Source of the DNA: Balneolaceae bacterium
Lineage (GTDB): Bacteria; Bacteroidota; Rhodothermia; Balneolales; Balneolaceae
DNA: 64,000 bases
Assembly: GCA_034521445.1 (NCBI GenBank)
Contig: JAXHMM010000012.1
Span: 62,001-126,000 of the forward strand
Reading direction: 5' to 3'
Under the pieces are notes generated by a model. The model had not been told where the DNA came from. It did not search any database and was given only the letters and a program-made list of their open reading frames with translations. Below are positions 1 to 64,000 of the stretch, piece after piece (within the stretch, counting starts at the first letter, position 1; each line of letters opens with the position of its first letter). Position numbers and translations under genes: made by a program.

Positions 1-1090
1 CACCCCCGTGGCCGTAGTTGTGGATAACCTTGTGGCCCAGCTGACGTCGCGAGGATAGCTCCAGTCCCCCGCTTTCCGGGTGCCCCAGGTAGCGGTAGCC
101 CATGCGGGCGGAGCGCTCGGGAAAGCGGTCCAGATCGAGTCCCCATCCCCCCAGAATATCGCCGTTCAGTTCCAGGATGGAACGCGGCACCTGCAGCCCG
201 TCCACCTCCACCGTATCTTCGGTGGAAGGCCCCTCAAAGGTGCCATCCCCGGCTAGTCGGCCTTCGATGCGACTGCCCCCGATCACCCACCCGTCGCGGC
301 GGGGATAGAAATAGACGTCGCAGGCTTCGCCGGTGGGATCGGCATAGATGTCGGGCGCCGGAGTGTAGTTGTAGGAGAGGATGCGTCCCTCGGCGTCGCG
401 GTGCAGCGGCGCACCGGGAAGGGTGAGCAGGTGCCCCAGTATTACGGGACGGCCCCGCTCCCCGGAAGCGTGGGCGGGGCGGCCGAAAAGTCCCGGACTC
501 CAGACGCCCGTGGCGTTGACCAGGGTGTCCTGGGGGAGGTCACGCAGCCTCCGGCGATCGAGCTCGCGGCGGACCAGCCTGCCGCCGGACTGCCGGTAGG
601 CGCGGCAGAGGGCGGGCATATAGCGCGGCCATTCGGTGAACCAGCAGTCGAAGACCCAGCCGTGCAGTCCGCCGGCACCTTTGCGTCGCGGCAGGCGGGG
701 ATCGTCGGCTTCCACTGTTTCCGGCCGGTCGAGCAGGGAGACATAGCCGGGCATCTCCCGGGGTTCTTCAAATATCTCGTAGTGTCGGTGGCGGACCACC
801 CCGGGGAAGCCGCGGCCGGCCAGTCGTGCAAATATCTTCTGCGTGGCGGTGAACAGCGGCTTCAGCCGTCCCCCCGCCTTGATGGAGTGGGGAATAGCCG
901 AGGCGGCGGGATAGAGGCTGGCAAAACGGGGATCGCCGGGCGTTTCGCCGGCATGCTCCCCGCATCCCGGCACCAGGTCGCGGGTGTAGCAGGTGGTGGG
1001 AAAGCCCAGCAGCTGCAAGGTAAGGGCGGTGGTGAGTCCGGTGACGCCCCCGCCCACTACGGCTATCTGCTTGTTGAACATGGGCTGCAT
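1..1090 (-). CDS. D-amino-acid oxidase-like FAD oxidoreductase (C-terminus cut by window edge)
   Basis: This is an FAD-dependent oxidoreductase of the D-amino-acid oxidase family, which oxidises D-amino acids to 2-oxo acids with release of ammonia and peroxide. The N-terminus carries a dinucleotide-binding glycine motif (GGGVTGLTTA) just after the start. At the other end, where the frame leaves the window, the residues VIHNYGHGG match the family signature around the substrate-binding C-terminal motif. Two in-frame ATGs are possible, at 1090 and 1081; neither has a clear ribosome binding site. The gene lies 46 bases downstream of a threonine/serine dehydratase on the same strand, so both may act in hydroxy- or D-amino acid breakdown. 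The exact substrate cannot be told from sequence; glycine or D-aspartate oxidases share the fold. The last residues are missing because the window begins inside the gene. Confidence 0.85.
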   Translation of the reverse strand, partial: MQPMFNKQIAVVGGGVTGLTTALTLQLLGFPTTCYTRDLVPGCGEHAGETPGDPRFASLYPAASAIPHSIKAGGRLKPLFTATQKIFARLAGRGFPGVVRHRHYEIFEEPREMPGYVSLLDRPETVEADDPRLPRRKGAGGLHGWVFDCWFTEWPRYMPALCRAYRQSGGRLVRRELDRRRLRDLPQDTLVNATGVWSPGLFGRPAHASGERGRPVILGHLLTLPGAPLHRDAEGRILSYNYTPAPDIYADPTGEACDVYFYPRRDGWVIGGSRIEGRLAGDGTFEGPSTEDTVEVDGLQVPRSILELNGDILGGWGLDLDRFPERSARMGYRYLGHPESGGLELSSRRQLGHKVIHNYGHGG

Positions 1091-1136
1091 CAATGAGTTG
1101 CGGGCTTTCAGCGTTCCGGCGAGGCGCCGTCCGGAC

Positions 1137-2097
1137 TCACCAGGGCAGGTGGTCCAGGTCCACATTTCCCCCGGAGATGATAATTCCCACCGTGGCGCCC
1201 TCCGCCTCCACATGGCCGCCCAGCAAGGCCGCCACAGGGACGGCCGAGGAGGGCTCGATGATGATTTTCATGCGTTCCCAGACATATCGCATGGCCTCTC
1301 GGATCTCCTCCTCGGAGACGGTGACCATGTCGTGCAGGTGGCGCTGCATGCAGGCGAAGGGCAGCTCGCCCAGGGAGGTGCGCAGCCCGTCGGCGATGGT
1401 GTCGGGGTTTTCCACGGGCTGAAGCCGCCCGTCGCGGAACGAACGGAAGGCGTCGTCTGCCCGCTCGGGCTCGCATCCGACCACGCGGGCCGAGGGGGCC
1501 ATGCCGGCCGCGGTGACGGCCGTCCCGCTTATCAGTCCCCCGCCCCCCACGGGGGCCAGGATAAGATCCAGGGGAGGGGCGTCCTCCACCATTTCCAGAG
1601 CGGACGTGCCTTGTCCGGCAATAATGCGCGGGTCGTTGTAGGGATGGATGAAGGCGGCCCCGGTCTGCTCCACCACTTTGAAGGGCGTCCTCGCGTCCCT
1701 GCTGGGTGGACTCGCAGAGGGTGATCCGGGCCCCGTAGCCCTCCACGGCGCGCCTCTTCACGCCCGGGGCATTTTCTGGCATGACAATGTGGGCGGAAAT
1801 GCCTTTCATGCGCGCAGCCAGGGCTACCGCCTGGGCGTGATTGCCTGAGGAGTGGGTGGCCACGCCCCCGCGGGCCTGCCCCTCTTCCATGGAGAAGATG
1901 GCGTTGGAGGCCCCGCGGAACTTGAAGGCTCCCACCTTCTGGAAGTTCTCGCATTTGAGCAGCACACGTGCGCCGGTCCGCTCGTCCAGCTGGCTGCTGC
2001 TGAGCAGGGGCGTGCGGTGGAGGTAGGGTGCGATCAGGCTGTGCGCCCTGTGGATGTCCTCAAGATCCGGTACGGACTGCGAATGGGGATCGGTCAT
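1137..2097 (-). CDS. ilvA: Threonine/serine dehydratase (PLP fold type II), one internal frameshift
   Basis: A pyridoxal-phosphate lyase of the threonine dehydratase/serine racemase family, which deaminates L-threonine or L-serine to 2-oxobutyrate or pyruvate. The PLP lysine lies in GAFKFRGASNA and the phosphate-binding glycine loop in APVGGGGLISG. The protein would be about 320 residues with no C-terminal ACT domain, so it resembles the catabolic or serine-racemase branch rather than biosynthetic IlvA. The frame breaks near position 1685, where the product changes frame between QQGREDA and VVEQTGAAF; removing one C from a CCC run rejoins them. The start is the ATG at 2097 rather than a more upstream one, because MTDPHSQ begins just before the family domain. 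It sits between the oxidase gene and an envelope protein on the same strand. The symbol is tentative. Confidence 0.8.
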
Positions 2098-2111
2098 GGT
2101 CGTGTCTGAAT

Positions 2112-3554
2112 TCAAAGGCCAATGGAGTCGAGTATACCGCTTAGCAGGGATTTCCACCAGTAGTTGAATACGGACTTCTCCTCCAGGCGCTCGAAATTCA
2201 CTTCGCCGCGCCGCAGGGGCGCCTCGTGGTTGTTTGCTCGGACGAGCAGTGTGTTGACCAGCAGGGATTTCAGCGCCCGGCCCTCCGCGGCATCGGGATG
2301 GGCCCGGTCCATCACCTCCACCGAAAGTCCCTCGTAGTCCATGACCACCTCCCCGGAAGACCGCTGCCGGTCGAGCGTCATGTTGAAGTCCAGGCGGTGC
2401 AGGGTGCCGGAGTGCACCCGCACAAAGGCCAGGCGCTGCATCTGGGGATTGAAGGCTTCCATAGCCAGGGCGCCGACGCTGCCGTGCAGGCGGTGCGAAG
2501 CCTGCTCCGAATCGACGGGGAAGTGGGCGCTCGCCTCAACGGGGGCGACCCCCATGAATCGTGCGCTGAGGTCGAGGACCAGGTCGGCCGGCGAGAGGGT
2601 GGAGAGGGCTCCACCCCGCGCCTCCACCTGCGTAAATCGGATGCGGCCCGGCACGTCCACCAGGTTCCTGTGCTCGGCATAGGAGATCTCTTCGGCGCTG
2701 ACGTAGAGGGAATCCACCTCCAGGGGAATTCCCAGGTGGCGAAGACGCGTGGCCGGAAGGGGTTTCACCCGGGGCTGCCCGCCCGGCAGGCGCTTGTCGC
2801 GAAGCACCTCCAGGCGCATGCCGTCGATGCGCAGGATGCGGGCGCGCAGGCCTTCGCCCGAAACAAGCGCGGGCTGGTCCACCTCCTGCAATTCCAGGCG
2901 GGGAAGCAGCAGGTCAATACGGTCGGTTTCAACACCCACGCGCCGGGCGAACTCCCCTTCGTCGAAGCGGGGCACCAGTCGCAGGGAGTCGGCGCGGAAG
3001 ACGCCTTCGGAGGTGGCGTAGCGCAGGGAGGCTGCCGCCAGCCGGTAGGGCTGTCCGGGCGGCTCCCAGCGCAGGGAAGTGCAGGAGAGAGTGAGCGTGC
3101 GTCCCTTCAGCAGGTCGGCCGGGGAGGCGGAGGCGGCGCCCGCCAGATCGGCCGGGCCGATGCCCGCCAGGCGAATGCGTCCACAGTGCAGCCAGAGCTG
3201 CCGCAGCGGATCGTCCGTGAAGGCGGAGAAGTCGGGCAACATGCGCGCGGAGTCCTCCGCGTCGGAGGTGGAAGGGGCGGCCGCCGTGTCGGGGCGCAGG
3301 GAGAGGTTGCGGATTTCCACCGCACCCCCTGCCAGGTCCACCTCCACGCGCAGGGCCTCGCGGTCTACCGTCGTGCCCTCACCCAGCAACGCATCCAGCT
3401 CGTCGGCCAGGCGCTCCCGGAGCATGGGCTCGACCACCGCGGTATTTACCACCCAGGCGGCCAGCGCCAGGAAGAGAAGGAGAGCGAGCAGTCCGCCCAG
3501 CCAGGTACGAATGCGGCCGGCGGTGGATTTTTTTGGGTTGTCGGATGGCGTCAT
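2112..3554 (-). CDS. AsmA-like/DUF748-like inner-membrane-anchored envelope protein
   Basis: A 480-residue protein with one N-terminal membrane anchor (about residues 15-40, rich in Leu and Ala) and a long soluble domain of alternating polar and hydrophobic strands. The layout resembles AsmA and DUF748 proteins of the periplasm, which are related to bridge-like lipid-transfer proteins. Phrases such as GGAVEIRNLSL, repeated references to short beta strands, and the absence of cysteine-rich or catalytic motifs fit that view. The gene ends 15 bases upstream of the dehydratase start and is on the same strand. No precise function is claimed; a periplasmic role in envelope lipid homeostasis is inference from the fold. 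The start ATG at 3554 gives a normal charged N-terminus followed by the hydrophobic anchor. Confidence 0.6.
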   Translation of the reverse strand: MTPSDNPKKSTAGRIRTWLGGLLALLLFLALAAWVVNTAVVEPMLRERLADELDALLGEGTTVDREALRVEVDLAGGAVEIRNLSLRPDTAAAPSTSDAEDSARMLPDFSAFTDDPLRQLWLHCGRIRLAGIGPADLAGAASASPADLLKGRTLTLSCTSLRWEPPGQPYRLAAASLRYATSEGVFRADSLRLVPRFDEGEFARRVGVETDRIDLLLPRLELQEVDQPALVSGEGLRARILRIDGMRLEVLRDKRLPGGQPRVKPLPATRLRHLGIPLEVDSLYVSAEEISYAEHRNLVDVPGRIRFTQVEARGGALSTLSPADLVLDLSARFMGVAPVEASAHFPVDSEQASHRLHGSVGALAMEAFNPQMQRLAFVRVHSGTLHRLDFNMTLDRQRSSGEVVMDYEGLSVEVMDRAHPDAAEGRALKSLLVNTLLVRANNHEAPLRRGEVNFERLEEKSVFNYWWKSLLSGILDSIGL

Positions 3555-3637
3555 GGTGCACGAAATTACCGCAGTTTGGGAATCAATACCAAATAAGTTG
3601 CATGCAAGAGCATGCGCCCGGTCCGCGGCCCGTGGCC

Positions 3638-5230
3638 CTACCAGTCGAGGCCGGGCTGGGTGATCTCGTAGTTTTTCTCCTGCTTGGCCTGTTCGACCAT
3701 GCGCGCCACATCCTCCAGCAGCTGCTTCGCATCGTAGACGATGCCGTCCTTGATGGTGTATTTGACGCCCCCGTGGCGCACGGGCTCGTTCTGGTCGTTC
3801 ACCATGATGGCGCCCGTGCCGTAGAGCACCTTCAGGTTCTGCAGCGGGTTAGCGTCCACCAGCACCATGTCGGCCAGCTTGCCCACCTCAATGGTGCCCG
3901 TTCGGTCGGCAATGCCCAGCGACTCCGCGCCCTTGATGGAGGCCGACTGGAAGATCTCCAGCGGGTGGAAGCCCGCCTCGCGGAAGAGCTCCATCTCCTG
4001 GATGTAGCCGAAGCCGTAGAGCTTGTAGATGTAGCCGGCGTCGGAGCCGAGGGTGACCCGCCCGCCGCGGTTCTTGTACTCGTTGATGAATTCCATCCAG
4101 AGTTCGTAGTTCTTTTTCCAGGCCACCTCCTGCTCGGTGCCCCAGTTGAGCCAGTAGGAGCCGTGGGAGATGCGACTGGGCTTGAAGAACTCCCAGAGCG
4201 AGGGAAGGGTATATTTTTCGTGCCACTCGGCGCGGCGCTGGGCCGACAGGTCACGGCTCGCCTCGTAGATGGTAAAGGTGGGATTGATGGAGAAATCGAG
4301 CTCCAGCATTTCGTTCATCACCTCGTTCCAACGGTCGCTGTAGGGTTCGGCGGCCTGCTTCCAGAGGCGTCCTGCCTCCTCGAAGCGGTGCTGTTCGTTG
4401 TTGTAGTTGTAGTCCAGCGGGTAGTCCTGGATGATATGGTCGGTGAACATGGACTCGGGCAGCCCGTACCAGTGGGTCATGCTGGTGAGTCCCAGCCGGG
4501 CCGATTCCAGGGCGTTGGTGGTCACCACGCGGGTCTGCGCGTGATGGGTCATCGTTTCGAGTCCCAGCCGGTTTGCCTCGTCAATGGCGGCGGCGTAGAC
4601 CTCGCGCGGCGCTCCGAAGAACTTGATGCCGTCGGCGCCCCGGTCGTGGATCATGTTCACCCACCGGCGCGCGCCCTCGGCGGTGGTGATGGGTCCGTCG
4701 TGTCCCATGCCGAAGGCAATGTAGGCGTAGATGTGCGGGGCGGTGATTTCGTTGGCGGCACTGCGCTCCTTGTGGCGCAGGGTCCACTCCATGCCGTTGC
4801 CGGAGGCAGGCTCGCGGATGGTAGTGATGCCGTGCGCCATCCAGAGCTTGTAGACGTACTCGGCCGGGGTGCCCTGCGCCGAACCGCCGGTGTGGGCGTG
4901 CATGTCAATGAAGCCCGGCAGCAGGTACATGCCGGAGGCGTCGATTTCGCGGGTGTCGGGACCCGCCTCGGGCCGGCCGCTCTCATCAATGGGCACGCCG
5001 GGGTAGCCCACCGACTGTACGGCGGCGATGCGGTTGCCCTCCACCACCACGTCTACGGGTCCCATAGGCGGAGAGCCCGTGCCGTCGACGAGGGTGACGC
5101 CGCGAATGATCAGGCGGTCGTAGGGACCCTCGCCGCGCTGGCGGTCGGGGGCATCGGGTACCTGGGCCTGGGCTGCGGTGAATAGTCCGGTGCAGAGCAG
5201 CAGGGCGAGGGAGGCGATAAAGGTGCGCAT
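3638..5230 (-). CDS. Secreted metal-dependent amidohydrolase (imidazolonepropionase-like)
   Basis: A 530-residue enzyme of the amidohydrolase superfamily, which hydrolyses cyclic amides, dipeptides or related bonds with one or two metal ions. A signal peptide (residues 1-22, ending AAQAQ) indicates export to the periplasm. The first metal motif HxH is at residues 111-113 in GFIDMHAHTGG. A putative carboxylated-lysine region is in GADGIKFFG, further histidines are in MTHHAQTR and SMTHWYG, and the metal aspartate is in TLGSDAGYIY. The end contains the typical IEVGKLADMVLVD segment that restores the small beta sandwich. The gene stands alone on the minus strand between the AsmA-like gene and ogt. 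Its substrate is unknown; secreted members in this phylum are often annotated as Xaa-Pro dipeptidase-like hydrolases. Confidence 0.85.
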   Translation of the reverse strand: MRTFIASLALLLCTGLFTAAQAQVPDAPDRQRGEGPYDRLIIRGVTLVDGTGSPPMGPVDVVVEGNRIAAVQSVGYPGVPIDESGRPEAGPDTREIDASGMYLLPGFIDMHAHTGGSAQGTPAEYVYKLWMAHGITTIREPASGNGMEWTLRHKERSAANEITAPHIYAYIAFGMGHDGPITTAEGARRWVNMIHDRGADGIKFFGAPREVYAAAIDEANRLGLETMTHHAQTRVVTTNALESARLGLTSMTHWYGLPESMFTDHIIQDYPLDYNYNNEQHRFEEAGRLWKQAAEPYSDRWNEVMNEMLELDFSINPTFTIYEASRDLSAQRRAEWHEKYTLPSLWEFFKPSRISHGSYWLNWGTEQEVAWKKNYELWMEFINEYKNRGGRVTLGSDAGYIYKLYGFGYIQEMELFREAGFHPLEIFQSASIKGAESLGIADRTGTIEVGKLADMVLVDANPLQNLKVLYGTGAIMVNDQNEPVRHGGVKYTIKDGIVYDAKQLLEDVARMVEQAKQEKNYEITQPGLDW

Positions 5231-5350
5231 GGATAAGGGAGATTAGGATAAAAAGTGGAGGCGTCCGGGACCGGTTCCCGGCATCGCCCTGAAAATCGTA
5301 AACGCTTGGGGAAATAGCCAACGCAGGCTGCACCGCTTGCGGGGCCGCGT

Positions 5351-5860
5351 TTACAAGAGGAGGACGCCCTCGTGCTGCAGAAGCCATCGTTTGCGTTCCA
5401 CCCCACCGACATAACCAGTCAGCCGGTTGCCGGTACCGATAACCCGGTGGCAGGGCACCACGATGGGGAGGGAGTTGCTGCCGTTGGCCGCCCCTACGGC
5501 GCGTACCTTGGCGAGGTCGCCCATACGAGATGCCAGCTCGCCGTAGGAGACGGTCCAGCCGAAGGGTATGTCGAGCAGTAGCTGCCATACCTGACGCTGG
5601 AAATCGGTGCCGGCGAGATGAAGGGGCAGATTGAATGCGGTGCGCCTGCCTTCGAAATACTCCTCCAGCTGTCCGGCCGCCCTGCGGAGCACCGGCGCAG
5701 GATCCCCGGCCCGATCTTCCCGGCTTTGCTCAACGCCGGCGCCGCGCACATCTCGCACATTATCGGCTTCGCCGCCGGGGTAGCGAATGGCGGCAAGCCG
5801 GCCGTCACGGGACTCCAGGGTTAATTTTCCAAGTGGGCTATCTATATGGTAAACATCCAT
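5351..5860 (-). CDS. ogt: Methylated-DNA--[protein]-cysteine S-methyltransferase
   Basis: This 169-residue protein repairs O6-methylguanine and O4-methylthymine in DNA by moving the alkyl group to its own cysteine. The active site is VVPCHRVIG near residue 135, preceded by the DNA-binding helix region (TVSYGELASRMG) and followed by LTGYVGGVERKRWLL, all typical of Ogt/MGMT. The N-terminal domain is short, as in Ogt, and there is no Ada regulatory or AraC domain. The start ATG at 5860 is followed by MDVYHIDSPLGKL, the usual beginning of the family. Upstream is an AT-rich region that holds a likely promoter and a run of hairpins. Confidence 0.92.
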   Translation of the reverse strand: MDVYHIDSPLGKLTLESRDGRLAAIRYPGGEADNVRDVRGAGVEQSREDRAGDPAPVLRRAAGQLEEYFEGRRTAFNLPLHLAGTDFQRQVWQLLLDIPFGWTVSYGELASRMGDLAKVRAVGAANGSNSLPIVVPCHRVIGTGNRLTGYVGGVERKRWLLQHEGVLLL

Positions 5861-5924
5861 TTAGGGTATTGTTATGTTGGTACTTCAAAAGAAAATAAAT
5901 TTTTTTGTAACAATGGGCCAACGA

Positions 5925-6064
5925 AACACTCTTGATAATACACAGAGAAGAACTCAACCAACTTCTCTCTAGATCCTAACAACCTAGTTAGTCAACTAGT
6001 CACTCCTAAATGCTGAAACCTAAAGCATTAAAATGCCGGGATGGATAATCCCGGCATTTTTTTT
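5925..6064 (+). ncRNA. Candidate small structured RNA ending in an intrinsic terminator
   Basis: Four hairpins stand in a row: AGAGAAG/CTTCTCT (5944-5950 with 5962-5968), CTAGTT/AACTAG (5984-5989 with 5994-5999), AATGCT/AGCATT (6009-6014 with 6024-6029) and a strong 12-bp stem (6031-6042 with 6048-6059) followed by a run of T to 6064. On the plus strand this is a compact transcript-like unit with its own terminator. No protein is encoded here. The 5' end is a guess based on the first stem and an AT-rich upstream stretch. It could instead be only a terminator for the minus-strand transporter operon plus chance hairpins. The last hairpin also works on the minus strand with a shorter T run. Confidence 0.4.
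6031..6064. terminator. Rho-independent terminator, probably bidirectional
   Basis: A perfect 12-bp inverted repeat (AAATGCCGGGAT and ATCCCGGCATTT) with a 5-base loop is followed on the plus strand by an uninterrupted T run. On the minus strand the stem is followed by TTTTAATGC, so it can also end the transcript coming from the MFS transporter gene, whose stop is 50 bases away. Stem and tail are both strong. Confidence 0.8.
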
Positions 6065-6108
6065 AGAGTCTTCTCCATTGCCTATCCTCCTGAAGAATCG
6101 CCCGTCCC

Positions 6109-7347
6109 TTACTCCCGTATCAACAGCATCGCCACAAAAACAAAGAGCAGGGCGGCGCCCGCCGAGGCGTAAAAAGTGCCTTCCAGGCTGAAGAGCCCGT
6201 AGATCAGTCCCAGCAGAAAGGGACCGAGGGCCTGACCCCCGCGTAGCACCATCCAGTTCACCGACAGGAAGGCGGCACGATACCGGGTGGGGGCCTGGTG
6301 GGTCAGCAGGTTGAGTATGCTTGGAATGTTGATACCCTGGGCCAGTCCAAAAAACATGATGGGAAGTGTCAGCATCCAGGCTTCCTCCATGAAGGGAATG
6401 GAGAGGAAGACCCCCAGGTAGATTACGGCGGCTGCCAGTATGAGCCGGTCTTCGGCGAAGCGCCGGGTCAGGCGGCCCAGCTGCGAGGAGGTGACGGCTG
6501 TGACCACGGAGGAGCCCGATAGGAAGAGTCCAATAGCAAGGGAGGAGAGCCCGAACCGCTCGTCGAGCAGGATGGGCAGGAAGGTAAGGTAGCCCCCGTA
6601 GAGCATGATGAAGGTAAGAAAGTTGGCCGAGAAGAGTCCCAGTACCTTTGTCGACTGCAGGCTGCGCCATACCTCTGACAGGTAGTCTCCCATCCGTTCC
6701 CCGTTGCTCGGCTCGGGATTGTCCAGGTAGCGGAGCACGACCAGTCCCACAGGAATGGCCAGCAGGGGCAGGAAGAAGGGGAAATACCAACCCAGCAGGG
6801 CGAGTCCACCGCCGATGGCCGGGTAGGAGGCGGTGCCCAGGCTCAGAACGCTGCCGTTGTAGCCCATGGCGGTAGCCCGGCGATTGCCCTCGTAGAGGTC
6901 GCCGATGAGCGTCACGTTGAGAGCGCCAAGGGTGGCTCCGCCTACGCCCTGCAGGAAGCGTAGAGCCAGTAGCGTGGTGAAGTCGGCAGCGAAGGCGCAT
7001 GCGGTGCCTGCCATTCCGAAGAGCAGCAGGGAGGGCACCAGGATGGGTTTGCGTCCCCAGCGGTCGGCCAGCACCCCGAGCACCGGCGTGAGCACGATGC
7101 CCGGAAGGGTGAAAGCGGTGATCAGCAGCCCGATCTGCTCATTGGAGACTTCAAGCACACGCGCCATCTTGGGTAGGGCCGGCGCGATGCTGGCCACCCC
7201 CATCACCGCCGACAGGGTAATGCCGAAGATGAGATAGAGGTTGAGGTCCTGTAGGAGGGACGGTTTTTGGCCAGGCTCAGGCTTCAGCGGAGGCGGACTG
7301 CGGATCTTCGGATTTCTTGTTGCGCGCCAGGTTGATAACCGAAACAA
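6109..7347 (-). CDS. MFS transporter (12 transmembrane segments)
   Basis: A 412-residue major facilitator superfamily permease in the inner membrane. The signature loop between helices 2 and 3 is visible as GVLADRWGRKP, and the family motif of helix 5 (GGGLALLGW region) is also present. About twelve hydrophobic segments are spread along the chain. The start at 7347 overlaps the end of the upstream znuB-like gene by about 70 bases; no later ATG precedes the first helix, so this start is kept although it is unusual. The overlap and shared strand suggest co-expression with the metal uptake genes. The substrate is not evident; an efflux role (drug, sugar or metabolite) is equally possible. Confidence 0.8.
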   Translation of the reverse strand: MFRLSTWRATRNPKIRSPPPLKPEPGQKPSLLQDLNLYLIFGITLSAVMGVASIAPALPKMARVLEVSNEQIGLLITAFTLPGIVLTPVLGVLADRWGRKPILVPSLLLFGMAGTACAFAADFTTLLALRFLQGVGGATLGALNVTLIGDLYEGNRRATAMGYNGSVLSLGTASYPAIGGGLALLGWYFPFFLPLLAIPVGLVVLRYLDNPEPSNGERMGDYLSEVWRSLQSTKVLGLFSANFLTFIMLYGGYLTFLPILLDERFGLSSLAIGLFLSGSSVVTAVTSSQLGRLTRRFAEDRLILAAAVIYLGVFLSIPFMEEAWMLTLPIMFFGLAQGINIPSILNLLTHQAPTRYRAAFLSVNWMVLRGGQALGPFLLGLIYGLFSLEGTFYASAGAALLFVFVAMLLIRE

Positions 7348-8125
7348 CCGCGAAGATCATTCCAAGCATGGCCACAATGGAGGAACCGGCCGGAAAGTCG
7401 AAGTTGTAGGAGAAATTTAGTCCCAGGAAGCCTCCCAGCACGCTGATCAGCAGGGCGTTGACGATCACCCATGTGGTGTTGCGGGTGAGCATCATGCCGC
7501 AGACCGAGGGGATGATCAGGTAGGCGAAGACGGGAATGACGCCGCCGATTTCCACAGCGAATACTATGGCCAGTCCAATGGAGATGTAGAAGAGGAAATT
7601 CCAGAGGTTAAAAATGCCCACCTCCTCGTCCTCCTCCCGTTCGAAACGCTCGGTCAGGCGGAAAAACTGTTTGCGGAAGACCGCCTGGAGGATTCCAAGT
7701 ACCCCGAAGACGCCCAGCAGCGTGTAGATCTCTTCCAGGTTTACAGCCAGGATATTTCCGAAGAGCACCTCCTGCACGGCCGAGTCGCCGTGGGCCGCCT
7801 TGGAAATGAGCAGCACCGTCACGGCTGAGGCGATGGCGTAAATAATGCCGATGATGGCCTCCTGTTTCAGGCGGTGGTCCCTGATCTTGATAAGTGACAG
7901 CAGGAAGGCTCCCACAATGGTGGCCGCAATGGGAATCCAGGTCTCGCCCAGACCCGCAAAGGCTGCCACGGCCACACCCAGCGAGGAGATCTGTCCCAGC
8001 GCCAGATCCACAAATACAATACCGCGCCGGACCACGTGCACCCCGAAGTAGGCAAGCAGAAGTCCGGTGATGACGGCCGCGATGAAAGCATAGGTCATGA
8101 AGGTCAAACTGAACATCTCAAACAT
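7277..8125 (-). CDS. znuB: ABC-3 type zinc/manganese permease (ZnuB-like)
   Basis: A 282-residue inner-membrane subunit of an ABC importer for Zn(II) or Mn(II), ABC-3 family. It has about eight hydrophobic segments and typical family stretches such as VVRRGIVFVDLALGQISSLG near the N-terminus and VIPVFAYLIIPS in the second half. An acidic insert (EREEDEEVG, about residues 160-170) lies in a cytoplasmic loop. It is followed closely by the MFS gene and preceded, 48 bases upstream, by the ZnuA-like binding protein, so it forms one transcription unit with them. No gene for the matching ATPase (ZnuC) occurs in the window, so the ATPase must be encoded elsewhere. Confidence 0.85.
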   Translation of the reverse strand: MFEMFSLTFMTYAFIAAVITGLLLAYFGVHVVRRGIVFVDLALGQISSLGVAVAAFAGLGETWIPIAATIVGAFLLSLIKIRDHRLKQEAIIGIIYAIASAVTVLLISKAAHGDSAVQEVLFGNILAVNLEEIYTLLGVFGVLGILQAVFRKQFFRLTERFEREEDEEVGIFNLWNFLFYISIGLAIVFAVEIGGVIPVFAYLIIPSVCGMMLTRNTTWVIVNALLISVLGGFLGLNFSYNFDFPAGSSIVAMLGMIFAVVSVINLARNKKSEDPQSASAEA

Positions 8126-8173
8126 GGGGTATACCTCGTACTTGGTTGAATAAAGGGTGCGCTTCTTTTGGAA

Positions 8174-9106
8174 TCACTGCTGCGCCTGTTCGAGGGCCTC
8201 CACCAGCTTCCCGATATTGTAGTCGAAGAGGTCGAAGTAGTCTTCTATCTCCTCGTAGCCGCCCGTCATGGTCGAGAGCTGGACCAGCTGCGTGTCGGTG
8301 TTGCGCATCACCACCTGGGGCGAGTCGTTGCTGAAATAGGGGGAGTTGATGATCACGTTGATGTTGCGGGAGTTGACCAGCTCAATGATCTTGACCAGCT
8401 GGGAGGGGGTGGGCGGAATGCCGGGCTTGGGTTCCAGGAAGCCCGCGATCTCCAGTCCGAAGCGCTCCTCGAAGTAGACCCACTCGTTGTGATAGGCGAT
8501 GATCTCGGTGCCCTGGTAGGGCGCCATCATGGACTGCCACTCCTTCATTTTCTCGTCTATGCGCTGCTTGAAATCCTCCAGGTTGGCGGCGTAGTCAGCC
8601 TCGTTGTCCGGGTCGATCTCCGCCAGGGTATTGTAGATGTTCTCGGCCACCTGCTTGCCGCGGATGGGGTCAAGCCAATAGTGAGGATTTCCATAGATGT
8701 GGATGTCGCCCTCGTCGCGGCTCACCTGGTCGGGCACCTGCTTGAGCTCGATACCCTCGGAGGCGTCCAGGTAGCCGGCGCTTCCGCGCTGGATATCGGC
8801 ATTACGGGAGCTCTCCAGCAGGGATGGAGCCCAGCCGACCTCCAGGTCGAGTCCCACCTGCACGAACATGTCCGCCCGCGTGAGACGCACGATAAAGCTG
8901 GGCTTTGGATCGACGAAGTGGGGGTTTTGGTAGCCCTTGCCGATGGAGAAGACATCCACATGCTCGCCTCCCACATGGCGTGTGATGCTGGCAAGGTCGG
9001 GAAGGGTGGTGACCACGCGCAGCTGCGCCTGCGTGAGTCCGGCGCCTGCCGTCAGGAAGAGTAGCAGGGTGATCAGGCTGTTTCTGAGGAGATTGCGAAG
9101 TTTCAT
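8174..9106 (-). CDS. znuA: Periplasmic zinc-binding protein of ABC importer (ZnuA-like, cluster A-I)
   Basis: A 310-residue solute-binding protein that captures Zn(II) or Mn(II) for the ZnuB-type permease encoded just downstream. A signal peptide covers residues 1-27. Metal ligands expected for the family are visible: His63 in NPHFVDPKP, a second His in GNPHYWLDP (about residue 140), a third in IIAYHNEW (about 205), and an acidic ligand near the C-terminus in SPYFSND. The His-rich loop typical of many zinc-specific ZnuA proteins is absent, so manganese cannot be excluded. The neighbouring TonB receptor, porin and His-rich proteins favour zinc. The start at 9106 gives a normal signal sequence (KLRNLLRNS, then leucines). 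Confidence 0.85.
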   Translation of the reverse strand: MKLRNLLRNSLITLLLFLTAGAGLTQAQLRVVTTLPDLASITRHVGGEHVDVFSIGKGYQNPHFVDPKPSFIVRLTRADMFVQVGLDLEVGWAPSLLESSRNADIQRGSAGYLDASEGIELKQVPDQVSRDEGDIHIYGNPHYWLDPIRGKQVAENIYNTLAEIDPDNEADYAANLEDFKQRIDEKMKEWQSMMAPYQGTEIIAYHNEWVYFEERFGLEIAGFLEPKPGIPPTPSQLVKIIELVNSRNINVIINSPYFSNDSPQVVMRNTDTQLVQLSTMTGGYEEIEDYFDLFDYNIGKLVEALEQAQQ

Positions 9107-9184
9107 AAGAGGATCCTGGTTGTACTGAAAAAGGGTTTACGACGGGATGTGGTATGCTACCCGTTGTAGGCAACTGAACGGCCG

Positions 9185-10369
9185 CTAGTATTCATGGGCC
9201 CCGTGGGAACCTATGACAAAGACCCAGCGGAAGAGTCCGGAGAAGGCAGTGTCGCCGAAGTTGTTTTCTGTGGAGATACGGGGCCCAATTTCCAGCTTCT
9301 GGAATTCGGTGGCGTACCATCCCAGGTAGGCCGAGACGGCCTGCTCGGCCATGGCCGGGTTCTGCGGATTCTCCCCGTAGCTGTACATGCCGGTCAGATG
9401 CCATCGGCGTCCCAGCTGGTACCTGATCCAGGTGTACATGCCCCAGGCGTTCTCGTTGAGGTCCGGCTCAACGACCAGGTCGTTGTCCGGCTGCGGGCGC
9501 TCCAGGCGGCTGAAGAAGAATTCGGCCTGCCACTCGAAGGATTTGTAGGTGTTCATGCGCACCGGTTTCCAGATGTAGGTCAGGTTGACCCCGCCAAGCC
9601 GGGATCGCCCCCCGAACTCGTTATCGCCAACCGCGCCCGAGAAACCCAGCTCAAAGGTGGCGTTTTCGGTTAGAGACCAGAAGTTTTTCAGGTGGGCCGT
9701 CAGCTTGGGGTCGTTCTCCTCGCTGTAGGCGAAAAGGGGGGAATTCCCGGGGCCCCGCGTCACGTCTACAATCAGCTCCTGGTAGAAGCTCTGATTGGGA
9801 ATAAGCCAGCTCAGCGAGGCGCCCTGGTCGATCATCGCCTCGCCCATAAAAGACTCATAGGCCACGGGCACGTCAATGACAGGAAGGGCGTGGCGGTGTG
9901 TGAGGTTCATGCGGCCGAACTGCTGGCGGAATTTGCCCACTTTGAGTTGCAGGTTGAGAGGCAGGCTGAGTGTGCGCAGGTAGGCCTCCTCCAGGTGCAG
10001 GTGTAGGTCGCCTCCTTCGCCCTCCAGCACCGGGAAGAATTCGGCCCGTGCGTAGGGATCGATGACCGAGCTGAAGTTGATTTCCATGCTGTTGACGTAG
10101 GCGTCCCAGTTCCGCTCACCCTCGCTGTGATAGCGGGTCTGGAAATCGCCGATAACGCTGATATCGGGGTTGGTGGTGGCGGTGGCACTGCGCCCTGACT
10201 GGCCCGACTGACCGGAGGCCTGCGTGTCATTTTCCTGGCTGTTCATCTGCTGCTGAATGGACTGCAGCAGGGTGTCGGTTTGGGTGGAGTCCTGGGCTTG
10301 AACAGGCTGGGCGAGGCAGAAAAGAAGAATTCCTGCGGTGCATACGGATAAAAAACGGTTGGATAACAT
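9185..10369 (-). CDS. Outer-membrane beta-barrel porin-like protein of the metal locus
   Basis: A secreted protein of about 394 residues with a signal peptide ending near QPVQAQD, a Ser/Gln/Thr-rich linker (about residues 30-65), and then many short amphipathic strands with aromatic girdles such as YLRTLSLPLNLQLKVGKF and SAYLGWYATEFQ. This is the pattern of a porin-type barrel; there is no TonB plug. A more upstream ATG at 10408 is possible, but the start at 10369 gives a clean signal peptide (MLSNRFLSVCTAG). It lies directly upstream of znuA on the same strand. Related barrels are found beside zinc uptake genes in this phylum, so passage of zinc or a zinc chelate through the outer membrane is likely but inferred. 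Confidence 0.7.
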   Translation of the reverse strand: MLSNRFLSVCTAGILLFCLAQPVQAQDSTQTDTLLQSIQQQMNSQENDTQASGQSGQSGRSATATTNPDISVIGDFQTRYHSEGERNWDAYVNSMEINFSSVIDPYARAEFFPVLEGEGGDLHLHLEEAYLRTLSLPLNLQLKVGKFRQQFGRMNLTHRHALPVIDVPVAYESFMGEAMIDQGASLSWLIPNQSFYQELIVDVTRGPGNSPLFAYSEENDPKLTAHLKNFWSLTENATFELGFSGAVGDNEFGGRSRLGGVNLTYIWKPVRMNTYKSFEWQAEFFFSRLERPQPDNDLVVEPDLNENAWGMYTWIRYQLGRRWHLTGMYSYGENPQNPAMAEQAVSAYLGWYATEFQKLEIGPRISTENNFGDTAFSGLFRWVFVIGSHGAHEY

Positions 10370-10447
10370 CGTATAGGCGTGTAAAGTTAGTGAAAGGGCA
10401 ATGGACATACGGATGGAATCGGGGACGGGGGATGATGGGCCGTTTGT

Positions 10448-10771
10448 CTAGACGGTGACAGGCGGAGACCTGGCAGGCGGGAGGCAAACCGGGGATACGA
10501 CAGCTGAGCGATCAATGGCGGGCGGCTGCCACGCGGAAACGGCGAAGGGGATTGGGGTAGATCCGACCGATGGCCGGTCCATCTTGGAAATCTTGGCGCA
10601 AATGGGGCAGAGGTCGGTGTCTACGGTCAGGCATTGTCCCGTATCGACGCCCTTGGAAGGGTGGTGCCAGCTCAGGTGGTCATGGGAGTGGAGCGTGGAG
10701 GCGGACAGCAGAATCCCCATGGAAAGTATGAAGATCGGTACGACATATGTTCGTAGACCGTCATTAAACAT
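10448..10771 (-). CDS. Small secreted His/Cys protein with CPIC motif (DUF2946-like)
   Basis: A 107-residue protein with a hydrophobic N-terminal signal or anchor, a histidine-rich stretch (LHSHDHLSWHH, about residues 27-37), a CPIC motif in DLCPICAKI, and an ARSPP end region. The order His cluster, CPxC, RSPP is shared with the small protein at 13752-14078, so the two are paralogs that flank the TonB receptor. The layout resembles DUF2946 proteins found near copper or zinc TonB receptors. Metal binding in the periplasm or at the membrane is inference from the ligands. The gene lies between the TonB receptor and the porin on the same strand. Confidence 0.6.
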   Translation of the reverse strand: MFNDGLRTYVVPIFILSMGILLSASTLHSHDHLSWHHPSKGVDTGQCLTVDTDLCPICAKISKMDRPSVGSTPIPFAVSAWQPPAIDRSAVVSPVCLPPARSPPVTV

Positions 10772-10847
10772 GAAACCACCTGCTCCAAGGTATTGGTCTT
10801 AGACCTGGACCGCAAGAAGGCTGCAGGTTCGGAAATGCAGTCTCCTT

Positions 10848-13112
10848 TTAAAAATAGACGCGATAGAGCAGGGAAACGTTCCGGCCAGGCTCAGGCACCA
10901 GCTCCTTGATGCGCGAAAGGTGGCTATGGTAGGCGGTGTTGAGCAGGTTGTCCACATCTAAAGAAAGGGCATGCAGCAGACCGCTGGTATCAAACAGGTA
11001 CTGAAGCGAGCCTCCGACGAGCAAGTAGCCGTCCGTCGCTGTTTCAAATTCTCCCGTCCGGTCCTGCCGGTTTGCCACATCCGTGCGCAGTGCTGCCTGG
11101 AAACCACCCGCAGCATACCTCAGCTCCAGCGATCCCTTCAGGGGGGGGATCATGGGCAGGGGGGTCCAATGCTCGTTTCCCCCGTGCGGTTCCCCGGCCG
11201 CGTCCGCCTCCCTGCGGGCGAAGGTATAGCCGGCAGAGGCTCTCAAGGCCAGCCGAGGTGAGAGGGGGGTTTCAAAACCAAACTCGGCACCGGTAAAGCG
11301 TGCAGGAACCCCCGTAAACTGATAGACGTCAAGCGTGGGGAAGCGACTGCTTTGCCTGCCGGTGTTGCGTGGGTAGATATAGTTGGGAAAGCGGTTATGG
11401 TAGAGGCTAAGGTCAGCGCTTGTCGCATTCATCTCGTAACGCAGGAAGAGCTCACTTCCCATCCCCCGTTCCGCCTCCAGGTCCGGATTCCCGACTTCGA
11501 AGGAATAAGAGGCCAGGTGCGGGCCTTCGGAGTAGAGCTCTTCCTGGGACGGGGCCCGGAAGGAGTGCATGAATACGCCGCCAAGCTGCCAGTGGTCGGC
11601 GGCATGCCAGGTGAGCGATAGCGAGCTGGCCAGCGCGGCAAAGCTTCTCGAACGGATGTGTCCAATGGCAGAACCGGTATTCTCCTCTTCGGGATAGGTG
11701 TGCACGTAATCGGCCCTCAGGCCGGCGTCCCAGTGCAGGGAACCGGTCCGGGCTGTTTCGATCCAGTAGGCCGACAGTGCGGAGGAGACGGAATTGGGAG
11801 TATTGGTCCCGTTAACTGCGTAGTCCCGCTGCTCTCCCCACAGGCCGATGCTGCCCTCCTCCAGAAGTCCGTGGCTGCCATGGCGAAGCTCGCCCGAGAA
11901 GTTCGTGGTCAGCAGCCCGAACTCCGTACCGATGCCGCCACCCGATTCGATTTCCCGGTGGTAATAGTTCTTATGGGATACGTTCCATTCCAGCGTATGG
12001 AAGAAGCGCTCATCCATGAACCGTTCTCCGCGTCCGTCCAGCTGCATCTTGTGCATCTCTATATGTACACCGTCGGGGTGTCCGCCATTGGGATCCGGAG
12101 GTATGCCGTAACGGGAGAGGTAGACGCTGCCCGCCCCTCCCGCATAGCCCCAGGGGCGGACCAGGCTGACACCCAGCGCATTACTGGAGGTCAGCAGCCC
12201 GGAATTGGACAGCGTGCCCTCCGGCGTGCGCACGTTGCTTGTGCCCCGCAGGTTGGCGTCGACCTGCACGGAGAAGTTGCCCAGCGGGAAACTTGCTTCC
12301 AGTCCGCTGGCCCGGCCCCGGTTGACGGTCTCCCCTTGTAGACTCAGGGTACCGAAAAAACCGTCCGGCAGCTCGGGACTGATCTGGTTGCGGACCACAT
12401 TGACCACCCCGCCGATGGCGTTGGACCCGTAGGCGAGAGCTGAGGGTCCCCTGGCGATTTCGATCTGCTCGGCGGCCATGGGGTCGACCGTCACCGCATG
12501 GTCGGCCGACTGGGAAGAAACGTCGCCCGTCCGTTCCCCGTCCTGCAGGATAAGCAGGCGTTCTCCGCCGAGCCCCCGGAGTACGGGACGCGAGGGGGCG
12601 GAGCCCATGGAACGGGAGCTGAGCCCGGGCAGGTCCTCCATCGTCTCAGCGAGCGTGGCGCCCAGGTTCTTGCGGAGCTCGCTGCCGTAGAGCCGGCGGG
12701 AGGCATGGGCAATACCGGAACCCTCCGCCCGGCCCCGGTCCCCGGTGACCTCTACCGAACCGGCACTCAGGGGGGATACCTGCAGGGTAAGCTCTATTCG
12801 GAGCGTATCGGAATCTGGGATGTCCACCTGCCGGCTCTGGGTACGGTAGCCGATGCGGTAGGCGGTGAGGGTATAGCTTCCGGGAGGTACGTTCAGAATG
12901 CGGAAGGTGCCGTCGGCGCGGGCTGTAGCGGTCCTGCTGGCCTCCTCAAGGTGCAGGTAGACGAATCCCAGGGGTTCACCCGTGTCGCGGTCGAATACAA
13001 TCCCCCGGATGTGGCCGGCAGTCTGAGATTCAGAAACGGCGGTATGCTGGCCTGCGGCCGGCCATGCAAAAAAGCATATCAGCAGAGCAAGGGTAAGCGA
13101 TCGGTATATCAT
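10848..13112 (-). CDS. TonB-dependent outer-membrane receptor, probably for metal or metallophore
   Basis: A 754-residue TonB-dependent receptor. After the signal peptide (ending WPAAGQ) comes a carboxypeptidase-regulatory-like domain (about residues 30-110, GHIRGIVFDRDTGEPLG). The plug domain follows (about 120-235, with LRGLGGERLLILQDGERTG and IGGVVNVV), then a 22-strand barrel ending in phenylalanine (LLYRVYF). The start at 13112 is chosen because MIYRSLTLALL is the signal peptide; an open frame continues upstream to 13310 but reads through non-coding sequence. The plug contains HAVTVDP and the barrel is rich in histidine loops. It is flanked by two paralogous CPIC proteins, a His-rich lipoprotein and a ZnuAB pair, which points to zinc, though copper is not excluded. 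Confidence 0.88.
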   Translation of the reverse strand: MIYRSLTLALLICFFAWPAAGQHTAVSESQTAGHIRGIVFDRDTGEPLGFVYLHLEEASRTATARADGTFRILNVPPGSYTLTAYRIGYRTQSRQVDIPDSDTLRIELTLQVSPLSAGSVEVTGDRGRAEGSGIAHASRRLYGSELRKNLGATLAETMEDLPGLSSRSMGSAPSRPVLRGLGGERLLILQDGERTGDVSSQSADHAVTVDPMAAEQIEIARGPSALAYGSNAIGGVVNVVRNQISPELPDGFFGTLSLQGETVNRGRASGLEASFPLGNFSVQVDANLRGTSNVRTPEGTLSNSGLLTSSNALGVSLVRPWGYAGGAGSVYLSRYGIPPDPNGGHPDGVHIEMHKMQLDGRGERFMDERFFHTLEWNVSHKNYYHREIESGGGIGTEFGLLTTNFSGELRHGSHGLLEEGSIGLWGEQRDYAVNGTNTPNSVSSALSAYWIETARTGSLHWDAGLRADYVHTYPEEENTGSAIGHIRSRSFAALASSLSLTWHAADHWQLGGVFMHSFRAPSQEELYSEGPHLASYSFEVGNPDLEAERGMGSELFLRYEMNATSADLSLYHNRFPNYIYPRNTGRQSSRFPTLDVYQFTGVPARFTGAEFGFETPLSPRLALRASAGYTFARREADAAGEPHGGNEHWTPLPMIPPLKGSLELRYAAGGFQAALRTDVANRQDRTGEFETATDGYLLVGGSLQYLFDTSGLLHALSLDVDNLLNTAYHSHLSRIKELVPEPGRNVSLLYRVYF

Positions 13113-13156
13113 GGGAGATCTTCGGTAAGGAGTAATGGGAACTCCGGGTAAATAAT

Positions 13157-13179
13157 GGGGGAGGGCTTGACCCTCCCCC
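13157..13179. terminator. GC-rich hairpin between lipoprotein and TonB receptor genes (attenuator?)
   Basis: A perfect 9-bp stem, GGGGGAGGG and CCCTCCCCC, with a 5-base loop lies between the stop of the lipoprotein gene and the start of the receptor. On the minus strand it is not followed by a clear T run, so it may reduce read-through or stabilise the upstream message rather than end it fully. Confidence 0.45.
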
Positions 13180-13192
13180 GTGAAGATGTGTC

Positions 13193-13648
13193 TCAGGAGT
13201 TGACTTCGACCGGAATGTCGTCGGTGTCGAAATCGGAGTGATTGTTGTGGTAGAGACTGAACACAATGGAGGTGGTGCCGGCCGCTTCTCCGTGCACGTG
13301 GAAGCGCCATTTGCCGTCCTCGTCATGCTGCTCGACCTCAGCCACTGTGGGATCCTCCACATCGAAGTTCAGGGAGTATTCGGGCTCATCGGGCTGGAAC
13401 TGGTCCCCGTCTTCCGACAGGAAAAAGATGGATATGAGGGCCGTTTCCTCGCCTTCGTTCAGCGTAATGCCGCCGGTCACCTGGCCGTTTTCGTAGCGTG
13501 CGATTTCCTCGCCGTTCAGCATGAGCACGGCGCCCACGGGTTCTTCGTGGTGCTCTTCCTCGCTGTCGGCAGGATTGGAACAGGCGGCAACGGTGGTAAG
13601 CAGCACAAGTACAGTAAGGGTAATGCGGTTATTGGTAGAGAATTTCAT
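13193..13648 (-). CDS. Histidine-rich lipoprotein of the metal uptake locus
   Basis: A 151-residue lipoprotein: the signal sequence ends with a lipobox TTVAAC, the lipidated cysteine being residue 23. The mature part starts with an acidic and histidine-rich segment (EEEHHEEP) and has a later HDEDGKWRFHVHGE stretch, followed by a short immunoglobulin-like strand pattern. The ligand content suggests metal binding at the cell surface or in the periplasm. It is encoded immediately upstream of the TonB receptor, so it may work as a receptor partner; similar lipoproteins accompany TonB receptors for metals. No named family was recognised. Confidence 0.6.
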   Translation of the reverse strand: MKFSTNNRITLTVLVLLTTVAACSNPADSEEEHHEEPVGAVLMLNGEEIARYENGQVTGGITLNEGEETALISIFFLSEDGDQFQPDEPEYSLNFDVEDPTVAEVEQHDEDGKWRFHVHGEAAGTTSIVFSLYHNNHSDFDTDDIPVEVNS

Positions 13649-13751
13649 GGCTCAACTATATAGAGATTACGCCGGGCAGCCCTGGCCTTCTGGCCGGATG
13701 AACGGGCATAGAGGATTGTCAATGAAACCCGGCAGGGGGTAGTGGGAAATG

Positions 13752-14078
13752 CTATTGACCTGAGCCGAATGGAGGGGAGCGTCCTCTCAGGATAAGCTGG
13801 AAAGGTCCGCTGAGCTGGTGGGAATCAGCCAGCAGCGTGTGCTGGTTGTCGCTCCCGGGGAAGGGAACCGAAACAGAAGGGGGGAGCTGGACCTTCTGAA
13901 TATAGGCGCAAATAGGGCAGTGCGAAAAATCCTTCTCGACACTGTGCTCGATGCCCGGGTGGTTGCTCTCGTGCACGCTGGCCTGTATGGCGCTGTGCGA
14001 GTGGACCGTGGACAGGCTGAGACTGAGGCTTATCAGCCCGATGAAAAGAAGGGATATGGCGGAATGCTGTTTGATCAT
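13752..14078 (-). CDS. Small secreted His/Cys protein with CPIC motif, paralog of the 10448-10771 gene
   Basis: A 108-residue protein with an N-terminal hydrophobic segment (SLLFIGLISLSLSLS), then TVHSHSAIQ, a second histidine group (HESNHPGIEH), CPIC in SHCPICAYI, and an end region RGRSPPFG. Spacing of His pairs, CPIC and RSPP matches the protein at 10448-10771, so a duplication is likely. It lies upstream of the lipoprotein gene on the same strand, at the head of the metal locus. Metal handling is inferred from the ligands and the context; no enzyme motif is present. Confidence 0.6.
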   Translation of the reverse strand: MIKQHSAISLLFIGLISLSLSLSTVHSHSAIQASVHESNHPGIEHSVEKDFSHCPICAYIQKVQLPPSVSVPFPGSDNQHTLLADSHQLSGPFQLILRGRSPPFGSGQ

Positions 14079-14146
14079 GGGTCCGTTCGGAGCAACCCCA
14101 AGCTAGCTGATTTGCCGGGCATGCGCAAGTGTGCGAATGACCCTCA

Positions 14147-14383
14147 TCAGCCGTCGGTGGAGGCCGTACCGGCGGCGTCGCTCCAGAGGCGCCAGCTCTC
14201 CCAGACCAGGCCAGCCGCCGCCAGGGCAATCAGCACCAAGCTTGCCAGGTAGCCGGTCGCAAATCCGGCCTGATAGGCGGCCGTTTCGCCCGCCTGGGCC
14301 GGGATACCCATGCCGTGCGAGAGCTTCGTGACCAGCTTGATGAGCAAAAGGAGCACAAGGGAGGGGTACAGGAAACGTTTCAT
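14147..14383 (-). CDS. Small two-helix membrane protein, unknown function
   Basis: A protein of 78 residues (86 if the ATG at 14407 is used) with two hydrophobic segments: residues about 3-20 (FLYPSLVLLLLIKLV) and 45-65 (GYLASLVLIALAAAGLVW). No family is recognised. It is the most upstream minus-strand gene of the metal locus, divergent from the flavoprotein gene; the two starts are about 75 bases apart and must share a promoter region. The start at 14383 (MKRFLYPS) has a normal charged N-terminus and is preferred. Confidence 0.5.
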   Translation of the reverse strand: MKRFLYPSLVLLLLIKLVTKLSHGMGIPAQAGETAAYQAGFATGYLASLVLIALAAAGLVWESWRLWSDAAGTASTDG

Positions 14384-14456
14384 GGTGTTATTTCTCTTGG
14401 ACGGCATTCTGCCTTATAATATAGCTTCGCCAGATTCATTATCAACCGGCTATCCT

Positions 14457-15941
14457 ATGACATCGACATACGACGTGGACGCACTGGTCATCGGCGGGGG
14501 AGCCGCTGGCCTTACCGCTGCCGGCATCGCCGCCAATTTCGGGGCACGCACGGCCCTGGTGGAGGCGGGCCGGCTGGGGGGAGACTGCACCTGGACAGGC
14601 TGCGTGCCCAGCAAGACCCTGCTTCATGCCGCCCGGAGCATCGAGCGCATGCGTGAGGCTGTCCGCAGCGGCTGGATCGAGCTGCAGGACGAGCCGCAGG
14701 TGCGTTTTGGAAAGATCGTGGACCACGTGCACCGGGTGCGCGAGGAGATCTACGAGGAGGCCGACCACCCCCGGCATTTTGAGGCCCTGGGCATCGAGGT
14801 GATCCGGGGAGAGGCGGCCTTTACGGGTCCGTATGCTGTGGAGATACGCACCCCGGAAGGGGAGGTGCGCTGCCTGAGCGCGCGCTACATCTTTATCTGC
14901 ACCGGGTCGGAGCCCCTGCTCCCGCCCGTGGAAGGACTGGAGGCGGTGGATCCACTTACCAGCGACACCCTTTTTGAATCGCGGGAGTTGCCGGGGCGCC
15001 TGGCGGTAATCGGGGGCGGTCCCGTCGGCTGCGAGATGGCCCAGGCCTTCCGACGCCTGGGCTCGGAGGTAAGTCTGCTGGAACAGCAGGATGATATCCT
15101 TGCCGGGGACGACCCGGAGTTCTCCTCGGTACTGGCCCGCAGGCTGGCATCCGAAGGGGTGGACCTTCGCCGGGGCGCTGCGGTGGAAGGCGTGGCGCCC
15201 GGCCGTGAAGGGGAGGTCCTCCTGCGGCTCGAGGGAGGCGGGGAGCTGAAGGCCGACCGCCTGCTTGTGGCGGCGGGCCGTAGTGCCCGCACGAAGACCC
15301 TCAACCTGGAGGCCGCGGGGGTGGACTACGGACCGAAGGGCATAAAGGTAGGCGAGCGCTGCCGCACGAGCATATCCCATATCTACGCCTGCGGGGATGT
15401 GACCGGGGAGTACCAGTTTACCCACATGTCGGAGCATATGGCCAAGGTGGCGGTGACCCATGCGCTGCTGAAACTGCCCATGAAGATGGATCGCAAGCAC
15501 GTGCCGCATGTAACCTTCACCGAGCCGGAGGTGGGACAGGTGGGTCCCACCGAGGCGGAGCTGCTGCGCCGGGGCGAGACCTTTGAAGTCTACCGATTCC
15601 CCTACTCGAAAGTAGACCGCGCCCTCACCGAATCGGCCGGGGAGGGCCTGATCAAGGTCTGCGCCAAGGAGTGGAGCGGCACCATCCTGGGCGCGGGGGC
15701 CGCGGGAGTCGCCGCAGGGGAGATTGTCTCGGAGTACGCCCTGGCCAAGAAAAACGGAATTTCCCTCCGTCAGATGGCCGACACCATCCATCCCTATCCC
15801 ACCTACGGCCTGGGCGCGCGTCGGGCGGCCGACCAGTGGTACATTCGCAACCAGTCGGAGTGGCAGGTAAAGTTGCTAAAAAAGCTTTTCGGCTACCGCG
15901 GCGAGGTACCCGACTTCAGCGATCCGGACCGGATCGTCTAG
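14457..15941 (+). CDS. FAD-dependent pyridine-nucleotide-disulfide oxidoreductase (MerA/Lpd-like)
   Basis: A 494-residue flavoprotein of the class I disulfide reductase family. The FAD-binding motif is VIGGGAAGLTAAG (about residues 9-21). The redox-active pair is in GGDCTWTGCVPSKTLL, a C-x4-C spacing as in mercuric reductase and lipoamide dehydrogenase. An NAD(P)H site follows at AVIGGGPVGCEMAQ, a second FAD motif at HIYACGDVTG, and a dimerisation-domain end at HPYPTYGLG. No extra N-terminal HMA domain or C-terminal cysteine pair is present, so true mercuric reduction is unlikely; a general quinone or disulfide reductase role is more probable. The start at 14457 is chosen because the preceding open frame overlaps the divergent gene. 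Confidence 0.82.
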   Translation: MTSTYDVDALVIGGGAAGLTAAGIAANFGARTALVEAGRLGGDCTWTGCVPSKTLLHAARSIERMREAVRSGWIELQDEPQVRFGKIVDHVHRVREEIYEEADHPRHFEALGIEVIRGEAAFTGPYAVEIRTPEGEVRCLSARYIFICTGSEPLLPPVEGLEAVDPLTSDTLFESRELPGRLAVIGGGPVGCEMAQAFRRLGSEVSLLEQQDDILAGDDPEFSSVLARRLASEGVDLRRGAAVEGVAPGREGEVLLRLEGGGELKADRLLVAAGRSARTKTLNLEAAGVDYGPKGIKVGERCRTSISHIYACGDVTGEYQFTHMSEHMAKVAVTHALLKLPMKMDRKHVPHVTFTEPEVGQVGPTEAELLRRGETFEVYRFPYSKVDRALTESAGEGLIKVCAKEWSGTILGAGAAGVAAGEIVSEYALAKKNGISLRQMADTIHPYPTYGLGARRAADQWYIRNQSEWQVKLLKKLFGYRGEVPDFSDPDRIV

Positions 15942-16006
15942 GTAATAATAGTGGAGGGGAAATGCCGTTGTATCAGCGGGTAATACGAATAGAAATAGAA
16001 ACGACC

Positions 16007-16432
16007 ATGTATAAACGGACTTCAATACTCGCACTCTCCTTGTTCCTGTCCATGCTCTTGTGCATCACGCCGGAGATTGCGGCGCAGGACGGCACTTCCT
16101 ACGCCAAATTGGACAGGCTGCCGGACACGGCAGCCTCCTGGCGGCTGACGGGCGCGGCCGATTCTACCGAGGTACCGGGTCAGAGAGACCCGTATGGGGC
16201 GGAGCTCATTCGCCCTGGCCTGGAGCCGGGTATACACGTGTCCGGAGGAGGCCCTTTACTTCTCTATTACCGTTATCCCAGGCGGCATTACAACATGCCG
16301 GTGCTGCGCGCACCTCTGCTCAGGAATGGGCTTCCCTGGCTGAATGCGCCTGACTCCCTAAAATTCGGCCGGGCAGGTGACGGAAGGGTCAGTCCAACAG
16401 GTAGACCACCAGGGCGGCCAGCAGGCAGGTAA
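16007..16432 (+). CDS. Small secreted protein, unknown function
   Basis: A 141-residue product with a clear signal peptide (MYKRTSILALSLFLSMLL, cleavage near IAAQD). The mature part is rich in Arg, Pro and Gly with no recognised domain. It lies 65 bases after the flavoprotein gene and converges with the sucD operon. Its last 44 bases overlap the tiny membrane gene at 16389-16547 on the other strand, and its final Arg/Pro/Gly-rich residues look less like real coding sequence, so the true end may be earlier or the frame may be damaged. The signal peptide is the strongest evidence that the gene is real. Confidence 0.45.
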   Translation: MYKRTSILALSLFLSMLLCITPEIAAQDGTSYAKLDRLPDTAASWRLTGAADSTEVPGQRDPYGAELIRPGLEPGIHVSGGGPLLLYYRYPRRHYNMPVLRAPLLRNGLPWLNAPDSLKFGRAGDGRVSPTGRPPGRPAGR

Positions 16433-16547
16433 CCGAGAGCGCCCAAAGGTATTTGGGCGGCACGAGGGAGCGCTCGGAAGGGTAGAAATAGTACACCAAG
16501 GCCGCAAGGGCGGAGCCTACCCCGAAGCCGAGCAGGAAGGAGGCCAT
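16389..16547 (-). CDS. Tiny two-helix membrane protein coupled to sucD
   Basis: A 52-residue frame with two hydrophobic helices (MASFLLGFGVGSALAALVYY and YLWALSVTCLLAALVVYLL) separated by a short charged turn with a Pro-Pro-Lys step. Its ATG begins one base after the sucD stop codon (TGA G ATG), an arrangement that favours translational coupling. The protein would sit in the inner membrane with both ends on the same side. No family is recognised. It is too short for most gene finders, and its 3' end overlaps the convergent secreted-protein gene. Confidence 0.5.
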   Translation of the reverse strand: MASFLLGFGVGSALAALVYYFYPSERSLVPPKYLWALSVTCLLAALVVYLLD

Positions 16548-16548
16548 C

Positions 16549-17418
16549 TCAGCTGATCATCTCCTTGAGGGTGATGCCGATCTCGGCGGGACTGTCCACC
16601 ACCGTCACGCCCGCGCTGCGCAGGGCTTTTTTCTTGTCTGCGGCCGAACCCTGTCCCCCGGAAATGATGGCGCCGGCGTGTCCCATACGGCGGCCGGGAG
16701 GGGCGGTGCTTCCTGCGATGAAGGCCACCACGGGCTTGTCCACGTGCTCCTGTATGTAGGCGGCGGCCTCCTCCTCGGCCGATCCCCCGATCTCGCCGAT
16801 GAGCACGATGGCGTCGGTGTCGGGATCCTCCTGGAAAAGTTTCACAGCGTCGGTGTGGGTGGTGCCGATGACCGGGTCGCCTCCGATGCCGATGGCCGTG
16901 CTCTGTCCCAGTCCCGCCTTGGTAAGCTGGTCGACCGCCTCGTAGGTGAGGGTACCCGAGCGCGAAATGAGTCCCACCCGGCCCGGGGTGAAGATGCTGC
17001 CGGGCATGATGCCGATCTTGGCTTCGTCCGGAGTGATCACGCCGGGACAGTTGGGACCTATAAGGGTGGCTCCATGGCTGTTCACAATCTGTTTGGCCAC
17101 GATCATGTCCCTGACCGGAATGCCTTCGGTGATGCATATGATGACCTCAATGCCGGCAAAGGCCGCCTCGGAGATGGCATCGCCGGCGAAGGCGGGGGGC
17201 ACGAAGATGACGGAGGTATTGGCGTTCTCGTTCTGGACGGCGTCGGCCACCGTGTTATAGACGGGCAGGTCGTGGTGGGATTGTCCCCCCTTGCCAGGAG
17301 TCACGCCGGCCACCACGTTAGTGCCGTATTCAATCATCTGTCCGGCGTGAAAGCTTCCTTCGCTTCCGGTAATGCCCTGAACTACCAGCCTGGTATTGTT
17401 TCCTACAAGAACGCTCAT
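16549..17418 (-). CDS. sucD: Succinate--CoA ligase, alpha subunit
   Basis: A 289-residue subunit that forms succinyl-CoA or makes ATP/GTP from it in the citric acid cycle, working with the beta subunit SucC. The CoA-binding Rossmann domain starts with [13 protein letters not shown] and contains PGKGG; the ligase domain has [15 protein letters not shown]. The active-site histidine that becomes phosphorylated is in [13 protein letters not shown], about residue 247. Length and motifs are normal for the family. No sucC is found beside it; instead the next gene downstream is a tiny membrane ORF, so the beta subunit is encoded elsewhere. Confidence 0.95.
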
Positions 17419-17454
17419 GAACCCTTTCCTCTGTTACGCATTGCCATTAAAAAA

Positions 17455-17476
17455 TGTCGGTCGGAATATACCGACA
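17455..17476. promoter_or_regulatory. Inverted repeat upstream of sucD and dnaG
   Basis: TGTCGGT (17455-17461) and ACCGACA (17470-17476) form a 7-bp inverted repeat with an 8-base spacer in the 225-base region between the divergent sucD and dnaG starts. Being 37 bases upstream of the sucD start, it could be an operator or a short 5'-leader hairpin. The rest of this intergenic region shows no other clear structure; it must hold promoters in both directions. Confidence 0.3.
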
Positions 17477-17643
17477 ACAGGATGATTTGCCAAAAGGGGG
17501 GCAGGGTGGGAAACGCTCTTCAGGGCTGCAGTCCGAAGGGATGGGCGGGGCACCGGAATGGTGGGCGGTTGTCCGGTCCGGGCACGGTCAAAAAAACATA
17601 CGCCCCATTCGTGTTAAAGCCGAAGATATAGTATCATTAACCT

Positions 17644-19668
17644 ATGATTCCCGACGACAAGAAAGAGGAGGTTCGTGAGGCGTCCGACCTGGTGGAGGTG
17701 GTGGGCGACTACGTCAAGCTGAAGCGTTCGGGACGAAGCTGGAAGGGACTCTGTCCCTTCCACGACGAGAAGACGGCCTCTTTTCACGTCACACCCGATA
17801 TGGGAATCTACAAATGCTTTGGCTGCGGGGAGTCCGGCGACGTATTCAACTTCGTGATGGAAATGGAGGGGGTGGGTTTTACCGAAGCCCTTCGCACCCT
17901 GGCCGACCGATACGGGGTCTCCCTCCCCAAGCAGGAGGAACCCGAGCACGATGAAGAGCACCACCTGCGCGAGGGCATCTACCACGCCCTGCGCTTCGCT
18001 GGGGTCTACTACTACCGGCAGCTGCTGGAATCGGAGGAGGCCGAGCAGGCCCGGCAGTACCTGCACCAGCGCGGCTACAACCGCCAGATCATGAAAACCT
18101 ACGGCCTGGGTTACGCGCCTGCCGGAGGCGACAGCCTGCTGGAGTCAGCCCGCGGCTCCAACATCAACGAAGAGTACCTGCGTGAGGCCGGTCTCATCAA
18201 GCCGTCCAAGAGGGGAGAGGGCTTCTACGATACCTTTCGCGGACGCCTGATGTTCCCCATATTCAATCCCTCCGGCAAGGTCATCGCCTTCGCGGGACGC
18301 GTGCTGGGCAACCAGAAGGCCGCCAAATACATCAACTCCCCGCAGACCCGCGTCTACAACAAGAGCGAGGTGCTCTACGGGGTGAACTTCGCCCGCAACG
18401 AGATCCGCAAGACCGGCGAGGTGCTGCTGGTGGAGGGATACACTGATGTCATTTCCCTTCAGCAGCACGGCGTTATTCCCGTGGTCGCCTCCAGCGGTAC
18501 CTCACTCACTCCCCAGCAGGTAAAACTGCTGCACCGCTACGGGGAGGCCATCACCATGATTTACGACTCCGACTCGGCGGGTGTAGCCGCCATGAAGAGG
18601 GGCATCAACATCGCCCTGTCTGAGGGGCTGGACGTAAAGCTGCTGGAGCTGCCCGAAGGCGAGGATCCCGATTCCTTCGTACGGCAGTTCGGAGAGGAAG
18701 CCTTCCACGAGTTAAAAAAGGAGGGGGCCGAGGATTTTGTCTCCTACCTGGTGCACAAGGCCCAGGCCGAGGGGAAGTGGGAGGACCCTTCCGCCAAGAA
18801 GAAGGTGATCTCGGAGGCGCTCCGCAGCATCGCCCATATGCCCGATCCCGTGGGAAGGGAGACCTTTGTTCAGCACCTGAACAAGCTGGTGAAGGTGGGC
18901 GACCGCGCCCTCTTTGAGGAGCTCGGGAAGGTCCGCCAGGAACTGGCCGAGCAGGAGGCGCGCGCCCGGCGCCGCGAAAAAATGCGTGCCCGACGCGAGT
19001 CCTCCGCTCCCGATACCGGCAGCGAACTGCCTGACCGTCACACCCGTGCGTTTGAGGAACGTCGCTCGTCGGCGCCGCCCCGGGAAGGGCGCCCTGCGCC
19101 CCCGCCCAGGCGCCCCAACTACGAGAAGACCCTCATCCGGCTCATGCTGAGCGAGGGGAGGGAAATGGTGGCGTACATCGGATCCTACTGCAACGAGAAG
19201 CAGTTCCAGGACGAGGAGTTGCGGGCTTTTTACGATGACATCATCGAGCGGTACAAGGAGGAGGAGGAGATCTCCGTGGAAGCCTACTCCAATCGCGAGC
19301 AACCCTATCCCAAACTCCTGGGTGAGGTAGTCATGGAGCGCCACTCCATCAGCGAGCGTCACCACGAGAAGACCGGCGTAAAGATCGATCCCAACCGCCA
19401 TCCCTACCGGGTGGCCAAGTCCACCCTTCGGCTTTTTCACCTGGACTTTTTTGTGCGATCCATCAATGAGCTCACCGATAAGCTGGCCGACGAGGAGGTG
19501 GAGGACCGCCAGGCGGTGCTTAATACCAAAATGGAGCTGCAGAACAAGCGAACCTTCTATATGCGCTCCCATCCCGACGAACTCTTCGAAGACCCGGACA
19601 GCGATGCCGTGAAGGCGTCATCCGACAAGGTTTTTGAATACAAGATGAAACACGAGCGCGAGGAATGA
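17644..19668 (+). CDS. dnaG: DNA primase DnaG
   Basis: A 674-residue primase that lays down RNA primers at the replication fork. The CHC2 zinc finger is complete: Cys37, His40, Cys58 and Cys61 in LCPFHDEKTASF and KCFGCGESGD. The RNA polymerase core and Toprim domain follow, with the catalytic Glu in LVEGYTDVIS near residue 264 and the metal-binding DSD near residue 309 (MIYDSDSAG). A charged, proline-rich linker (about residues 440-495) leads to a C-terminal helicase-interaction domain. The reading overlaps the inositol monophosphatase start by four bases (ATGA), so the two genes are translated together. The start at 17644 is the first ATG after a normal leader. Confidence 0.96.
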   Translation: MIPDDKKEEVREASDLVEVVGDYVKLKRSGRSWKGLCPFHDEKTASFHVTPDMGIYKCFGCGESGDVFNFVMEMEGVGFTEALRTLADRYGVSLPKQEEPEHDEEHHLREGIYHALRFAGVYYYRQLLESEEAEQARQYLHQRGYNRQIMKTYGLGYAPAGGDSLLESARGSNINEEYLREAGLIKPSKRGEGFYDTFRGRLMFPIFNPSGKVIAFAGRVLGNQKAAKYINSPQTRVYNKSEVLYGVNFARNEIRKTGEVLLVEGYTDVISLQQHGVIPVVASSGTSLTPQQVKLLHRYGEAITMIYDSDSAGVAAMKRGINIALSEGLDVKLLELPEGEDPDSFVRQFGEEAFHELKKEGAEDFVSYLVHKAQAEGKWEDPSAKKKVISEALRSIAHMPDPVGRETFVQHLNKLVKVGDRALFEELGKVRQELAEQEARARRREKMRARRESSAPDTGSELPDRHTRAFEERRSSAPPREGRPAPPPRRPNYEKTLIRLMLSEGREMVAYIGSYCNEKQFQDEELRAFYDDIIERYKEEEEISVEAYSNREQPYPKLLGEVVMERHSISERHHEKTGVKIDPNRHPYRVAKSTLRLFHLDFFVRSINELTDKLADEEVEDRQAVLNTKMELQNKRTFYMRSHPDELFEDPDSDAVKASSDKVFEYKMKHEREE

Positions 19669-20477
19669 GCAACTATTCACGGGACCTGGAAATCGCAAAA
19701 AAGGCCGCAGGGGAGGCGGCCGGCATCGTGCGTTCCTACCGGGACGGGCGCCACTACGAGGTGGATTTCAAGGGGCGCAACGACCTTGTCACCGACGCCG
19801 ACCTGGCCTCCGAGAAGAAGATTCTGGAGATCCTGCGTGAGGCCTATCCCGACGACCAGGTCATGGCGGAGGAGACCTCCGGGGATGCCGTGCTTCCCGA
19901 CAGGCGCACATGGCTCATCGATCCCATCGACGGCACGACCAACTTCACGCATGGCTTTCCAGTTTCCTGCGTCTCGGTGGCCCTCTGGGAAAACGAGCAG
20001 CCACAGCTCGGCCTGGTCCTTGAAATCAACAGCGGCGAGTGTTTCAGCGCGGTGCGCGGGGAGGGGGCCCGTCTGGATGGGGAGGAGATCTGCGTATCTG
20101 CGGTGAAAGAGCCGCGAAATGCGCTGGTGGGCACGGGCTTTCCCTACAACGACATGAGCCTTTTCTCCAATTACCTGCGCCTTTTCGAGTGGCTGGTGCA
20201 CCGCACCCAGGGCATCCGTCGGCCGGGCGCCGCGTCGTGGGACCTCTGCTGCGTGGCGGCGGGCCGTTTTGACGGTTTTTACGAGTATGCCCTGAACCCG
20301 TGGGACGTGGGCGCAGGTGCGCTCATCGTGCAGGAGGCCGGCGGGGTGGTCACCGACTGGGAGGGAGGGGACGGCTGGCTCTTCAGCGAGCGCATCGTGG
20401 CGGGCAATCCCTCCGTGCACGCTTTTCTGCTGGAAGGGATCCGGGGGCATTTTACTGATGAGGAACTCCGGGGTTGA
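19665..20477 (+). CDS. suhB: Inositol-1-monophosphatase family protein (SuhB-like)
   Basis: A 270-residue Mg-dependent phosphatase that removes phosphate from inositol phosphates; family members also act on other sugar phosphates or bind RNA polymerase (SuhB). Metal ligands are visible in MAEETSGD (about residues 66-72) and IDPIDGTTNF (86-93), and a third in ALNPWDVGAGAL near residue 213. It starts within the last codons of dnaG (ATGA overlap) and is followed by two large hairpins, then the convergent bshB1 gene. The specific substrate is not determined by these motifs. Confidence 0.9.
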   Translation: MSNYSRDLEIAKKAAGEAAGIVRSYRDGRHYEVDFKGRNDLVTDADLASEKKILEILREAYPDDQVMAEETSGDAVLPDRRTWLIDPIDGTTNFTHGFPVSCVSVALWENEQPQLGLVLEINSGECFSAVRGEGARLDGEEICVSAVKEPRNALVGTGFPYNDMSLFSNYLRLFEWLVHRTQGIRRPGAASWDLCCVAAGRFDGFYEYALNPWDVGAGALIVQEAGGVVTDWEGGDGWLFSERIVAGNPSVHAFLLEGIRGHFTDEELRG

Positions 20478-20484
20478 CGCCTCT

Positions 20485-20587
20485 GGCCTGTCCGGGATTT
20501 CCATTTGTGGCGGCTGGTGTGTTGCCTGCCTATTCATTTTTAAACTTGATTCCCCACCCGCCTAAGATGGAAATCTCCGGACAGGCC
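20485..20587. repeat. Large imperfect hairpin element 1 between suhB and bshB1
   Basis: Outer arms GGCCTGTCCGGGATTTCCAT (20485-20504) and its complement with one extra base (20567-20587) enclose inner pairs GGCG/CGCC and GGTG/CACC, so the roughly 100 bases fold into one long hairpin. It starts eight bases after the suhB stop. It lies between convergent genes and may be a terminator, a repeat element of the REP type, or a non-coding RNA. Confidence 0.6.
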
Positions 20588-20609
20588 TGCGGCTTCCTAC
20601 GTTCGGTAT

Positions 20610-20707
20610 CCATGCCTGTGATGCCATCTCGAATGGGTGAGAGAAATGCCTGGAAAATGGTTGGATGGCAACGATTCCAGCCATTCACAATGGCATCACA
20701 GGCATGG
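20610..20707. repeat. Large hairpin element 2 between suhB and bshB1
   Basis: An 18-bp perfect inverted repeat (CCATGCCTGTGATGCCAT, 20610-20627, with 20690-20707) encloses nested stems GAATGG/CCATTC (20631-20636 with 20681-20686) and CTGGAA/TTCCAG (20650-20655 with 20675-20680). The whole 98 bases form a multi-stem hairpin ending seven bases before the bshB1 stop. No long T run follows on either strand, so it is not a standard terminator. Sequence identity with element 1 is low. Confidence 0.65.
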
Positions 20708-20713
20708 AACCGG

Positions 20714-21460
20714 CTATCTCTCGCTAGAAATTTCCATGAAGGGGGTGAGGGAATCGAGGGCCACCGGTCCGTTGTGGTACTTGAATGGCTCCCCGTAGGT
20801 AACCCCGATGAGATGCCCGTAGTGACGGGCCCGCGCCTCCACGCCTTTGAAGAAGCGCTCGCTGGAGATATAGGAGCCGGGATCCCCGTCCTGATCGCTT
20901 ACGTTGAACTGCGTTTCGAAAGCCAGCAGCGCCTCGCGCTTCACCTCAAAGGTGTCGGAGATGTCCACCACCAGGTCAGGCTCGAAGGGGCGGTCTTGCA
21001 TGTAGTGCAGCACATGGGAGGGGCGCCAGCGCTCCTGCGTCTCTCCGTCCGCCTCACGCGTCTCCATCTTGGTGAGTCCTGCAAGAAAGAGCGCGTCCAG
21101 CACCATTCGGGTGGCCCGTCCGTGGTCAGGGTGGCGGTCCTCCGGCGCACCTGCCAGGCAGACATGCGGTCGCGTGGCGCGTACGATGCGGATGATCTTC
21201 TCCCTGTTCTGCGGGCTGTTTTCAAAAGCGGTGTCGGGCAGTCCCAGATTTTCTCTCAGGCTCAGGCCGGTGATGCCGGCCGCCTTTTCGGCCTCCTTCA
21301 TTCGCTGCTCCGGCGTGCCGCGGGTGGCCATCTCGCCCCGGGTGAAATCCACCACCCCCACTGCTAGGCCCTGCCGGCAGGCTTTGGCCAGGGTGCCTCC
21401 GCAACAGAGTTCCGTATCGTCGGGATGGGCGGCGAACGCGAGAATGTCCAATGAGGTCAT
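20714..21460 (-). CDS. bshB1: Bacillithiol biosynthesis deacetylase BshB1
   Basis: A 248-residue LmbE-like zinc deacetylase that removes the acetyl group from GlcNAc-malate in the synthesis of bacillithiol, the low-molecular-weight thiol used by this phylum. The zinc site AHPDDTELCCGG (His12, Asp15) and EDRHPDHGRA (His110, Asp112, His113) are those of the BshB1 branch. Length matches the family. It converges with suhB and is divergent from the ABC permease operon, with which it shares the 21461-21577 intergenic region. BshA and BshC are not in the window. Confidence 0.92.
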   Translation of the reverse strand: MTSLDILAFAAHPDDTELCCGGTLAKACRQGLAVGVVDFTRGEMATRGTPEQRMKEAEKAAGITGLSLRENLGLPDTAFENSPQNREKIIRIVRATRPHVCLAGAPEDRHPDHGRATRMVLDALFLAGLTKMETREADGETQERWRPSHVLHYMQDRPFEPDLVVDISDTFEVKREALLAFETQFNVSDQDGDPGSYISSERFFKGVEARARHYGHLIGVTYGEPFKYHNGPVALDSLTPFMEISSER

Positions 21461-21577
21461 AGCCGGGCGTTTTGGTACTTCCGTGAATGTGAAAAACCGT
21501 AAATGCTCAAATTATTCTGCAACGCAGGTTGGAATCTTACGTAACAGGGCCATTAGTTTACTAAAAAATTATCGGGC

Positions 21578-22819
21578 ATGTCGAAATTTGCACGCGTATT
21601 CAACAGTACTTGGGAGGGGATGAAGATCTCCTTTCGCGCTCTGGGCATCAACAAGACGCGTTCGGTGCTGACGACTCTCTGTATTATCATCGGCATCGTG
21701 ATGGTTACGCTTATGAATGCCATCAGCAACGGTATGGACATGGAGTTCGACCGCAGCATGGCCATGTTGGGACATAACGTCGTCTATGTAGAAAAGCAGC
21801 CGTGGAACCAGGGCCCTGATTACAAGTGGTGGGAGTATACGAACCGCCGGGACATGCGACTGGACTATGTGGAGGAGATCGACGAGGCCAGCCGCTACGC
21901 CAGCTACGTCTCCGCGGCAGCGGCGCGGGGTACCAGCATACGTTTCCGTGAACGAAGCGCCGAAGGGGTTTTCCTGGCCGGCGTCACCGAGAGTTATTTC
22001 AACACGGCCGGTCTGGACGTGGCCGAGGGACGACTGTTTACGGCCGAAGAGGTGCGCAGGGGTGCGAAGGTGGCCGTACTGGGGGCCAGTCTCAAGGAGA
22101 GCCTTTTTGAGACCGAAGTGGCCCTGGGCAAGGAGATTCGCGTGGGGGGACAAAAATTCCTGGTGATCGGGGTAATTGAAAAGCAGGGCATGTTCCTGGG
22201 ACTGGCCGACATGGACCGCCGGGCCACGGTTCCCATTTCGGCCTACGGGCAGATTTTTGGATTGCGCAGCGGCTTGCAAATCGGCGTTAAATTCCCAAGT
22301 GAGGCTGCTATGGAGGAGGGCAAGTACGAAGTGGAAGGGATCATGCGGCGCGTCCGCCAGCTGGACGCCACCGAGCCGAATGATTTTAGCATTAACGAAC
22401 CAGCCGCCTTCGAAGAACAGCTGGCCGCCTTCAAGAACGGGCTTTACCTGGTTGGTGGAGCGCTGACAGCCCTCTCACTGGTCATCGGAGGAATTGGTGT
22501 GATGAACATCATGTTCGTCTCCGTGCGCGAACGTACCAAGGAGATTGGTATTCGCAAGGCCGTGGGGGCCAAGTCTTGGGAGATTCTCTACCAATTTCTC
22601 ATCGAGGCCATCGTCATGTGCCTGCTCGGAGGATTGGTAGGACTCTTGCTGGCCTGGCCTATCAGCCTGGTGCTGAACCAGATCTTTGTGGCCACTATCG
22701 ACCTGAGCGTGGTGCTCTTCGCCTTTGTGCTCTGTTCGCTGGTGGGACTAACCTTCGGGTTTATCCCCGCGTACCGCGCCGCCAAATCGGACCCCATTGA
22801 ATCCCTGAGATACGAGTAG
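21578..22819 (+). CDS. ABC transporter permease, MacB/FtsX type (first of two)
   Basis: A 413-residue inner-membrane subunit with the MacB-type layout. There is a first helix near the N-terminus (residues 25-48), then a periplasmic MacB_PCD domain (about 50-270). Three helices follow in the C-terminal FtsX domain (about 285-410), with VIGGIGVMNIMFVSVRERTKE and RKAVGA, the motifs of this family. It ends with ESLRYE. The second permease follows after six bases, and both end identically. Together with TolC, a membrane-fusion protein and an ATPase downstream, the pair forms a tripartite exporter. Substrates of related systems are macrolides, peptides or lipoproteins; none can be named here. Confidence 0.88.
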   Translation: MSKFARVFNSTWEGMKISFRALGINKTRSVLTTLCIIIGIVMVTLMNAISNGMDMEFDRSMAMLGHNVVYVEKQPWNQGPDYKWWEYTNRRDMRLDYVEEIDEASRYASYVSAAAARGTSIRFRERSAEGVFLAGVTESYFNTAGLDVAEGRLFTAEEVRRGAKVAVLGASLKESLFETEVALGKEIRVGGQKFLVIGVIEKQGMFLGLADMDRRATVPISAYGQIFGLRSGLQIGVKFPSEAAMEEGKYEVEGIMRRVRQLDATEPNDFSINEPAAFEEQLAAFKNGLYLVGGALTALSLVIGGIGVMNIMFVSVRERTKEIGIRKAVGAKSWEILYQFLIEAIVMCLLGGLVGLLLAWPISLVLNQIFVATIDLSVVLFAFVLCSLVGLTFGFIPAYRAAKSDPIESLRYE

Positions 22820-22825
22820 GCTCCC

Positions 22826-24052
22826 ATGAATTTGAAAGAGGCATTTCTGCAGGCCTATGACTCCCTGAAGGCCAACAAGCTGCGCTCTTCGCTTACGCTG
22901 CTTGCGCTGGTGGTGGGCGTGTTCGCCGTGATCGTCTCCACAACCGCCGTCGCGGTGCTGGACAATTTCTTCCAGAACACCATGAGTATGATGGGCGGAA
23001 ATGCGATCAACATTACCCGTACTCCCTCTATTCAGTTGGGAGAGATAGACGAGAGTGTCCGCAACCGCGCCTATGTGACGTTTGAGGATTCGGAGGAGTT
23101 GGAAGAACGGCTCCGGTTGGCTGGAGATGTGAGTCCGGAGGAGTTCTTTACCGGTATTGCCGTGATCTCTTACGGCGATCGGGAGACCGATCCCACAATG
23201 CAGGTCGTGGGAAGCAATGAGAATTACCTGAACAACAACGCCTACGAATTAGAATTCGGAAGGAATTTCACCAGAGAGGAGATCCAAAACCGTCGCAAGG
23301 TGGTACTGCTTGGCAGTGAAATCAGGGATGAACTGTTTCCGGTGGAGGGGGCGGTAGACAAATCAGTGCGAGTGGAGGGACAGGAGTTCCGGGTGATCGG
23401 GGTGCTGGAATCCAAGGGTAGCGTAATGGGGAGTTCCATGGATGGACTGGTGATCATTCCCTACACCACCGGTATCGCTATGTATGGGGGAAACCGGAAC
23501 ATCAATATTCAGGTAAAAGCACCCAGCATGGACCTGATACCTGATGCGATCGACGAAATCACCGGGGCGCTGCGGGTGATCCGCAAGGTTGGTGCCGGGG
23601 AACCGAACAGTTTCGAGATCGAAACCAATGATTCCCTGGCAGGCACCTTCGATCAGTTCACAGCCATTCTCTACATTATCGGTTTTGTAATCGGCGGCAT
23701 CACCCTTTTCGGGGCGGGTATCGGCGTGATGAACATCATGCTGGTGTCGGTTACCGAGCGCACCCGAGAAATCGGAATACGAAAGGCGGTGGGGGCCACC
23801 CGCAGCGCCATCGTCTCCCAATTCCTGCTGGAAGCGGTCTTTATCTGCCAGATCGGGGGCATCATCGGCATGGCTGTGGGCATACTTGCCGGCAACGGTA
23901 TGGCCCTGTGGATTGAGACCGAGCCGGTGGTCCCGCTCTGGGCCGTGAGCATGGGCTTTTTCGGGATGCTTCTTATCGGCGTAGTCTTCGGGGTCTATCC
24001 CGCCTACAAGGCCTCGCGTCTTGATCCCATCGAGAGCCTGCGCTACGAATGA
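22826..24052 (+). CDS. ABC transporter permease, MacB/FtsX type (second of two)
   Basis: A 408-residue paralog of the preceding permease, with an N-terminal helix, a periplasmic MacB_PCD domain and a three-helix FtsX domain (GIGVMNIMLVSVTERTREIG, then RKAVGATRS). It also ends with ESLRYE. Having two different permeases lets the pump work as a heterodimer around one ATPase dimer. After this gene comes an AT-rich leader, the YqjD/YqjE-like cluster, and then the outer-membrane and fusion proteins. Confidence 0.88.
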   Translation: MNLKEAFLQAYDSLKANKLRSSLTLLALVVGVFAVIVSTTAVAVLDNFFQNTMSMMGGNAINITRTPSIQLGEIDESVRNRAYVTFEDSEELEERLRLAGDVSPEEFFTGIAVISYGDRETDPTMQVVGSNENYLNNNAYELEFGRNFTREEIQNRRKVVLLGSEIRDELFPVEGAVDKSVRVEGQEFRVIGVLESKGSVMGSSMDGLVIIPYTTGIAMYGGNRNINIQVKAPSMDLIPDAIDEITGALRVIRKVGAGEPNSFEIETNDSLAGTFDQFTAILYIIGFVIGGITLFGAGIGVMNIMLVSVTERTREIGIRKAVGATRSAIVSQFLLEAVFICQIGGIIGMAVGILAGNGMALWIETEPVVPLWAVSMGFFGMLLIGVVFGVYPAYKASRLDPIESLRYE

Positions 24053-24071
24053 GGTCTTGTGCATAAGTTTT

Positions 24072-24140
24072 GGTTTTATTTCCTTATTATTAAGAGCGTA
24101 ATTAAGAGAGCGCACTCCTGCAGATAACAAGGAAATAACC
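24072..24140 (+). promoter_or_regulatory. Hairpin that can mask the ribosome binding site of the 24143 gene
   Basis: GGTTTTATTTCCTT (24072-24085) pairs with AAGGAAATAACC (24129-24140), with a two-base bulge. The AAGGA that would serve as Shine-Dalgarno site lies in the second arm, nine bases before the ATG at 24143. Folding would hide the site, so the structure could regulate translation, for example by temperature or by a bound factor. The loop is about 43 bases and AT-rich. Confidence 0.45.
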
Positions 24141-24142
24141 TG

Positions 24143-24376
24143 ATGAACGACGAGATACTTGGAAAACGTAAAACGACCGCCTCGAGCGATGCCTTCGATG
24201 GGGCTCGAAGCCCTGGTCGAAGACGAGGAGTTCGCCCGGCGACTGGACGAGCTTGGCATGCGTTGCCGAAAAACAGTATACGCAAACATCCCTTCCGCAG
24301 CATAGCTATCGGCCTGCTCGCCGGCTATGTGATTGGCAAACTCTTTAGCCCAGAAGACTCAGCCCATGCCGCGTGA
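24143..24376 (+). CDS. YqjD/DUF883-like membrane-anchored small protein, frame disrupted
   Basis: The start (ATG 24143 after AAGGAAATAACC) and the end (RKHPFRSIAIGLLAGYVIGKLF, a single C-terminal helix) fit a small DUF883-like protein. Such proteins bind ribosomes and the inner membrane in stationary phase. In the middle the sensible coding sequence moves to other frames: LEALVEDEEFARRL in one and ACVAEKQYT in another. So at least two single-base indels are present. The short gene precedes a YqjE-like gene with which it overlaps by 11 bases. Sequence error is as likely as true decay, because many neighbours show the same kind of defect. Confidence 0.5.
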   Translation: MNDEILGKRKTTASSDAFDGARSPGRRRGVRPATGRAWHALPKNSIRKHPFRSIAIGLLAGYVIGKLFSPEDSAHAA

Positions 24377-24814
24377 AGAGATATCTCGCCGTCTTTCCGA
24401 GCGGCTCAGGTCGCTTGCTTCGGACATGAAGGCGCTGATGTGGAGAAGCGCGTGGAGCTATCTCATGTTAAATGCGGGCGAGCATATGGGCGATCTCGGA
24501 TTGCCTGGCGGCATGCGAACGCGATGACCCCGGCATCATGCTGCTTATCGGGGGTGTGGTTTTTCTGCTTATCGCCCTGGCTATCTGGCTGGGCAGTCTA
24601 CTGGGGAAATCCCAGCCTGGGCTATACGCGCCGGTTTCTCTACCGCTGCTTGCGCTCGGGGGACTGATCCTGTACTTTCAACCGCGTTCTCTTTTGAAGC
24701 GCACAATTCCGTCAGCAGTTTGAAAACGAACTTCTGCGTGCCCTGTACGACCGCCCGGAGGAGAAGGGCGAACATCAGCAGAGGCTTCCCGCCGAAAACA
24801 ACCCCGACACCTGA
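24366..24814 (+). CDS. YqjE/DUF1469-like two-helix membrane protein, frame disrupted
   Basis: The frame begins with MPREEISRRLSERLRSLAS and, after two frame changes near 24430-24530 and 24610-24720, continues with GIMLLIGGVVFLLIALAIW, then LLALGGLILYF, and ends with ALYDRPEEKGEHQQ before a stop at 24812. The predicted helix pair and amphipathic start fit the YqjE / holin-superfamily III (DUF1469) proteins that are usually encoded next to YqjD-like proteins. The start overlaps the previous gene. The indels are probably sequencing errors, since the coding signal on both sides is good. Confidence 0.5.
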
Positions 24815-24879
24815 CTTCCCGACTCCCCGACTCCCCGACTTTTAGACTTTACAGACTTTTAGACTTTAAAGACTTTAAA
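24813..24879 (+). repeat. Degenerate tandem repeat of GACTT-type units
   Basis: Between the YqjE-like gene and the next start lie about eight units of eight to ten bases that begin with GACT: GACTTCCC, GACTCCCC twice, GACTTTTA, GACTTTACA, GACTTTTA, GACTTTAAA, and GACTTTAAATG. The last unit carries the next start codon. The unit count could vary between strains and change the distance to the start. Confidence 0.6.
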
Positions 24880-25271
24880 TGGCTGAAAAACTCGACAAAC
24901 TGGAACAGAAGAAGAAGGAGCTGGAGGCTGAGATCGAACAGATCCAGCACGAACTGGACCAAAATGTAGACGGCGTACGCTCTGAGGTATCCCGTTCCTT
25001 CTCTCCCGACCGTCTCATCGGTAAATATCCACTCCCTGCACTGGGAGCGTCGGTGCTACTCGGCTTCCTGCTGGGCCATGAGGGCAGGAGAAGCCGGGAA
25101 GGCGGCCGCAGCGGATCATCCGGCCGCGGCATTTCCGACGCCTTGCTTGATGAACTGAGGAGGTTGGCTACCAAGAAGGCCATCCGATTCGCCGGCGACT
25201 ACCTGGAGGAACTTCTCGAGGATAAGGCCCTGGGCGGGATGGAGGGCGCATCCGACTCCGAGGAGGAGTAG
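24879..25271 (+). CDS. YqjD-like small protein with coiled-coil N-terminus
   Basis: A 130-residue protein: residues 1-35 form a charged coiled coil (MAEKLDKLEQKKKELEAEI), followed by a possible single weak helix around LPALGASVLLGFLLGHEG (residues about 55-72) and a glycine/serine/arginine-rich linker. The end is acidic (ASDSEEE). This resembles YqjD/ElaB family stress proteins. It follows the YqjE-like gene after the tandem repeat and has an intact frame. A role in membrane-associated ribosome hibernation is possible but inferred. Confidence 0.5.
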   Translation: MAEKLDKLEQKKKELEAEIEQIQHELDQNVDGVRSEVSRSFSPDRLIGKYPLPALGASVLLGFLLGHEGRRSREGGRSGSSGRGISDALLDELRRLATKKAIRFAGDYLEELLEDKALGGMEGASDSEEE

Positions 25272-25390
25272 CGCCGCAGTAGCTGAACGCAGGCCTGTTG
25301 ACCTACCTGCACCTTCTTCAGAAGGACTTCTCTACCTTTACCTGCACTTACGTCAATTTACATTTCTTTTCGTGCAGATCCCGTAACTAT

Positions 25391-25421
25391 TGAATTCTTA
25401 ATTCGTGTAAGAGCACGAATT
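25391..25421. promoter_or_regulatory. Inverted repeat in the tolC leader
   Basis: AATTCGTG (25400-25407) and CACGAATT (25414-25421) form an 8-bp hairpin with a 6-base loop; an outer GAATTC (25392-25397) repeats part of the arm. It lies 28 bases before the tolC start within a 177-base AT-rich gap. It could be an operator or a leader hairpin for the export genes. Confidence 0.3.
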
Positions 25422-25448
25422 CAAACCCCGGAATAGGATTACTGATTT

Positions 25449-26824
25449 ATGCGAAAAGGGATACTACTGCTCTTCGTCTGCCTGGTCGTGGGCAACCTCC
25501 GCCAAGGCTCAGGAGATTATCACCCTCCAGGAGGCCGTCGACATCGCCGTCGAAAACAACTATCAGCTCAAGCAGGCCCGCAACAACCTGGACCTGGCTG
25601 ATCAGCGTGTATTCGGTGAGAAGGCCGACTTTCTGCCTAGTATCAGCGCGCGTTTCAGCGGGAACCGCAGTGTGGGCCAGACCTTCAACAACATTACCCT
25701 CAGGTACGAGGAGCGCATGTCGAATTCCATCAACGGGTCGATCAGCGCCAGTATGCCCATCTTCCAGGGCTTTAACAACATTCTGAGCCTTCGACAAAGC
25801 GAATCGAGCCGGGAGAGCCAGGAAGCCAACCTGGAGCGTATCAAGCAGACCATTATCTTCAATGCAGCCTCGCAATACCTGCAGGTGCTGGCAAAACAAG
25901 GAGCTGCTGGAGATCGCGCGCCAGACCCTGGAAACTTCCCAGAAACAGCTTGAACAGGTTGCGGCCCAGGTGGAGGTGGGATCCGTTCCCCAGGTCGACC
26001 AGTACAACCAGGAGGCGACGGTGGCCACCAACGAACTTACGGTTATCCAGCGGGAGAACACCCTGGAGCAGAGCAAGCTTACCCTGATCCGCACACTTCA
26101 GCTCGATCCCACGGGCTCCTTTGAATTCCAGATACCCGACATCAACGAGGAGAATGTAACACCGCGGCAGTATAACCTGCAGGAGCTTACCGAGCAGGCC
26201 CTGGCATCACGCTCCGATCTGGAGGCCCAGCGCCAGACTATCGAGTCCAACAGATACAACCTGCAGATGGCCCGCTGGTCGCTTTACCCTAGTATTTCGG
26301 CCAGTTTTTCACTCGGGAGTTCCTACCAGGATCTCTACCGGGGCCTGGAGGTGATTAACGGACAGCCCCGGCAAATTATCGTCGGTTTCGGCGACCAGTT
26401 CTTCGATCAGCGTGTGGGCCGTTCCGTGGGCTTCAGCGTCAACATTCCCATTTTCAGCAACTGGAACACGCGGTTGAGCGTGCAGCAGGCGCAGGTCACC
26501 TATAAGAATTCCCAGCTTAGCCTGGAGAACCAACGCTACGGTGTAATGGAGGAGGTTCGTCAGGCCTACAGCGACTACACTTCTTACCGGAAACAGCTTC
26601 AATCCTCATCGGTTGCCCTGCGCGCTGCGCAGCGCTCCTTTGAGACCCAGCAGCAGCGCTACAACGTGGGGGCCGGTACCCTTATCGAACTGAGCAGCGC
26701 GCAACAAAGCTACACTCAGGCACAGGCGGACCATGCCAATGCACTTTATCGTCTTATCTTCCAGGAACAGCTTCTAGAGTACTACCTGGGACAGATGGAC
26801 ACCGACATTCAACTTCAGAACTGA
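25449..26824 (+). CDS. tolC: TolC-family outer-membrane efflux protein, two frameshifts
   Basis: A TolC-type channel of about 455 residues that carries substrates from the periplasm through the outer membrane. The parts, in order, are a signal peptide (MRKGILLLFVCLVV), the first repeat beginning EIITLQEAVDIAVENNYQL, coiled-coil hairpins (QSESSRESQEANLERIKQT) and a second repeat with EIARQTLETSQKQLEQVAAQ and RYNVGAGTLIELSSAQ, typical of the family. The sequence moves through three frames, with breaks near 25500 and 25897. Each half reads cleanly, so single-base sequence errors are likely. It stands between the YqjD/YqjE-like cluster and the fusion protein in one transcription unit. Confidence 0.75.
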
Positions 26825-26859
26825 TCGGAAACGATTAGGGCAAACAACGAGGGCAAGAT

Positions 26860-28239
26860 ATGACAAAGAAAAATCGGGCACCCGTAAGCTGATTATATTT
26901 ACGGTGATAATCATTGTGGTATTCGGGGCCGGTGCCGTGCTGGCACGTTCCATGGGCTGGATAGGCGGGGGAGAAGTTGGTGTCCCTGTTGAGACGGCCG
27001 AAGCCAAATTAAAAACCATAACCCAGCAGGTGTCCGCTTCCGGAAAGATCCAGCCCGAGGTGGAGGTAATCCTGGCGACCGGAAGTCTCCGGGGAGATCA
27101 TCGAGCTTCCGGTCAAGGAGGGTGACTACGTGCGCAGGGACGACCTGCTGATGCGGATCAAGCCCGACATCTGACCAGGCACGCATCGACGAGATCAACG
27201 CCTCCCTGCTGACGCAGAAAGCCCGCCTGGAGCAGGCGCGGTCCGGTCTTTTAGAGGCGGAACTGGTGCACAGGCAGAAGAGCCAGCTCTATAAACAGGA
27301 TGCCATTTCAGAAACTGAGTATGTGCAGGCCAAGACGGCCTACGAGGCCCAGCAAGCTAATTTCCAGGCCTCCCAGTATCAGGTACAGAGTATCGAGGCC
27401 CAGCTGGAACAGGCCAAGGAGGAGCTTCAGAAAACCATTATCCGTTCCCCGCGTGACGGTACCATCAGCAGGCTGGCCGTGGAGGAGGGTGAGCGCGTAT
27501 TGGGCAACACGCAATCGGTGGGCACCGAGCTGATGCGCATTGCCAAAATGGACCAGATGGAAGTGCAGGTTCAGGTGAACGAAAACGATATTGTTACGGT
27601 AACGGTGGGCGACACCGCCAACATCGAAGTGGACGCCTATCCCGAGCGGGTATTTAAGGGCATCGTCACTGAAATCGCCAACTCCGCCGAGGTCACGGGC
27701 ACCGGCACGGCCGAGCAGGTCACCAACTACGAAGTGAAGATCCGCGTGATCACCCCCCACAACCTTGACATGACGGGCAGCAGTGAGATGGTCCAGCAGA
27801 CCACCCCAGAAGTTCCCGAAAGTGGCGTCACGCCCGACTTTAAGCCGGGCATGTCGGCCACGGTGGATGTTGAGACCAATACGGTGTATAATGTGGTTTC
27901 GGTTCCCATCCAGGCTGTTACAGTCCGGGATTTCGCTGCAAATGGGAACTCGAGCGGCCCAGCCGTTTCTTCTGACAGCAGTTCGGTGGACAGCGGCATG
28001 GTCATTCCCGACGAGGACCTGCGCAAGGTGGTCTTCGCCGTGGTGGACGGACGCACGGTTCGCAAGCCGGTGGAAACCGGCATCAGCGACAACACTCATA
28101 TTCAAATTCTATCTGGCGTGGAAGCTGGCGAGGAAATCGTCATCGGAAGCTACCGGGTACTCTCTAGGAGCTGGAGGACGGTGACAACGTGACCGTCCGC
28201 AATACCGGCGGCATTCAAACTATAGTGGCAAGCAACTAA
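26860..28239 (+). CDS. Membrane-fusion protein of MacA/HlyD type, several frameshifts
   Basis: The periplasmic adaptor linking the ABC pump to TolC. The frame from ATG 26860 (MTKKK) must lose or gain bases at about 26870, 27085, 27170 and 28165 to give one product of about 460 residues. It has an N-terminal helix (LIIFTVIIIVVFGAGAVLA), a lipoyl half (VSASGKIQPEVEV, then EIIELPVKEGDYV), a long coiled coil (ASLLTQKARLEQARSGLLE to EQAKEELQK), the second lipoyl half (TIIRSPRDGTISRL), and beta-barrel and membrane-proximal domains (PGMSATVDVETN). It sits directly between tolC and the ATPase gene and shares their fate. Confidence 0.75.
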
Positions 28240-28248
28240 AGGCAGCCC

Positions 28249-28995
28249 ATGTCCAACGCAATGATCCAGGTACGCGACCTCGAACGCTTCTACATGATGG
28301 GCAACACAGAAGTGCGGGCGCTGGACGGCGTCTCCTTCGATGTGATGGAAAACGAGTACATTGCCATCATGGGGCCTTCCGGCTCGGGTAAGTCCACCCT
28401 TATGAATCTTATCGGATGTCTCGATACGGCTACATCGGGAACCTACATCCTTAACGGTCAGGATGTGAGCAGTCTGGAAGACGCCGAACTCGCCGAAGTA
28501 CGGAACCGGGAGATCGGTTTCATATTCCAGACCTTCAATCTGCTGCCCCGCACGGACTGCATGGCCAATGTGGAGCTCCCGCTCATCTATTCGGGCGTAT
28601 CCAGTTCGGAGCGCAAGGAAAGGGCCGCCGAAACCCTTCGCAAAGTGGGTCTGGGCGACCGTCTTGACCACAAGCCCAACGAACTTTCCGGTGGACAGCG
28701 CCAGCGCGTTGCCATCGCCCGCGCCCTGGTCAATAATCCCTCCATCATACTGGCCGACGAGCCCACCGGAAACCTGGACTCCAAGACCGGGGAGGAGATC
28801 ATGAAGCTGCTCGAGGAGCTTTACCGCCTGGGCAACACCATTCTGCTGGTGACCCATGAGGATGAAATATCAAAACATGCGCGGCGCATCATCCGGCTTC
28901 GTGACGGGGTGATCGAGAGCGATGAGCCTATCGAGGATCCCGTGCTGGAGGGCGTGGAGTTCACCATTCCGGACACCACGGCCGCTACCGCCTGA
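28249..28995 (+). CDS. ABC transporter ATP-binding protein (MacB/LolD type)
   Basis: A 248-residue nucleotide-binding subunit that powers the two permeases. Walker A is [10 protein letters not shown] (residues 41-50), the signature is [17 protein letters not shown] (about 144-160), Walker B is [12 protein letters not shown] (about 166-177), and the H-loop histidine is in LVTHEDE. Length fits the MacB/LolD family (no fused permease). It starts 10 bases after the fusion-protein stop and closes the operon that begins at 21578. The frame is intact. The complete set - permeases, TolC, fusion protein, ATPase - makes a full tripartite exporter. Confidence 0.93.
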
Positions 28996-29189
28996 CCGAG
29001 TTCTGCCGATCGCCTTCCTCTTCGCCCCCCCGATGTCCGATCCTTTCGGAAAAAATGGAGATATCCTGTATTTTCACGGCAGCCAACCGGTTGCTCCGGG
29101 CATAGCATGCCTGGGCAAACCGCAGGCCGGTGCCGACCCAATGACGCCCGCAGGGACTCGGCGCAACAATTTGAGTAAATACCGTATAT

Positions 29190-29201
29190 ACCTGTACAGG
29201 T
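29190..29201. promoter_or_regulatory. Perfect 12-bp palindrome upstream of the first rhomboid gene
   Basis: ACCTGTACAGGT is a perfect palindrome 30 bases before the TTG start of the rhomboid gene, in a 235-base gap that otherwise shows no gene. It is preceded by a TATATA stretch, so it could be an operator or a short hairpin overlapping a promoter. Confidence 0.3.
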
Positions 29202-29230
29202 GACCCAAACCCAATCAAGTCCGCAGAGCA

Positions 29231-29859
29231 TTGAGCTACCAAGCCAATAACTACAGCCCGAACACCTCTTTTTCGGTTTTTCCCCCGGCTGTAAAGCATC
29301 TTCTCATTGTCAACGTACTGGTATTCGTGGGGCTGAGCACTCCCATGATCCAGGAGTACCTCTTCTACTACGGCGCCCTCTGGCCCCTGGGATCGGGACG
29401 CTTCGAGTTTTGGCAGCTGGTCTCCTATATGTTTCTGCATGCCGGATTCGGGCATATCATTTTCAACCTCTTCGCCCTTTGGATGTTCGGGCAGTCCATC
29501 GAGAACTTCTGGGGGACCCGGCGGTTTACGGTCTACTACTTTATTACCGGCATAGGTGCGGCGATTACCCATATGGCCATCGGCGGGGGAGGCGCTCCCA
29601 CCCTGGGCGCTTCGGGCGCGGTCTACGGCATTCTGCTGGCCTTCGGTATGATGTTCCCCGAACGCCGGATCATGCTGCTCTTCCGCCCATTCCGATCAAG
29701 GCCAAATATTTCGTAGCGATTTTCGGGGCCATTGAGCTGATCAGCGGCGTGATGCGCACCAATTCGGGTATCGCCCATTTCGCCCACCTTGGCGGCATGC
29801 TGTTCGGATATATTCTTATTCGGTACTGGGGACTCAAAAGCGAGGACTCCTATTACTGA
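29231..29859 (+). CDS. Rhomboid family intramembrane serine protease (first), one frameshift
   Basis: A membrane protease of about 209 residues that cuts transmembrane or membrane-near segments. The serine of the catalytic dyad is in GASGAVYG (Ser128), the histidine in HFAHLGGMLFGY, and the oxyanion-hole region is HIIFNLFALWMFG. The start is a TTG at 29231. A single-base loss in the CCC run near 29689 breaks the frame between RRIMLLFRP and KAKYFVAIFG; both halves together give a normal six-helix rhomboid. It is followed by a second rhomboid and then ispG. Confidence 0.78.
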
Positions 29860-29865
29860 CTAGCC

Positions 29866-29889
29866 CTTCCGGATACACGCTACCGGAAG
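29866..29889. terminator. Hairpin between the two rhomboid genes
   Basis: CTTCCGG (29866-29872) and CCGGAAG (29883-29889) form a 7-bp stem with a 10-base loop just after the stop of the first rhomboid gene. No T run follows, so termination would be partial or Rho-dependent. Confidence 0.3.
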
Positions 29890-29975
29890 CCCGCCGGCAG
29901 TTGCTATTGTACGGTTCAGCAAGGAAATTATAGCTGTATCTCCGGTGTTTTGAAGGACGAACCAGAATTTCATTC

Positions 29976-30841
29976 ATGTACCAGAACGAATCTTTCGGAG
30001 ACTCCCTGAAGCGGGGCTACTATAACATGCCCGTAGCCATCCGCCTGCTGATCACCATCAACGTGGTGGTCTTCCTGCTGGAGGTACTCGGAGGCTCGGC
30101 CGTTCAGAGCTACCTGGTGGGCGCCTTCGCCTTCTACCCGGAGTGGCAGACCGCCTTTTTCAGCCCTGGCGGATGATTACCTATACCTTTCTCCACGCCG
30201 GAGGCTGGCACCTGATCTTCAATATGCTCTGGCTCTGGTGGATGGGGCGCGCGGTGGAGGAAACCCTGGGTCCGCGCTCGCTTACAGTCATCTATTTCGG
30301 CGCGGGTATCGGCGGTGCTCTGCTGGACGTGCTGCTGGCGCAGATTTTCGGCATTGTCTATGTCATCGGCGCCTCGGGCGCGGTTTTCGGTGTGATGGTG
30401 GCCTTCGCCATGATCTATCCCCGCATGCCCATCCATCTCTTCCTGCTGCCGCCCGTGGAGGCGCGCTACATTGTGGCGGGAATGATCGCGCTGAATATTC
30501 TGCTCTTGGGAGGTAACGACAACACCGCGCAGGCCGTCCACCTGGGCGGGGCCGCCACCGGCTACCTGCTGATGAAATACCAGCGTCAGGGACTTCACCT
30601 GGGCGGCCTTGTGGAACCCATTGAACGATTCTGGTACCGCCTGAAGGGCATCTATTCGAAGGCGGGAGGGGGGAGCGGGTCCCGCAACAAGAACATGTAC
30701 TCGGTAAGCGACGTAGAGGTTTTGGAAGAGGAGGATGAGACGGAACTGGACACCATCCTGGAGAAGATTTCCCGGGAGGGCTACGACGGACTTACCAAGG
30801 AGGAGAAGAGAAAACTTTTTGAACTGAGCAAGAGGCAATGA
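29976..30841 (+). CDS. Rhomboid family intramembrane serine protease (second), one frameshift
   Basis: A membrane protease of about 288 residues. GASGAVFG carries the serine, HLGGAATGY the histidine, and HLIFNMLWLWWMG the oxyanion-hole segment. A cytoplasmic C-terminal tail (about residues 215-288) contains an acidic stretch (EVLEEEDETELD) and a lysine-rich helix (LTKEEKRKLFELSKRQ), absent in the first rhomboid. A one-base change in the T run near 30160 breaks the frame between WQTAF and WRMITYTFLH. The two rhomboids are similar in plan but not near-identical. Pairs like this are common before ispG in related genomes. Confidence 0.78.
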
Positions 30842-30899
30842 GGTTCGGGACGGACCGGCCCCGCGGTAATTTCTGAATTCACGCAACACCCAGCATTCC

Positions 30900-32146
30900 A
30901 TGCCAGATATCCAGCGAAGAGAATCCATCCAGGTGATGGTGGGCGACGTACCCGTCGGGGGAGGCGCGCCCATCGTCGTGCAGTCGATGACCAACACCGA
31001 TACCTCCGACGTGGACGCCACTGTCGAGCAGATCAAGCACCTGCATGCGGCGGGATCGGAGATCGTCCGTATTACCGTCAACAACGACGATGCGGCGAAG
31101 GCGGTCCCCCATATCAAGGAGCGGCTGCTGGAGGACGATGTAAACGTGCCCATTGTGGGCGATTTCCACTACAACGGCCACAAGCTGCTAACCAAGTACC
31201 CCGAGGCCGCCGCCGCGCTGTCCAAATTCCGCATCAACCCCGGCAACACGGGCACCAAGACCCGCGACGAAAACTTCTGCACCATCGTAGAGCAGGCCAT
31301 AGAGCACGACAAGCCGGTGCGCATAGGCGTAAACTGGGGTTCGCTCGACCAGCAGCTGCTGGCTGACAAGATGGACGCCAACAGCAAGCGGGAAAAACCC
31401 AAGTCGTCCAAGCAGGTAATGCTGGACACCATGGTGGAGAGCGCCCGCCGCTCAGCCGAACTGGCCGAGAGCGTGGGACTTCCCTCCGACAAGATCGTCA
31501 TCTCCTGCAAGATGTCGCACGTGCAGGACGTGGTGGAAGTCTATGAGCGCATCGCCGAGCTGTTGGAGTATCCCCTGCATGTGGGACTTACCGAGGCCGG
31601 CATGGGCATGAAAGGCATCGTTGCCAGCACCTCGGCCCTGTCGGTGCTTCTGCAGCAGGGCATTGGCGACACCATCCGGGTATCCCTCACTCCCCAACCC
31701 GGCGGCGACCGCGCCAAAGAGGTGCGCGTCTGCCAGCAGATCCTGCAGTCCCTCGGCATTCGCAGCTTTATCCCGCAGGTCACCGCCTGCCCAGGCTGCG
31801 GCCGCACCGGAACAGCACCTATTTCCAGGAGCTGGCCCAGGAGATCCAGGACTACCTCCGCGAAATGATGCCCATCTGGCGGGACGTCTATCCCGGCGTC
31901 GAGGAGATGAACGTGGCCGTCATGGGCTGCGTGGTCAACGGGCCGGGCGAGTCGCGCAACGCCAACATCGGCATTTCCCTGCCCGGCACCTTCGAGGAGC
32001 CCAAAGCCCCGGTGTACATGGACGGCGAGCATTTTACTACGCTGCGCGGCGAGGGCATAGGCAAGCGCTTCCGCGATATCCTCGACGACTACGTGGTGCG
32101 CAACTACGGCAAGGAGCCCAGCAAACAGGAGGCCGAGCCGGCGTAG
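30900..32146 (+). CDS. ispG: 4-hydroxy-3-methylbut-2-enyl diphosphate synthase (GcpE), one frameshift
   Basis: The enzyme converts MEcPP to HMBPP in the non-mevalonate isoprenoid pathway and needs a 4Fe-4S cluster. The TIM-barrel part starts with [18 protein letters not shown] and includes [11 protein letters not shown]; cluster cysteines are visible in ACPGCGRT and [10 protein letters not shown]. The frame breaks near 31808, in a run just after CPGCGRT; restoring one base gives [12 protein letters not shown] and a normal end at 32146. The gene is usually essential, so a sequencing error is the most likely reason for the break. Total length is about 415 residues. Confidence 0.9.
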
Positions 32147-32260
32147 GCTGTCTCTTCGTGACCTGCAGGCACATGCACCCGGCCTCTCTCTCCCAACTGT
32201 AAGGACACCGCTCTCCGCGGTACTTGAACACAGAGGGAATCTCCAACCAATAGACCTGTC

Positions 32261-33390
32261 ATGGAAGAGAATACATTCGCTACGGCTTGCATGGGGCCTA
32301 TTCCTGACGATCCTTGTCATGCCGTTCGGATTGGCGGCAGCCCAGAACCCGGCAATTTACCATACGCTTGAAGAGGAACTGGTAATTCGGGAGCATGGCG
32401 AATGGCAATTTGGCGAGGTGGGAGATATCCTCGCTGACACTTCCGGCAACATTTATGTCAGCGACCGTTATTACGGGCACATCAAGGTATTGGGACCCGG
32501 GGGTGAGCTGCTGCGCGCCATCGGGCGGGAGGGCAGGGGACCGGGGGAATTTCAGGACCTGGTATCAACAGACTTCTGGAAAGGAGAGCTCCTGGCACTT
32601 GACCGCACAGCCCACCGGGTGAGCTGGCTGGACGCCCGCACCGAGGAGCTGCTGGATGAGTTCACCTTCCGCCCGCAAGACGTGCGCGGAAGCAACGGGA
32701 CTCCCTACCAGGTCATGGGCGTTGGGCGACAGCCTGGTCGGTGTCGTCTTCTCAACCCCAGTGCAGGGTGCAAACCTTGAAACAGAGCGCCCGTCGTTTC
32801 TCGTTACCTATGACCGCGAGGGAGAGGTGCAGGTCAATCCGCTGCTGACCGGCCCGGGGTCCGAATTGATGGCAAGACGCACTTCCACGGGCGGCCTCCG
32901 CATTACCCCGCGTCCTTTCGGCCGCGAGTCGCTCTTTAGGAGGGGACCCGACAGCTTTGTCTATTCTGCCTGGACCGGTGAGTTCCGTATCCGCCGGCAT
33001 CATCCGCGAAGCGGGACCTCCGAGAGCATCATTGAGCAGGAATTCAAGCCGTCACCGGTTACCGAAGCGCAGTTTGATTCGGTGCGGAACTCGTACCCGA
33101 ATCCTGATTTTCTGGAATCCTTCGATACCACTTTTCATACCCATTGGCCCGCTCTTGAGCAGTTCCTGGTAGATGATCAGAACCGCATCTGGGTGCATTT
33201 TCGGGCCGGTGACGGCCAATACCGCAATCTATGGGCATTTGAACATGACGGATCGATTGTTAACATTATCGATCACAACGTGACGGGTAGTGTTGCCCTG
33301 GTTCGAAACGGGAAAATCCACACGCTGCATATGGACGGGGACCGAAGGCCCGTTATACGTAGATATGCCATTGTTGAGGGCTTGAATTAA
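32261..33390 (+). CDS. 6-bladed beta-propeller protein (propeller 1), frame disrupted
   Basis: A secreted beta-propeller protein of about 375 residues. The hydrophobic signal segment LAWGLFLTILVMPFGLAAAQ lies just before residues ending in the mature N-terminus QNPAIYHTLEE; an ATG at 32261 reaches it only if one base is gained or lost. The family motif GREGRGPGEFQDL marks the second blade. A further indel near 32719 separates SNGTPYQVM from LGDSLVGVVF. Related proteins in this phylum often sit next to small secreted peptides or transporters. Here it lies directly upstream of an RND pump. Two other propellers occur at 38631 and 42934. Confidence 0.6.
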
Positions 33391-33404
33391 ATTGCCTGAA
33401 AAGC

Positions 33405-36400
33405 TTGTACCTCTGGCAAATTTATACTACACTAATCGTACATTCTAATGTATTCGGACGCCGATACTTGCTGCTAAAACGCCCCATTACCGCCTTCATG
33501 TTGATCCTGGCGACCCTGATTTTCGGGACCATCGCCTTGACCAACCTGTCCGTCAACCTGTTGCCGGAGGTGGATTCCCCCACCATGCTCATCCGGACTG
33601 ACTGGAGCGGCGCATCTCCCCGTGAGGTAGAGCAGCAGATCAACCAGCCCCTCGAAGCCCGTCTCAGTTCCCTGCAGGGCATGGAAAACATCACAGGATT
33701 TGCGCGCCAGGGACAGAGCGTGATATCGGTGACCTTTCAGTGGGGCACCAACATGGATCTTGCCTTCCTGAATGTCCGGGAGGGACTGGACCGTGCGGGT
33801 TTTGGGCTGCCTGACCTGGCCGGCCGTCCCCAATTGGTACAGAATACCGCTTCCGACGAGCCCATAGCCGTGCTGGGTATAGGAAGCACGAACAATCCCA
33901 ATCCCGATTTCGAGACCCAGATGGAGCTCAAGCGCTGGGCCGAGTCGGTTCTTACGCGACGGCTTGAACAGGCCGACGGCATTGCCCAGGCACTGCTGGT
34001 GGGCGCCGTGGTACCCGAGGTACGCATCCGCTACGATACGGAAGCTCTCAACCGTTACAACATCAGCATATCCCAGGTGCGCAGCAGCATTAATGACGCC
34101 AATGTGTTTGTGCCCGCCGGGGAGCTGAGAGACGGGTGGTACCGCTACAGCCTCAAGTTCCAGACCCAAATATCTTCCATGCAGGATATCCGGGAGGTGC
34201 CCCTTACCCGGTTGGGCACCGGACGGGTACTGACCCTGGATGATGTGGCCGAGGTGGAAATGGCAGAGGCCGATCCGTCCTCGTTTTCGCTTGTAGACGG
34301 CACGCAGACTCTCAGCGTGCTGGTGAAAAAGGAGTACGGCTCCAACACGGTGGAGGCCTACGAAACCCTGCTACCATTGCTGGACGAGCTACGCTCCCAG
34401 ACTCCAAACGTGGAGATCTCGGTGTTGCAGGAGAATGCCACTTTCATCAGTAACGCCATCAACAACCTGCTGCAGACCCTGCTGTACGGGGCGCTGCTTG
34501 CCTTTGTGATCCTCTTTCTTTTCCTGGACGACCTGCGCACGCCCTTTACCATTGGTGTAGCCATTCCGGTAAGTATTTTTCTCACATTCTTTGTGATGTA
34601 CCTGTCGGACATTCAGCTCAACATTGTATCCCTGAGCGGTCTTACGTTGGGCATCGGTCTGCTGGTGGACAATGCCATTATTGTACTGGAGAATATTAAC
34701 CGGCACAGGGAGGATGTAAAAAGCGTTCTGGAGGCGGCCTCCAGGGGAACCCGTGAAATCGCCCTGGCTGTATCAGCCTCTACCTTTACGACCATCTCGG
34801 TCTTTCTGCCGCTCGTCTTCCTAGGCGGTTTTGAAGGAGCTTTTTTCAAGGACCAGGCGTGGACGCTCTCCATTAGTCTGCTGGCCTCCCTGCTGGTCGC
34901 GCTGATGATCCTGCCCGTGCTGGTGGTACAGTTTCAAAAAGACGGGGAGCAGAAGAGCATCCTTGGTTTCAAGGGGCGATTTAACCGCATACGTGACCGC
35001 TACGAGCAGAGCCTGCAGTGGGCACTGGACCGCAAAATCTGGTTTGTGCTGGTGATGGTGCTCCTGCTGGGAACTTCCGCCTATCTGTTTTACTACGTGC
35101 AGAAAAGCATACTGCCCATCACCGAGCCCGAAGAGGTGACCTACCGTGTCCGACTGCCCGGCAACACGGCGTTGTCTACCTCCCAGCAGGCCGCTTCGGC
35201 CATGACCGACTATATCACGCCCTATAGCGATCAGGATAGGCCTCTGCAGGTCCTCGGGGGACACACCGACCAGACCAATCTGTCCAATCTCTCCAGTGAG
35301 GGACCCAATAAATTTCGCATTACCATTCCGGTGAACGGCTATGCACAGGCCGATACCGTACGCAGCCGGATGGAATCCTACCTCGAGGGGAGACCGGGCT
35401 GGTCCGCCCAGGAGGAGAGCTCGGGAGGAGAGATGATTGCGCTTCAGAGCACCGACCAACCGCCGGTGATCTTCCGGCTCATCGGCAACGACCGTTCGCA
35501 GAGTGAGCAGCTTGTGGGTGTTCTGGAGGAGGAACTCCAGGAGAGAGGGCTCTCCCTCGATTTAGCCAAGCAGTACGAACAGGAAGTGGATACCTACCAC
35601 CTGCGATTCCGGCAGGATCCCATGATGCGGCTGGGCATATCCCAATCGCAGGTGATGGATTACCTGGAAAGCCTCACACGGGGTAATATGGTAACGGAAT
35701 GGGACCGGCAGGACGAGAGCGTGGCCGTGCGACTGGTGGGCATGGACCGTAACGTATTTGCGCCTACCGATATCGTCATGAACATGGAAGGACTCAGCAT
35801 TCCGCTTACGAATCTGTTGGAGGTGAGCAGGTCATCCGAGCCTGAGCAGCTGGAGCGGGTAAACCAGACCCGGTGCTCAGCTACGTGGCCGATATGGATT
35901 TTAGCGGGTGGTGGCTGAACAGCAGTGCTATCAATGAGGCGATGGCGGTATTTACGCAGCGTACTGGACTGGACGTGGAAGTAGGCGGATCAGCGCGCAG
36001 CATCGCCGAACTCCTGAGAAGTATGGGGCAGTTACTGCTGGTAAGTGTGATCATTATCTACCTCATCCTGGCTATACAGTTTGAAAGTCTGAAATATCCT
36101 GTCATTATACTCGTGGCCGTGCCCTTTGCGTGGATCGGCTCTATTCTTGTGCTTTGGGCTACAGGCGTAAGTCTGAATGCCCTTTCCTTCATGGGCGTAC
36201 TGATTCTGACCGGTATTGCAGTCAACGACTCTATCCTGAAGGTGGACTTCATGCGGCGCTACCTCAACGACACGGGCGATCTCGACCAGGCCGTCACGCA
36301 GGCGGGCCTGCACCGTTTCCGTCCTGTGGTCATGACCAGCCTGACGACTATTTTTGGACTTGTGCCCATGCTAATTCCTTTCGGGGACGGATTTGCCTTC

Positions 36401-36538
36401 CGGCAGTCACTGGCCATCGCATTGATGGGAGGCATGGTGACCAGCACGGTACTCACCCTGTACCTGGTACCGATCATTTTTCACTGGGTGGAACGGAATG
36501 CCGGCAAGGTGCAAGAACAGCCGGCGACGGACCGCTAA
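33405..36538 (+). CDS. RND efflux transporter, inner-membrane pump 1, one frameshift
   Basis: A resistance-nodulation-division pump of about 1040 residues. The N-terminal segment LLKRPITAFMLILATLIFG is typical, as are the porter-domain stretches GQSVISVTFQWG and GIGLLVDNAIIVLENINR with the conserved Asp of helix 4 region. A one-base gain in the C run near 35869 breaks it between ERVNQTR and PVLSYVADMDF; the rest (to PATDR) reads cleanly. No in-frame ATG occurs at the start; the TTG at 33405 is the best candidate. It is followed after 44 bases by its fusion protein. Pump substrates are unknown. Confidence 0.82.
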
Positions 36539-36582
36539 GCGAAGGTATACTGTATAAATCGATAACATTCTACGAGATCATC

Positions 36583-37707
36583 ATGGATTACACCAACCTG
36601 AGAAAGTCGGTTTTAGTTGCGCTTCTGGCGGCCGGCATGCTGGCCGGGTGCCAGGGAGACGGCAGTGAGGAACAGGAATCACCGCTATCCGATGAGGAGG
36701 AAGAGTCCGTGGAGGTGCGTCCCGAAGTTACCTTTGCCGTGGCAGACGACGAGCCTATTTATACCTATGTGGAGAGCCAGGGCCTGGTGGAGGCTGACCG
36801 GGAAATCACCATTTCACCCCGTATGAGTGGATATGTGACCACTACTAATATCGTGGAGGGTCGGCGCGTTCAGGAAGGCGACACCCTTCTGCAGTTTGCA
36901 GAGAGAGAGCTGGCACTGGATCTTCAAGAGGCCCGGAACAACCTGGCGGACGCCCGTCAGGAGTATGATCTTCAGAAAGAATCGGAAGGCTGGACCGGCA
37001 CTCAGCGTGACGATGAGGCGCTGCGCATTTCAACAGGACTTGCCCAGGCCGAGCTGAATCTGGAGCGCATCCAAATGCAAATGGAAAATACCACGATTAC
37101 CGCGCCCTTTACGGGTACCCTGGCGACCGAAAACAGGATCACGCCGGGAGCCTACCTGTCGGCCGGAACCGAAATCGCCACGCTTATTGATGACCGCACC
37201 CTACGCGTACGTTTTGACGTGCTGGAAGCCGAAGTAACCCGCATTGAACCTGGCATGCAGGCGGAAATAAATGCGCCGGGCGGCGTTCAGACGACGGGGG
37301 AGGTGGATGCTGTTTCGCCGGTCGTCAACAGCGATACCAAGACGGGAGAAGTGATCATCAGCATTGACAATCCTGGAGGCCGCATCAAGAAAGGTATGAC
37401 CGTTGAAGGCCGTGTTTTGGTCGAACGACACACCGGTCAGGTACGCTTTCCACGTTCGGCGGTGCTTAGTCGTGACGGTGGACGCACCCTGGTTTTCAAG
37501 TACAATCCCTCCAATTCGGAGGTGGAATGGATTTACGTCACCCCGCAATTCCAGAACCGAGAATGGGTGATCGTCAATCACGAAGACATAGCACCTGGCG
37601 ATACCATCGCCGTCGACCAGCATTTCTCGTTGAGTCATCTGCAGCTTGTTACGCCCATGATGCAGTCTCTTGAGCAGCAGGATGCCGAAGAAATTGGCGG
37701 AAACTGA
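36583..37707 (+). CDS. RND membrane-fusion lipoprotein
   Basis: A 374-residue periplasmic adaptor. Residues 1-23 are a lipoprotein signal ending LLAAGMLAGC with Cys23 lipidated, followed by an acidic spacer (SDEEEESVEV). Then come the first lipoyl half (VEADREITISPRMSGYV), an alpha-helical hairpin (LALDLQEARNNLADARQEYD), the second lipoyl half (TITAPFTGTLATENR), and beta-barrel and membrane-proximal domains (IEPGMQAEINAPGG). The start ATG at 36583 is chosen over an upstream open frame that overlaps the RND gene. Normally it would be shared by both RND pumps at this locus. Confidence 0.88.
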   Translation: MDYTNLRKSVLVALLAAGMLAGCQGDGSEEQESPLSDEEEESVEVRPEVTFAVADDEPIYTYVESQGLVEADREITISPRMSGYVTTTNIVEGRRVQEGDTLLQFAERELALDLQEARNNLADARQEYDLQKESEGWTGTQRDDEALRISTGLAQAELNLERIQMQMENTTITAPFTGTLATENRITPGAYLSAGTEIATLIDDRTLRVRFDVLEAEVTRIEPGMQAEINAPGGVQTTGEVDAVSPVVNSDTKTGEVIISIDNPGGRIKKGMTVEGRVLVERHTGQVRFPRSAVLSRDGGRTLVFKYNPSNSEVEWIYVTPQFQNREWVIVNHEDIAPGDTIAVDQHFSLSHLQLVTPMMQSLEQQDAEEIGGN

Positions 37708-37800
37708 TATAATTTATGTAACAAATGGGTTGGTTTTCTCTCTTGTGGTTAGGAGTTGTGTCTTCAACGACTCAATACCCGTATTAACCGGAGAGTGGGA

Positions 37801-38226
37801 ATGCCATACGGTCACAGGAATATTGACAATATCCTCCAGGAGTACAGGAAGTCCCTTGCTCCACCGGAGGAGGACTGGCCCTTTGATGTCCAGCTTGCCT
37901 CTCGTTGCCTGAACAAACGCCTGTATGACGAATCTCTGAATGTTACTGAGCTCAAGGAACTCTGCGGTATACAGTCCCGTAACTTCTCCGCCCGGTTCCG
38001 CTACTATACCGGCGAATATCCCAAGGATTTTCTCATCAGGCACCGAATAGCGGCCGCCAAACGAGTGCTCACCTCCGATACCTATAACGGCAGCAACCTG
38101 ATGGAGTTGGCATTGTCCTTGGGCTTCCGAAGCCACTCCAGTTTTACCAAGGCATATCGCAGCAGGGAAGGGGTGGCACCATCCAAGCATATCTCAAGTC
38201 AGGTGAAATCCCATACCCGCACCTGA
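37801..38226 (+). CDS. AraC-type DNA-binding protein (short form)
   Basis: A 141-residue regulator with a C-terminal AraC/XylS-type double helix-turn-helix. LNVTELKELCGIQSRNFSARF is the first HTH; FLIRHRIAAAKRVL and MELALSLGFRSHSSFTKAYR form the linking helix and the second HTH. There is no ligand-binding domain. An upstream TTG at 37756 would add 15 residues; ATG 37801 is preferred. It follows the pump and fusion genes and precedes the peptide/propeller island, so it may control either. Confidence 0.78.
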   Translation: MPYGHRNIDNILQEYRKSLAPPEEDWPFDVQLASRCLNKRLYDESLNVTELKELCGIQSRNFSARFRYYTGEYPKDFLIRHRIAAAKRVLTSDTYNGSNLMELALSLGFRSHSSFTKAYRSREGVAPSKHISSQVKSHTRT

Positions 38227-38326
38227 ATTTCAAGACTCTTTTCAAGAGCCATTTCAAGCATGGAGGGAAGGGAGGGGGTAGATTGCCAAGTACACTACAA
38301 CTATACATCAAATATGGGTAATCGCT

Positions 38327-38614
38327 ATGACAAATCTACTTAACTATACATTTTTCATCCTATTACTAGTAGGAAACTTGTGGGTTGGGAACAGCTCGTT
38401 GACGACCCAAGAGAGCGTTGAGCTTAGCAACAGTATTTCATCGATAGAACTTGGACCAGCAGCAATATGCAATACTCTTGGCTGTATGGGAGGGCTGCAA
38501 TTGTGTTCCGATGCTAAGGGTTCGATAGATATCGAATACAAGGGGGCTGGCCTCACCCTTGAAGTTACATACAAATGCTATCAGGTGCCTCGCGTAACAG
38601 TTGAGGAAGGCTAA
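38327..38614 (+). CDS. Small secreted four-cysteine peptide 1
   Basis: A 95-residue precursor with a hydrophobic signal (FFILLLVGNLWVGNSS). The mature part has ICNTLGCMGGLQLCS, cysteines 48, 53 and 60, and a fourth at 84 (YKCYQV). The pattern C-x4-C-x-G-G-x2-L-C-S is shared exactly with the peptide at 42666. It lies 16 bases before the next propeller gene and the codon use is AT-rich, unlike the surrounding genome. It is compatible with a disulfide-bonded exported peptide, and resembles in plan the small peptides found before propellers in Bacteroides (for example the NVEAL type), but no NVEAL box is present. Confidence 0.6.
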   Translation: MTNLLNYTFFILLLVGNLWVGNSSLTTQESVELSNSISSIELGPAAICNTLGCMGGLQLCSDAKGSIDIEYKGAGLTLEVTYKCYQVPRVTVEEG

Positions 38615-38630
38615 ATATAGAGGTAGAACT

Positions 38631-39584
38631 ATGAATACTTATAAATATATAGCAATAATTGTATTCATTATTTGGTCTACAGTTCCTATTAATTTAGGAA
38701 CTGTAGACCGAAATTTTAGCTATGATTTGATCTTAAAGAATGACTTAAATATTACAGATTTGGATATTTATCGTCCTTATCTATTTAGTGTAGATGATAA
38801 TTCTGGAAATATGGCGGTTTACTCTTACGCAGATCATAGAGCATACATTATATTCAATGATTCAAAATCAGTTAAGATTTACGGAAAAGGACAAGGAGGA
38901 GGTCCTGAAGAGTTTAGAAATCCTACAGATATAAAATTTGATAAAAGTGGTAACTTTTGGATTGCTGATCCACATCTTGCCAGAATCAGTATGTGGTCAC
39001 CAGATTCAGGCTTAATAGGGACCATTAATCATCAATTTGCTGTTCCAGAAAAAATCTCAGTATCTGAAGAATTCTATGTACTCAAGGATCAAACTTACTC
39101 TCCAACCCATGGTTTACTTAGATTATATAATTCAAATACAAAAGAGCATATAAGATTTGCAAAATTACCAGCTAAACTGACTGAGTCTGCATTATTAATG
39201 GACTCAATGATTAGTTCTGATTCAGAAAGAGTTTACGTTACAATGCTTAATGCTGGGTTGATATACTGTTTTGATAGAAATGGAGATAGTTTATATGAAA
39301 TATCAACTATTGAACCGGTTAAAATTGCTGAACTCAAACTAATTGAAATAAATAATGTTGCTGGCCTCAATAAACTTGAAGCATATAAATTGCCAGAAGA
39401 AACTGTGCGTGCAGTTCTTGATCATGATATCAATGAATCATATCTGATCTCATTATTTGATGGTACCTCGAAGGGGGTAGGTCATTTTATTGATATATAT
39501 GATAAAATATCTGGAATATATCTTGGATCAGTAAATTTGGAAAAGGTGACCGATAATTATGTCATAGGTATTGAAGTCCATTAA
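38631..39584 (+). CDS. 6-bladed beta-propeller protein (propeller 2)
   Basis: A 317-residue protein (ATG 38631, with AGAGG 8 bases upstream). The signal segment is YIAIIVFIIWSTVPINLG. Beta-propeller blades follow: GKGQGGGPEEFRNPTDIKF is the GxGxGPGEF-type motif, and DKSGNFWIADPHLARISMW is the next blade. It is homologous to propeller 3: LFDGTSKGVGHFIDIYDK here matches LFSGSKKLAGRYIDVYNK there, and the early LFSVDDNSGNMAVYS matches LFSVDKSKLDIAIYS. Compared with propeller 3 it stops about 25 residues early, ending at IEVH. The gene is strongly AT-rich. Function unknown; a periplasmic sensor or peptide partner is possible. Confidence 0.7.
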   Translation: MNTYKYIAIIVFIIWSTVPINLGTVDRNFSYDLILKNDLNITDLDIYRPYLFSVDDNSGNMAVYSYADHRAYIIFNDSKSVKIYGKGQGGGPEEFRNPTDIKFDKSGNFWIADPHLARISMWSPDSGLIGTINHQFAVPEKISVSEEFYVLKDQTYSPTHGLLRLYNSNTKEHIRFAKLPAKLTESALLMDSMISSDSERVYVTMLNAGLIYCFDRNGDSLYEISTIEPVKIAELKLIEINNVAGLNKLEAYKLPEETVRAVLDHDINESYLISLFDGTSKGVGHFIDIYDKISGIYLGSVNLEKVTDNYVIGIEVH

Positions 39585-39724
39585 ATCAATACTACACCTG
39601 CAGACTATAGATAAATCATATAATTACAGAATTGAAAGTTATGAGCTCATCAAGAAATAGCAGATTCACAATTCTCATAGTGATAATGATGATACTAAAT
39701 GCTTTTCTTATCCTGAGTTTGAGG

Positions 39725-41049
39725 TGGGCCCCATAAGTTGTACCACCCCCGGTGCTAATTGTGGCTAAGAGATATGGATGAGCTCCTGTTGGTAGAAACC
39801 GAAGATATCATGGCTGATATTCGCAGGCAAAAGATACTCCCCGGAGTTCAAGTTTGCGGTAGTAATGGAAGCTCTGAGGGGGGATGATTTCAGACAAGGA
39901 GGTGGCCGACAAGTACGGGGTCCCATCCGGTCACCTTGAGCGATTGGAAGAGCCAACTGCTGGAGGAGGGGCACCAGGTCTGACGCCCGGCGGACCCGGA
40001 AAAACGAGCGGAAGAACAAAATCCGCCAGCTCGAGCAGAAGCTGGAACGCACCGAGGTCGAGCTGTCGCTGGCCAAGAACTTTTTAAAAAAACTTGACGC
40101 GCCCCCAGAAAATGCAACTGATTCAGACCTGGAAAGACCGCCAAGGGTTAAACCGATGCCTGCGGCTCGTGGGCCTGCCCAAAAGTACGTGGTATGCCCG
40201 CCAGAAGGCCTCTGAGGAAGGTCTCCGGGGAGGAAGTAGCAGCTGCGGGAACAGCTCGGGCCATCATCCGGGAGCATCCCGGATATGGCTGGCGCAAACT
40301 GCAGGCCGAGCTGACCGATCGCGGCCAGGTTGTCAATCACAAACGCCTCAAACGCGTGCTTCGCCAGACGGACCTGCGGCTGCTGCGATGGCTGCCTCGG
40401 CCGGGCCCCAGCGGTCCTCAGCAGGTCTTGGGAGCCCACAAAGGGCATTTAAATCGGCTGGCCGGTCGCCGTTTTGGGCCCTTCGAGCTGCTGTCGGGGG
40501 ACTTTACCGAGCTGCAGTGGGCCCGGGTACATCGCAAGGGATGGCTGGGGGCGTTTTATGATCCCGCCGGATGCCTGCCCTGTGGATGGGCCCTCGGGAA
40601 GTCGGCCAACACGGATCTGGCCCTTGAGGCCTGGCGGAATGGTACGCCAGTGGTTCAAGGGGCACGGGAAGCCCCTGCAGGAAACAGTGGTGCATACCGA
40701 TCAGGATTCGGTGTTCAAAAGTTACCGCTGGCTGGGAACACTGCTCCACGAGGATCAGGTAGAGGTTTCTTACAGCGAGCGGGGAGCTACCGACAATCCG
40801 TGGATCGAATCCCTGTGGAGTCGCTTGAAGGAGGAGATCGGCGAGCAGGCTTTACCAGGCGTCCTGCATAAACGGAAGTGCGGCAGATCATAAATGAATA
40901 TGTGGACTATTACCGAACTCAGCGACGACACCAGTCGCTAGATTACCAGATCCCAATGGAGCTACTCACGAACCATAACGATAACAACCGGCATCATCCA
41001 TCTGACCTGCACCAATTAGTACTGTAGGTGGTCCAATATTAGGGGCCCA
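39725..41049 (+). mobile_element. IS3-family insertion sequence
   Basis: The ends are imperfect inverted repeats: TGGGCCCCATAAGTTGTACC at 39725 and the complement of TGGGCCCCTAATATTGGACC at 41049, both followed by ACC. They begin with TG and end with CA as usual for the family. Inside are orfA and orfB in overlapping frames. No target duplication is seen: the three bases before are AGG and those after are TGT. It inserted in the thioredoxin-like gene, with IS30 only five bases away. Confidence 0.85.
39774..41027 (+). pseudogene. IS3-family transposase orfA and orfB, several frame breaks
   Basis: OrfA starts at ATG 39774 (MDELLLVETEDIMADIRRQ). After a one-base shift it gives RYSPEFKFAVVMEALRG, then DKEVADKYGV, then HPVTLSDWKSQLLEEG and a leucine-zipper end (IRQLEQKLERTEVELSLAKN). 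OrfB has the HTH_21 part (HPGYGWRKLQAELTDRG) and the DDE catalytic domain: Asp in SGDFTELQWA, Asp in VVHTDQDSVFKS, Glu in WIESLWSRLKEEIG. It ends with HQLVL at 41027. Frames change at least four times, so the transposase is inactive in this sequence, or the region has many sequence errors. Confidence 0.7.
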
Positions 41050-41081
41050 TGTCCGTTCAAGTCATAAGTGCAACACGAAGA

Positions 41082-41111
41082 AAGACCTCAGGGGACATCC
41101 CCTGAGGTCTT
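41082..41111. terminator. Hairpin inside the left end of the IS30 element
   Basis: AAGACCTCAGGGG (41082-41094) and CCCCTGAGGTCTT (41099-41111) form a perfect 13-bp stem with a 4-base loop. Such structures near IS ends block impinging transcription from outside and protect against uncontrolled transposase expression. No T run follows, so it is a hairpin barrier rather than a standard terminator. Confidence 0.6.
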
Positions 41112-41139
41112 CCGCCAAGCGGGTTATATTCGTGTTGTC

Positions 41140-42142
41140 ATGCAAAAATACACCCAACTCAGCGTAGAAAATCGTCATCAGATCAAAGCTCTGCTGGATG
41201 CGGGCCATAATCAAAGCGAGGTTGCCCGAACCATCGGCGTGGATAAATCTACCATCAGCCGGGAGCTTAAACGCAATGTAGCCAACGAGGGCGCGGAGAG
41301 CAAGGACTACTGCCCGGAGGCCGCCCAGAAGATGACCGACCGGCGTCACCGGGACAAGCCCAAACATCGCCGGTTTACCGACGCCCTCAAAGCCCAGGCC
41401 CGCCAGTGGCTCACCGAAGAGAAGCTTTCCCCGGAGCTGATCAGCGGCCGCTGGGGGGTGTTGGGCATCGAGGGGGTTTCCCATGAGACCCTCTACCAGT
41501 GGATCTGGGCGGCCAAACGCACGGCAGATCCCACCGACAAGGATCTCTACAAACACCTCAAACACGGGGCTCGCAAGGCCAAGCGGGGCAACAGGAAAGA
41601 CAGCAGAGGTCACATCAAAGGCCGGGTATCCATTACCGAACGTCCCGAGGTCGTCGAAGAGCGCGACCCGCCTCGGCGACATCGAAGTCGATCTGATGGT
41701 GGGCAAGGCCCACAAATCAGCCCTGCTGGTGCTGACCGATCGGGCCACCCTGCTGACAGCCCTGGAGAAGGTAACTAGCCGGAAGGCCGATGGTATTGCC
41801 GACCGGATCACCCAGCGGCTGGGCCGGCTTCCATCGGCCTTCATCAAAACCCTGACCTTTGACAATGACAAGGCGTTTGCCCGTCACCAGGACATCGCCG
41901 AACAGCTGGATGCCGATACCTACTTCACCCGTCCGTATACCTCTCAGGATAAAGGAACGGTAGAAAACCGCATCTGGGTCATTCGACGGTTCTTTCCGAA
42001 GGGTACGGACCTGCGAGAGATCTCCGTCCAGCGCATCAAAACCGTCGAGCAGTACCTGAACTTTCGACCGATTCGTAAATTTGATTACCTTAACCCGATT
42101 CAACAAACCCTAAAACACCGCTGTGTTGCATTAATCACTTGA
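41140..42142 (+). pseudogene. IS30-family transposase, one frameshift
   Basis: Start ATG 41140 (MQKYTQLSVENRHQIKALL). The N-terminal helix-turn-helix is SEVARTIGVDKSTISRELKR. The DDE domain is split by an indel near 41668: before it VSITERPEVVEERD, after it GDIEVDLMVGKAHKSALLVL (first Asp), then TLTFDNDKAFARH (second Asp) and KGTVENRIWVIRRFF (Glu). Apart from the indel the length (about 333 residues) and motifs are complete. The stop lies in the right terminal repeat. Confidence 0.78.
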
Positions 42143-42665
42143 ACACGGCATCTATACAAATTATCGAAAGAATATAGTAATAGGAGAACTTTCAGATTTT
42201 CCTACTATTGAAAATAGCATCAGAGACAATACCACGAAGGCTAACTCTGACACGCTACGCTTTTTGCCTAAGAAATTCACAAATCCTCTAAATTTAGTGC
42301 TTATATATCCAAAATCTTATTGTGGGGCATGTATCGATTTGGATCTTCCTATATTAAAGGAAATATCAAAGATGTACCCTTCAGTTATAAATGTTGCTGA
42401 TAATGGTATTGATTACAATATGATTTCATTGATAGATGAAAATAGCGAAAACGTATCACTAGTAAGCTTTTCAAATACCGGCATTTCAGAACGAGTTCTT
42501 CAAGTAGATCTTCCTATTATTTACTTGGTTGATTTCAATGGGCAAATAATTTTGAAATATCAGTCAGTTTTTGGAAATGTTGAGAATCATAAGACATTCT
42601 TTGAAAAAGTGTTAAGTCTATTATCAATCACATATTCTGTCAATTAACTACAAGAGAGGAAATAT

Positions 42666-42950
42666 ATGACTACGAATAATCAAACTTCGAAACTAACGCT
42701 ATTAGCGTTAATGGTAATGGCCATAATTTTGACCCTAATAACCGGGCCAATTCAAGTTGATGCACTACCAATAAAGAGTGAATATCAACAAGAGGATCCT
42801 GGGTTTTATCAATTAATATGTTCTGCTTCTTTATGTAATGGAGGATCACGATTATGCAGTATTATAAGTGTACCCTCAAGTACGCCTGGATTAGATTATC
42901 GTTATCCATGTTTTGAGCCTTCATTTCCATCTAATGAATTGGATTTCTAA
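42666..42950 (+). CDS. Small secreted four-cysteine peptide 2
   Basis: A 94-residue precursor with a good ribosome site (GAGAGG) and a hydrophobic signal (LTLLALMVMAIILTLITG) with possible cleavage near VDAL. The mature part has ICSASLCNGGSRLCS, cysteines 52, 57 and 64, then a fourth at 82 (YPCFEP). The first three cysteines have the same spacing as in peptide 1 (C-x4-C-x6-C), and the GG and LCS residues are conserved. The next propeller gene starts inside its last codons, a sign of translational coupling. AT-rich codons fit the island. Confidence 0.6.
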   Translation: MTTNNQTSKLTLLALMVMAIILTLITGPIQVDALPIKSEYQQEDPGFYQLICSASLCNGGSRLCSIISVPSSTPGLDYRYPCFEPSFPSNELDF

Positions 42951-43935
42951 ATCAATATTTCTCTCCACGGTTTTGCTTTGTCTGTGGTGTCTCCCTAATT
43001 CTGGAGTAGAGTTGACCAGGATTGGGGGAATATCACTTAGCAAAGAGTTGGCGGGATCCGAAATCCTATTTAGTGTTGATAAATCCAAGCTTGATATAGC
43101 CATATATTCTATAACATCTAGTAAAATAGCTAGAATATCACATAACAATTACAAAGAACAAATAACTCATATAAAAGTTGGCCAATTAAGACCTACTGAT
43201 CTGTTATTTAACCAAACTGGGGATATCATTTCTTTATCACCAGAAACAGATAGGGAATTTATTTGGCAGGATAATGGTGTCGTGAAAATATTATTGAATG
43301 ATAGTGGTACTACTTCTTACAGGCGGGTGATAATGGGTGATTTTGTTGTTAACCTTCACGGCAAATGCTTTGCACAAAATTCATGTATGAAATTAACATA
43401 CGGAAGTAATGAAGTTTATTTTGCACGATTTCCCAATGAACTTTCAAATGTTGGATTTATAAGAAATAGCCCCATTGCAGCTGATCAATCCAGTATATAT
43501 TTAGGACAAAACAATTTTGGTTTAATCAGCCGATATAACTTGAGCGGCATGCTAATTTATGCCATCCCAACTATACGTTCGATTGAACACAAACCAACTC
43601 AGGAAGTTCGACATAATACCCGCATATCGCTATTTGGAAGAATTGCTAGAACTACTATCACTTCACGTTATAATGATGCAACAAACTCAATTTTGGATAT
43701 AGATGTGAACGATAAGTATATCATTACTCTCTTTTCAGGATCAAAGAAGTTAGCAGGGAGATATATAGATGTTTACAATAAGAATAATGGGGAACCCATT
43801 GGGAGTATCGCATTGAATAAAATTACTAAAAGGAATGTGATAGCGCTTGAAGTTGTAGGAGATAGTATATTTTTACTTTCCCAGGACGCACAGCTGAGTA
43901 ATTATGTTGATGAATTCAGATTGGTATTTACTTAG
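42934..43935 (+). CDS. 6-bladed beta-propeller protein (propeller 3)
   Basis: A 333-residue protein. The start at 42934 (MNWISKSIFLSTVLLCLW) gives a good signal peptide and overlaps the four-cysteine peptide 2 by 17 bases; a TTG at 42913 is an alternative. Propeller-type strands follow (LFSVDKSKLDIAIYS, VGQLRPTDLLFNQTGDI, DVNDKYIITLFSGSKK). It is homologous to propeller 2 and, more distantly, propeller 1, and it has an extra C-terminal piece (VGDSIFLLSQDAQLSNYVDE) that propeller 2 lacks. After it the sequence returns to GC-rich and the second RND pump begins 90 bases on. Confidence 0.68.
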   Translation: MNWISKSIFLSTVLLCLWCLPNSGVELTRIGGISLSKELAGSEILFSVDKSKLDIAIYSITSSKIARISHNNYKEQITHIKVGQLRPTDLLFNQTGDIISLSPETDREFIWQDNGVVKILLNDSGTTSYRRVIMGDFVVNLHGKCFAQNSCMKLTYGSNEVYFARFPNELSNVGFIRNSPIAADQSSIYLGQNNFGLISRYNLSGMLIYAIPTIRSIEHKPTQEVRHNTRISLFGRIARTTITSRYNDATNSILDIDVNDKYIITLFSGSKKLAGRYIDVYNKNNGEPIGSIALNKITKRNVIALEVVGDSIFLLSQDAQLSNYVDEFRLVFT

Positions 43936-44025
43936 AAATGGCACAATTACTGTGATTATTCCTCCTTGCAACTTTATCAATCCTTTCTTACTTAGATAGT
44001 AAATATTCCACCATTTCGTTGCCCC

Positions 44026-47000
44026 ATGGAAAACCTGTTCCGACGACGATATCTGATCTCGCTTACCTACATGATCGTAGTCGTCGTTGGTATTGCTGCC
44101 TGGCAATCCATTTCGTTGGAGGAGGCGCCTGAGCTTAATCAACCCTCTATCTCCATCAGCTATAGTTGGGGCACCACTTCGCCGGAGATCGTCGAAAAAG
44201 AAATTACCCGCAAGGTTGAGTCTGCCGCCAACAGGCTGCGGGATGTAGAGCGGATTGTCTCTTCAACAAGTGAGGGCAGTTCAAGCGTTACCATCTATTT
44301 CAGTAACAATGCTCCTGTGGATTTCCGCAAAGTGGAGTTGCAGGAGTATCTGATCGGCATGCAGGAATCGCTGCCTCCCAACGTGCGGAATCCCAGCATC
44401 ACGCACAGGGTGCCGGAGGAGCTCCAGGATACACAGAATCTGCTCCACTATACCATCAGTGGAGAACGGCAGGTAAACGAATTGCTGGACTATGTGGACC
44501 AAAACATTCGATTGCCTCTGCTGGGTGTAGACGGAGTATCCGATATATCCGTTCAAGGGGCGGCACGACCGGCACTAGTGTTGGAGTTTAATCCCCAGAT
44601 GGTTGACAGGTACAACATCAATCCCAACGCCATCGGATATCAGATAACTACCAATTTTCAGTGGCGATCATCTGGATTTATAGAAACTTCCGGGAATCGT
44701 TACAGCATGTTGGTGCCGCCACAGTATGAGAATCTTGACGATATCCGCAGCATGTGGATCTCCGTACCAGGATCCGAGCGTCGTCTGCGTCTTTCAACCG
44801 TTGCCAATGTTTCTATACAGGATGCGCCTACCACCTATGCTTACCGTATTAACGGCACGCCGTCTCTGACCATACAATTCATCAAAAAAAGCGGTGCGGA
44901 TGCCATCCGGCTGGCGGAATTGCTCCGCGGCAGAATGGACGAAATTCGCAGTGAGATGCCGGAAGAATTTACATTGCGGCTGGTGAATGATTATACGGAG
45001 GATCTAAGGGAGCAATTCGACAGTTTGCAGAATCAGGCACTGGCCAGTCTGGCGGTCGTATTTCTAATACTCCTGGCCTTCATACGGCGTTTCCGGGCCC
45101 CATTTGTGATTCTTGGTAGCATCATCTTTTCACTGCTGCTTAGTTTGGCCATTCTCTACTTCATTGGCTATACGCTGAATGTACTGACCCTCGCCGGCCT
45201 TACCGTGGCCCTGGGCATGATTATTGACAACGCCGTAGTAGTTTTTGAGCAGGTGAATCCAGGACTGCCGGACGATCGAGAGAGCCGTATCCAGCATGTA
45301 GTTGAGCAGCTTCCACGGTCGGTGGTACCTGTATTGGGTGCAACCCTAACCACGGTGGGCATTTTCATACCTCTGTTTTTTGCGATGGAAGAGCTCCAGC
45401 TGTTCCTGGTGCCCCTCGCTGTAGCTCTCTCATCCACTTTGGTTTCCTCAGTGTTTATCGCCTTATCCTGGATTCCCTATTCACTGATCTGGCTTGTTCC
45501 TCCCAAATCGGACAGCAAGGAGATTGCCAGAGAAGCGCGTGGATTCTTCAAGAAGTTTCGCAGGGGACTTCTTTGGCTTTTTGCCTTTCGCCATCGTGCC
45601 CGTTGGTTTTTTTACGTGGCTCTTATAGCCGTATTCGGAATTCCCATCTGGGCTATTGAGACGCCGGCCTTCGATGACGAGGAAACACAAACCTGGTGGC
45701 CTGAATTTACCCGGGTCTACTTTGATAACCGCTCCGATATCGATCCCTGGGTAGGAGGGTTGTCGTACCGGTTCTTCAATGATATTTATTTTGGAAGTCC
45801 CTGGGGAGGCTACTCAACCCAGCAGAGTATCTATGTCAGTATTAGAACCCCGCAGGGAACGCCCTACGAAGAAATCAACAAGATGGCGCTTAATTTCGAG
45901 CGCATTGTGCAACCTTATGCGGACGCCTTTACATACTACCAGGCACAGGTAAACAGCCGCAATGAAACGGCCAACCTCCGCTTCTATATCAAAGACGAAT
46001 ATCTTACCCGTCCTGAGCCCTACATATTCTACGCAGAAGCTCAGTATCTGGCCGCACGCACGGGCAATTCGGGTATTTCGGTAGGTGGGCTGGGTGACGG
46101 CATCTCCACGGGGCTGGGAAGCATGTCCATCAACAGGAGCATCTATCTGACGGGCTACTCCTATGATGGTCTGCTGGATGTTGCCCGGGACCTGGAACGC
46201 AGGCTAACACGCAGCCGGAGGGTGAATAACGTCGATATTCATGGATCGGGGGGATATGGCAACGAAGAAACCTTTCACTATTTCTTGGATCCAAGGAAGG
46301 AAGAAATGGCCATGCGTGGTATAGATTGGCAGGAACTCAGTCAGGCCATATCCATGGACGTCAACACCAGCAATACGGCCGGCAGTATTGAGATGAATGG
46401 GCAGAGCATGCAGGTTATCACCAGAAACATTACGCCTGCCGACCGCCCCGAACAGCTGCTGAACAAAAAGCGCATCAGCGGACCCGATAGCACCATGTTT
46501 ACCCTGGAGCAGGTGGCGGAGGTGAGCCGGGAGAAAACCCAGTCAACCATCAATCGGGAAAACCAGTCATACTCACGCACGGTAGGTGTGGATTTCCTTG
46601 GTCCACATCGCCTGGCCACCGATTACATCGATGGCGTGGTGGAGGAGACGCCCACACCGGTTGGCGTGACCATCAGCACCAGCCGAAGCGGCACATGGAA
46701 TTTTGGAAGTTCCGAGCAGACCCGAAACTTGCTGTTCATCCTGGCTATGACCGTCCTGAGCGTATGGATGATCGTCTCGGCCTTGCTGGAATCGTGGGTG
46801 GATCCGCTGATCGTGATTTCCGCCGTGCCCCTCAGTCTTATTGGCGTGATGATCGGCTCCCTGTATCACGATCTGGCCTTCGACCAGGGAGCTATTGCAG
46901 GCACCCTGCTCTGTGTTGGTGTAGTGGTCAATAACTCCATCCTCCTTATGCACGAAAAGCAGTATCTGCGCGGTAAGGGCATTCACGGCATACGAAGCTG

Positions 47001-47211
47001 GCTGTATGTATACCGCAACAAGATGCGGGCGGTGATGGTGACGACACTTACGACCATCGGAGGACTTCTCCCCATCCTTATTCTGAGCGACCACGATATT
47101 TGGCAGCCGCTCGCCACCATCGTAACTTGGGGACTGGGCATCAGTACGGTGCTCATCCTGTTATTGATGGGCCTCTGGGAGAAGACAAACCTGAGAAGCG
47201 CAAACGATTAG
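44026..47211 (+). CDS. RND efflux transporter, inner-membrane pump 2
   Basis: A complete 1061-residue RND pump. Helix 1 is RRRYLISLTYMIVVVVGIAA, the porter domain has SVTIYFSNNAPVDFRKVEL, and the proton-relay region is LTVALGMIIDNAVVVFEQVN. Further helices sit near ILIILLLA-like stretches and at the end (GLGISTVLILLLMGLW). The frame is intact. With pump 1 and its lipoprotein, it forms a two-pump, one-adaptor layout like MdtBC, but here separated by the island of 38.3-43.9 kb. Two non-identical pumps often form mixed trimers. The start ATG is at 44026. Confidence 0.88.
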   Translation: MENLFRRRYLISLTYMIVVVVGIAAWQSISLEEAPELNQPSISISYSWGTTSPEIVEKEITRKVESAANRLRDVERIVSSTSEGSSSVTIYFSNNAPVDFRKVELQEYLIGMQESLPPNVRNPSITHRVPEELQDTQNLLHYTISGERQVNELLDYVDQNIRLPLLGVDGVSDISVQGAARPALVLEFNPQMVDRYNINPNAIGYQITTNFQWRSSGFIETSGNRYSMLVPPQYENLDDIRSMWISVPGSERRLRLSTVANVSIQDAPTTYAYRINGTPSLTIQFIKKSGADAIRLAELLRGRMDEIRSEMPEEFTLRLVNDYTEDLREQFDSLQNQALASLAVVFLILLAFIRRFRAPFVILGSIIFSLLLSLAILYFIGYTLNVLTLAGLTVALGMIIDNAVVVFEQVNPGLPDDRESRIQHVVEQLPRSVVPVLGATLTTVGIFIPLFFAMEELQLFLVPLAVALSSTLVSSVFIALSWIPYSLIWLVPPKSDSKEIAREARGFFKKFRRGLLWLFAFRHRARWFFYVALIAVFGIPIWAIETPAFDDEETQTWWPEFTRVYFDNRSDIDPWVGGLSYRFFNDIYFGSPWGGYSTQQSIYVSIRTPQGTPYEEINKMALNFERIVQPYADAFTYYQAQVNSRNETANLRFYIKDEYLTRPEPYIFYAEAQYLAARTGNSGISVGGLGDGISTGLGSMSINRSIYLTGYSYDGLLDVARDLERRLTRSRRVNNVDIHGSGGYGNEETFHYFLDPRKEEMAMRGIDWQELSQAISMDVNTSNTAGSIEMNGQSMQVITRNITPADRPEQLLNKKRISGPDSTMFTLEQVAEVSREKTQSTINRENQSYSRTVGVDFLGPHRLATDYIDGVVEETPTPVGVTISTSRSGTWNFGSSEQTRNLLFILAMTVLSVWMIVSALLESWVDPLIVISAVPLSLIGVMIGSLYHDLAFDQGAIAGTLLCVGVVVNNSILLMHEKQYLRGKGIHGIRSWLYVYRNKMRAVMVTTLTTIGGLLPILILSDHDIWQPLATIVTWGLGISTVLILLLMGLWEKTNLRSAND

Positions 47212-47226
47212 CACTACCCGCTTCTC

Positions 47227-47346
47227 ATGAACCGTTACCATCCTACAGCGGGACAAATAACGTTCACTTGCCTGTTCCTTGTCCTCGCCCCGAGCTGTCT
47301 CGCCACCCAGTTTGAACAGGTAAAATCCAAGCATGAGATGAGCTGA
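47227..47346 (+). CDS. Tiny secreted or lipoprotein-like peptide
   Basis: A 39-residue frame (MNRYHPTAGQ, then ITFTCLFLVLAPSCLATQ) with a short hydrophobic stretch and a lipobox-like APSC. Its stop codon overlaps the next start by one base (TGATG), so it is translationally coupled. It begins 15 bases after the RND pump 2 stop. It may be a small lipoprotein or a leader peptide for the next gene; no family is recognised. Confidence 0.4.
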   Translation: MNRYHPTAGQITFTCLFLVLAPSCLATQFEQVKSKHEMS

Positions 47347-48026
47347 TGACACGAGCTTCTTTTGTATGTAGTGTTATCATAATTACAGGTCTCCTGTGGT
47401 TCAATGGGTGCAATGATAAGAATCAGGAGCCGCCTCCCCTTAAACTGGGCGCGGCCTACCTGGACTCCGATGCCTTCCAGCGTTTTCAGATGAGCCTCAA
47501 GAGGGAACAGTCACGCAGCACGAGTGAGAGAGAGCTGATCAACAATGTCATAGCCGAGGTGCTTTCGCGTACCCATACGACCCTGAGCCTGCCGGTGTAC
47601 TACACGACGAGTTCCCTCGCGGCCTACACCGACAGCAGCGACCGCATCCTCCTGAAAACCAGCGAGCTGAGCGGGTCCGAATTCGGCCGCTACAGCTACT
47701 ATTCAGTGGGAAAGACCCGGAAAGGGGACATCACCGTTCTGTTTTTTCTACTTCGAAAAAACAGCACACCGGATATCGAAGTGGACCTGATGGTGGCGAC
47801 TGTGGGACGTGACGGAGGTGTCCGATCCGCAAGATCTGTGGCGCCTTTTCAGCGTGCTGTTACTGGCAAAAGGATTAACAGCGAGGTCGAGGTCAGTAAG
47901 GACTTGCGCATCGTAAGCCGCATACACGATACGGGGAACGACGTAGTTGCAAGCGCTTCTGTGGAATACCGTGATTTTCATGTGCGCGCAGACGGACGCA
48001 TCATAGAACCCCCCTTTGAGGATTAG
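47346..48026 (+). CDS. Lipoprotein, unknown function
   Basis: A 226-residue protein with a signal sequence ending LLWFNGC (Cys22), typical of a lipoprotein. The mature domain has an alpha-helical start (SLKREQSRSTSERELIN) and a beta-rich remainder (LPVYYTTSS, DITVLFFLLRK). No catalytic motif is recognised. It overlaps the preceding tiny frame and follows the RND pump; it might be an accessory part of the efflux locus. It is followed by a TPR protein on the same strand after 156 bases that show no clear gene. Confidence 0.5.
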   Translation: MTRASFVCSVIIITGLLWFNGCNDKNQEPPPLKLGAAYLDSDAFQRFQMSLKREQSRSTSERELINNVIAEVLSRTHTTLSLPVYYTTSSLAAYTDSSDRILLKTSELSGSEFGRYSYYSVGKTRKGDITVLFFLLRKNSTPDIEVDLMVATVGRDGGVRSARSVAPFQRAVTGKRINSEVEVSKDLRIVSRIHDTGNDVVASASVEYRDFHVRADGRIIEPPFED

Positions 48027-48182
48027 CGGCTCGGAGCAAGCCATGAATTACTTCTCGTTCCCATGTGTTGTAGAATGCAGGATGAAAACTCTTTCACCCC
48101 CTGCCCCTATATGGTATTGCATTAGCCTCACAGGTTGAGTAATCTACACCTGAACTATTGGAAACTGTCTTTCGCACCTGCC

Positions 48183-48938
48183 ATGACACGACGCATACTT
48201 CCTGTCCTCCTGCTTACGCTTTTTCCCATGCTGGCTTTCGCCCAGGTTGACGCTCTGGTGCAGCAGGCGGATTCGCTTTATGACCTGCACGAAGAACAGA
48301 AGGCGCTTGAGGCTTATGACCGTGTACTGGAGCAAGCCCCCGATCACTACCGGGCACTCTGGCGCAGCAGCCTCCTAAATGCGCGCGTGGGCAACCGGCA
48401 GGAGGGGAGTGCCGAGCAGCGGGAGTATTTCAGCCGGGCTCGTGATCTGGCTGATAGAGCACTTCAGGTGGACTCCACAGATGCCGAATCAAATTTTGTG
48501 ATGGCGGTGGCCATGGGACGCATGGCGCTGATATCGGGCGCTCGTGACCGGGTTGCGGCTTCCCGTGACATCAAGAGATATGCTCAGAAAGCCCTGGAGA
48601 TAGATCCCGATCATGCCGGTGCCCTGCACGTAATGGGTCGCTGGAATTTCAGGATTGCCAACCTCAGCTTCGTAGAACGCCTGGCAGCCAATACACTATT
48701 CGGGGGCGTCCCGGGTCCAGCCAGCAATGAACGGGCGGTCGAACTTACCGAAAAAGCTATCAGCATCGATGGCGATGTCCTGCTCTACTACTTCGACCTG
48801 GCTACGGTCTACCGGGAGATGGGAATGGATGAGCAGGCTATTGAGACCTGTCAGACGGCCCTGAAAATGCCATCCCGGTTGCCGGATGACGACGAGAACA
48901 AGCGGAAATGCCGGGAGCTTATCGAGGACCTGCAGTAG
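48183..48938 (+). CDS. TPR-repeat periplasmic protein (RMDN1-like)
   Basis: A 251-residue protein with a signal peptide (residues 1-18, LPVLLLTLFPMLAFAQ). TPR-like helices follow: ALVQQADSLYDLHEEQKALE, ALQVDSTDAESNFVMA, KALEIDPDHAGALHVMG, and GMDEQAIETCQTALKMPS. The central VERLAANTLFGGVPG segment resembles a bacterial branch related to regulator-of-microtubule-dynamics (FAM82) TPR proteins. The start at 48183 is taken because upstream residues are not signal-like. Function: protein-protein binding, probably in the periplasm. Confidence 0.65.
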   Translation: MTRRILPVLLLTLFPMLAFAQVDALVQQADSLYDLHEEQKALEAYDRVLEQAPDHYRALWRSSLLNARVGNRQEGSAEQREYFSRARDLADRALQVDSTDAESNFVMAVAMGRMALISGARDRVAASRDIKRYAQKALEIDPDHAGALHVMGRWNFRIANLSFVERLAANTLFGGVPGPASNERAVELTEKAISIDGDVLLYYFDLATVYREMGMDEQAIETCQTALKMPSRLPDDDENKRKCRELIEDLQ

Positions 48939-49033
48939 CCCTGCCTTCGCCGTAGAAAGCCCCGTACGCTTTTGCGTAGCCCGAATTTAGCTTACCTTTC
49001 CCGGTCCGGAACCGTGGACCATCCTACGTAGCC

Positions 49034-49576
49034 ATGCGCATCGACCCGAAATACTTCAACGTCTTTATTTTTATTCTGGCCATAGTTGCGGCCGCCCTTA
49101 TTGTGTTTTACTCGGTGTCCACTGACCGAAGCAACCAGCGTAAGTTCAGGGAATTTATCACCTCATCGGATTCTCTGGGCCTCGAGTACTGGAACGAGGC
49201 TTTTTCAAACGACACCCTCAGCATTGAGGAACTTGATAGTCGATTTGTACTGGTAGATTTCTGGGCTACCTGGTCGGTATACGGTGATGAGCGTCACCGG
49301 CACCTTCATCGGCTTCTCGAAGAACATCCCGAAATCCTGACAGTACTGGCGGCATCGGTTCGGAATCCGCTGGAAGAGGTGCGGGAATACCGCGAGCAGC
49401 ACGGCTTTCCCTTCACCTATGTGGACGGCACGCGCATCTTCACCAAGTACCGGGTGCCGGGTATTCCCACCATGATTCTCTATGGACCGGATGGCAGGAT
49501 AAGAACGGTGTTTGTGGGCTTTGAAGGGGAGGCCCAAATAGACAGCCTGAACCGTGTTATTTCCCATGGATCCTGA
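49034..49576 (+). CDS. Thioredoxin-fold (TlpA-like) protein lacking the redox cysteines
   Basis: A 180-residue membrane-anchored protein: helix 1 is residues 9-27 (NVFIFILAIVAAALIVFYS). The TlpA-type domain has FVLVDFWATW at residues 71-80; the next residues are SVYG where the family has CxxC. The cis-Pro loop is kept (VPGIPTMILYG). So it cannot do thiol exchange, but may bind partner proteins. The frame is intact. It overlaps the next gene by 11 bases and so belongs to the pabC-pabB operon, an unusual place for a thioredoxin-like protein. Confidence 0.7.
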   Translation: MRIDPKYFNVFIFILAIVAAALIVFYSVSTDRSNQRKFREFITSSDSLGLEYWNEAFSNDTLSIEELDSRFVLVDFWATWSVYGDERHRHLHRLLEEHPEILTVLAASVRNPLEEVREYREQHGFPFTYVDGTRIFTKYRVPGIPTMILYGPDGRIRTVFVGFEGEAQIDSLNRVISHGS

Positions 49577-50441
49577 TCGCTGGATAGTATATAACGGCGA
49601 ACTTCGGTTGGCGGATGAAACCTTGTTTCCCGCCGGCGCGCGCCCGGTTTTATACGGGGACGGCTGCTTCGAAACCTTCCGATCCTACAGCGGATCAATG
49701 CTGCATTTCGCGGACCATCTAGAGCGCATGATTCATGGGTTGGAGTATCTTGATATTAATATTCCTAAAGTATTGCAAGACAGTAAATTTCAATCTTTTG
49801 TTCATAAATTATTGAATGAGAATGGACGAGCGGATAGGGAGGCGATGGTCCGCCTGCAGGTGTGGCGGGAAGGGGGCAGGGGATACAGACCGGAGGAAGA
49901 CGCCCGGACCGGCTATGTGCTGACTTGTGGTCAGCTGCCCCAAAAAACGTCCGACCTTACGCTGGCCACGGTATCCACACGACGTATTCCCGAAGCTTCG
50001 CTGGCTTCGCGTTTTAAGTTGAGCGGGGGCACCAATTATATCAGGGCAGCCACGGAGGCAGCGGATATGGGGGCGGATGACGCCCTGATGCTGACGACAG
50101 ACGGCATGGTGTCGGAGACGACCATTGCCAATGTTTTCTGGCTGAAGGGAAACTCTGTAAGCACCCCTTCGGAGCATTGTGACCTGTTGCCGGGCATCAC
50201 AAGGGGTATCGTACTGAAATTGCTACGCCGTATGGGCGATCTGCAGGTGAAAGAGGGCGCATTCGGGCTGGAGGAGCTGCAAGAGGCGGATGCGGCCTGG
50301 GTGTGCAATTCTCTGCGCGAAATTCAGCCCGTTTCCCGACTGGACGACGTGAGCTACGATATGGCTCATCCCATTCATCGCAGGCTGGACGAAGCCTTCG
50401 ATGCTTATGTAGAACGAAATCTTGAGCCCCTGCAGCGATGA
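49566..50441 (+). CDS. pabC: 4-amino-4-deoxychorismate lyase (class IV aminotransferase fold)
   Basis: A 291-residue PLP enzyme that splits aminodeoxychorismate into 4-aminobenzoate and pyruvate for folate synthesis. VLYGDGCFETFRSY and the PLP lysine in SRFKLSGGTNYIRA are visible, as is the phosphate site VSETTIANVFW. The start at 49566 (MDPDRWIVYNGEL) fits the fold; a GTG at 49554 is possible. An AT-rich patch at about 49740-49825 interrupts the GC-rich gene without breaking the frame. The following pabB overlaps by four bases (ATGA). A branched-chain aminotransferase is a less likely alternative. Confidence 0.85.
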   Translation: MDPDRWIVYNGELRLADETLFPAGARPVLYGDGCFETFRSYSGSMLHFADHLERMIHGLEYLDINIPKVLQDSKFQSFVHKLLNENGRADREAMVRLQVWREGGRGYRPEEDARTGYVLTCGQLPQKTSDLTLATVSTRRIPEASLASRFKLSGGTNYIRAATEAADMGADDALMLTTDGMVSETTIANVFWLKGNSVSTPSEHCDLLPGITRGIVLKLLRRMGDLQVKEGAFGLEELQEADAAWVCNSLREIQPVSRLDDVSYDMAHPIHRRLDEAFDAYVERNLEPLQR

Positions 50442-51673
50442 GCGGCAAGTTGGATACCTATTTACAGGCGCTGCGCAACCGGGGACCGGTGGTCCTGCTT
50501 GAGTCGCAGTCTCCCGACCACCCGGAGGGCAGGGTTTCCTACCTGGCGGGCGAGCCTGAATACGTCCTGCACATGCCGCCCGGCGGGGGAAAGGACAACC
50601 CGTGGGACATACTGCGTGAATGCTACGCGCAACGACAGGACTGGCTGTTCGGCTTCCTGGGCTATGATTTGAAAAATCACCTGGAGGATCTCCAATCGGC
50701 CAATCCCGATCCCGTGGGGGCCCCGGACCTCTGGTTTATGCAGCCGGGCGTGCTGCTGGAATACCGTCACGGGGACGGCGACGTTCGTGCGCTGAAGGGG
50801 GAAGTGCCGGCCGAGGAGGTATCGCAGGACCCGAAGGAGGGGAGCGCCGTTCTCGAAGTCAGCGATTTTACCTCCTCGACCAGTCGTTTTGATTACCTGA
50901 ACCGCATTCGGGAGGCCCAGGAGCGTATACGCGAGGGCGACTTTTACGAAATCAACCTATCGCACCAGATGAGCGGTCAATTTACGGGCGATCCTTTCGA
51001 TCTCTACCGGCGCATGCGCCAGGTGGGACCGGTTCCCTTTGCCGCCTTTATGGAGACCGGGGAGCTGTCGGTCTGTTCGCTCTCGCCGGAGCGTTTCCTG
51101 GCGCGCAGGGGCGACCGTGTTTTCTCCCAGCCTATCAAGGGTACCGTGGAGCGGGGTGCCGATCCCGAAGAAGACCGCAGGCTGCGCGATGGCCTCTCCG
51201 TCTCCTCTAAGGACCGGGCGGAGAACCTGATGATCGTGGACCTGGTACGCAACGATCTGAGCCGGGTCGCCCGAAAGGAAAGCGTGACCGTGCGGGATCT
51301 TTTCCAGGTGCAGACTTTTGGCACCGTCCACCAGATGGTTTCCACCGTAGAGGCAAGGGTGGACACGGACGACCCTTTCGAGATTATCCGGGCCTGCTAC
51401 CCCATGGGTTCCATGACCGGCGCGCCGAAAATAAGTACAATGAAATACATCGAAGAGCTGGAAAACTATCGCAGGGGAGTATACTCGGGGGCCATCGGCT
51501 ACCTCGATCCCAAGGGTAATTTCGATTTTAACGTGGTGATACGCACCGCACTGATCCGCGGCAACCGTCTCTTCTACTCGGTGGGGGGGGCCATCACCAG
51601 CGATTCCGACCCCGGGTCCGAATGGAGGGAAACCCTGGTGAAGGGAAGGGCGCTGACGCAGCTCTTCGGTTGA
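50438..51673 (+). CDS. pabB: Aminodeoxychorismate synthase component I
   Basis: A 411-residue chorismate-binding enzyme that makes aminodeoxychorismate. PIKGTVERGADPEED contains the active-site lysine of PabB; CSLSPERFLAR, YPMGSMTGAPKISTM and DLVRNDLSRVA are the other conserved segments. The N-terminal domain is shorter than in E. coli PabB, as seen in related organisms. It starts four bases inside pabC, giving an operon with pabC and the degenerate TlpA-like gene. The glutamine amidotransferase PabA is not in the window. Confidence 0.9.
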   Translation: MSGKLDTYLQALRNRGPVVLLESQSPDHPEGRVSYLAGEPEYVLHMPPGGGKDNPWDILRECYAQRQDWLFGFLGYDLKNHLEDLQSANPDPVGAPDLWFMQPGVLLEYRHGDGDVRALKGEVPAEEVSQDPKEGSAVLEVSDFTSSTSRFDYLNRIREAQERIREGDFYEINLSHQMSGQFTGDPFDLYRRMRQVGPVPFAAFMETGELSVCSLSPERFLARRGDRVFSQPIKGTVERGADPEEDRRLRDGLSVSSKDRAENLMIVDLVRNDLSRVARKESVTVRDLFQVQTFGTVHQMVSTVEARVDTDDPFEIIRACYPMGSMTGAPKISTMKYIEELENYRRGVYSGAIGYLDPKGNFDFNVVIRTALIRGNRLFYSVGGAITSDSDPGSEWRETLVKGRALTQLFG

Positions 51674-51748
51674 CGGTGCTCATGAAATGATTGTGTGTCT
51701 TTTGGAGTTTTGAATGTCTGACATCAGAATCTTCCAAAATGGTACCGC

Positions 51749-53278
51749 ATGAGCCAAGGGCACGAAAACATTGAAACGCTGGGGCAACTGAAGGAGAGCG
51801 GATGGGAATCCCGCTCCGTGAAGAAGGAAATCCGCTCCAATCTTATCCGGAAGATTCAGGACGGAGAGAACCTGTTTCCCGGTATTCTCGGGTACGATAC
51901 GTCGGTTATTCCCCAGATTCAGCACGCCCTTCTGGCACGACACGATCTCATCCTGCTGGGACTCCGGGGCCAGGCCAAGACGCGCATTCTGCGTATGCTG
52001 GTTAACTTCCTGGACGAGTACATGCCCGTGGTTGCCGGCTCGGAGATCAACGACGATCCCTACAATCCCATCTCGCGCCATGCGCGCCATCTGATAGGGG
52101 AGGAGGGGGACGATACACCCATAGAATGGGTGCACCGAAGCAAACGTTACGGAGAGAAGCTGGCCACACCCGACACCACGGTTGCTGATCTCATCGGCGA
52201 CATCGATCCCATCAAGGCGGCCTCGGAGAAACTCACCCTGGCCGATGAGCGGGTGATCAATTTCGGACTTATACCGCGTACCAACCGCGGTATTTTTGTC
52301 ATCAATGAACTGCCCGACCTACAGCCGCGCATCCAGGTATCTCTGCTCAACATCATGCAGGAGCGCGACATCCAAATCCGCGGATTCAATGTGCGCATCC
52401 CATTGGACGTCTCCATGGCCTATTCGGCCAACCCGGAAGATTATACCAACCGCGGGAATATCATCACTCCCCTGAAGGACCGTATCGATTCGCAGATACT
52501 GACCCACTACCCGAGGGATCTGGAAACGGGTATGAAAATCACAAGCCAGGAGGCCTGGGTGCGGCGCAACGGTCAAACAGGTATCGAAGTGCCTCAAATT
52601 ATACGCGAAATGGTCGAGCAGGTGGCCGTTGAGGCGCGGAATTCCGAGTATATTGACCAGAAGAGCGGAGTCTCCACACGTATGACCATAACGGCCATGG
52701 AGCAACTCATATCGGCCGCCGAGCGCCGCAGCATCGCCCGCGGGCAGGAGCGTACCGCCGTGCGGGTGACCGATCTCTTTCACATGGTCCCCGCCCTCAC
52801 CGGCAAAATGGAACTGGTATACGAGGGCGAGCAGGAGGGCGCCGTCAATGTGGCACGACACCTCATCGGGAAAGCCGTCAAGAAGATATTCACGCGCCGC
52901 TTTCCTGATCCAAAGCGTCAAAAGAAGCAGGACGATCCCTCGGTCTACCGCGAAATACTCGACTGGTTTTCGCAGGGCCATACCCTGCAGATACGCGACG
53001 ACCTGGAGGAGTCTTCCTACCGCAAGGCCCTGGACGGAGTACCCGGCCTGAAGGAGGTGGCCGATACCTACGGAATGGCGGACGACAGCGACGGGGATGA
53101 TTCCGAACAGGTGCGCTACGCCCTCATGGACCTGATCCTGGAGGGCTTGCATCAGCATTCCATGCTGGGCCGCGACGATCTGGATGAAGGGCGCAGCTAT
53201 ACCGACATGCTCGACAGCATGCTGGGCTCGATGGGGGACATGGACGACCTGGAGGATCTGGACGATTATAATTCGTGA
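51749..53278 (+). CDS. MoxR/ChlI-type AAA+ ATPase
   Basis: A 509-residue AAA+ protein. Walker A is GLRGQAKTR (residues 71-79), a MoxR-like variant of the P-loop; Walker B is IFVINELPDLQ; the helix-2 insert and sensor motifs resemble ChlI (magnesium chelatase subunit I). A C-terminal part (about residues 400-500) is acidic at the end (GDMDDLEDLDDY). No ChlD/VWA partner gene follows, unlike most MoxR or ChlI loci. It is probably a chaperone-type ATPase that matures metal enzymes or membrane complexes; magnesium chelatase function is unlikely without partners. The start ATG is at 51749. Confidence 0.7.
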   Translation: MSQGHENIETLGQLKESGWESRSVKKEIRSNLIRKIQDGENLFPGILGYDTSVIPQIQHALLARHDLILLGLRGQAKTRILRMLVNFLDEYMPVVAGSEINDDPYNPISRHARHLIGEEGDDTPIEWVHRSKRYGEKLATPDTTVADLIGDIDPIKAASEKLTLADERVINFGLIPRTNRGIFVINELPDLQPRIQVSLLNIMQERDIQIRGFNVRIPLDVSMAYSANPEDYTNRGNIITPLKDRIDSQILTHYPRDLETGMKITSQEAWVRRNGQTGIEVPQIIREMVEQVAVEARNSEYIDQKSGVSTRMTITAMEQLISAAERRSIARGQERTAVRVTDLFHMVPALTGKMELVYEGEQEGAVNVARHLIGKAVKKIFTRRFPDPKRQKKQDDPSVYREILDWFSQGHTLQIRDDLEESSYRKALDGVPGLKEVADTYGMADDSDGDDSEQVRYALMDLILEGLHQHSMLGRDDLDEGRSYTDMLDSMLGSMGDMDDLEDLDDYNS

Positions 53279-53351
53279 TGCGTTGCAATAACTGCCTCAT
53301 ACCCGTATCTTTATCGACCTGAAATCAAGGCAAACGACATTTCCCAATGCA

Positions 53352-53576
53352 ATGAAGAAAGGAATTCACCCAGAATACAACGAGATCAAGGTCGTGCTGA
53401 GCGACGGGACCGAGTTTACAACCCGCAGTACCATGGACGCCAAGGAAGGGGTCTACCACAGCGAGGTTGATTCGAAGAACCATCCCTTCTACACCGACAA
53501 CATGAAGCTGCAGAAAAAGGCCGATCGCATCGACCGCTTTAACAAGCGTTACGGCAAGGACAGCGAAGAAGAATAG
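53352..53576 (+). CDS. rpmE2: 50S ribosomal protein L31 (type B, cysteine-free)
   Basis: A 74-residue ribosomal protein. MKKGIHPEYNEIKVVLSDG and NHPFYTD match L31 type B. None of the four zinc-binding cysteines of the C+ form is present, so it is the zinc-independent form. A terminator follows 24 bases downstream. The zinc-free form is often induced when zinc is scarce, which would fit the zinc uptake locus at 6-14 kb, but no shared operator was seen. Confidence 0.88.
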   Translation: MKKGIHPEYNEIKVVLSDGTEFTTRSTMDAKEGVYHSEVDSKNHPFYTDNMKLQKKADRIDRFNKRYGKDSEEE

Positions 53577-53600
53577 GCCGTACCGCTCACGTTTTTTCAG

Positions 53601-53638
53601 GACTTTTCCGGTTGCAAGGCGGGGAAAGTCTTTTTTTT
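53601..53638 (+). terminator. Rho-independent terminator after L31
   Basis: GACTTTTCC (53601-53609) pairs with GGGAAAGTC (53622-53630), one pair being G-T, and is followed by eight T (53631-53638). It ends the L31 transcript 12 bases before the next gene. Confidence 0.8.
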
Positions 53639-53649
53639 AAGTCTCCGCT

Positions 53650-54285
53650 ATGACCCTGCACGTCTTTACCGTTGGACCCTTCGCTGAGAATACCTACCTG
53701 CTGATCGAAGAGGGCAAGGCCCTGATTGTGGATCCCGGCTTTGCCCGGGATTCGGAAATGGAACCTGCTCTTCGGAAACTGAATGAGTCGGAGGCCGAAC
53801 TGCTGGCCGTGGTGCTGACCCACGCGCATGTGGACCATGTGCTTGGGTTGCGCAGGGTGCTTGACCGGTATGAAGTGTCGGTCTATCTGAACGACAATGA
53901 CCGCTATCTTTGGAACCATTTTCCCTCCCAGGCTTCCATGTTCGGTTTCCGTGCCGAAGCATTCGATGTTGAGCCGGAGCCGCTGGAAGTGCAACAGGGA
54001 TGGGAAATGGGCCCCTTTTGCTTTGATGTACGCTACACGCCGGGGCACGCTCCGGACCACGTCTCCCTTTACAGCGAGCGTGAGGGGCTGGTGATTGCAG
54101 GCGACGCCCTGTTCAAAAACGGCATCGGGCGTACCGATCTTTACAAAGGAGATATGAACGTACTGACCAACTCCATCCGGGAGCAGCTCTACACCCTTCC
54201 TGACGAGACAGTGGTATACCCGGGTCACGGGCCCTCTACCACTATCGGTGAGGAGAAAAGCTCCAATCCCTTCGTGCAGGGTTGA
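53650..54285 (+). CDS. MBL-fold metallo-hydrolase (glyoxalase II-like)
   Basis: A 211-residue metallo-beta-lactamase fold enzyme. The first metal motif LTHAHVDHVLG has His58, His60, Asp62 and His63; further ligands are in YTPGHAPDHV, AGDALFKNGIGRTDL and YPGHGPSTTIG. These are typical of the short hydroxyacylglutathione hydrolase-like proteins. It may cleave S-lactoyl or other thioesters; with bacillithiol as thiol, its substrate may be a bacillithiol conjugate, which is inference. It stands after the L31 terminator and is convergent with the TPR gene. Confidence 0.85.
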   Translation: MTLHVFTVGPFAENTYLLIEEGKALIVDPGFARDSEMEPALRKLNESEAELLAVVLTHAHVDHVLGLRRVLDRYEVSVYLNDNDRYLWNHFPSQASMFGFRAEAFDVEPEPLEVQQGWEMGPFCFDVRYTPGHAPDHVSLYSEREGLVIAGDALFKNGIGRTDLYKGDMNVLTNSIREQLYTLPDETVVYPGHGPSTTIGEEKSSNPFVQG

Positions 54286-54307
54286 CGCACCGGAGAGGAC
54301 TGATTCC

Positions 54308-54991
54308 CTATTCCCCGTCCTGCTTTTCTCTCTCCCTGGATTTTGAAGCCTGCTCTTCGCGCTGCTTTTTGAGCTTGCGGATCTGTTCGCTGTAGAAGTC
54401 TTTGTTTTCCTTATTGCGGCGTTTGAGCCTCTTGTAAGCCCTGATGGCCAGTTCGGTCTTGCCCTGCCGCGCGTGAATGTCCGCCAGCGTGTCGGAGATA
54501 ATGTCATCCACATCACCGTCCGAAGATTCCTCGGACCGGACTGATGCTTCGTCCCCGGACGGCTGAATGCGTTTGGATTCAACGCTTGAGAGGCGTCCGA
54601 TAAGTGCGTCCAGGTCCAGTACAGGTTCGCCGTGGGCATCACGGGTCCTGTTTCGGGAGGGTGGGAAGGAGGAATCCTCCGAAGCCGTCCACGCGTCGAA
54701 CATCTCCGGGTGACTCAGATAGTAGTGCAGTTTTCGTAAAAATGGGCTGCCGGGCGCGTGGATGTGTGCCCGGTGCGCCCACGTTACGGCTTCCTCATTC
54801 TCGTCGCGAAGGTGGTGAAACCAGGCCAACAGGAAGAAGCCTACCGCGTTGGGACCCTGCCGGTCGAACTGCTCCTGCAGGCGGCGGATGGTTTTTTCGG
54901 GCTGGCCGTCGAACTGTTCGGCGTAGGAGGCAAACGATTTGGGAATCTCAAACGGCAGCTGCGGCATGTGGAGGACGGTAGTTCCGGACAA
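54308..54991 (-). CDS. Tetratricopeptide-like protein, unknown function
   Basis: A 227-residue soluble protein, 219 from the second ATG at 54967 (MPQLPFEIPKSFASYAEQ). It has helical repeats (EKTIRRLQEQFDRQG, AVGFFLLAWFHHLRDENEEA, DTLADIHARQGKTELAIRAY) and a lysine/arginine-rich coiled-coil end (RRNKENKDFYSEQIRKLKKQ). A Ser/Asp-rich linker lies at about 110-160. No signal peptide. It is convergent with the MBL gene and 58 bases from lptE. A scaffolding role is plausible; no partner is known. Confidence 0.6.
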   Translation of the reverse strand: MSGTTVLHMPQLPFEIPKSFASYAEQFDGQPEKTIRRLQEQFDRQGPNAVGFFLLAWFHHLRDENEEAVTWAHRAHIHAPGSPFLRKLHYYLSHPEMFDAWTASEDSSFPPSRNRTRDAHGEPVLDLDALIGRLSSVESKRIQPSGDEASVRSEESSDGDVDDIISDTLADIHARQGKTELAIRAYKRLKRRNKENKDFYSEQIRKLKKQREEQASKSREREKQDGE

Positions 54992-55049
54992 TTTCAGATG
55001 CTAATTATACAAATGAATGGGGATGGCAGTCAAAATAATTTCCGTTCCG

Positions 55050-55595
55050 CTACCATCCGCTCACGGCGTCCTGGAAGATGTTGTTGGCCAGCTGCTCCAG
55101 GGCTTCGTCGGCGGCGGTGGATTCACCCTGGATGGGATCCTCGTTCGGGTCGTAGGTGGAGCGACCGTTGAAGTTCTGGCTGAACTCCGGCTCCGACTCG
55201 CCGGTGTAGGAGAAAGTGGCACGCACGGTAATGATCACCTCGTTCTGGTCGGCCTGCTCCTCCCCGGTAATGCTGAACGGGCGGTTGTTGTAGGAGACGA
55301 TGGATCCCTCCAGTACGGCATCGGCAGTCTCGCGCGAGTTGGCCAGGCTTAGCCGGGTCTGGTTGACGAAACGGTTTATCAGGACGGAATTTAATCGGTC
55401 GCTCAGGTCGCCCAGGCTGTTGGAGGACTGGTCCGCGAAGAAGGGAATAAAGACTGTGTTGACCTCTTCAGGTATGGACGTCCCAGTGAATCCGTAACGC
55501 AGGCAGCCCGTGCACAGCAGAAGCGTCAGCAGGGCGGAGGCGGCAAGGCGGAGCGTCGTGCCCCCTGAGGTTCGGATCAGTCTATTCGAGCCCAT
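55050..55595 (-). CDS. lptE: LPS-assembly lipoprotein LptE
   Basis: A 181-residue outer-membrane lipoprotein: signal ending LLTLLLCTGC, mature part CLRYGFTGTSIPEEVNTVFIP with the alternating strand pattern SLGDLSDRLNSVLINRFVNQT of LptE. It works with the barrel LptD to insert LPS. The start at 55595 (MGSNRLIRTSGG) is chosen over an upstream extension; it overlaps the end of the sigma-54 activator gene by 14 bases. The lptE, sigma-54 regulator and miaB order is seen in other genomes of this group. Confidence 0.82.
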   Translation of the reverse strand: MGSNRLIRTSGGTTLRLAASALLTLLLCTGCLRYGFTGTSIPEEVNTVFIPFFADQSSNSLGDLSDRLNSVLINRFVNQTRLSLANSRETADAVLEGSIVSYNNRPFSITGEEQADQNEVIITVRATFSYTGESEPEFSQNFNGRSTYDPNEDPIQGESTAADEALEQLANNIFQDAVSGW

Positions 55596-56907
55596 ACTGG
55601 TCCAGTTTTCGGTAGAGGGTACGCTCGCTGATGCCGAGTACTTCGGAAGCTTTGCGCCGGTTGCCGTCAAATTTCTTGAGAGCCTGCTCGATCAGGAACC
55701 TTTCGGTCTGCTCGATGCTGGGAACCGTATCGCCGTCGAAGAAGGCTTCAAAAGCACCGGGACCATGCTCCTCCTCTTCGGAGATATCGGCCTCGGCGAA
55801 GGAGTCCACCCCGATGTCGCCAATGGCCGAATCCTCTGATCCCATATCGGGAGAGGAGCCCGAGCCGGGGGTGTGTTGAGCGTTTACGTCCTCGGGAAAC
55901 TTTTCGGCCAGGGCTTTCAGGTTTTTTCCCGAAAAGGTAGTGTACAGAAAGCTCCCGATCATCTTTTTCAGGTCGCTGATGTCGGTGCGAAGCTCCACCA
56001 GGGCGCGGTAGATCAGCTGCTGGTCGCCTTTGCCGAAATCCGAGTTGGGGCCCTCACGCTCCTGTTCGCCCGCGAGCACCGGCAGGTTGTCGGCCGACCC
56101 GGTATGCTGGCGGCCCTTGAGATATTTTTTGAGCGTTTCGGTGTCGATGAACTGCGACTTTTCAAGCACAACCAGCTGCTCGGCTACGTTGCGCAGCTCG
56201 CGCACGTTTCCAGGCCAACGATAGGAGATCAGCAGCTCCTTCGCCTCATCGGAGAAGCCCTTGAAGACCGAGTCGTACTTGGCCGAGTACTCCGTGACAA
56301 AAGTTCGGAAAATGGGGATGATATCGTCGGGTCGATCACGCAGGGGGGGGAGCTTGATCTTGACGGTATCGAGCCGGTAATAGAGGTCTTCCCGAAAGGC
56401 ACCGTCCTGCACCAGCTGCCAGAGGTCCTGGTTGGTTGCGGCGATCACGCGCACGTCGGTCGTGCGCATTTTGCTGGAACCTACGCGAAAATACTCGCCT
56501 GTCTCCAGCACGCGCAGCAGCTTTACCTGCACGTTCTTTGGCGTGTCGCCTATTTCATCCAGGAAAATGGTGCCCTGATCGGCCTTCTCGAAATAACCCT
56601 GTCGCGCCTCGTGAGCACCGGTAAAAGCGCCTTTCTCATGTCCGAAGAGCTCGCTTTCGATGATGCCTTCGGGGATGGCGCCGCAGTTGACGATTACCAA
56701 GTTGTGGTCGCCGCGTTTTGAAACCTCGTGGAGGGCGCGGGCGGTAATATCTTTGCCCACGCCACTTTCACCCTGCAAGAGCACCGTAATGTCGGTGTCG
56801 GCCACCTGCATCACCTTGTCAATGACCTGTTTGATGGCGTGGGACTCTCCGACCAGGCCGAAGCGTTCCTGGAATGCGTCTCGGTCCATGTCTGCCATCT
56901 GATTCAT
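55582..56907 (-). CDS. Sigma-54-dependent transcriptional activator (no receiver domain)
   Basis: A 441-residue AAA+ activator that opens sigma-54 promoters. Walker A is QGESGVGKD (residues 45-53), the sigma-54 contact loop GAFTGA is at residues 93-98 after ESELFGHEK, Walker B is GTIFLDEIGD, and the sensor I motif is RVIAATNQDLWQ. The C-terminus carries a Fis-type HTH (GNRRKASEVLGISERTLYRK). There is no N-terminal regulatory domain; an acidic linker (about residues 340-400) separates the ATPase from the HTH. It is encoded between miaB and lptE. Confidence 0.92.
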   Translation of the reverse strand: MNQMADMDRDAFQERFGLVGESHAIKQVIDKVMQVADTDITVLLQGESGVGKDITARALHEVSKRGDHNLVIVNCGAIPEGIIESELFGHEKGAFTGAHEARQGYFEKADQGTIFLDEIGDTPKNVQVKLLRVLETGEYFRVGSSKMRTTDVRVIAATNQDLWQLVQDGAFREDLYYRLDTVKIKLPPLRDRPDDIIPIFRTFVTEYSAKYDSVFKGFSDEAKELLISYRWPGNVRELRNVAEQLVVLEKSQFIDTETLKKYLKGRQHTGSADNLPVLAGEQEREGPNSDFGKGDQQLIYRALVELRTDISDLKKMIGSFLYTTFSGKNLKALAEKFPEDVNAQHTPGSGSSPDMGSEDSAIGDIGVDSFAEADISEEEEHGPGAFEAFFDGDTVPSIEQTERFLIEQALKKFDGNRRKASEVLGISERTLYRKLDQYGLE

Positions 56908-56935
56908 TGGGGTTCAGGCCCGGATTGTGGGGGCA

Positions 56936-58327
56936 TCATGCGCTTTCGGCGACCAGCTTGGCGCTCTGATTGCGGCTGAAGTCTCGAATGCTGCTGCGGC
57001 CGATGACGTCGCCGAAAAGAGTGGCGGAGGTGCAGTCGGTGATTTTCACTTCCACGTATTCGCCCTTTTTGATGTCACCGCGGTCGAAGATGACCATCTT
57101 GTTGGTATCGGTACGCCCGCAGAGCTGCTCGTCGGAACGCTTGCTGGTGCCTTCCACGAGCACCAGGTGGCGCCGGCCGATCTCCCGGCGGTTACGCTCT
57201 TCCTGGATGGCCATCTGCTGGTCGATAATTTCGGTGAGCCGGCGCTTTTTGATCTCCTCGGGTACGTCGTCTTCGTACTTGCGCTGGGCAAGGGTACGCC
57301 CCCGTTCTGAATAGGCGAACATGTAGGCCAGGTCATAGCGCACCTGGGACATCAGCGAAAGGGTGTCCTCATGCTCCTCTTCGGTCTCCCCGCAGAAGCC
57401 GGCGATAATGTCGGTCGAAAGGGAGACCCCCGGGATGATTTCGCGCATTTTTTCGATAAGCTCCAGGTACTGCTCGCGCGTGTAGGGGCGGCGCATGCGC
57501 TCAAGGACGCGGTTGCTGCCTGACTGTGCCGGGATATGGATGTAGTTGCAGAGATTGGGCTGCTCGGCGATGGTGTGCAGCAGCTCCTCGGGGAAATCCT
57601 TGGGATGGGGGGAGGAGAAACGGATGCGCAGCTCGGGATGCACCTGGCTGGCCTCGTACATGAGGCGGGAGAAGTCGTTCTCGCCGTCACGGTAGGAGTT
57701 TACGTTCTGTCCCAGCAGGGTCACTTCGCGGTAGCCCTGTTCGGCAAGCTCCCGGAGCTCTTCCAGGATACTCTGCATGTCACGGCTCCGCTCTCGTCCC
57801 CTGGTGAAAGGTACCACGCAGAAGGCGCACATATTGTCGCAGCCCCTCATGATGGTCACAAAGGCGCTGACGCCGTTGTCGCCGGTGCGAACAGGGGTGA
57901 TGTCAGCGTAGGTCTCCTCCTGCGAGAGAATGGTATTGACCGCCTTGCGACCGTCGTCCACTTCGGCCAGAAGCTTGGGCAGGTCGCGGTAGGCGTCCGG
58001 CCCCACGACCATGTCCACCAGCTTCTCCTTTTCGAGGATCTTGTCACGGATGCGTTCAGCCATGCAGCCCAGCACGCCTACGGTCAGCTGCTCCTTCTCT
58101 TTTTTGAGGTGACGGAACTCCCCGAGTCGGCTCCAGACTTTCTGCTCGGCGTTTTCACGGATGGAACAGGTATTCAGGAAGATGATGTCCGCCTGCTCCG
58201 GCTGCTGCACGGGCTGCATGCCCTCCTCCATCAGGATGGAGTTGACGATCTCCGTGTCGGAGAAGTTCATCTGGCAGCCGTAGGTCTCAATGTAGAAATT
58301 GCGGTTGCTCACAGCGGTTGGACTCAA
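56936..58327 (-). CDS. miaB: tRNA-2-methylthio-N6-dimethylallyladenosine synthase
   Basis: A 463-residue radical-SAM methylthiotransferase that adds a methylthio group to i6A37 of tRNAs. The N-terminal MTTase cluster cysteines are in [20 protein letters not shown] and [10 protein letters not shown]; the radical-SAM motif is [18 protein letters not shown] (C-x3-C-x2-C). A C-terminal TRAM domain follows (about 380-445, [14 protein letters not shown]). The frame is intact. It is one operon with the downstream sigma-54 activator (28 bases apart). Confidence 0.95.
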
Positions 58328-58405
58328 AATTCGGCAGCTTGGAATTGGATAAAATACAAAAAGGTCCGCTCATTTTGAAGCTTGCGGAGGCTGGTGGACC
58401 GTGAC

Positions 58406-59047
58406 TCAGTTGGGCCAGGTGTCGGGGCTCTGGCGCCACTTGCCGAGCATTTCCAGGTCTTTCTGGGCGATGTAGTCGTTTTCCACGGCTACGTTGACCA
58501 GGGTGGTGTAGTCGGTCAGCGAATAGACCGGTATATCGATCTCTTTGAATCGCTCAACCGACCGGTCAAATCCGTAGGTGAAGATGCTAAGAATGCCAAG
58601 CACATCGGCACCGATAAAACGCAGCGCCTCCACCACAGAGAGGGCGGAACCCCCGGTGGAGATGAGGTCTTCAACCACGAGGGTGGACTCGCCTTTCTGG
58701 ATGCCGCCCTCGATCTGGTTGCCCATGCCGTAGGTCTTGGGACGGGCCCGTACGTAGCTCATGGGACGGTCGAGGTTGCCGGCCACCCAGGCTGCGTGGG
58801 GGATGCCTGCCGTGGCGGTACCTGTAATTACCTCCACGTCGGAGTGGTTTTCGCGGATGAAATCGGTAAAATGTCGTGCGATTGTCCGGCGGATCTCGGG
58901 GTGACGAAGGGTGAGGCGATTGTCGCAGTAGATGGGGGAGTGCCAGCCGGAGGCCCAGGTGAAGGGATCGTTGGGCCGGAGTACGACGGCGTTGATTTCC
59001 AGCAGGTTCAGTGCCAGTTCTTCAGCAAAGGATGAATCGATAATCAT
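58406..59047 (-). CDS. pyrE: Orotate phosphoribosyltransferase
   Basis: A 213-residue enzyme that makes OMP from orotate and PRPP in pyrimidine synthesis. The PRPP motif is LVVEDLISTGGSALSVVEAL; the flexible loop YVRARPKTYGMGN and GTATAGIPHAAWVA are also present. The start at 59047 (MIIDSSFAEE) is preferred to 59068. It lies between miaB and pgpA on the same strand, with 49-78 base gaps. Confidence 0.93.
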   Translation of the reverse strand: MIIDSSFAEELALNLLEINAVVLRPNDPFTWASGWHSPIYCDNRLTLRHPEIRRTIARHFTDFIRENHSDVEVITGTATAGIPHAAWVAGNLDRPMSYVRARPKTYGMGNQIEGGIQKGESTLVVEDLISTGGSALSVVEALRFIGADVLGILSIFTYGFDRSVERFKEIDIPVYSLTDYTTLVNVAVENDYIAQKDLEMLGKWRQSPDTWPN

Positions 59048-59117
59048 GTCGTAATGCTTTGGTCTCAAGTATCATATTTCTACCCGCGCAATATAGGGAA
59101 TATTGGCCGGGAATATC

Positions 59118-59600
59118 TCATGCTATTGCCATGACCAGGTAGCGCAGCCCGGCCAGGCAGACAAACGCGTAGACGCCCGCCAGCAAGTCGTCAAGCAGGA
59201 TGCCCCAGCCACCCGGAAGATCTTGCAGGCTGTTGACGCCCATCGGTTTCTTGATGTCGAAAAAGCGGAAGAGAAAGAAGCCCGCCACCAGAAGCAGGAG
59301 GTTGGCGCCGGTGGAGGAGAAGAAGGGCACCAGCACGAAGGCCATGGACTGCCCTGCGAATTCATCCATGACCAGGGGGGAGGGATCGCCTCCCCAGGTG
59401 CGCTCGCACTCTTCGGATACCCAGAGTGTGACCCAGCTGCAGATGAGGGTCAACACGATCATGCCGTACCAGGGGGCGTAGACCCCCGTGAAGTAGACGG
59501 GAATGAGGGCAAAAAAGGAACCCCAGGTTCCCGGGGCGTTGGGCAGAAAGCCCGCGTAAAAAAAACTACCGATTATCGGCTTCGCTTTTTGTAGGCTCAT
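59118..59600 (-). CDS. pgpA: Phosphatidylglycerophosphatase A
   Basis: A 160-residue membrane phosphatase that converts phosphatidylglycerol phosphate to phosphatidylglycerol. GFLPNAPGTWGS and VMDEFAGQ, plus the end GWGILLDDLLAGVYA, are typical of PgpA. Four hydrophobic segments. It overlaps the pgsA gene by 35 bases, a compact pair: PgsA makes the substrate of PgpA. Confidence 0.92.
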   Translation of the reverse strand: MSLQKAKPIIGSFFYAGFLPNAPGTWGSFFALIPVYFTGVYAPWYGMIVLTLICSWVTLWVSEECERTWGGDPSPLVMDEFAGQSMAFVLVPFFSSTGANLLLLVAGFFLFRFFDIKKPMGVNSLQDLPGGWGILLDDLLAGVYAFVCLAGLRYLVMAIA

Positions 59601-60204
59601 TGAGCGTAATTATCTCTTTATTGACGACCAGGTATTCGATACCGGAGTAGAGGGTAAAGATCACTACAAAGATCATGGCCCATCCCAGTACGCCTGACTG
59701 CAAGAGCCGGAGGGCGGGTTCGCTGAGCCATACGTCGGTCTGAATGAAAAGTCCCACCACAAGGACCATGTAAAGGAAAAACATCTGCAGCAGGGTCTTC
59801 AACTTGGCGGTGACCCGGGTTTCCATGGGGATCCGCCGGTAGTCGGCTGCCATGCGCAGGCCGGTGACGGCCACGTCCCGGAACATGATTACTCCGATGG
59901 CCCACCAGGGGAATTGTGCGGCATCAATAAAGGGTAAACACAGGAAGCCTGCAAATGTGAGGAATTTATCGGCCAGGGGATCAAGGAAGACCCCGTAGGA
60001 TGTCTGCGCTTTGTAGTTTCGGGCGATGTAGCCGTCAAAGAAGTCGGTGACCACCGCCACGGCAAAGACGCCGAGACTGAGGGCCCTCCAGACCACTTCG
60101 TCCTGGAGGTATAGAAGCAGGAAGACGGGTGCCAGGACGAGACGTATGGTGCTCAGTATGTTGGGTATGCTACGCACATGGCTAAAATAGCAATACTTTG
60201 CCAT
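59566..60204 (-). CDS. pgsA: CDP-diacylglycerol--glycerol-3-phosphate 3-phosphatidyltransferase
   Basis: A 212-residue CDP-alcohol phosphatidyltransferase that makes phosphatidylglycerol phosphate. The family signature is intact: DFFDGYIAR, eight residues, then G, followed by FLDPLADKF. Start MAKYCYFSHVRSIPN at 60204 is chosen; a long upstream extension is a shadow of the cinA gene. It overlaps pgpA and is divergent from cinA, whose start is 91 bases away. Confidence 0.92.
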   Translation of the reverse strand: MAKYCYFSHVRSIPNILSTIRLVLAPVFLLLYLQDEVVWRALSLGVFAVAVVTDFFDGYIARNYKAQTSYGVFLDPLADKFLTFAGFLCLPFIDAAQFPWWAIGVIMFRDVAVTGLRMAADYRRIPMETRVTAKLKTLLQMFFLYMVLVVGLFIQTDVWLSEPALRLLQSGVLGWAMIFVVIFTLYSGIEYLVVNKEIITLNEPTKSEADNR

Positions 60205-60295
60205 AAGTAAACCTCGACGGGGGAGAATACCCCTTCGAAATGCGTGCAAAGATTGATATTTTCCTTTTGATGAACCCGCACCGCACTCCTGCCGC

Positions 60296-61582
60296 ATGAC
60301 CGCAGAAATTATAAGCATCGGTGACGAGCTTTTGCTCGGCGACACCGTCAACACCAACGCCTCATGGCTGGGTCGCACGCTGTCGGGGCGGGGCCTCCAG
60401 GTGCGCCGGGTGCATACGGTGGGCGATAGGCAGGAGCTAATCCGGGACTGCCTGGAGGAGGCGCTCTCCCGGCCCGGTCTGGTGGTGGCAACCGGGGGAC
60501 TGGGACCGACCCACGACGACGTGACCAAACAGGCGGTGGCCGAACTCTTCGACTGTGAGCTGCGCCTGCACAAGCCCACCCTCGATTTCATACGCAAGGT
60601 CTTCGACCGACGCGGCATTCCCTTCACCCGCTCCAATTACCACCAGGCTGAGGTCCCGGAGGCGGCCGAAGTGCTCTTCAACACCCACGGTACGGCGCCC
60701 GGACTCTGGCTGGAGCGTGGAGAGGCGCGCCTGGCCGTGCTGCCGGGCGTGCCCCATGAGATGCGTCACCTGGTGAATGAAAAGGTGCTGCCCCGGCTCG
60801 AGCAGGAGGGTTGGGCCGCTTCTCAGCCGCATACCTGCTACCTTGTAACTGCGGGCATAGGCGAAAGTACCCTGAGCGACGAGGTGCTGGGCGACCTCTC
60901 CCCCTGGCTGGGAGGAGAGCTCAGCCTGGCTTTTCTGCCCGGTGTGGAAGGCGTGTGCCTGAGAGTGACCGGCGGCACAGGGGACCCTCAGGAGGGGGCC
61001 CGGGAGATGGAGCCCCTGCTGAAGCGCATCCGCGAGCGGGCGGGCGAGCACCTGGTGGGTGAGGGGAGGGAGGAGAGCCTGGCCCGCAGGGTGGGCGAGC
61101 TTCTGCGTGAGCGGGAGCTGCATATCGCCACGGCAGAGAGCTGCACGGGGGGGAGGATATGTGATACGCTTACCGACGTGCCGGGCAGTAGCGATTACGT
61201 GCGCGGGGGCATTGTAGCCTACGATAACGAGGTGAAGCAACAACAGCTGGATGTGGATCCCGGTGTACTGCGTGAGTATGGGGCGGTGAGCCGGGCGGTG
61301 GCCCTGCAGATGGCACAAGGGGCGGCGACGCGACTGCGAGCCGACATCGGCCTCTCCGCCACGGGCATCGCCGGTCCGGAGGGAGGCACCCCGGATAAGC
61401 CGGTGGGTACCGTCTGGGTGGGGTACTGGAGCAAGGAGCGTCACTTTGCATTTCGGGCCTGTTTCACCGACGACCGCCAGGTCAACAAGGACCGGACGGT
61501 TGCCGTGGCGCTGGACGCGGTGCGGCGCACCCTGACCGGGGCGAGCAGTCTGCCCTACGGAATGCAATCCGAATCCGCTTGA
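60296..61582 (+). CDS. cinA: CinA-family protein (nicotinamide-nucleotide amidohydrolase / ADP-ribose pyrophosphatase)
   Basis: A 428-residue two-domain protein. The N-terminal MoCF-type domain (residues 1-170) has SIGDELLLGDTVNTNA and ATGGLGPTHDDVT. The C-terminal PncC domain (about 265-420) has TAESCTGGRICDTLTDVPG and ATGIAGPEGGTPDKPVGTV. PncC deamidates nicotinamide mononucleotide in NAD recycling. It starts 91 bases from the divergent pgsA and overlaps by four bases with the outer-membrane gene. Confidence 0.92.
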   Translation: MTAEIISIGDELLLGDTVNTNASWLGRTLSGRGLQVRRVHTVGDRQELIRDCLEEALSRPGLVVATGGLGPTHDDVTKQAVAELFDCELRLHKPTLDFIRKVFDRRGIPFTRSNYHQAEVPEAAEVLFNTHGTAPGLWLERGEARLAVLPGVPHEMRHLVNEKVLPRLEQEGWAASQPHTCYLVTAGIGESTLSDEVLGDLSPWLGGELSLAFLPGVEGVCLRVTGGTGDPQEGAREMEPLLKRIRERAGEHLVGEGREESLARRVGELLRERELHIATAESCTGGRICDTLTDVPGSSDYVRGGIVAYDNEVKQQQLDVDPGVLREYGAVSRAVALQMAQGAATRLRADIGLSATGIAGPEGGTPDKPVGTVWVGYWSKERHFAFRACFTDDRQVNKDRTVAVALDAVRRTLTGASSLPYGMQSESA

Positions 61583-63552
61583 CCGCCCGCCCGACAGCAT
61601 ATCTCTTTGTGCTTGCCCTGCTGCTGCCGTCGGCAGCCTCGGCCCAGGTGGCCGACACTACCCACACGGCAGCCGACTCCCTGGCTTCCGACTCCCTGCA
61701 GGTGCAACGTCCCGACAGCGCGGCCTCCGACAGTGCCGGCCTTACGGTGCGCCCCTGGGATTTTCACCCCTCGCTGGGCGCCGAGAAACTGGCTTCCGAC
61801 AGCACGCTGCGCTGGCAGATCTGGCCGGACTTGAGCTACCTGCAGAACACCCGGCCAGGGGTCATTACCTACAGGCTGGGGACCATGGGGCGTTCCAGCG
61901 GCATACAGGACGGCGCCCTCGAAGCGCGATACCAGGAGCTTTTCTGGGAGAACATCCCCATGAACGATCCCGTGAGCGGTACCTTTCACGGGTATCTGCT
62001 GCCGCACAACAAGCTACTCGCAGCCTGGGGCGAGGATGCGGGCGGCGCCCGGCGCACCCGCTACTTCCTGAAGCCATGGTACCTGCTGGAGCCCCTGTCG
62101 CGCATCTCCTACCAGGAGAGCACCTTTGACAACCGCTCCCTAGAATTTATGGTGAGCCACAACCTTTCGCGCCGCACCAACGCAGAGATCAGCTACTGGG
62201 ACCGGCGTGACGGGGGAGCCTACAGCAATTCGGGTGTGCAGGGACGGCAAATATTCGCGCGCCTTTTCCACCAGCTGGGTCCCCGCGAGGCACTCAAGCT
62301 GCAGTTCAGCAGCGACGCCTACACCGCGGGAGAGCCTTTCGGCTACCTCGTGGGAGATCCCCTGCGCTACAACTTCAATCGTTTTACGACCTCGGCCCGC
62401 GAACCGGGAGGCGAGTCGGAGACGGGCTCAAACGTACTTGCCCTTCAGTACTACCGCCGTCCGGCCGATTCGGCCCGTACGCAGAACGACCTTCAGGCGG
62501 GTATCTGGTATCGGGGAACCCGCCGCGAGCTGTCCTGGTCGGCCGACACCCTGTCTTACAAGACGCCGGTGGTCGGCGCCTCACTAAGGCGCTGGTGGGA
62601 GGAGGCGGACTGGTCGGCAGAGGCGGGCGCGCGCACTATCCACCTTTTCCAGGGCGGCGGTTCCGCCTATACCGGCGGCTACCTTGCCCATGTGGAGGGC
62701 GACGCGGCGCTGCGCGCAGCCTTGCTTCCCCGCCTGGAGGGACGCGCCGAGGCCGGGGCGGGCTGGCGGTCGGACAGCTACGGTAACTGGCGGTTGCAGA
62801 CCGGCCTGCAGTGGAACCGCGGGGGCGACCTCGGGCTGTCGGCCAGCGCCTTTGCGGGCCGTCGCATGCCCACGCCCCAGCAGCTCTACTGGTCCTCGCA
62901 GGGCTACGACGGGAATCCGGACCTTGAAACCGAGGGCTATACGGGCTACAGGGCCGTACTGCACTACCAAATACTGCCCCGCCTGGAAGGGTCGACCACC
63001 CTCGAGTTCAAGCACCTGGACGGGGCGGTGATGGCCGATATCACTGCCGACAGCGCCTTTTTAAATACATCGGCCTACTGGTCGTCCGCAGCCGTTACCC
63101 GACTGGCCTGGGAAAGTGAGCACCTGGAACTAAGCGGTTCGGCCACGCTGCATGCCTTTTCAGGGGAAGGGCCCGGATTTCCGCAGAAATGGCGCGGTGC
63201 GCGGCACCGCAAACTCTGGCTGCGATGGGGCGCATGGTGGAAGGGCTACCTCTTCGGGCGCGCTACCTACGTCAAGGCGGGAGTGTCGGGAATGGCCTCG
63301 GGTCTGAACTACCGTCCCGACACCTACCTGCCCGAGCTGGATTTCTGGCAGCCGGCCGGCGGCTCCGGGCTGCTGCCGCGCTTCCACCGCCTGGACGCTG
63401 AGCTTTCGGCGCGGGTCCGGACCATCATGATCACACTCCGTTGGGAAAACGTACTGGAGGATGTTACTCAGGCAGGCTATTTTGAAACCTTGGGTCGCCC
63501 CATGCATGGCAGACGCCTGCTTTTCGGCATCCGTGCCCAATTCAGAAACTGA
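61579..63552 (+). CDS. Outer-membrane beta-barrel protein, TonB-receptor-like without a plug
   Basis: A 657-residue secreted protein. The signal peptide is AYLFVLALLLPSAASAQ, and the mature start is Ser/Thr/Asp-rich. A long barrel follows, with phrases such as FENALYDR-like turns, LLPRLEGRAEAGAGWRSD, and the end LRWENVLEDVTQAGYFETLG, typical of TonB-dependent or OmpP1-like barrels. There is no clear plug domain or carboxypeptidase-regulatory domain. The start is a TTG (61579) inside the cinA stop region (CTTGA), so the two are coupled. The role is unknown; the final segment resembles the receptor end LGRPMHGRRLLFGIRAQF. Confidence 0.7.
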   Translation: MTARPTAYLFVLALLLPSAASAQVADTTHTAADSLASDSLQVQRPDSAASDSAGLTVRPWDFHPSLGAEKLASDSTLRWQIWPDLSYLQNTRPGVITYRLGTMGRSSGIQDGALEARYQELFWENIPMNDPVSGTFHGYLLPHNKLLAAWGEDAGGARRTRYFLKPWYLLEPLSRISYQESTFDNRSLEFMVSHNLSRRTNAEISYWDRRDGGAYSNSGVQGRQIFARLFHQLGPREALKLQFSSDAYTAGEPFGYLVGDPLRYNFNRFTTSAREPGGESETGSNVLALQYYRRPADSARTQNDLQAGIWYRGTRRELSWSADTLSYKTPVVGASLRRWWEEADWSAEAGARTIHLFQGGGSAYTGGYLAHVEGDAALRAALLPRLEGRAEAGAGWRSDSYGNWRLQTGLQWNRGGDLGLSASAFAGRRMPTPQQLYWSSQGYDGNPDLETEGYTGYRAVLHYQILPRLEGSTTLEFKHLDGAVMADITADSAFLNTSAYWSSAAVTRLAWESEHLELSGSATLHAFSGEGPGFPQKWRGARHRKLWLRWGAWWKGYLFGRATYVKAGVSGMASGLNYRPDTYLPELDFWQPAGGSGLLPRFHRLDAELSARVRTIMITLRWENVLEDVTQAGYFETLGRPMHGRRLLFGIRAQFRN

Positions 63553-63633
63553 AATCGTGTACGCCGGGCAGGGCGTACCGGAAACTGTGGTGCCAGCGGC
63601 TGCGCAACGTTTAATAAACCCACGCACACGCGC

Positions 63634-64000
63634 ATGAGCTTCGGATACGTGCTTAAGGAGGGCCTGGCCGGATTCAGCCGTGCTCGGCTGGCGGCCATTC
63701 ACCTCCATTTTTTCACTTTTCATCGCCGTGCTGCTGCTGGGCGTACTGGCCCGAGTCTCCTGGAACGCCTACGAAGTGGGACAGAGCCTGCAGCAGTCTA
63801 TCGACGTGGAGGTCTTCCTGGAGGAGATGCAGGCATCCTCCCGCGAGAGCCTGCGCAGCCGCCTGGCCTCCGAGCGCCTGGTGGAGGGGGTTACTTTTAT
63901 CAGCAAGGACAGCGCGGCCGCCATTTTCCGCCGCGAGTTCGGGATGGAGGGCGCGCCGATGGCCGATCTTGAATTCCTGCCCGCGTCGTTCCGCCTGCGC
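63634..64000 (+). CDS. ftsX: Cell-division ABC transporter permease FtsX (truncated by window, one frameshift)
   Basis: Only the first 122 or so codons are in the window. The start ATG at 63634 (MSFGYVLKEGLAGFSRARLA) and the first helix after one extra base near 63690 (SIFSLFIAVLLLGVLARVS) give a normal FtsX N-terminus. It continues with SIDVEVFLEEMQASSRESL and SERLVEGVTFISKDSAAAIF, the periplasmic loop of FtsX. FtsX with FtsE controls septal peptidoglycan hydrolases. FtsE would lie outside the window. The frame break may be a sequence error. Confidence 0.82.

Follow-up and report, generated by a model that had tools for sequence, protein, structure and literature searches.

Gene cassettes for four-cysteine peptides and NHL-like propellers at a conserved RND pump operon in Balneolaceae

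Organization of the locus

The analyzed window is a 64,000-nucleotide stretch (contig C12, positions 62001–126000) of the 3.2 Mb genome of a Balneolaceae bacterium, designated G000. All genes of the locus lie on the plus strand, in the order propeller 3, RND1, membrane fusion lipoprotein (MFP), AraC-type HTH regulator, peptide 1, propeller 1, split thioredoxin-like gene, peptide 2, propeller 2, and RND2:

~32319..33390, +: propeller 3 (DUF5128/NHL-like), in two frames, 32319–32780 and 32656–33390
33405..36538, +: RND1, HAE-1-type pump (ACR_tran), in two frames, 33405–35918 and 35873–36538
36580..37707, +: membrane fusion lipoprotein, MFP (HlyD_D23), start approximate
37756..38226, +: AraC-type HTH regulator, DNA-binding domain only (PF12833, E 1.7e-13), recurrent in cassettes
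38327..38614, +: four-cysteine secreted peptide 1, 95 aa, with the motif and a predicted leader
38631..39584, +: propeller 1, assigned by profile and fold matches
39641..39724, +: thioredoxin-like gene, 5' piece with start codon and TM anchor, stop codon inside the insertion sequence
39725..41049, +: IS3-type insertion sequence (HTH_21), ends TGGGCCCC...
~41056..42143, +: IS30-type insertion sequence (HTH_38, rve), ends TTCAAGT...
42144..42647, +: thioredoxin-like gene, 3' piece with C-G-A-C, 25–33% identity to intact relatives
42666..42950, +: four-cysteine secreted peptide 2, 94 aa, with the motif and a predicted leader
42934..43935, +: propeller 2, start overlapping the peptide 2 gene by 17 bp
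44026..47211, +: RND2, second pump in the operon of RND1 (ACR_tran), 48–56% identity to the RND2 of relatives

The initial annotation of this DNA was confirmed in part. The two peptide/propeller pairs (38327–39584 and 42666–43935) are present as described, RND genes stand on both sides of the island, with RND1 and the lipoprotein MFP before it and RND2 after it, and a third propeller opens the locus at about 32319, upstream of RND1. The regulator gene at 37756–38226, an AraC/XylS-type protein with an HTH_18 domain (E 1.7e-13), had been missed and is a member of the module. The initial annotation had also overlooked the dedicated signal peptidase of relatives and the likeness to NVEALA loci. 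The membrane-anchored CxxC thioredoxin, in turn, is not an intact gene: its TM start and its CGAC domain were both found, separated by the IS3-type and IS30-type elements. The 39641–39724 piece has the same position and TM start as the intact gene of locus L026. No target-site duplications of the two elements were found at the locus. Since two insertion sequences split the redox gene, a disruption independent of single-base sequence errors, the window cassette may be impaired and partly disabled, and its full function is doubtful. Frameshifts interrupt both propeller 3 and RND1, possibly through errors of sequencing or assembly, since the housekeeping gene ispG is frameshifted as well (GcpE positions 3–267 and 285–341 in two frames).

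The 3' piece of the thioredoxin-like gene had no thioredoxin match in Pfam and a weak match to PDB profiles (E 0.1), and its model, folded alone, was uninformative (pLDDT 34). Its relatives include proteins with the active sites C-S-A-Q and C-P-A-S, ill-suited to simple exchange, and in G013 and G068 the second cysteine of CxxC is missing.

The G+C content of the module genes is 31%–44% vs 52%–58% in their neighbors. The AT-richness of the island, previously taken as a sign that it was likely acquired, is therefore real, and it is interrupted by the two insertion sequences, which are GC-rich (57%). As evidence of acquisition it is weak because the cassette genes are AT-rich in every relative.

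Four-cysteine peptides and propellers

Both window peptides carry the pattern C-x4-C-x-G-G-x4-C-...-C. A profile built from six peptides and searched against 92 genomes of the family revealed 14 four-cysteine peptides, every full-length match lying directly 5' of an independently found propeller. The peptides share the motif C-x4-C-x-G-x4-C-x(13-27)-C, a spacer in G061 being one residue longer. Their leaders are hydrophobic and of the Sec type. Within the class, the four-cysteine peptide is confined to this one family (14 of 245 genomes, one of them with a relic). Comparison of close relatives established coding constraint: within one type, the peptides are under purifying selection, with dN 0.03 vs dS 1.38 in the mature part, which contradicts the possibility, raised at the outset, that they are not translated. 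The suspicion that they are fragments of a known unrelated family fails too, since none of the 14 had a meaningful match in Pfam, NCBIfam, or PDB. Assignment to a known peptide family was rejected on the same searches, and no bacteriocin family matches were obtained. A role in anti-phage defence was likewise rejected, as PADLOC gave a single weak match (E 0.002).

Propellers 1 and 2 share 24%–26% identity, and both match NHL-type propellers. The scores of propellers 1 and 3 against DUF5128 (PF17170), 19.2 and 18.7 bits, lie below the curated cut-off of 22.9. In a Foldseek search with a weak propeller model (pLDDT 51), NHL folds ranked top. These proteins are predicted to adopt an NHL-like six-bladed fold, the exact blade count depending on weak models. 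With propeller 1 as a direct query, the contig search returned two remote matches only; the propeller search in relatives yielded G013 as the first intact cassette.

Peptides and propellers vary together. Their distances are strongly correlated (Mantel r 0.82, p 2e-4), also when RND1 is taken into account (partial r 0.83), while the correlation of peptide with RND1 distances is weak (r 0.30, p 0.055). Joint exchange is illustrated by G061 and G063, two members of one genus in which rpoN is 99%, the HTH regulator 90%, and RND1 96% identical; the first 24 leader residues are also the same, and identity is 31% in the mature peptide and 24% in the propeller. Judging by these values, peptide and propeller have been exchanged jointly, the break falling within the peptide gene. 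Such joint variation and exchange, established here by comparison of relatives, is typical of toxin–immunity or signal–receptor pairs.

Gene content of the cassettes

In G013, the cassette has the intact order AraC-type HTH regulator, four-cysteine peptide, propeller, and TM thioredoxin-like protein. Two fuller architectures occur in relatives, one consisting of HTH, MauE, peptide, propeller, and signal peptidase I (SPase I), and the other of HTH, peptide, propeller, thioredoxin-like protein, and SPase I; the MauE and SPase I assignments were confirmed by Pfam. The window cassette is of the HTH/peptide/propeller/thioredoxin-like kind, without SPase I and with the peptide–propeller pair doubled. 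Every cassette larger than peptide plus propeller includes one redox protein, MauE, VKOR, or thioredoxin-like. An additional VKOR protein was found in G061, with a peptidase-ABC transporter farther on, ahead of the RND operon.

The presence of SPase I follows the sequence of the peptide. The enzyme was encoded in all nine cassettes whose peptide has the motif A-[YF]-A-G-P-C and accompanied none of the five peptides without it (p 5e-4), namely the two in the window and those in G013, G014, and G030. Genomic comparison establishes both this gene content and the correlation of the peptidase with the putative cleavage motif.

As a control for the pairing, small hydrophobic ORFs encoding four or more cysteines were counted directly 5' of genes, within 260 bp. 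They preceded 23 of 75 propellers and, among 254 other long genes, only 4 (p 7e-13). All four exceptions are at RND loci and resemble diverged propellers, and the propeller model was later extended to include them.

Linkage to one RND operon

Both pumps of the window are HAE-1 proteins with ACR_tran domains (E 7e-145 for RND1 and 5e-123 for RND2). Their nearest solved relatives are MdtB, the best match of RND1, and CmeB. Orthologues of RND1, defined by at least 57% identity (the next group reaches at most 38%), occur in 55 of the 245 genomes of the class, and RND2 is orthologous as well, with 48%–56% identity to the RND2 of relatives and at most 27% to paralogues. As far as the available sequence extends, the order at most loci is RND1-MFP-RND2. 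Cassette genes are often inserted and take four positions overall: upstream of RND1, in the RND1/MFP gap, in the MFP/RND2 gap as in the window, and downstream of RND2.

Among the 45 RND1 loci with at least 3 kb of flanking sequence, 40 had propellers no more than 5 kb away. Of these 101 propellers, 99 were on the strand of the pump, and at 20 loci a Cys-rich peptide was encoded 5' of a propeller. The comparison set of 20 paralogous RND loci, drawn largely from these genomes, yielded propellers at 2, on the pump's strand in neither (p 1e-9). Linkage to this RND operon rather than to its paralogues is thus established by comparison, and chance adjacency was rejected by the controls on other genes and on paralogous loci. 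In a panel of 31 genomes, RND1 was present in all 12 cassette-bearing genomes, including G031, counted by its degraded propeller, vs 6 of 19 others (p 1.4e-4). Because of shared ancestry, fewer independent events underlie the p values than these suggest. A remnant of this neighborhood is seen in G069, where a truncated RND1 frame continues into the tail of a peptide. The linkage has exceptions: G014 and G030 carry four-cysteine cassettes without RND1, and in G013 and G074 the four-cysteine cassette lies away from RND1 and another cassette is found at RND1. Some genomes have arrays of many propellers near RND genes with no detected peptides, and some RND loci have GG-like peptide leaders and PCAT or VKOR genes nearby.

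Related arrangements in the phylum

The conserved neighborhood that was to be expected in related genomes was indeed found across one order, and it recurs elsewhere in the phylum with different peptide families. Nine genomes of an order-wide sample of 60 carried this RND2. Propellers were located near it in G424, G563, G578, G595, G562, G553, and G569, on the opposite strand in G578 and part of G562; the same search found none in G556 or G584. In G595, the order is peptide, propeller, TM protein with C-N-A-C, SPase I, MFP, RND, OMF-like protein, and RND2. NVEALA loci were compared in two genomes distant in the phylum, G424 and G505, in which NVEALA peptides are followed by propellers and SPase I is part of the array. 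Two of the four NVEALA arrays there run into an MFP-RND-OEP-RND operon, and the other two have no adjacent RND genes. Recurrence in distant genomes indicates that the grouping is old and independent of any one peptide family.

Proposed role and alternatives

On balance, we regard the locus as probably a member of a Bacteroidota peptide-secretion system. The cassette, accompanied by its AraC-type regulator, would produce a small peptide for Sec export, which in many relatives would be cut at A-x-A|G-P-C by its own dedicated signal peptidase I. The two disulfides of the peptide would form with the help of a redox protein in the membrane, thioredoxin-like in the window and MauE or VKOR in other genomes. 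The exported NHL propeller may then bind the neighboring mature peptide specifically, acting as a chaperone, carrier, or immunity partner, and the RND1-MFP-RND2 complex would move the peptide out of the periplasm and through the outer membrane. Outside the cell, the peptide would most likely be an antagonistic (bacteriocin-like) or signaling molecule. The binding, the disulfides, the direction of transport, and the biological role are inferred. The initial proposal, that a secreted peptide matures by disulfide exchange and that RND machinery exports or senses it, is supported by the conserved neighborhood and redox genes, and its disulfide part gains strength from the alternative redox proteins encoded in the cassettes. 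The presence of an OEP gene in the NVEALA-linked operon favors a path through the outer membrane. The usual cargo of RND pumps of this type is small molecules, which counts against peptide export. Antagonism with propeller immunity is slightly preferred over signaling because the regulator has no accompanying sensor domain.

The same regulator bears on a pheromone system, in which the peptide would be a secreted signal, the propeller its periplasmic or surface receptor, and the pump or the AraC-type regulator part of the response. The regulator is regularly encoded alongside the pair, and the mature peptide and propeller vary and swap as cognate partners, as in pheromone–receptor systems. However, the regulator lacks a sensor domain, a conserved membrane signal transducer is missing, and an export path would still be required, so we consider this scheme unlikely. 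Rather improbable is the possibility that the peptide is not exported and forms with the propeller a periplasmic sensor or accessory that adjusts the RND pump to conditions such as stress or solutes. The tight linkage to one RND operon and the multi-propeller arrays with no detected peptides agree with such tuning, which leaves unexplained the dedicated signal peptidase, the swapping of alleles, and the OEP gene in NVEALA-linked operons.

The propeller could also be an enzyme acting on the peptide, in the manner of the NHL-fold lyase PAL, the system yielding a modified peptide. PAL and virginiamycin B lyase do appear among the fold and profile matches, but the best of these are non-enzymatic NHL domains, few polar residues are invariant across the propellers, and the strong pair specificity suggests binding, all of which makes catalysis distinctly improbable. 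That the RND operon is a mere hotspot for unrelated cassettes fits the AT-rich, patchy, and exchangeable genes and the insertion sequences close by, but is very improbable given the same-strand bias (99 of 101), the 2 of 20 paralogous loci with propellers, the several insertion points, and the recurrence with different peptide families across the phylum.

If the peptide-secretion reading is right, it may apply more widely. We tentatively consider it possible that Bacteroidota share intercellular peptide systems in which exchangeable peptide–propeller pairs set specificity and RND rather than ABC transporters export the disulfide-bonded peptide, NVEALA being another branch. RND pumps have been studied as drug exporters; they would gain a new natural substrate class, ribosomal cysteine-rich peptides, and Gram-negative bacteria an additional route of peptide export. 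The propellers and the NVEALA peptides would acquire a testable role, and the exchangeable pairs could be a source of specific peptide binders, perhaps of narrow-spectrum antimicrobials.

Comparison with known systems

The peptide–propeller–RND system as a whole is probably undescribed, while its component families are known. A search of open-access literature found nothing on point for the peptide/propeller/RND grouping, whose link to the thioredoxin and two RND pumps had looked undescribed from the start.

MdtABC-type operons likewise combine one fusion protein with two RND pumps, and MdtB is the best solved match of RND1. The operon studied here differs in its order, RND1-MFP-RND2, and in the peptide/propeller cassettes inside or beside it. 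Two RND genes and one MFP gene are conserved across the loci and may encode a heteromultimeric pump with two different RND subunits. Double-glycine bacteriocin clusters with peptidase-ABC exporters also encode small secreted Cys peptides and maturation genes. In contrast to their GG leaders, the leaders of the four-cysteine peptides are of the Sec type, and the cassette has no ABC exporter; the combination that defines such bacteriocins, a GG leader and a peptidase-ABC exporter, was therefore not found for the four-cysteine peptides. The NHL six-bladed propellers of TRIM71, Brat, and Mei-P26 and of bacterial DUF5128 resemble those of the window in profile and fold matches, whereas the latter are exported bacterial stand-alone proteins scoring below the Pfam cut-off.

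NVEALA loci (PF14055), for whose peptides the open-access literature search retrieved no recorded function, differ in their peptide sequences and redox protein. No PF14055 match was obtained in the window peptides, in any of 14 relatives, or in 39 related genomes. SPase I, part of the NVEALA array, is absent from the window cassette and present in relatives with A-x-A-G-P-C. The likeness lies in the arrangement: a short peptide whose leader ends in E-A-x-A, a 6-bladed propeller directly after it, SPase I, and MFP-RND genes. In the window, as in such loci, a peptide gene lies 5' of a predicted 6-bladed propeller beside an RND operon.

The ispG gene of the window (30900-32146) is read in two frames instead of one, and the rhomboid-like genes close to it also appear split, which suggests indel errors in the assembly. 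A strong hairpin with an 18-bp stem (-29.6 kcal/mol, z -7.9) was located at 38671-38712, within the part of the propeller 1 gene coding for the signal sequence; no comparable hairpin was found in the checked start regions of the relatives' propeller genes.

In the excerpts L146, L147, L150, and L154 from related genomes, the orthologue of the HAE-1-type pump gene RND1 lies amid an array of propeller genes, five to eight in number when gene pieces are counted, and a peptide gene was mostly undetected there. At three other RND1 loci (L152, L153, and L155), the propellers were preceded by Cys-rich peptides with GG/AG-type leaders resembling EMKNIMAG, and L153 contained a VKOR-like fragment. In genome G069 (L144, 1495-2985, minus strand), the tail of the four-cysteine peptide continues from a truncated RND1 frame, which is probably a deletion relic. 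In genome G061 (L131, 1019-4557, reverse complement), the stretch upstream of three propellers and RND1 codes for a peptidase-ABC transporter as well as an HlyD-like protein. Genome G017 (L041, 176-2086, reverse complement) has the same kinds of parts in another gene order: the first gene encodes a Cys-rich peptide of a different type, the second a redoxin-family protein carrying C-N-S-C, and the third a propeller.
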